6,544 bases of DNA from Spirochaetaceae bacterium (GTDB taxonomy: Bacteria > Spirochaetota > Spirochaetia > Treponematales > Treponemataceae), in NCBI GenBank assembly GCA_031285525.1, contig JAITWB010000246.1, positions 1 to 6,544 of the forward strand. Reading direction: 5' to 3'. Shown one piece after another: positions 1-6,544 of this stretch. Within the stretch, counting starts at the first letter, position 1, and each line of letters begins with the position of its first letter. The notes under the pieces were generated by a model that saw only the letters and a list, made by a program, of their open reading frames with translations, did no database searches and was not told the DNA's origin. The translations under genes and the position numbers were made by a program.

Positions 1-257
1 GGGGCTTATATGACATGCATGGGAACGCCTGGGAGTGGTGCTGGGACTGGTATGGAGACTATCCTAATGAGCTGAAGGCCGACTATGCAGGCGCATCTTC
101 GGGGCTGTACCGCATGTTACGTGGCGGAGATGGGCGAAATTCCTATAGTAGTCTGCGTTCTGCGTATCGGAAGTACAGCACTCCATATGAATACCACTAC
201 GATCCGACTGTGTCCTTCCAAATCTTCGGTCTTCGTGTTGTACGCTCCCAGAATTAA
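1..257 (+). CDS. FGE-sulfatase (SUMF1-like, C-type lectin fold) protein, C-terminal part
   Basis: The reading frame is open from the window edge (codons begin at base 3) to TAA at 255-257, giving about 84 residues of a gene that starts outside. It opens with GLYDMHGNAWEWCWDWYG, the signature of the FGE-sulfatase/SUMF1 domain, and ends with RGG...LRSAYR...FGLRVVRSQN, the usual end of that fold. In true formylglycine-generating enzymes this last stretch holds two active-site cysteines. Here the region after RGG has none; the only Cys is in WEWCWDW. I therefore infer a binding (lectin-like) or structural protein rather than a sulfatase-maturing enzyme. The segment between RGG and FGLRVV is very rich in Tyr, Ser, Asp and His, as in variable C-type-lectin proteins. 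The fold is clear; the role is unknown. Any signal peptide or partner domain lies upstream of the window. Confidence 0.85.
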   Translation, partial: GLYDMHGNAWEWCWDWYGDYPNELKADYAGASSGLYRMLRGGDGRNSYSSLRSAYRKYSTPYEYHYDPTVSFQIFGLRVVRSQN

Positions 258-273
258 GGGCGAGGATTGGACG

Positions 274-305
274 GACTCTCGGGGAAGATGTTCCGCTGAG
301 AGGTC
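274..305. other. hairpin just downstream of the lectin-like gene
   Basis: GACTCTC (274-280) pairs with GAGAGGTC (298-305) with one bulged base, and inside it GGAA (283-286) pairs with TTCC (291-294) around a GATG tetraloop. No T-run follows, so it is not a standard terminator. It lies between two genes on the same strand, 16 bases after the stop codon. The rest of 258-376 shows nothing else I can name. Confidence 0.4.
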
Positions 306-376
306 TGGACGGGCTTGAGGTTAGATAGCTTTTCTGCCGTTTGTCGAGAGATGGATGGCAGGAAAGGTGTGGGGCA

Positions 377-817
377 ATGGTGAGGTTATTATGTCTGCTA
401 ACAGGTTATCGTCATTGGGGAAAATCATGGACTTTGAGAGAGACTATATTGGGATATCCGAAACACTCGGTAAAAATTAATCATGTTTCTGTACGCAAGA
501 AAACATCTTCAAATGGCGATAACTTAGAGGATTTGTTAGATTTTATTAAGAAAAACTATCTTTACATTATTATTGCTTTTTCTTGTGACGCATGTGATAG
601 CCCCAGTGATGTCATAGATACTTTGAAGGCTGAAGGATATGAGATCTATTTTTTTGTGTTAAAGCACTGCTATAAAAACCCTGCTATGACAATATCCTCC
701 AGCGAAATGAGTATGATGAGTATGCACGGAACTGTGGAAGAAGAACCCAGATCAGGAATAGACTCATCGGTTCGCGCTGCGGCTTTTCAGACCTTTTTAC
801 AAAAGCATATTCCGTGA
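377..817 (+). CDS. small P-loop (Walker A) protein of unknown function
   Basis: I do not recognise this 146-residue protein. From ATG 377 it begins MVRLLCLLTGYRHWGKS, a hydrophobic strand followed by GYRHWGKS (residues 10-17), which fits the Walker A pattern GxxxxGKS. A second hydrophobic strand, YIIIAFSCDACD (63-74), ends in acidic residues and could be the Walker B strand. The segment between (about 30-60) is polar, and the C-terminus (about 100-146) has no motif I know. A small nucleotide-binding protein or kinase-like P-loop NTPase is the most likely class. The frame is open back to TTG 341, but ATG 377 has AGGAAAGG at 360-367 nine bases upstream and puts the Walker strand at the N-terminus, so I prefer it. 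The gene looks more A+T-rich than its neighbours. It follows the lectin-like gene on the same strand and may share its transcript. At this length it could also be a fragment of a larger NTPase. Confidence 0.6.
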   Translation: MVRLLCLLTGYRHWGKSWTLRETILGYPKHSVKINHVSVRKKTSSNGDNLEDLLDFIKKNYLYIIIAFSCDACDSPSDVIDTLKAEGYEIYFFVLKHCYKNPAMTISSSEMSMMSMHGTVEEEPRSGIDSSVRAAAFQTFLQKHIP

Positions 818-831
818 AGGCTCCGCTTCCG

Positions 832-885
832 GGGTGTTATTATGGTTAGGGGCGAAAGCTCTCGGGGCTTCCGGAAATAATACCC
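832..885. repeat. long imperfect inverted repeat (candidate terminator stem)
   Basis: GGGTGTTATT (832-841) pairs over ten bases, one of them G-T, with AATAATACCC (876-885). The loop is 34 bases and itself contains GCGAAAGC. The stem begins 14 bases after the stop of the P-loop gene and abuts the 42-bp repeat array. It could help end transcription from either side, but no clean T-run follows directly on the + strand; the nearest is TTTTTT at 893-898, inside the first repeat unit. Confidence 0.45.
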
Positions 886-1100
886 TCCCCGGTTTTTTGG
901 GGAGTTCCCCCAATGTTAGATTAGGTTCCCCCGGTCTTCGGGGGAGTTCCCCCGATGTCAGATTGAGCTCCCCCGGCTTGTGGGGGACTTCCCCCAATGT
1001 CAGATTAAGCTCCCCCAGTCTTTGGGGGAGTTCCCCCGATGTTAGATTGGGTTCCCCCGGTCTTCGGGGGAGTTCCCCCGATGTTAGATTAAGCTCCCCC
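886..1100. repeat. five tandem 42-bp C5/G5 palindromic repeats plus a partial sixth
   Basis: Units start at 886, 927, 969, 1011 and 1053; a partial copy (TCCCCC) starts at 1095. The consensus on + is T-CCCCC-7 bases-GGGGG-AGTT-CCCCC followed by RATGTYAGATTRRGY. The period is 42 bp (41 in unit 1). Each G5 block can pair with the C5 on its left (loop of about 7) or with the C5 on its right (loop of 4, AGTT or ACTT). The bases next to the G5 vary between copies so that both alternatives keep G-C, A-T or G-T pairs. Because 42 is divisible by three, the array is open in frames on both strands and gives artefactual 14-residue repeat ORFs. It is not CRISPR: there are no unique spacers. The last full unit also supplies the stop codon and last residue of the helD-like gene. 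Confidence 0.9.
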
Positions 1101-3233
1101 AGTGCTGGATAACACATAACCTGCCCCCCGAAAAGGAACATTTTTGCTGTCTTTCAAGGCAAAACCGAGCAAGGGCGATACTTCTTCTGTATACAAAAGC
1201 GTTAGCTTGTGCATTGCCCGTGTACAGGCGATATAGAGCAGGTTTCTATCGTATTCCGATTCATAGATATTCTTGTTCACATTGGGAAGTATAACTTCAT
1301 CAAATTCCAGCCCCTTGGAGGCCTGAATAGAAGTGATGGATATACCGTTTGCAAAACGGGTGCTCAATGATGAAATCAGATGCACATCATAGTCATTCGA
1401 AAGCTGATTAAAGAGAGCTTGGGCGTCATTGTTCGTTTTCAGAATGATAGCGAGGGATGTATAGCCGCTTTGTAAGAAGACATCGATTTCGGATGTTAAT
1501 TTGGATAACTGCCCTTCTGCATCGCCGCACGGTAAGATTGCAGGGGGCGTACCGTGCCGTTCCATGGGTTCCAGTTTATGTATGTTCCCTATCTTTTTCG
1601 CAAAAGTGATGATCTCATAAGTTGAACGGTAGCTTTTTGTCAGTTCAAACAGTTCCGCTTTTGGATATATCTCCAGTATATCCGCAATCGTATTGAGGTG
1701 GTTCGGATTCACCAGTTGACCGAAATCCCCCAAAATGGTCATGGGGCAGCGGAACAGCTGTTTTATAACGGCGTATTTTATGGGAGTATAATCCTGCATT
1801 TCATCGATGACCAGGTGCTTTATGGTATCACCTGTACGGAAGCCCTCAAATGCTCCATGGATATATAAAAAGGGGAATACATCGGACCATTCCAGAGTCT
1901 TTTTGGCAGGAGGTATATACATATGAGCTCTGTCCATTTGCCTAAAGAAGTCCGTATATAAGAAAAGGCTATCCTGTACGGTAAGCATTTTGTTCAGGCT
2001 TTTCAGTATTACCGGCGCCGACGGTATTACTCCCGGCGTGGGATCGCCCGATTCTTTGAATGCCTCAAAGCGTTCATGTATATCTTCCGCTATTCTGCGG
2101 AGCCGCTGTTTAACCGGAAGGTCTGTATAGGTATTGTACCTGCGCCGTATCCATTCTGCGCTGACGGTAAAGCTGCGGTGGATATACTCTTTGGGTTCAA
2201 AAACGCTCTCAGTCATCCGTTCGATATAATAGTCGAGCAGTTTGAGGAATATAAGAGTGGATTTAAAACGAACCCGTGCGCCCCAGTGAGGATCGTGCGC
2301 TTCCTGGGGGTTCTTGTCTGTTTCAAAAGCAATAATACCGTTCAATTGCTGTCCGGCGATGTCAGCAAAAGTGGATTGGTTTATCCGTTCCTCTCCCAAT
2401 TCGGGCAGAACATTGGAAATATAATCGCCAAAGACTTTGTTGGGAGAAATAATGGTTATGTCCCGTGAGGTGAGGGTCTTTTTGAAACGGTACAGTAGAA
2501 AGGCGATCCGGTGCAGTGCGATGGATGTTTTTCCCGAACCGGCAACTCCCTGAATAATCAGTATTTCCGCCCCTTCGTTTCTGATGATCCGGTTTTGTTC
2601 CTTCTGGATGGTTGCGATGATGGACTTCATTTTACTGTCCGAAGTCTGGCTTAACTCCCGCTGCAACACATCATCCTGAATATTCAGGGAGCTTTCCAGA
2701 ACATAGAGCAGTTTTCTGTTTTTTATTTTGAATTGCCGCTTGCGGGACAGCTCGCCTTCTACCCGCTTTTGCGGCGCATCGTATCCGGCGGACCCCAGTT
2801 CATAATCGTAGAACATACTCGCAAAGGGGGCGCGCCAGTCGATGACCAGCAGTTCGTTTCCGTACATGAACGAAGCGGCTCCGATATAGCGGGTGACGGC
2901 GGGGCTCTCTTTTTCCTGAAAATCAATACGGGCAAAGTAGGGGGACTGCACCAATTGAGCTGTCAGGTTCCGCATTTTCACGAAAAATGCCCCTGAACGG
3001 TCAACCTGGTTTAGTAATAATTGGTTTTGAAAGCCTTCGTGGGGATCGCTGGTATGTTCCATCGTGTAACGTTTGAAGTCCATATAGTCGGTATCTATCT
3101 GTTTAATCCCGGCATCTGATTCCCTGAGTGTATCGTCAATCTTGGCATTGATCTCCTCAAGATGGGCAATTTCATCCGGGAATTGAATAGTTGTATCTGT
3201 ATTCACTGTATTGTTGTCTGTATATTGAGTCAT
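1089..3233 (-). CDS. helD: HelD-like superfamily 1 ATPase/helicase (RNA polymerase recycling factor)
   Basis: A 714-residue UvrD/Rep-superfamily protein. Residues about 15-100 form the charged, coiled-coil-like N-terminal arm of HelD; IDWRAPFAS (131-139) is typical of the family. Then come EQNRIIRN (212-219), Walker A GVAGSGKT (229-236), a HelD-specific insert, Walker B VIDEMQD (475-481), GDFGQ (502-506), SYRST (534-538), KGLEFDEV (640-647) and LLYIACTRA (665-673). All helicase motifs are present, so it should be an active ATPase. In Bacillus, HelD enters the RNA polymerase secondary channel and removes stalled polymerase from DNA; that role is inferred here. The start is ATG at 3231-3233 with AAGGAG seven bases upstream; the frame extends to TTG 3266 but without such support. 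The C-terminus (GYVLSSTGGA) runs into the repeat array, and TAA lies inside the last full unit, so the native end may have been altered. It is divergent from vapBC. E. coli-type DNA helicase IV is a less likely label. Confidence 0.9.
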   Translation of the reverse strand: MTQYTDNNTVNTDTTIQFPDEIAHLEEINAKIDDTLRESDAGIKQIDTDYMDFKRYTMEHTSDPHEGFQNQLLLNQVDRSGAFFVKMRNLTAQLVQSPYFARIDFQEKESPAVTRYIGAASFMYGNELLVIDWRAPFASMFYDYELGSAGYDAPQKRVEGELSRKRQFKIKNRKLLYVLESSLNIQDDVLQRELSQTSDSKMKSIIATIQKEQNRIIRNEGAEILIIQGVAGSGKTSIALHRIAFLLYRFKKTLTSRDITIISPNKVFGDYISNVLPELGEERINQSTFADIAGQQLNGIIAFETDKNPQEAHDPHWGARVRFKSTLIFLKLLDYYIERMTESVFEPKEYIHRSFTVSAEWIRRRYNTYTDLPVKQRLRRIAEDIHERFEAFKESGDPTPGVIPSAPVILKSLNKMLTVQDSLFLYTDFFRQMDRAHMYIPPAKKTLEWSDVFPFLYIHGAFEGFRTGDTIKHLVIDEMQDYTPIKYAVIKQLFRCPMTILGDFGQLVNPNHLNTIADILEIYPKAELFELTKSYRSTYEIITFAKKIGNIHKLEPMERHGTPPAILPCGDAEGQLSKLTSEIDVFLQSGYTSLAIILKTNNDAQALFNQLSNDYDVHLISSLSTRFANGISITSIQASKGLEFDEVILPNVNKNIYESEYDRNLLYIACTRAMHKLTLLYTEEVSPLLGFALKDSKNVPFRGAGYVLSSTGGA

Positions 3234-3240
3234 CGGTAGT

Positions 3241-3246
3241 CTCCTT
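3241..3246 (-). promoter_or_regulatory. ribosome binding site of the helD-like gene
   Basis: On the - strand AAGGAG lies seven bases before ATG 3233. It decides the start in favour of this ATG rather than the upstream in-frame TTG at 3266. Confidence 0.75.
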
Positions 3247-3346
3247 GTGAAGCAAGAGTATAGCAAAAATGCTCACAGTGTTTTTAATGAATATTGCTGT
3301 TTTTTGAAATACGAGAAAACGCTCTTCTAAATTATAATGAGTTTAA

Positions 3347-3375
3347 TTGCTTATGCATAAAAAGGATGTTATACT
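3347..3375 (+). promoter_or_regulatory. vapBC promoter
   Basis: TTGCTT (3347-3352), a 17-base spacer and TATACT (3370-3375) form a good sigma-70-type promoter. The predicted start near 3382 leaves a leader of only about 13 bases before vapB. Palindromes lie over the -35 edge and over the start site, so repressor binding would block it. Confidence 0.7.
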
Positions 3376-3385
3376 ATATGCATAA
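3351..3385. promoter_or_regulatory. paired TATGCATAA operator sites for VapB/VapBC autoregulation
   Basis: TTATGCATAA (3351-3360) is a perfect 10-bp palindrome. Its core TATGCATAA recurs at 3377-3385 (perfect 8-bp palindrome TATGCATA at 3377-3384). The two centres are 25 bp apart and flank the -10 box. VapB-family ribbon-helix-helix antitoxins, with VapC, commonly bind inverted repeats at their own promoter. The sequence shows the sites; that VapB binds them is inferred. Confidence 0.6.
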
Positions 3386-3394
3386 GGAGGTAAG

Positions 3395-3589
3395 ATGAGA
3401 ACCACCCTTGATCTAAATGAAACCCTTCTGAAAGAAGCTATGAGATGGATTGGAGCGGAGACAAAAACCGCAGTCATCAATGAAGCATTGAATCAGCTCA
3501 TACGTATGAAAAAGAGAATGAAACTGATTGAAATGGCAGGAAAAGTAGCGCTGGACGTTGATCTCGATGCTACCCGGAACAGAATATGA
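3395..3589 (+). CDS. vapB: VapB-type antitoxin (type II toxin-antitoxin)
   Basis: A 64-residue protein. Its N-terminus MRTTLDLNETLLKEAMRW matches the ribbon-helix-helix DNA-binding part of the VapB family that usually begins MRTTL-(N/D)-(I/L)-(D/N). TKTAVINEALNQLIR (about residues 23-37) is the second helix region with its typical TKT...NEAL pattern. The basic stretch and the GKVALDVDLDATR tail correspond to the toxin-binding end, where family members often have G-x-(V/I)-x-W/L-x-x-D-L. The length is normal for the family. AAGGAGG (3384-3390) stands four bases before ATG. The last codons overlap vapC by four bases (ATGA), typical of coupled synthesis of the pair. The protein should neutralise VapC and, with it, repress the promoter through the TATGCATAA sites upstream. 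It is a confident family call, and the pair looks intact. Confidence 0.9.
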   Translation: MRTTLDLNETLLKEAMRWIGAETKTAVINEALNQLIRMKKRMKLIEMAGKVALDVDLDATRNRI

Positions 3590-3969
3590 AATATATCGTT
3601 GATAGTTGTGTCTGGATAGACTTTTTCGCAGAGAAAAGACACTTGGAAACACTGTCGGCGCTCTTGATGGACGATCTGGTTTATACCAACAAGGCGATCT
3701 TGGCTGAATTGCTCCCCTCCGCTCGAATGAAGAAAGAATATGAACTGGTAGAATGCCTTTCTGGAGTGAATGAACTACCGCTTTCTATCGACTGGGATGA
3801 GATAGCCGAAATCCAGTATAAATGCTTAAAAGCAGGGGTGAATAAAATCGGTCTTGTGGATATTATCATTGCCCAAAATGCCGCTCAGTATAATATGACC
3901 GTGTTTTCTACAGACAGGCATATGGAATTGCTTTCCCCTATTATTGGTGTTGAACATAGGAAGGAGTAA
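3586..3969 (+). CDS. vapC: VapC-type PIN-domain ribonuclease toxin
   Basis: A 127-residue PIN-domain protein, the usual VapC size. It begins MKYIVDSCVWIDFF, with the first acidic active-site residue at D6. The other expected metal ligands are visible: E41 (AILAELL), D92 (GLVDIII) and D110 (FSTDRHM). All four are present, so the nuclease should be active. VapC toxins cut specific RNAs, often initiator tRNA or the rRNA sarcin-ricin loop; the target here cannot be told from sequence. The start overlaps the vapB stop (ATGA at 3586-3589), giving the standard antitoxin-toxin order. The stop TAA (3967-3969) is only eight bases from the next start, and the last vapC codons form part of the ribosome binding site of the kinase gene, which suggests that the toxin-antitoxin transcript continues into it. 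Confidence 0.92.
   Translation: MKYIVDSCVWIDFFAEKRHLETLSALLMDDLVYTNKAILAELLPSARMKKEYELVECLSGVNELPLSIDWDEIAEIQYKCLKAGVNKIGLVDIIIAQNAAQYNMTVFSTDRHMELLSPIIGVEHRKE
3961..3966 (+). promoter_or_regulatory. ribosome binding site of the UbiB-like gene inside the vapC end
   Basis: AAGGAG forms the last two sense codons of vapC and stands 11 bases before ATG 3978. The spacing is somewhat long. Its position suggests coupling of translation between vapC and the kinase gene. Confidence 0.55.
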
Positions 3970-3977
3970 AGACCTCT

Positions 3978-5813
3978 ATGGGTTCCAGAAAAAAGAAAGG
4001 TTTCATAGATACAAGTGTCCGCATTGAGAGGATTCGAGGTTCACATGGCTCCTCCTCGAAAGATGCCCGCTATTCCACCGCCCGTACCTATCCTGCCCGG
4101 TATCGGCAGATATTGACGATCCTTGCGTCCTACGGGTTCCGGGATATTGTCCGCAAGATAATCGCTTCTTTTCCATTCCCATTGCAGGAAAAGGCTAAAA
4201 TCCGAATCGCTGCGGAAAAATCATCCATGGGCGAGCAGATTCGGCTCATCGATATCGGTAAGAACCGCATCAATTACGAACAGATACGGCTGATGCTTGA
4301 GGCGCTGGGGCCAACCTTTGTTAAACTGGGACAGTTTCTCAGCAGCCGCCCGGATATCATCGATCCGGCGCTGGCAAAGGAGTTGGAGAAGCTTCAGGAC
4401 GGGGTGCCCCCTTTTTCAGGAGAGGATGCGGAACTGATAATCCAGGAAGAGCTGGGAAAACCGGTGCGGCGGCTCTTTGCTTCCTTTGACAGAACCCCAA
4501 TAGCTTCCGCATCGATAGCGCAGGTACACAAGGCGGTGCTGTTTAACGGCACTGCGGTTGCCGTCAAGGTGCAGCGTCCGGATATACAGAAAACGGTTGA
4601 ACTGGATGTGCAAATACTCAAAGACCTGGCAGGCTTTGCGGAACGGCATATCAAGTTTCTCTCCTGGTTTCAGCCTGTTTCGCTGATCGATACCTTCTGT
4701 GAGGGACTGCTCTGCGAGCTCGATTTTCTGCATGAGATGGAAAATATCAGCCGTTTTACGGATGCCTACTCGGCGACGCCCCATCTGGTGGTTCCCCGGT
4801 ATTACGAACAGCTATCGACCAGACGGGTTTTCTGCATGGAGTTCGTCTTTGGAACGAAAATTTCAGAACTGGGCGCTAAAAAACGGCTCAAGGCAGGAAA
4901 CTCGAAGGCTGCGGAATATAAACCCCGGCTTATTGCGGATCGGTTCGTCACACTGGTGCTGAAGCAGATATTTACCGGCGGGTATTTCCACGGCGATCCC
5001 CATCCGGGGAATATCCTGGTTACCGGGGACAACGATATCTGTTTCATCGATTTCGGCCTGATGGGGACAATTACAGAACGTCAGAAGGAATATCTGACCC
5101 GAATGCTCATCGCCATCCCTTCCCGAAATATGGAGCGATTTACCCGCTCCCTGCTGGGACTCCTCGGTGTCGGAAGGATGGACAAATTCGAAGCTCTAAA
5201 GGAAGAGTGCAGTCTGCTGCTGGAAAAGTATGTGAACAGCACTCTGGCGAATATGGAGATATCGAAACTGATACAGGATATGATTCAGATCATCACCTCC
5301 TTTCGTCTCATGGTTCCCCCTTCGATAACCATGCTTGGCAAGGCGATGGCCTATGTCGAAACCGTCGCCTATCAGCTCGATCCGACCCTGAACATCCTGG
5401 ACAAACTGCTCCCTTTCATCAAAAAACTCACCCTGCAGCGGCTTTCCCCGGTGAGAACCGCCGAGCGAGTGTTCTCTTCTTCCCTGTCCTATGCGGAACT
5501 GCTGGAAAATCTGCCCGATACTATCCAGGAATTCTACTCCATGGTGAGTTCGGGCAACCTGCGCCTCCAGATGGATATCGCCTCCCCCAGGGGGATCGAA
5601 ACGCTGAACAATATTGCCAACAGAGTCGTTTTCGGGCTGGTATTGGCGGCGCTGATCATCAGTTCTTCGGTTATAGTGTTTGCCAAGATTCCGCCCCTCT
5701 GGTGGGATATATCGATTATCGGGATAGGGGGCTTTCTGCTTTCCGGGCTATTGGGATTCGGGTTTGTGATAGAACAGCTCATTCGGTCCTTTCGGCGGCA
5801 TCGGGGGCGATAG
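3978..5813 (+). CDS. ubiB: UbiB/ABC1/ADCK-family atypical kinase, membrane-anchored
   Basis: A 611-residue protein with all the family hallmarks: the inhibitory KxGQ motif (KLGQ, 116-119), the alanine-rich nucleotide loop ASASIAQVH (176-184), the lysine K197 in VAVKVQRP, the ExD pair E247/D249, the catalytic HGDPHPGN (338-345) and DFG (358-360). Two hydrophobic helices close the protein (about 549-571 and 577-599), followed by a basic tail. This is the usual bacterial UbiB arrangement, so the kinase domain should sit on the cytoplasmic face of the inner membrane. UbiB proteins bind ATP and support ubiquinone or other isoprenoid-lipid metabolism, probably as ATPases handling lipid intermediates. 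No quinone gene lies nearby, and if the host is an anaerobic treponeme a ubiquinone role is doubtful, so the symbol marks the family only. The N-terminal 40 residues are basic and poorly conserved. The start is ATG 3978. It probably shares transcripts with vapBC. Confidence 0.9.
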   Translation: MGSRKKKGFIDTSVRIERIRGSHGSSSKDARYSTARTYPARYRQILTILASYGFRDIVRKIIASFPFPLQEKAKIRIAAEKSSMGEQIRLIDIGKNRINYEQIRLMLEALGPTFVKLGQFLSSRPDIIDPALAKELEKLQDGVPPFSGEDAELIIQEELGKPVRRLFASFDRTPIASASIAQVHKAVLFNGTAVAVKVQRPDIQKTVELDVQILKDLAGFAERHIKFLSWFQPVSLIDTFCEGLLCELDFLHEMENISRFTDAYSATPHLVVPRYYEQLSTRRVFCMEFVFGTKISELGAKKRLKAGNSKAAEYKPRLIADRFVTLVLKQIFTGGYFHGDPHPGNILVTGDNDICFIDFGLMGTITERQKEYLTRMLIAIPSRNMERFTRSLLGLLGVGRMDKFEALKEECSLLLEKYVNSTLANMEISKLIQDMIQIITSFRLMVPPSITMLGKAMAYVETVAYQLDPTLNILDKLLPFIKKLTLQRLSPVRTAERVFSSSLSYAELLENLPDTIQEFYSMVSSGNLRLQMDIASPRGIETLNNIANRVVFGLVLAALIISSSVIVFAKIPPLWWDISIIGIGGFLLSGLLGFGFVIEQLIRSFRRHRGR

Positions 5814-5834
5814 AGGGTATATTTTCTCTATTTT
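5810..5834 (+). terminator. weak hairpin at the end of the UbiB-like gene
   Basis: ATAGAG (5810-5815) pairs with CTCTAT (5826-5831) around a ten-base loop and is followed by a short T-run. It overlaps the stop codon. The stem is weak, so it may be a leaky terminator at best; transcripts may continue to the strong terminator at 5950-5990. Confidence 0.25.
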
Positions 5835-5845
5835 ATGAAAAATGA

Positions 5846-5883
5846 TGTAACTTTTTTCGGTTCCCGGGGTTTGTTTTGTAGAT
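5846..5883 (+). promoter_or_regulatory. promoter region of first sRNA-like unit
   Basis: The blocks TGTAACTT (5846-5853), GGTTTGTTT (5868-5876) and AGAT (5880-5883) recur at 6010, 6032 and 6044 with exactly the same spacing (N14 and N3). GTAGAT at 5878-5883 would serve as the -10 box; the -35 hexamer (TTTCGG, 5855-5860) is poor, so the conserved TGTAACTT block may be an activator or alternative recognition element. The case rests on conservation between the two copies. Confidence 0.5.
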
Positions 5884-5889
5884 TGCAAG

Positions 5890-5990
5890 AGCAACAATCA
5901 CCGCAGACAGAAAATAATCTTTTTCAGCTCTGTATCCTCCTCTCCTTTTGAATCGGCTTTGCGGAGTTTCCGCCAAGCCGATTCTTTTTT
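5890..5990 (+). ncRNA. candidate small RNA 1 (about 100 nt, C/U-rich anti-Shine-Dalgarno segment)
   Basis: The predicted RNA runs from about 5890 (seven bases after the -10 box) to the T-run of the terminator at 5990. AGAGC (5888-5892) can pair with GCTCT (5927-5931), enclosing an A-rich stretch. Then comes the unpaired-looking TCCTCCTCTCCTT (5935-5947), complementary to AGGAGG-type ribosome binding sites, and then the terminator. A second copy of the whole design lies at 6054-6152. I do not recognise a known RNA family. No plausible ORF with a ribosome binding site fits here. The alternative is a duplicated terminator with a conserved upstream tract, but the matching promoter blocks favour a transcribed unit. 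Confidence 0.55.
5950..5990 (+). terminator. strong intrinsic terminator of first sRNA-like unit
   Basis: GAATCGGCTT (5950-5959) pairs with AAGCCGATTC (5975-5984). Inside, after one mismatch, GCGG (5961-5964) pairs with CCGC (5970-5973) around AGTTT. TTTTTT (5985-5990) follows. It would also stop read-through from the vapBC-ubiB transcript. Confidence 0.88.
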
Positions 5991-6009
5991 GTATTTTTTG
6001 GTCTTTTCT

Positions 6010-6047
6010 TGTAACTTCTTGCTTTTATGATGGTTTGTTTATTAGAT
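6010..6047 (+). promoter_or_regulatory. promoter region of second sRNA-like unit
   Basis: This is the copy of the 5846-5883 region: TGTAACTT (6010-6017), GGTTTGTTT (6032-6040) and AGAT (6044-6047) at the same spacing. Here a fair sigma-70-like promoter is visible: TTGCTT (6019-6024), 17 bases, TTAGAT (6042-6047). Predicted start near 6054. Confidence 0.55.
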
Positions 6048-6053
6048 CGGGTG

Positions 6054-6152
6054 AATAGAATTGCCATTGATAGAAAGCCGATTTTCGGATATGTGTCCTC
6101 CTCTCCTTATTTAGCCGTCCCTGCGGAGTTTCCGTAGGGACGGTTCTTTTTT
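6054..6152 (+). ncRNA. candidate small RNA 2, paralogue of the first
   Basis: The predicted RNA of about 99 nt carries a small 5' hairpin (CCGA 6078-6081, TTT, TCGG 6085-6088), then TCCTCCTCTCCTT (6096-6108), identical to that of copy 1, then a terminator with the same tip. The 5' halves of the two RNAs differ while the promoter blocks, the C/U tract and the terminator tip are kept, which is what one expects of duplicated regulatory RNAs that share a seed. AAAGCCGATT (6074-6083) is exactly complementary to AATCGGCTTT (5951-5960) in unit 1. The function is unknown; translation control through Shine-Dalgarno pairing is inferred. Confidence 0.55.
6113..6152 (+). terminator. strong intrinsic terminator of second sRNA-like unit
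   Basis: CCGTCCCTGCGG (6115-6126) pairs with CCGTAGGGACGG (6132-6143), one G-T pair, around AGTTT. A-T and G-T pairs can extend the base to 6113/6145, and TTTTTT follows (6147-6152). The tip GCGGAGTTTCCG equals that of the terminator at 5950-5990, while the lower stem has a different sequence that is still paired. Confidence 0.88.
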
Positions 6153-6159
6153 ACTGAGC

Positions 6160-6200
6160 GATTGTTGACAATCAAAGATTATCGGCAATCGGAGATTGTC
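6160..6200. repeat. cluster of GATTGT/ACAATC inverted repeats upstream of thrC
   Basis: GATTGT (6160-6165) and ACAATC (6168-6173) form a palindrome with a two-base centre. GACAATC (6167-6173) also pairs with GATTGTC (6194-6200), and inside it GATT (6177-6180) pairs with AATC (6187-6190). The arms can thus pair in two ways. It could be an operator or a leader structure for thrC. The contained TTGACA (6165-6170) has no convincing -10 box at the right distance. Confidence 0.45.
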
Positions 6201-6229
6201 TAAAAAATAGTTTTCCATTACAATAAACT

Positions 6230-6248
6230 ACCTGGTTTCAGGTTTTTT
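6230..6248 (+). terminator. weak terminator-like hairpin in the thrC leader
   Basis: ACCTG (6230-6234) and CAGGT (6239-6243) form a five-pair stem with loop GTTT, followed by a run of Ts to 6248. It lies 33 bases before the thrC start and could be an attenuator or a leftover terminator; the stem is short. No good thrC promoter is visible between it and the gene. Confidence 0.35.
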
Positions 6249-6281
6249 ACAGAATTACCAATATGTATAAGTGAGCTGATA

Positions 6282-6544
6282 ATGATCTATCGAGATACCA
6301 GAGATGCCTCTATTTCAGCGGACTTCCGGACCGCAGTAATGAGCGGAATGAATCCGGAAAGCGGCGGTCTCTATATTCCCTCCGAATTCCCCAGACTGCC
6401 TGCGTCTTTTTTGCGAAAAACCCCTGCCCCTTCGTTCAGGGATATTGCCTTTGAAACCGTTAAGCCCTATGTGAACGGGGAGATTTCGGATGCGGAACTC
6501 CAGTCCATCATCGTTGACGCCTATCCGTTTAACCCCCAGATAAC
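6282..6544 (+). CDS. thrC: threonine synthase, N-terminal part (runs off the window)
   Basis: The frame from ATG 6282 is open to the window end (87 codons plus two bases). It begins MIYRDTRDASISADFRTAVM, then ESGGLYIPSEFPRLP, then FRDIAFETVKPYVNGEISD and IIVDAYPFNP. This is the N-terminal domain of bacterial threonine synthases, where the family shows (Y/F)xSTR...G(L)xxDGGLYVPxxFP and a later xxAYxxF. The enzyme converts O-phosphohomoserine to threonine with pyridoxal phosphate in the cytoplasm. The PLP lysine and catalytic core lie beyond the window, so integrity cannot be judged. Usual family members have STR and DGG where this one has DTR and SGG, a small deviation. The ribosome binding site is weak (AGTGAG near 6270-6275); the start is chosen by homology. 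The gene stands alone after the sRNA-like region and may be regulated by the inverted repeats in its leader. Confidence 0.85.
   Translation, partial: MIYRDTRDASISADFRTAVMSGMNPESGGLYIPSEFPRLPASFLRKTPAPSFRDIAFETVKPYVNGEISDAELQSIIVDAYPFNPQI

Follow-up and report, generated by a model that had tools for sequence, protein, structure and literature searches.

Two predicted small-RNA units between ubiB and thrC and the apparently undescribed RNA family of Treponema-type spirochaetes to which they belong, with an ECF-type promoter and an anti-SD strip

The gap between ubiB and thrC in a Spirochaetaceae genome is taken up by two predicted small-RNA units, both on the + strand, which raises the question of what these units are, what transcribes them and what their products might do. 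The window, i.e. the whole stretch of 6,544 nucleotides analysed here, had been described in a sequence-only reading as containing two similar units with common control elements, and this observation is confirmed: each unit consists of TGTAAC-N17-GTTTG, a middle part, the 13-mer TCCTCCTCTCCTT, and a hairpin followed by a run of T. The block TGTAACTT-N14-GGTTTGTTT-N3-AGAT occurs exactly at 5846-5883 and 6010-6047 (offset 164), the TCCTCCTCTCCTT strips lie at 5935-5947 and 6096-6108 (offset 161), and the terminator tips GCGGAGTTTCCG, identical in both units as had been claimed, at 5961-5972 and 6123-6134 (offset 162); block, strip and tip are thus all found at the spacing reported, with offsets of 161-164. 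The promoter-like block, searched with a gap of 10-18 nt, occurs twice in the window and in none of 200 dinucleotide shuffles, and the paired blocks are not due to chance. The features of the locus are listed below, R1 being a covariance model built from 24 member RNAs, each starting after the promoter.

3978-5813: ubiB, ABC1 domain by profile search
5846-5873, + strand: ECF-type promoter of unit 1, TGTAAC (-35)-N17-GTTTG (-10), from motif, shuffles and relatives
5879-5990, + strand: predicted small RNA of unit 1, about 112 nt, start inferred, from R1 match and fold
5881-5899, + strand: P1 of unit 1, GAUUG/CAAUC around the conserved UGCAAGAGCAA, in the minimum-energy fold (the centroid differs here)
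5903-5933, + strand: P2 of unit 1, variable hairpin closed by GCAG/CUG(U), in the predicted fold
5934-5949, + strand: anti-SD strip of unit 1, AUCCUCCUCUCCUUUU, single-stranded in the predicted fold
5950-5990, + strand: intrinsic terminator of unit 1, from fold and covariation
6010-6037, + strand: ECF-type promoter of unit 2, from motif and shuffles
6043-6152, + strand: predicted small RNA of unit 2, a diverged paralogue with a start placed in the same way, from R1 match and fold
6096-6108, + strand: anti-SD strip of unit 2, from sequence
6113-6152, + strand: intrinsic terminator of unit 2, from terminator scan and fold
From 6282: thrC, Thr_synth_N by profile search

Unit 1, which is part of the training set, matches R1 with 84.2 bits (E 6.5e-18), while unit 2, which is not, matches over 6067-6151 with 37.6 bits (E 1.8e-7 for the window); the fold z-scores are -5.1 and -3.5, respectively. 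Both terminators are long stems followed by T runs, with one mismatch in unit 1 and 14 unbroken pairs in unit 2, and a simple terminator scan reported the latter only. The starts had been placed near 5890 and 6054; because the promoter is of the ECF type, they are expected at about 5879 and 6043 instead. The remark that the lower stems differ in sequence yet stay paired holds; that the changes are compensatory cannot be proven from two copies, but is seen in the 24 members, where 12 of the 15 terminator pairs are changed on both sides. The region between promoter and pyrimidine tract has indeed diverged, the 5' domain of unit 2 being different from that of unit 1.

Elsewhere in the window, the - strand gene at 1089-3266 encodes the RNA polymerase recycling motor HelD (NF041464, 503 bits vs a cut-off of 419), and about five 42-bp units (CCCCGGTCTTTGGGGGAGTTCCCCCGATGTTAGATTAAGCTC), with open frames on both strands, are found at 887-1100, at the 3' end of a helicase-like gene of the - strand. 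A VapB/VapC-like type II toxin-antitoxin pair (3395-3969, + strand; PF09957 and PF01850, with a 4-base overlap) lies just before ubiB, where the VapC model NF047959 stays below its cut-off. The stretch at 6159-6224 features imperfect inverted repeats (CGATTGTTGACAATC, GATTATCGGCAATCG) and then TTGTCT-N17-TACAAT, perhaps a thrC promoter with an operator-like stretch.

No Rfam 15 family reaches its gathering cut-off, either in the window (E up to 10) or at 13 related loci (E up to 5), in agreement with the earlier statement that no named family matches; rli61 and DnaX, considered as possible identities, were rejected, being far below the cut-off. No description of the RNA family appeared among the open-access papers listed in text searches. 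R1 matches in 110 of the 274 genomes of the relatives' family, the other 164 giving no match with filters that are strict, and one member found by pattern (in genome G011) was missed by R1. In a draw from the whole phylum, 23 of 296 genomes were matched, namely 22 of the relatives' family and a single further one (G340), the latter weakly (E 0.007). The closest relative, identified through UbiB (76% identity), is the Spirochaetaceae MAG sequence L001, whose genome, G001, contains a single copy that shares 85% identity with unit 1. The two units belong to a widespread and apparently undescribed RNA family of Treponema-type spirochaetes, a label derived from L001 and from the names of sigma-factor homologues (Treponema, Brucepastera, Spirochaetaceae).

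The 13-mer TCCTCCTCTCCTT is found at 110 places in 94 of the 274 family genomes, the reversed control giving 23. Once rows sharing the same 30 nt upstream and 40 nt downstream are merged, these places and the two window sites make up 106 distinct sites, 81 of which have a terminator by rule. Hand curation, by which three sites were dropped by eye (L127, L130, L133) and five were added whose terminator the rule had missed (L128, L144, L198, L213, L223; four of them already known to bear a promoter), resulted in 83 members. R1 matches outside this set number 33, of which 20 were fetched, including that of G027, previously seen with a promoter, and several near-identical relatives; 12 of the remaining 13 are weak (E 1e-4 or more). 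At E 0.01, BLAST analysis of the region gave matches in 37 of 145 family genomes; some (L104, L105) are clearly due to chance, others share the short islands AUUGCAAGAGCAAC..AAUCACCGCAG and CUGCAUCCUCCUCUCCUUU. The promoter-plus-strip pattern was detected in 10 of 392 genomes drawn from the phylum, one of which (G277) lies outside the family, with one match in the reversed control; a variant pattern was detected in 7 of 195 family genomes, all already R1-positive, and never in the controls.

Some sequences depart from the common layout. Three divergent members (L336, L338, L339) keep promoter and terminator and feature the strip AGCUCCUUUA instead; they may represent a sister RNA sharing the sigma factor of the family. 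Other members (L326-L331 and L333) are very short, measuring about 80 nt, and have the strip UUUCUCCUCUCCUUU and almost no 5' domain. At L127 (G026), strip and terminator are found without promoter or 5' domain, likely the remnant of a member's 3' half.

By its sequence, TGTAAC-N17-GTT, the block common to the two units is a promoter of the ECF type. TGTAAC with a GT-containing -10 about 16 nt further on corresponds to ECF promoter geometry (e.g. that of Bacillus SigW/SigX). A sigma70 promoter was considered for the block and rejected, because boxes and spacing do not fit and a sigma70 scan reports no site there. GTAAC-N16-18-GTT lies within 200 nt upstream in 73 of the 83 members (200 dinucleotide shuffles: mean 0.7, maximum 3), counts which are not independent because the members come from related species and some are nearly identical. 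The spacing is 17 in 60 members, 18 in 8 and 16 in 5, and the spacer varies over most of its length, G being somewhat preferred towards the end. Before hand curation, the exact N17 form was present at 56 of 81 terminator-bearing sites vs 4 of 25 without terminator. Among the ten members without the strict promoter, seven fit a loose form and three none, one of these being at a contig end. The promoter also precedes 19 of the 20 further R1 matches fetched, 31-32 nt before the R1 start in 17 and 24 nt in two; R1 itself begins downstream of it. Even where the strip is altered (L335, as well as the three divergent members) the promoter is kept. The proposal of duplicated regulatory RNAs with shared control is supported by this distribution of R1, by the promoters before members and fetched matches alike, and by the lack of any Rfam match above cut-off; the test named in the sequence-only reading as its refutation, promoter blocks lost but terminators retained, did not overturn it. 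Genome-wide, the strict promoter pattern is hardly enriched (82 sites vs 66 for the reversed pattern in 12 genomes), and the regulon is therefore not readable from it.

A more specific link to one sigma factor comes from ten RNA-bearing genomes of relatives, in which the upstream regions of 20 of the 24 above-cut-off ECF matches with frames no longer than 240 aa were inspected. The promoter element is found just before one ECF gene per genome in all ten, and before none of the ten other short ECF genes. The gene upstream of the promoter-bearing ECF gene is cysS in both cases tested by profile; in each of the ten genomes, the product of the gene that follows shows, by eye, an H-C-C stretch (zf-HC2 profile match in one of two tested), and the two genes have the form of an ECF/anti-sigma pair. 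The 3.1 Mb of one genome (G005) contain five sites of the strict motif, including those of the cysS-side ECF gene and of the RNA. The RNAs of the relatives have, as is asked of an ECF-sigma-dependent sRNA, their own promoter of the same form as that of the sigma gene. Since this promoter is common to the RNAs and the cysS-side ECF gene, this sigma factor probably drives transcription of the RNAs as well as of its own gene. The gene order suggests that it is the counterpart of T. pallidum TP0092.

The predicted RNA consists, from 5' to 3', of P1, P2, a linear strip and the terminator, with a length from the presumed start of 78-189 nt (median 135). P1 is formed by GAUUG/CAAUC around UGC-AAGA-GCA, sometimes with an extra inserted hairpin (by eye), and P2 by GCAG/CUGC closing a variable hairpin; the 5' domain is very variable across members. 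In the 24 members, 91.7% of cells are paired vs 70.7% after shuffling, and the covariation score of the whole structure is 0.593 vs 0.225 for shuffles; 0.593 was attained by 0 of 500 shuffles and by no slid version. Double changes are seen in 13 pairs, a figure reached by 18 of 500 shuffles. The covariation comes almost entirely from the terminator, the closing pairs of P2 barely varying. Compared with shuffles, the 5' part has the more stable fold in most members (z below -2 in 55 of 80, median -2.7), and the mean unpaired probability of the strip is 0.94 vs 0.77 with shuffled 5' parts (80 members), and 0.95 for the 11-nt core in unit 1. The reverse complement of the strip CUGCAUCCUCCUCUCCUUU reads AAAGGAG-AGGAGG-AUG-CAG, i.e. 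SD, spacer and start codon, and the AUG complement is kept in 76 of the 83 members; CCUCCU..CUCCUUU resembles the 3' tail of 16S rRNA. The complementarity of the pyrimidine tract to SD and AUG and the ECF type of the promoter are additions to the sequence-only reading.

Upstream neighbours are co-directional in 32 cases and opposed in 47, downstream ones in 35 and 46, respectively; because neighbours differ and lie on either strand, the RNA gene looks stand-alone. The G001 copy is not beside ubiB, but convergent with leuA, on a contig that also bears thrC. The LeuA of G001 (by profile) is one of 36 neighbours that BLAST links into a cluster, and 24 of the 30 cluster neighbours among the matches listed are downstream and convergent, which indicates one ancestral locus. 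Another group is flanked, by eye, by a P-type ATPase gene on one side and FlgN/FlgK-like genes on the other. Among the sites inspected, a close tandem pair is found only in the window; in multi-copy genomes (G002, G021, G038) the copies are kilobases apart or on other contigs.

We consider it probable that the two units encode trans-acting small RNAs of one family, transcribed by an ECF sigma factor and repressing translation without Hfq. Both would be transcribed by one conserved ECF sigma, encoded after cysS, which, with the same promoter before its own gene, would be autoregulated. Each RNA would end in an intrinsic terminator, preceded by a single-stranded strip that stays constant and, further 5', by a structured domain that varies. 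On activation of the sigma factor, the strip would pair with the SD and start-codon regions of chosen mRNAs and block their translation, with no need for Hfq, the family acting as an arm of an ECF response that is noncoding and represses. Tandem duplication of the gene would have given rise to the two copies in the window, unit 1 being canonical and unit 2 diverged. Since the strip is complementary to ribosome binding sites, the RNAs probably turn down the translation of selected messages, and translational repression is their likely action. The Hfq profile (TIGR02383) matches in none of 12 genomes, and in 5 of 14 control genomes.

A search of 12 genomes with the 15-mer complement, allowing up to 2 mismatches, revealed no conserved target with extended complementarity. 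Nine of the listed places were inspected besides the RNA genes: three candidates lie at a possible start codon (L370, L374, L375), none at a start in two genomes; L375 begins, by eye, an exported solute-binding-like protein, and no start was seen in the orthologous pair L371/L372. As nothing conserved emerged, targets may pair through the SD core only. It is conceivable, albeit doubtful, that in these Hfq-less spirochaetes one ECF sigma drives anti-SD-mimic RNAs as a broad translational brake, the strip competing with the ribosome for strong SD-AUG regions and the fast-evolving 5' domain tuning stability or target choice.

Other explanations were weighed against repression in trans. The RNA might be a sponge or titrator of a protein or another RNA, with the CCUCCU strip as a mere binding tract, and both the missing conserved target and the very variable 5' domains would suit this role; an SD-spacer-AUG order in the reverse complement of the strip (AAGGAG AGGAGG AUG) and its predicted single-stranded state argue the opposite, making a sponge unlikely. 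Read on the other strand, the strip is a ribosome binding site, AAAGGAGAGGAGG, with ATG in 76 of 83 members, so that the forward RNA could be the antisense antitoxin of a short hydrophobic peptide, as in type I toxin-antitoxin systems, and by eye a few peptides do appear hydrophobic. However, frames from this ATG range from 1 to 87 codons (the longest running to the limit of the sequence read), a stop follows within 4 codons in 12 of 76, and the window copies have no ATG at that place; such a system was rejected as barely credible, no conserved opposite-strand small ORF or peptide being found across members. A cis-acting leader or attenuator of the next gene, suggested here by a thrC start about 130 bp downstream on the same strand, is very improbable as well: the downstream gene is convergent in 46 of the 81 members with a neighbour, its kind differs, and a weak sigma70-like site (6196-6224; two sites found vs 1.2 expected by chance) precedes thrC. 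With no conserved co-directional downstream gene, this candidate was also rejected.

A further question, compatible with the family explanation, concerns unit 2, which is either a specialised or a decaying copy. That it is a functionless duplicate, only unit 1 being at work, is a serious possibility, to which we give somewhat less than an even chance: its 5' domain sequence is lost, its strip is half paired (mean unpaired probability only 0.47) and the closest relative makes do with a single copy, whereas promoter, 13-nt strip and 14-pair terminator are all kept, and other members with very different 5' parts are promoter-bearing too.

Among known systems, MicA, RybB and MicL are sigmaE-dependent enterobacterial sRNAs, the noncoding arm of the ECF envelope-stress response. 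The RNAs proposed here would share with them this noncoding role in an ECF response; they differ in being Hfq-dependent, with envelope proteins as known targets, and no Rfam family matched the present RNAs above its cut-off. Anti-SD CCUCCUCCC motifs with variable stems are also present in CcsR. Each unit here has its own ECF-type promoter and terminator, unlike the single CcsR/cuckoo precursor. PMC10253847 and PMC3927594 describe CcsR/cuckoo-type RNAs as alphaproteobacterial anti-SD RNAs with an alternative-sigma promoter, arranged, as here, in several copies in a row, SmelA075/099 likewise having anti-SD CCUCCUCCC motifs with variable stems. According to the same papers (PMC10253847, PMC3927594), they differ in their RpoHI/RpoHII promoter, in having a single precursor that is transcribed together with a DUF1127 gene and processed by RNase E, and in the location of CCUCCUCCC within hairpin loops, our strip being predicted as unpaired between P2 and terminator.

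The closest functional precedent, by analogy, seems to be FoxI/FoxJ of Fusobacterium nucleatum, which, according to PMC11005410, are sigmaE-dependent, have a C-rich seed and repress envelope proteins without Hfq. As here, sigmaE promoter boxes are common to rpoE and the sRNAs, the C-rich seed lies, in FoxI, in a linear stretch, and the species is Hfq-less with more than one such RNA per genome; unlike here, fomA and others are known targets and the phylum is a different one, the likeness being drawn from that description (PMC11005410).

Small RNAs of Treponema seem to be little charted, as judged from open-access papers. Across many related genomes, the promoter links this RNA family to one sigma factor, which provides a handle on the regulon of that factor and on the way base-pairing RNAs work in bacteria in which Hfq is not detected. 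In Proteobacteria, noncoding RNAs form the repressing arm of ECF stress responses. Such an arm is reported for Fusobacteria as well (PMC11005410). If the present findings are confirmed, the spirochaetes would be the third phylum in which this holds.
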